DNA from: Chloroflexota bacterium
GTDB taxonomy: Bacteria; Chloroflexota; Anaerolineae; Ardenticatenales; Ardenticatenaceae
Direction: 5' to 3'
Assembly (NCBI GenBank): GCA_003520455.1
Contig: DOUV01000642.1
Coordinates: 1-6,603 of the forward strand
Length of the DNA: 6,603 nt
Part shown: positions 1-6,603 of the stretch, piece after piece
Position numbering within the stretch: position 1 is the first letter of the stretch
How the letters are laid out: the number at the start of each line of letters is the position of its first letter
Translations under genes and position numbers: made by a program
Notes under the pieces: generated by a model
What the model was told of the DNA's origin: nothing
The model's input: the letters and a program-made list of their open reading frames with translations, nothing else
The model's database searches: none

Positions 1-1
1 C

Positions 2-109
2 ACCGTCGCGAGCACCGTCGGGCAGGGCAGCACCTTCACCGTCACCCTCCCCGGCCCCGACCACCCGCACGCCCCACGGAGCGCCCAGACGCCGACGCCG
101 GCATCTTGA
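2..109 (+). CDS. C-terminal end of a probable sensor histidine kinase (partial)
   Basis: The reading frame enters from the left edge and gives 35 residues ending at TGA 107-109. The segment STVGQGSTFTVTLPGP is the pattern that closes the HATPase_c domain of sensor histidine kinases: the last glycine box (G-x-G-S/T) followed by the beta strand F-x-V-x-L-P. After it comes a short proline- and alanine-rich tail, as is common. The protein would bind ATP and pass phosphate to a response regulator, but the sensor, HisKA and N/G1 boxes lie outside the window, so the signal is unknown. No intrinsic terminator is visible right after the stop. Other GHKL ATPases end in a similar way, so the kinase call rests on one motif. 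Confidence 0.75.
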   Translation, partial: TVASTVGQGSTFTVTLPGPDHPHAPRSAQTPTPAS

Positions 110-151
110 ATAGCCGCGCCAACTCTCACCGATGAGCGCTTCGCATCTGCA

Positions 152-166
152 AGACTTCCGAAGTCT
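152..166. repeat. Palindromic repeat GACTTC-N-GAAGTC, copy 1 (C-centred)
   Basis: AGACTTCCGAAGTCT is a perfect inverted repeat with 7-bp arms around one central base. It lies 42 bp after the histidine kinase stop. Seven copies of the 13-bp core occur in this window, all outside genes. With the G-centred copy at 236-250 it delimits a 97-bp unit (13-mer to 13-mer), nearly the same length as the 96-bp units in the brxB-brxC gap. The lack of a T-run argues against a terminator; a protein-binding site or a dispersed repeat is more likely. Confidence 0.85.
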
Positions 167-234
167 GCCGCCGCGGGGCTGATTGGCACACTGCGGCTCT
201 TATGAAGCCGGGAAGGCCCGCAGATAGCCCTCCT

Positions 235-265
235 AAGACTTCGGAAGTCTGGCCCGCTGCAAAGA
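235..265 (+). repeat. 31-bp direct repeat, copy A, carrying palindrome copy 2
   Basis: This 31-bp stretch is repeated exactly at 307-337, with a 72-bp period. It contains palindrome copy 2 (AGACTTCGGAAGTCT, G-centred, 236-250) followed by GGCCCGCTGCAAAGA. The 72-bp period is a multiple of three, so an open frame through it reads the same ten residues (KTSEVWPAAK) twice, but that frame lacks a convincing ribosome binding site and I do not call it a gene. The duplication appears recent because it has no mismatches. Confidence 0.85.
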
Positions 266-306
266 TAGCAGGTCTCCTTGCCGGAAGTATACGCGAAACC
301 TCCGCA

Positions 307-337
307 AAGACTTCGGAAGTCTGGCCCGCTGCAAAGA
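307..337 (+). repeat. 31-bp direct repeat, copy B, carrying palindrome copy 3
   Basis: This is an exact copy of 235-265. Palindrome copy 3 (G-centred) is at 308-322. The 41 bp between the two copies hold a partial relic of the palindrome (GGAAGT at 283-288). The arrangement suggests local duplication of the G-centred end of the palindrome unit that begins at 152. Confidence 0.85.
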
Positions 338-343
338 CTCATC

Positions 344-504
344 GGAGGAGGAAAACAAGTTGTCATCCAGCTCGCACGAGCCGCCCGCACGCGAGCGACG
401 CCCTGCCGTTACCGCCTCAAACGACATGGACGGATGAGACCCGGTTCGCCAGGCGCGTGACCCCGAACAATCGCCAACGCTTCGAGGAGCGGGCCCGGTT
501 CTGA
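344..504 (+). other. Chain of tiny overlapping frames after a strong ribosome binding site; possible decayed gene
   Basis: GGAGGAGG (344-351) is followed after 8 nt by TTG 360, opening a 25-residue frame that stops at 435-437. Its stop overlaps ATG 434 (8 residues, stop 458-460), whose stop in turn overlaps GTG 457 (15 residues, stop 502-504). The peptide in the third frame upstream of 504 (DETRFARRVTPNNRQRFEER) looks protein-like. The simplest reading is a short gene broken by a frameshift near 430. Chance frames in GC-rich DNA or a translated leader are alternatives. No family was recognised. Confidence 0.25.
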
Positions 505-696
505 CTTTTTGCTCGCTAACCATCCTTTCCGGGACGGCGCCACCCACACCCCCTTTGGCTGCGCTCCACTTCCTCGAGAATCGCGGCCCCCGAAGTTGCC
601 CAGGCCGGCGCACCGGGCGGCTCGTCCACCGACCTCGACAATGAGGGCTTCAGGCCGAAGGATAGACTCGATACTCTTGAAAAGGTGGCGGAGGGC
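505..696. other. Non-coding stretch with no supported gene
   Basis: Frames are open here on both strands, as is usual in GC-rich DNA, but none has a start with a ribosome binding site or a recognisable family. One forward frame (about 600-745) reads rather like protein, with a run such as DRLDTLEKVAEGLSQSTR, and could be a relic. Because the promoter-like elements and RNA hairpins described below overlap its 3' part, I treat the stretch as intergenic. Confidence 0.45.
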
Positions 697-725
697 TTGT
701 CGCAGAGCACTCGCTCTGTTAGAAT
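697..725 (+). promoter_or_regulatory. Sigma70-like promoter with an inverted repeat in its spacer
   Basis: The -35 candidate TTGTCG (697-702) matches TTGACA at 4 of 6 positions. The -10 candidate TAGAAT (720-725) matches TATAAT at 5 of 6, and the spacing is the ideal 17 bp. The spacer contains CAGAGC-ACTC-GCTCTG (703-718), a perfect 6-bp inverted repeat that fills nearly the whole gap, where a bound repressor would block RNA polymerase. Transcription would begin near 731-733. This would be the promoter of the structured RNA and, by read-through, of brxA-brxB-brxC. Confidence 0.5.
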
Positions 726-731
726 TGGCGA

Positions 732-858
732 ACAACTGAAAGACAACCCCGGCGGTGAGATACACCGTCGACACGAAGGTCCAGGATCGGGCAGGCACCG
801 TGGTTTGTGTCTGCCGCGGACGACAAAGCTCGCCTGCATTCGACTGGGCGGGCTTTTT
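732..858 (+). ncRNA. Candidate structured small RNA or attenuated leader upstream of brxA
   Basis: The stretch between a promoter-like site and an intrinsic terminator folds into consecutive hairpins. Hairpin 1 is 750-757 with 763-770 (CGGCGGTG / CACCGTCG, 8 pairs including one G-U, 5-nt loop). Hairpin 2 is 790-798 with 807-815 (GGCAGGCAC / GTGTCTGCC, 9 pairs including one G-U, 8-nt loop), possibly closed by an outer GTCC/GGAC stem (779-782 with 818-821). Hairpin 3 is the terminator at 825-858. A G-U wobble in each stem pairs in RNA but not in DNA, which hints at folding of this strand. The RNA would be about 127 nt. It matches no riboswitch or sRNA class that I recognise. It may be an independent sRNA, or a leader that controls read-through into the BREX genes. 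The start site and expression are inferred. Confidence 0.5.
825..858 (+). terminator. Rho-independent terminator ahead of brxA
   Basis: AAAGCTCGCC (825-834) pairs with GGCGGGCTTT (847-856) across a 12-nt loop, giving 10 pairs with one G-U. The T-run is 854-858. This is the best intrinsic terminator in the window. It lies 124 bp before the brxA start, so it ends the putative small RNA or acts as an attenuator for the BREX operon. If it is constitutive, brxA needs another promoter between 859 and 982, where I see no clear one. Confidence 0.7.
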
Positions 859-862
859 GCTT

Positions 863-883
863 GCGCTCTTATTGGAAGAGTGC
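863..883 (+). promoter_or_regulatory. Hairpin in the brxA leader
   Basis: GCGCTCTT (863-870) pairs with AAGAGTGC (876-883) over a 5-nt ATTGG loop: 8 pairs, one of them G-U. It begins 4 nt after the terminator T-run. Together with the palindrome at 894-914 it continues the series of hairpins through the brxA leader. No T-run follows, so it is not a second terminator. Its function is unknown. Confidence 0.45.
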
Positions 884-893
884 CCATCGGGGA

Positions 894-914
894 GGCGAGG
901 GCAATGCCCTCGCC
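894..914. promoter_or_regulatory. Perfect 21-bp palindrome upstream of brxA, candidate operator
   Basis: GGCGAGGGCA and TGCCCTCGCC are perfect 10-bp inverted arms around a single A. In RNA this is a 9-bp stem with an AAT loop. It lies 68 bp before the GTG start of brxA. Some BREX loci are controlled by BrxR, a WYL-domain dimer that binds inverted repeats upstream of the operon; this site would suit such a dimer, but no regulator gene is in the window, so the link is inference. No promoter hexamers are obvious around it. Confidence 0.5.
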
Positions 915-982
915 GACCCTCCCACCTGATTCCACCTGGCATGTTTGCTCGAGAGACACGATGGAATCCAGGAGACTTTCGG

Positions 983-1711
983 GTGATAGACACTGGAAGT
1001 TCCCCTCAATGGCGCGCCGTCGGACCCTACCTGCCGACGAACTCGTCCAAGGCCGGCCTTGTGGACGAGACACGCCTATTCCTTCAGCTCTTTGCTGAGT
1101 GTCGCGATGCAGAGACGACACGCCAGGAGTTGGTCAACGGTGGCTTACCGCAGCGGTCGCGCGAGACTCGCCGGACCATCGTCGAATTTGTCCAGCGCCG
1201 GCTGCTCCGCTGGAACCCACCACCCTGGGTCCTGGACGATCTGATCGCCTTCGCCCGAGATAGGAATCCCGATGCGCTCCGAGCCGCGCTCCTGGTTCAT
1301 GTGCCCCGGCAGGACACGTTGCTCTACAGCCTCGTCCAGAGGGTCATTGTGCCCCGCTTGTATCGGAGCGAACGTGAGATTGTCCGCGCCGATGTGCAAC
1401 GGTTCCTCGATGAAGAGCAGGCTCGCCACCCGGAGATTACGACCTGGACCCATGCGACCCGACAAAAACTAGCGAGCAATCTTCTGACGATCCTGCGAGA
1501 CTACGGCCTGCTGCGGGGCACCGCGCGCAAACAGATCGCCGAGCCGATCGTGCCGCCGGAGGTGGTGCGCCACCTCGTCCGGCTCCTGCGCGAGGAAGGT
1601 GTGACCCCGGAGGAATTGATCCATCATCCCGATTGGCAGCTGTGGCTCTGGGATGCCGGTCGCGTGCGGGCCGCGCTCCAAGCGCTCGCGACCGGGGAGA
1701 GCATCCAATGA
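983..1711 (+). CDS. brxA: BREX protein BrxA (DUF1819 family)
   Basis: BrxA is a small core protein of BREX phage-exclusion systems; studied homologues are DNA-binding and act in the cytoplasm. The 242-residue product shows the family's landmarks: the opening K-A-G-L-V-D-E-T (residues 23-30), a helical middle with LLYSLVQRVIVPRLY (113-127), the Y-G-L-L element (174-177) and HPDWQLWLW (215-223) near the C-terminus. I chose GTG 983 because AGGAG (970-974) lies 8 nt upstream and the family homology begins about residue 20. The frame stays open upstream, with ATG codons at 941 and 755, but those extensions cover the terminator and palindromes and look unrelated to DUF1819. The last codons overlap brxB (ATGA), so the two are translationally coupled. 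The length is close to family size, and nothing is missing. Confidence 0.88.
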   Translation: MIDTGSSPQWRAVGPYLPTNSSKAGLVDETRLFLQLFAECRDAETTRQELVNGGLPQRSRETRRTIVEFVQRRLLRWNPPPWVLDDLIAFARDRNPDALRAALLVHVPRQDTLLYSLVQRVIVPRLYRSEREIVRADVQRFLDEEQARHPEITTWTHATRQKLASNLLTILRDYGLLRGTARKQIAEPIVPPEVVRHLVRLLREEGVTPEELIHHPDWQLWLWDAGRVRAALQALATGESIQ

Positions 1712-2283
1712 GCGAGATCTCCCGGCGGCTGGATTTCCTGGTCGAACGATTGCGGACGGCGTATGACGGCATCGGCCACAGTAGTGGGCGTCCTTACGTC
1801 TATTTCGTCTACCCTCCCGAGCAGGAACTCGCCGTCCGCCGGCTGGTGGATGAGAGCCTGCGTGATGACGGAATACTCTGCTACCACCATATCGACCTGC
1901 TCCCCTTGACAATCGAGAGCCTGGCCGGCCAGGAAAAGAAGCGGCAGGAATTGCTGAACGACCCAACAAAGGGCGCCGCCGTCGCCATCGTCCGACTCTG
2001 GGCGCGGGCGCTGGGTAAAGCCATTGCGAAGCGGTTGGAGCACGAGTGCCAGGGGCGACCGGTGGTGGTGCTGCGCGGGCTGGCAGCCTTGCACCCGTTG
2101 GGCAATCCCACCAGCCTGATGGAAGCGCTGGCCGAGCAGGAGCCGCGCGACCCAAAGACGAATCGGATCGTTCCGATTGTCCTGTTGGTCCCCGGAACTC
2201 GTCCCGCTCAGACCAGCCGGACCTACCTCTTCCTGGGGTTGGAGCGGTTGCGTCTCGAGTTCTATCGTGGGGAAGAGGCGTAA
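1708..2283 (+). CDS. brxB: BREX protein BrxB (DUF1788 family)
   Basis: BrxB is a core BREX protein of about 190-200 residues with no known enzymatic motif; it is thought to work within the BREX protein assembly. The product here has 191 residues. Family-like features are the N-terminal helix SRRLDFLVERL (5-15), the strand PYVYFVYPPEQE (29-40), GRPVVVLRGLAALHPL (116-131), which matches the conserved L-R-G-hydrophobic-P segment, and IVPIVLLVPGTR (154-165) followed by YLFLG and FYRG near the end. ATG 1708 overlaps the brxA stop by 4 nt, and GGGGAG lies a short distance upstream, so this start is well supported. No signal peptide or membrane segment is seen. The stop codon TAA lies inside the first copy of the repeated junction sequence GGCGTAAGCGAGG. 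Confidence 0.88.
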   Translation: MSEISRRLDFLVERLRTAYDGIGHSSGRPYVYFVYPPEQELAVRRLVDESLRDDGILCYHHIDLLPLTIESLAGQEKKRQELLNDPTKGAAVAIVRLWARALGKAIAKRLEHECQGRPVVVLRGLAALHPLGNPTSLMEALAEQEPRDPKTNRIVPIVLLVPGTRPAQTSRTYLFLGLERLRLEFYRGEEA

Positions 2284-2304
2284 GCGAGGATAATTATTCA
2301 CCTG

Positions 2305-2317
2305 GACTTCCGAAGTC
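2305..2317. repeat. Palindromic repeat GACTTC-N-GAAGTC, copy 4 (C-centred)
   Basis: GACTTCCGAAGTC is preceded by CCTG. The arms are limited to 6 bp here because the flanking bases do not pair. It lies 22 bp after the brxB stop and opens the 96-bp palindrome-bounded element of unit 1. Confidence 0.85.
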
Positions 2318-2386
2318 TTGCCCGAGTCTTTGCCATGAAAGCAAGTTAACGCTCTTGAACATGTTCTGCAACCAGATCCACCCCCG

Positions 2387-2401
2387 AGACTTCGGAAGTC
2401 T
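2387..2401. repeat. Palindromic repeat, copy 5 (G-centred)
   Basis: AGACTTCGGAAGTCT has full 7-bp arms. It is the reverse complement of the C-centred form, so the pair in each unit forms terminal inverted repeats around a 70-bp core. Confidence 0.85.
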
Positions 2402-2449
2402 CGCTCCTCTCTAGGGGAACCGGCGTAAGCGAGGCGAGCTACTCACCTG

Positions 2450-2462
2450 GACTTCCGAAGTC
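2450..2462. repeat. Palindromic repeat, copy 6 (C-centred)
   Basis: This is the counterpart of copy 4, exactly 145 bp downstream, with the same CCTG 5' flank. Confidence 0.85.
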
Positions 2463-2531
2463 TTCGCCAAGTCTTTTCCATGAAAGCGAGTTGGCCCTCT
2501 TGAACGTGTTCTGCAACCAGATCCACCCCCG

Positions 2532-2546
2532 AGACTTCGGAAGTCT
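2532..2546. repeat. Palindromic repeat, copy 7 (G-centred)
   Basis: This is the counterpart of copy 5, 145 bp downstream and 44 bp before the brxC start codon. A protein bound here could influence transcription into brxC; a role as a dispersed repeat without function is equally possible. Confidence 0.85.
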
Positions 2547-2570
2547 CGCTCCTCTCTCCCCACGGGACAA

Positions 2571-2590
2571 GGTGTAAGCGAGGAGGTACC
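2571..2590 (+). promoter_or_regulatory. brxC ribosome binding site inside the third junction repeat
   Basis: AGGAGGT (2581-2587) is a near-perfect Shine-Dalgarno sequence placed close to ATG 2591. It is fused to GGTGTAAGCGAGG, the third copy of the boundary sequence of the tandem units. The TAA in this copy is a relic of the duplicated brxB end, not the stop of a gene here. Confidence 0.75.
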
Positions 2591-5500
2591 ATGCGGATCC
2601 GTGATATCTTTGCCACCACCATCCAGGAACGGATTGAACCGGTCGTGAAGGTCGCCGACCGGCGGCCCGCGATCATGCTGAACGAGCTGGAGAACCTGGT
2701 GGTGACTCCGCAATGGGAGCGATACCTCCACCGCATCCTCGACGCCTACACCGACGCTGCAGATCGGGTCGATGAGCAGGGCATCGGCATTTGGATCAGC
2801 GGCTTCTTTGGCTCCGGGAAATCGCTGCTCATGAAGGTCCTCGGGATGCTGCTGGAGGGCAAGGATCTGGCGGGACAAGACGTCCATAAAGTCTTTCTGA
2901 ACCGGCTCCCGGCCGGCAGTCCTGATCGTGCCGACATCCAGCGTTTCCTCAGAATCTGCGAGCGCAAGATCAGCACCACGGCGGTGGGCGGCAACCTCCA
3001 CGCGATGTTGACCAGCCAGGAGGACCCGCTCGCCCTGATTGCCTTCAAGCTCTTCGCCCACCGGCGCGGCTACACCCACCACTGGCCCCTGGCCTGGGCG
3101 GTGGAGTACCAGATCGACGCTCGTGGGCTGAGTGAGGATTTCCGGCACCGAGCCGGTGAGATCACCGGTGTGGAGTGGGAAGAGTTGGCCGTCGATCCCG
3201 AGTTCTACCTGGACCGGCTCTACGAGGCCGCCGCCGATGTGCTGCCGGATCACTTCAGCGGTGGCGTCGCCGCCGTCGGCCGGGCGGTGGATGCGGTGGC
3301 TCGCGGCGGCATCGATGCGACCAGGCTCGTCGACCGGCTCCGGCGCTGGTGCGCGGCTCAAGACGGTGATGGCCGGCGCCACAAGCTTTTGCTGCAGCTT
3401 GACGAGTTGGGCCAGTGGATTGCCAGCGGCAACCCCAACGACCGCATCATGAACGTCGCGGCCCTGGCCGAGCGAGCGGCGGAAGCTGGTGAAGGACGTA
3501 TCTGGATCTCCGTGACCGCGCACGGGGATGTCCAGGCCCTCCGCCAGAACGTGCAGCAGGAGCAGTACGCCAAGATCATCCAGCGCTTCGCCATCCAGTG
3601 CAAGCTGAGCAACGATGACATCAGCCAGGTGGTGGAGGAGCGGCTGCTGCGCAAGACGCAGGAGGCTCGCATCGCGTTGGAGCAGCGCTTCGAGGAGCGC
3701 AGTGGCGACCTGGCCGATCTGGGGACGGTGCAGGGCGCCCAGCGCGTCTATCCCGTACCGAATCGTGAGAGCTTTGCCCTGTTCTACCCCTACGTGCCCT
3801 GGACCGTGGCCGTGATTCCCGACGTCGTCAAGGGCATCGCCCAGGCGGCGGGGCGCGACGAGGCGCTGACGGGCTCGAACCGCACGATGATCGGCGTGGT
3901 GCAGGGGGCCATCATCGAGACGCCGGGCTTCCTGGAGAGCCGCGTGGGGCGCCTGCTGGCGCTGGCCGATCTCTATGACCAGCTCGCCTCGGACGTGCCG
4001 ATCGAGACCAAGACCGATCTCAACCGTGTGGCCGACACCGTGCCCGGCGCCACGGCCTTCACGGCGCGCGTGGCACGGGCGCTCTTTCTCTTGGGCCAGG
4101 CGAAGTACATTCCCACGACACTCGACAACGTGACCCGCGCACTCGTGGATGGGCTCGACATCAATCTCAGCTCGCTTGGGAAACGGGTCAGGCTGGAGCT
4201 GGAGCGGTTGGTGGCAGCCGGCTACGCCAAGCAGGTGGGTGAACAGTTCGTCTTCCTCACCACCCAGCAGCGCGGCTTCCAGGACAAGGTCCGGGCGCGG
4301 CAAGAGGAGTTGCTGAGCCAGAGCTATGAGTTGAGCCAGGCACTCAAAGCGTACGACAGCGAGGAGGCGCTGCGCTTCGATCGCGTGCCACTGCAGGACT
4401 GGGAGCTCCCGCTCAAGCTGGAGATCGACGGGCGCGCGGTGCGCAACCCGGCGGCGCACGTGACGCTGCGGGTCCTCAGCCCGATCCAGCGCGCCCTCGA
4501 TCCCCAGATTGGGGACGACACCGCGTTGAGACAGCGCTCGCAGCAGGCCCCCGATACAATCTTCCTCCGGCTGGCGGAGGTTCCCGGATTTCGAAAGGCA
4601 CTCGCGTTGGCGGTGGCCACCGAGGAGGTCTCCAACAACGTCATCAACTCGCCGCGGGCCGAGCAGGGCGAGGAGGATGTCGCCCGGCAGGCCCGGCAGG
4701 TGGACCTGCCCGCCCATCGCGATCAGGTGCGGCGCCTGCTGGGGCAGTCAGTCCGCAACGCGACCATCTTCTTCCGCGGCGTTGCCTACGACCTGGCCCC
4801 CGGCGAGAGCGCCAGCGCCGCCATGCGGGCCACCTTGAGCCAGATTCTACCGAACGTTTACCCGCGCTTCTCCGAGGTCCCCTACCGGATCGCCAACGAG
4901 AACACGGCGGTCAAGGCCGCGTTGCGCGGCAACGCCACCAACGCCGAACTGAAAGCACTGGGAGTCTACAAAGCGGACGGCACACTCAACGAGAGCCACC
5001 CGCTGCTGAGCGCCCTGCGGGGCCGGCTTCCGTTGGCCGATCAGGACCAGCCGCCCATCAATGCCGGCGACCTGCGCGATGAGTTCGAGCGCCCACCGTT
5101 CGGCTGGGACGGGAACTGCGTCAAGGTCGGGCTGGCGCTCCTCCTGCGCGCCTCCGCCTGTCGGCTGATCGAGAACGGCCTGGTAATGACCGACCCCAGC
5201 AATCCCGAGGTGGAGCAGCTCCTGACGAAGGAGCAACGCTTCAAGAGCGTCCGCGTCCAGGGCGTGCGCGCCGAGATCGGCGTGAAGACCCTGCTGCAGA
5301 TTCGCGGCTACGTCGAGGCGCTGTACGGTGTGAAGCCACCGCTCGTCGCCGCGACCTTCAACAATGTGCTCGGCGAGAAGCTGGCCGAGACCGCCGCCCA
5401 TGCCGCAGAGCTACACGAGTGGGCGGCCGCCGCTCAATGCCCGCTGCCCCTCGAGTTCGAGGCCGGCACCAACCTGGTGAGCGAACTGCGGAGCATGGCC

Positions 5501-6205
5501 GCCCCCCAACTCCGGCTGCCCACCTTCCTGGAACAGGCCGATCGCTTACTCCACTACCATGAGACCCTGCGCGAGTTCACGGCGTTCAAGAACGAGCACG
5601 GCGCGACCTACTCGAAGGTGCGCGACTTCTACAACAAGATGATCTACGCCAGCGTGGACCTCCCGGAGGTGCGCCAGTTTGTCAACGATTTCCGCGTGGT
5701 GAGCAACGAGCGCAGCGTGACGACCGCGACCCGCTGGAACGAGATCGTCCAATCCTACCACGCCGCCCAACAGGCCATCGACCGGCAGGTGGCGCGCTGG
5801 CGGCAGGAGGCGGAAGACCAGTTGGGCCGACTCGACGCCGACCTGGAAGCCCGCGTGCGCGCCGCCGGGGTGCCGGAAGAAGCGATCCCCGACGTGATGG
5901 CGGAGCTGCTGGCCCGGTACGAGGATGTTCGCGAGCAACTGCGCCGCTCCACCCTCAACCTGCACGAGGCGAGCAAGTTGCTCGCGGCCCTGACAGGCGC
6001 CGGGCTCGACGTGCAGCGGCGCCTGCGGGAGCTCCAGGAGCAATTCCGAACCCGCGGCGAATCGAGTGAGACTGTTCTGAGCTGGCAGAATCTCGTGAGG
6101 CCGGCGCGGGCCGCATCGGCGGCTGAGCTGGACCAGGTTCTCGCCGCCGTCAGAGCGCGCATCCTGGAGGTGTGGGATCAGCAGGGCCCTCTGGTGCTGG
6201 AGTAG
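2591..6205 (+). CDS. brxC: BREX ATPase BrxC
   Basis: BrxC is the large cytoplasmic P-loop ATPase of BREX, essential for phage exclusion in studied type 1 systems. The product has 1204 residues, the usual family length of about 1200. Near the N-terminus is Walker A GFFGSGKS (71-78, K77). Walker B is LLLQLDEL with D271 and E272. A sensor-like strand WISVTAHGD (305-313) and an R-F pair at 332-333 follow in the usual order for a AAA-type ATPase. The segment ALTGSNRTMIG in the middle also resembles the family. From about 1050 to 1150 the chain is rich in Glu, Arg, Gln and Leu with heptad-like spacing, suggesting a coiled coil. ATG 2591 has AGGAGGT just upstream. The gene is intact, with all ATPase motifs present. 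PglY of other BREX types is a related ATPase, but the brxA-brxB context favours BrxC. Confidence 0.93.
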   Translation: MRIRDIFATTIQERIEPVVKVADRRPAIMLNELENLVVTPQWERYLHRILDAYTDAADRVDEQGIGIWISGFFGSGKSLLMKVLGMLLEGKDLAGQDVHKVFLNRLPAGSPDRADIQRFLRICERKISTTAVGGNLHAMLTSQEDPLALIAFKLFAHRRGYTHHWPLAWAVEYQIDARGLSEDFRHRAGEITGVEWEELAVDPEFYLDRLYEAAADVLPDHFSGGVAAVGRAVDAVARGGIDATRLVDRLRRWCAAQDGDGRRHKLLLQLDELGQWIASGNPNDRIMNVAALAERAAEAGEGRIWISVTAHGDVQALRQNVQQEQYAKIIQRFAIQCKLSNDDISQVVEERLLRKTQEARIALEQRFEERSGDLADLGTVQGAQRVYPVPNRESFALFYPYVPWTVAVIPDVVKGIAQAAGRDEALTGSNRTMIGVVQGAIIETPGFLESRVGRLLALADLYDQLASDVPIETKTDLNRVADTVPGATAFTARVARALFLLGQAKYIPTTLDNVTRALVDGLDINLSSLGKRVRLELERLVAAGYAKQVGEQFVFLTTQQRGFQDKVRARQEELLSQSYELSQALKAYDSEEALRFDRVPLQDWELPLKLEIDGRAVRNPAAHVTLRVLSPIQRALDPQIGDDTALRQRSQQAPDTIFLRLAEVPGFRKALALAVATEEVSNNVINSPRAEQGEEDVARQARQVDLPAHRDQVRRLLGQSVRNATIFFRGVAYDLAPGESASAAMRATLSQILPNVYPRFSEVPYRIANENTAVKAALRGNATNAELKALGVYKADGTLNESHPLLSALRGRLPLADQDQPPINAGDLRDEFERPPFGWDGNCVKVGLALLLRASACRLIENGLVMTDPSNPEVEQLLTKEQRFKSVRVQGVRAEIGVKTLLQIRGYVEALYGVKPPLVAATFNNVLGEKLAETAAHAAELHEWAAAAQCPLPLEFEAGTNLVSELRSMAAPQLRLPTFLEQADRLLHYHETLREFTAFKNEHGATYSKVRDFYNKMIYASVDLPEVRQFVNDFRVVSNERSVTTATRWNEIVQSYHAAQQAIDRQVARWRQEAEDQLGRLDADLEARVRAAGVPEEAIPDVMAELLARYEDVREQLRRSTLNLHEASKLLAALTGAGLDVQRRLRELQEQFRTRGESSETVLSWQNLVRPARAASAAELDQVLAAVRARILEVWDQQGPLVLE

Positions 6206-6309
6206 GCCCGGACGGCACCCAGGCAGCACTCGAAGGCCACGGATTCAAAGTGGTGCCGTTGACCAAAACGCTTTTTCTGGAGGCCTGGTATGACTACTTC
6301 GGTGCCTAA
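6206..6309 (+). pseudogene. Possible C-terminal remnant of an unidentified gene
   Basis: A forward frame open from 6127 to TAA 6307-6309 reads as protein-like sequence in its last third, including HGFKVVPLTKTLFLEAWYDY (6238-6297), before stopping 20 bp inside the DUF2442 gene. It has no ATG or ribosome binding site of its own; the only starts are GTG codons overlapping the brxC end. It could be the tail of a gene truncated when brxC or its neighbour arrived, or a chance frame. No family was recognised. Confidence 0.25.
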
Positions 6310-6562
6310 CGGCGCCCGAGCCACGAGTTTCACAACGACCCCGTTGGCTCGCGCCGCGCAGTGCGACGACGAGATGCTGCGCGTCTTTTTGGTGGATGGG
6401 CGGGAGATTGCCGCACCGCTGGCCTGGTTCCCGCGCCTCTTCCAGGCCACTCCCCACCAGCGCGCCGGGTGGCAGTTGATCGGCAACGGCGAGGGACTGC
6501 ACTGGGAAGCCTTGGACGAGGACATTTCGGTTGCCAGCCTGCTCGGCCTGCCGGGCGACTGA
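6290..6562 (+). CDS. DUF2442 domain-containing protein
   Basis: This 90-residue cytoplasmic protein has the DUF2442 pattern: LVDGREIAAPLAWFPRL (34-50), then WQLIGNGEGLHWEALDED (61-78) and ISVASLL (79-85). The aromatic-Pro-Arg-Leu and H-W-x-x-L-D-E-D blocks are diagnostic. The family is small, has no proven enzymatic activity and is often found beside DUF4160 genes in putative toxin-antitoxin-like pairs; no DUF4160 partner is visible here. ATG 6290 is preceded by GGAGG (6279-6283) at 6 nt spacing, which supports the start. The first 25 residues, rich in Thr and Ala, precede the domain. It lies 84 bp after brxC on the same strand, where pglX would be expected in a canonical type 1 locus, so it may be an accessory gene of the island or an insertion. 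A BREX role is unproven. Confidence 0.82.
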   Translation: MTTSVPNGARATSFTTTPLARAAQCDDEMLRVFLVDGREIAAPLAWFPRLFQATPHQRAGWQLIGNGEGLHWEALDEDISVASLLGLPGD

Positions 6563-6599
6563 CCGCTCTCCGCCGGGCGCCAGAGAGCCGGGCGACTGA
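6550..6599 (+). repeat. 13-bp direct repeat around a small hairpin at the DUF2442 end
   Basis: GCCGGGCGACTGA occurs at 6550-6562, containing the DUF2442 stop codon, and again at 6587-6599. Between them GCTCTC (6565-6570) can pair with GAGAGC (6583-6588). There is no T-run, so terminator function is doubtful. A half-site of the window's palindrome, GAAGTC, appears at the very edge (6598-6603). Confidence 0.5.
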
Positions 6600-6603
6600 A
6601 GTC

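Follow-up and report, generated by a model that had tools for sequence, protein, structure and literature searches.

The DNA that precedes the brxA gene of a BREX operon in a Chloroflexota bacterium can be read as a short structured leader unit that ends in an intrinsic terminator, with brxA reached by read-through. We give this reading a probability of about 0.38, and it is drawn from a window of 6,603 nucleotides, the whole stretch of DNA that was analysed and to which all positions refer. According to this model, an RNA would start near position 732 from a promoter at 697-725, which is possibly controlled through a dyad in its spacer; the RNA would fold into two hairpins, H1 and H2; most polymerases would halt at about 858, releasing an RNA of about 127 nt; and the fraction that reads through would transcribe brxA. 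We infer transcription, termination, read-through and any regulation from signals in the DNA; the stretch may yield either a short RNA or a leader that limits transcription, and any control of the defence genes is hypothetical. If premature termination does limit BREX, it would permit the fast release of a costly defence on infection. The regulation of BREX that we have met in print is that by the DNA-binding protein BrxR, in the available text of PMC9122589, and among the literature matches listed for BREX, many of which are not about BREX, no title deals with RNA elements of BREX operons.

The BREX Genes and the Gap Upstream of brxA

Protein matches identify brxA (983-1711) and brxC (2591-6205), both on the plus strand, and brxB lies between them on the same strand at 1708-2283, with no match in Pfam or NCBIfam. 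A DUF2442 gene is also recognised in the window, and no regulator gene is recognised there, brxR included. By eye, about 2-109 of the window resembles the tail of a histidine kinase gene, after which about 870 nt lacking any recognised gene lead up to brxA. The start of brxA is most likely the GTG at 983, because the database copy of the protein (P0001) begins there and seven other homologues begin at about the same place; a Shine-Dalgarno-like AGGAG is seen by eye at 969-973 on the plus strand. This start had been overlooked in an earlier reading of the window, made from the letters alone and referred to here as the sequence-only reading. The brxA frame stays open upstream to 740 (740-1711), so automatic gene calling may stretch BrxA into the leader. 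The cluster to which P0001 belongs has three members, spread over three contigs, and the genome collection holds four BrxC loci, all in Chloroflexota MAGs.

Neither a coding nor a tRNA identity was found for the gap. Ten of its 16 stop-to-stop frames (one of them in part) were compared with Pfam and gave no match below E 0.2, four of those frames and the one taken in part had no match in NCBIfam, and a 192-aa frame at 520-1095 had no homologue at E 10. No tRNA or tmRNA was found, and the T-arm motif is absent from 1-1000.

A Promoter Candidate, Hairpins and a Terminator

The promoter candidate is a consensus match (9/12) on the plus strand at 697-725, comprising a -35 element TTGTCG (697-702), a 17-bp spacer and an extended -10 element TAGAAT (720-725) that is preceded by TG. 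It is the sole candidate under the first rule applied to both strands of 1-2500, where shuffles lead one to expect 0.2, and the claim of a well-spaced promoter made in the sequence-only reading is thereby upheld; a looser rule adds a weaker match at 635-663 (8/12) and a shifted reading of 697-725 itself. The spacer contains an operator-like dyad that had escaped attention, CAGAGC-ACTC-GCTCTG at 703-718, which has 6 bp and no strand; a dyad of this kind arises in 32 of 5000 shuffles, yet also in 103 of the window's own 6584 19-mers.

The positions of the promoter candidate and of the terminator predict a plus-strand transcript of 127 nt, 732-858. The two stems claimed for it, with one G-U pair each, were recovered by a hairpin scan as H1 (750-770, 8 bp) and H2 (790-815, 9 bp), both on the plus strand, and so was the terminator stem with its T-run, now measured as a predicted plus-strand intrinsic terminator at 825-858 whose 12-bp stem (825-856) includes three G-U pairs and is followed by the T-run. 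Two further hairpins lie 3' of the terminator and had not been noticed: H4 at 863-883 on the plus strand (8 bp, one G-U pair), and H5, which has no strand and extends over 887-920 with a perfect 9-bp core at 894-914. With H4 and H5 the series comes to five hairpins, whose starts are 31-40 nt apart from 750 onward; an additional plus-strand stem at 845-863 (8 bp, six G-U pairs) overlaps the terminator and is left out of the count. Upstream, the plus strand of 110-690 contains no hairpin of at least 7 bp with a loop of 3-9, and the palindrome GACTTCSGAAGTCT, which occurs there, forms just 6 bp under that rule.

How Far the Signals Exceed Chance

By thresholds that were fixed only after the stems had been seen (at least 8 bp, at most one G-U pair), 690-985 holds four hairpins against a shuffle mean of 0.12, with none of 1000 shuffles reaching four, and 732-858 holds two against a mean of 0.05, with one shuffle in 1000 having as many. 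The cluster of clean stems at 690-985 exceeds chance. The folding energy of 732-858 is unremarkable: its z is -2.14, with 6 of 200 shuffles equally good, and when 200 stretches of 130 nt from both strands of the window were scored, each against 40 shuffles, 12 folded at least as low, of which seven are coding and two are 846-975, once per strand, containing H4 and H5. The stretch 716-845 reaches a z of only -0.71. A loose terminator scan finds 2 sites where 2.1 are expected; under a strict rule, 13 of 500 shuffles of 100-985 contain at least one match, and two matches also lie inside genes of the window, at 6355-6383 on the plus strand and at 4901-4923 on the minus strand.

With G-U pairing permitted, the stems of at least 8 bp in 690-985 that belong to H1, H2, the terminator and H4 arise on the plus strand alone, and the symmetric H5 is the only such stem on the minus strand. 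In palindromes maintained at the DNA level, pairs would be lost to G-U and to A-C equally often as read on the plus strand, the latter being the G-U stems of the minus strand, so stems confined to the plus strand argue for RNA over DNA-level palindromes, modestly, since there are four of them.

A short terminated plus-strand RNA is the natural reading of a promoter, strand-specific hairpins and a terminator placed in this order, and to that extent the layout of a small RNA or attenuation leader, as first proposed for this stretch, is partly supported. The leader reading is favoured by the scarcity in shuffles of the promoter candidate, the hairpin cluster and the strict terminator, by stems that form on the plus strand only, by the hairpin-free 110-690, by the lack of a consensus promoter in 860-985 and by the lack of a convincing protein match in the region.

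Proposed Termination and Read-Through, and the Question of an Alternative Fold

Between the terminator and brxA, in 860-985, there is no consensus promoter, so brxA would be read through the terminator if 697-725 is real and is the sole promoter; a brxA promoter of a kind missed by the consensus could exist. Many attenuators work by a change to an alternative fold. In the window, sequence signals do place a terminator between a promoter (697-725) and a gene (terminator 825-858, brxA from 983). When the terminator pairs are forbidden, both arms are left unpaired, and the duplexes that the arms could form with upstream or downstream sequence are equalled in 50, 26, 44 and 153 of 200 shuffles; neither folding nor duplex comparison thus yields an alternative antiterminator structure, and this part of the proposed attenuation layout does no better than chance. 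Antitermination could instead depend on a factor. In a growing-transcript calculation, H2 and the terminator stand at 0.52 and 0.34 when the transcript reaches 854, at 0.07 and 1.00 at 878, and both above 0.9 at 914, which suggests a weak competition between H2 and the terminator arm.

Leaders that act by premature termination, with an intrinsic terminator between promoter and coding sequence, are described in the available text of PMC2965389. The window likewise has a terminator on the same strand between promoter candidate and brxA; in contrast to such leaders as they appear in that text, no mutually exclusive antiterminator was found, nor do the relatives show synteny with brxA. Neither "defense" nor "chloroflexi" occurs as a word in the main text of that article as available. 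A more far-reaching version, in which the sole promoter feeds the terminator-ended leader, factor-dependent read-through activates the defence genes, and the 127-nt RNA is a by-product or a regulator, would mean that the BREX operon is gated at the RNA level; taken whole, it is quite improbable.

Homologues and Related brxA Loci

The leader DNA was compared with four genomes that carry a BrxC locus, with 158 genomes of the class of genome G001 and 396 of the class of genome G002, and also with five genomes of a family and, brxA included, with 201 of an order; the comparisons with 158, 396 and 201 genomes scored two to four candidates per genome, so that weak homologues could escape them. A DNA homologue of 725-860 was found neither in the Chloroflexota genomes searched nor in plasmids or phages, and the aligned pieces within 725-860 reach at most about 55 bases. 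The homologue search by which the sequence-only reading had hoped to reveal covariation thus came back empty, and because it did, the stems have no covariation support.

BrxA itself has matches at E < 1e-10 in 9 of 158 genomes (11 places) and at E < 1e-40 in 6 of 400, and none in viral contigs. The regions upstream of nine related brxA genes (L019-L023, L028 and L030-L032, with L019 and L028 in one genome) were examined, the more distant loci L024-L027 and L029 being left out. Over the 758-900 nt scanned in each, the sole terminator-like site on the plus strand lies in L023, 813-837 nt from brxA, so none of the nine has a plus-strand terminator within 750 nt of the gene, and the synteny expected of an attenuator is not seen in any of them. 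At E 1, blastn finds no similarity between any of them and window positions 601-982. Within 300 nt upstream of brxA, two of the nine (L020 and L021) have one hairpin each, against five in the window by the same rule. Promoter candidates occur upstream of brxA in seven of the nine, less than 100 nt away in three, and no 8-bp hairpin stands between promoter and gene in those three.

Since no terminator lies near brxA in these nine loci, the element is no constant companion of BREX there, and the idea of a conserved RNA, or of an sRNA travelling with the defence island, finds no support in either the homologue search or the related loci. As it stands, the hairpin and terminator element is a candidate from a single genome. 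The leader reading is weakened by the missing homologue, by the nine relatives without a matching upstream element, by the failure of any antiterminator to beat shuffles, and by the unremarkable folding energy together with the repeat nature of H5.

H5 and the Possibility of Inert Intergenic DNA

Many of the leader-DNA matches in the 158-, 396- and 201-genome comparisons fall on H5 and its flanks. Forty H5-like places (L103-L142) were fetched, chosen by likeness to the window copy with relatedness uncontrolled, and the 40 include two (L124 and L128) that the script had centred on another palindrome. At least 12 Watson-Crick pairs are present in 28 of the 40, and the common form is a dispersed 14-bp hairpin, GGGTAGGCGAGGGC-AWT-GCCCTCGCCTACCC. 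At pair 10 (n = 40), A-T occurs 21 times, G-C eight, C-G four and T-A two, with five copies lacking a Watson-Crick pair, so that both sides have changed; the window copy, a degenerate one, has mismatches at pairs 10 and 11. From its many copies and its paired stem, H5 is a REP-like dispersed palindrome, and its being repeat DNA cautions against taking the whole cluster for one RNA. REP elements tagged with GTAG are reported from Chloroflexi in the available text of PMC3733652, and the H5 family is likewise a dispersed short palindrome. The GTAG described there is an end tag, whereas no end tag was met in the H5 family: GTAG is present in the 5' arm of 17 of the 40 copies, inside the stem, and is absent from the window copy.

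It is quite possible, if on balance doubtful, that the whole region is inert intergenic DNA in which an insulating terminator or a relic is accompanied by dispersed palindromes, with BREX shielded from upstream transcription and an unseen brxA promoter after 860. H5 is such a palindrome, the window carries seven copies of GACTTCSGAAGTCT, the remainder of the region is not conserved, and 814-863 is 80% like the terminator of a tRNA-Lys gene elsewhere, though near chance. Nevertheless, the searches made did not show H1, H2, the terminator or H4 as dispersed repeats; all four fold on one strand only, and the proposed promoter after the terminator has no consensus match. We place the leader reading just ahead of inert DNA because brxA, if 697-725 is a real promoter and its only one, would need read-through.

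The likeness to a tRNA terminator concerns one Chloroflexota genome (L082), in which 1393-2031 comprises a tRNA-Lys(CTT) gene, the terminator behind it, and next a gene that carries two HTH_17 stretches and is also AbiEi-like; this could be an integration site. The match may be due to chance, since its E is 6e-4 per genome, 396 genomes were searched, and pattern searches yielded no further copy. A conserved tRNA-terminator module was rejected: searches of 2 and of 186 genomes each found the pattern in a single genome, the source genome (G564) both times, and viral contigs had none. If the likeness is real, the window terminator could be what is left of an insertion site; terminators of IS elements and prophages exapted as "mobile attenuators" are described in the available text of PMC2965389.

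A Separate Small RNA or Sites for a Regulator

An independent, trans-acting sRNA to which BREX is merely a neighbour would suit a promoter, stable hairpins and a terminator combined as sequence signals in one 127-nt unit, and we regard it as rather unlikely. Rfam has no match in the region (up to E 5 the window gives a single match, to mir-57 at 1799-1861, with E 3.4 and a score below the gathering score), and related genomes offer no homologue and hence neither conserved sequence nor covarying structure. The single-stranded parts are not significantly antisense to the four gene-start regions, of brxA, brxB, brxC and the DUF2442 gene: the best of 16 comparisons is equalled in 7 of 100 shuffles.

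Least likely of all is that the palindromes are DNA binding sites of a BREX regulator, by analogy with Acinetobacter, where BrxR, a WYL protein, binds a site at the BREX promoter, a pseudo-palindrome at the tip of a predicted promoter stem-loop in the available text of PMC9122589, for although a palindromic structure at the promoter is shared and a dyad sits in the promoter spacer, the hairpins and terminator lie 3' of the promoter, the stems are unlike one another and, with their G-U pairs, make imperfect DNA palindromes, none of the nine relatives has the dyad motif within 600 nt upstream of brxA, and no brxR or other regulator gene is recognised in the window. In three of the nine relatives (L019, L023 and L028) a small HTH_17/MerR-type gene stands directly 5' of brxA, which favours regulator sites and is possibly a regulator other than BrxR.

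A Second Palindrome Within the Operon

The seven copies of GACTTCSGAAGTCT lie at 153-166, 237-250, 309-322, 2305-2318, 2388-2401, 2450-2463 and 2533-2546. The last four belong to a pair of tandem 145-bp units (87% alike) in the gap from brxB to brxC. A search for AGACTTCSGAAGTCT found it in none of the 158 genomes of G001's class and in 19 of 331 Chloroflexota genomes, with 49 sites in one of them and 0 for the reversed control. It also occurs in 37 viral-contig stretches, in some as pairs spaced by 18 or about 85 nt, and the palindrome is possibly a mobile palindromic element inside the BREX operon.
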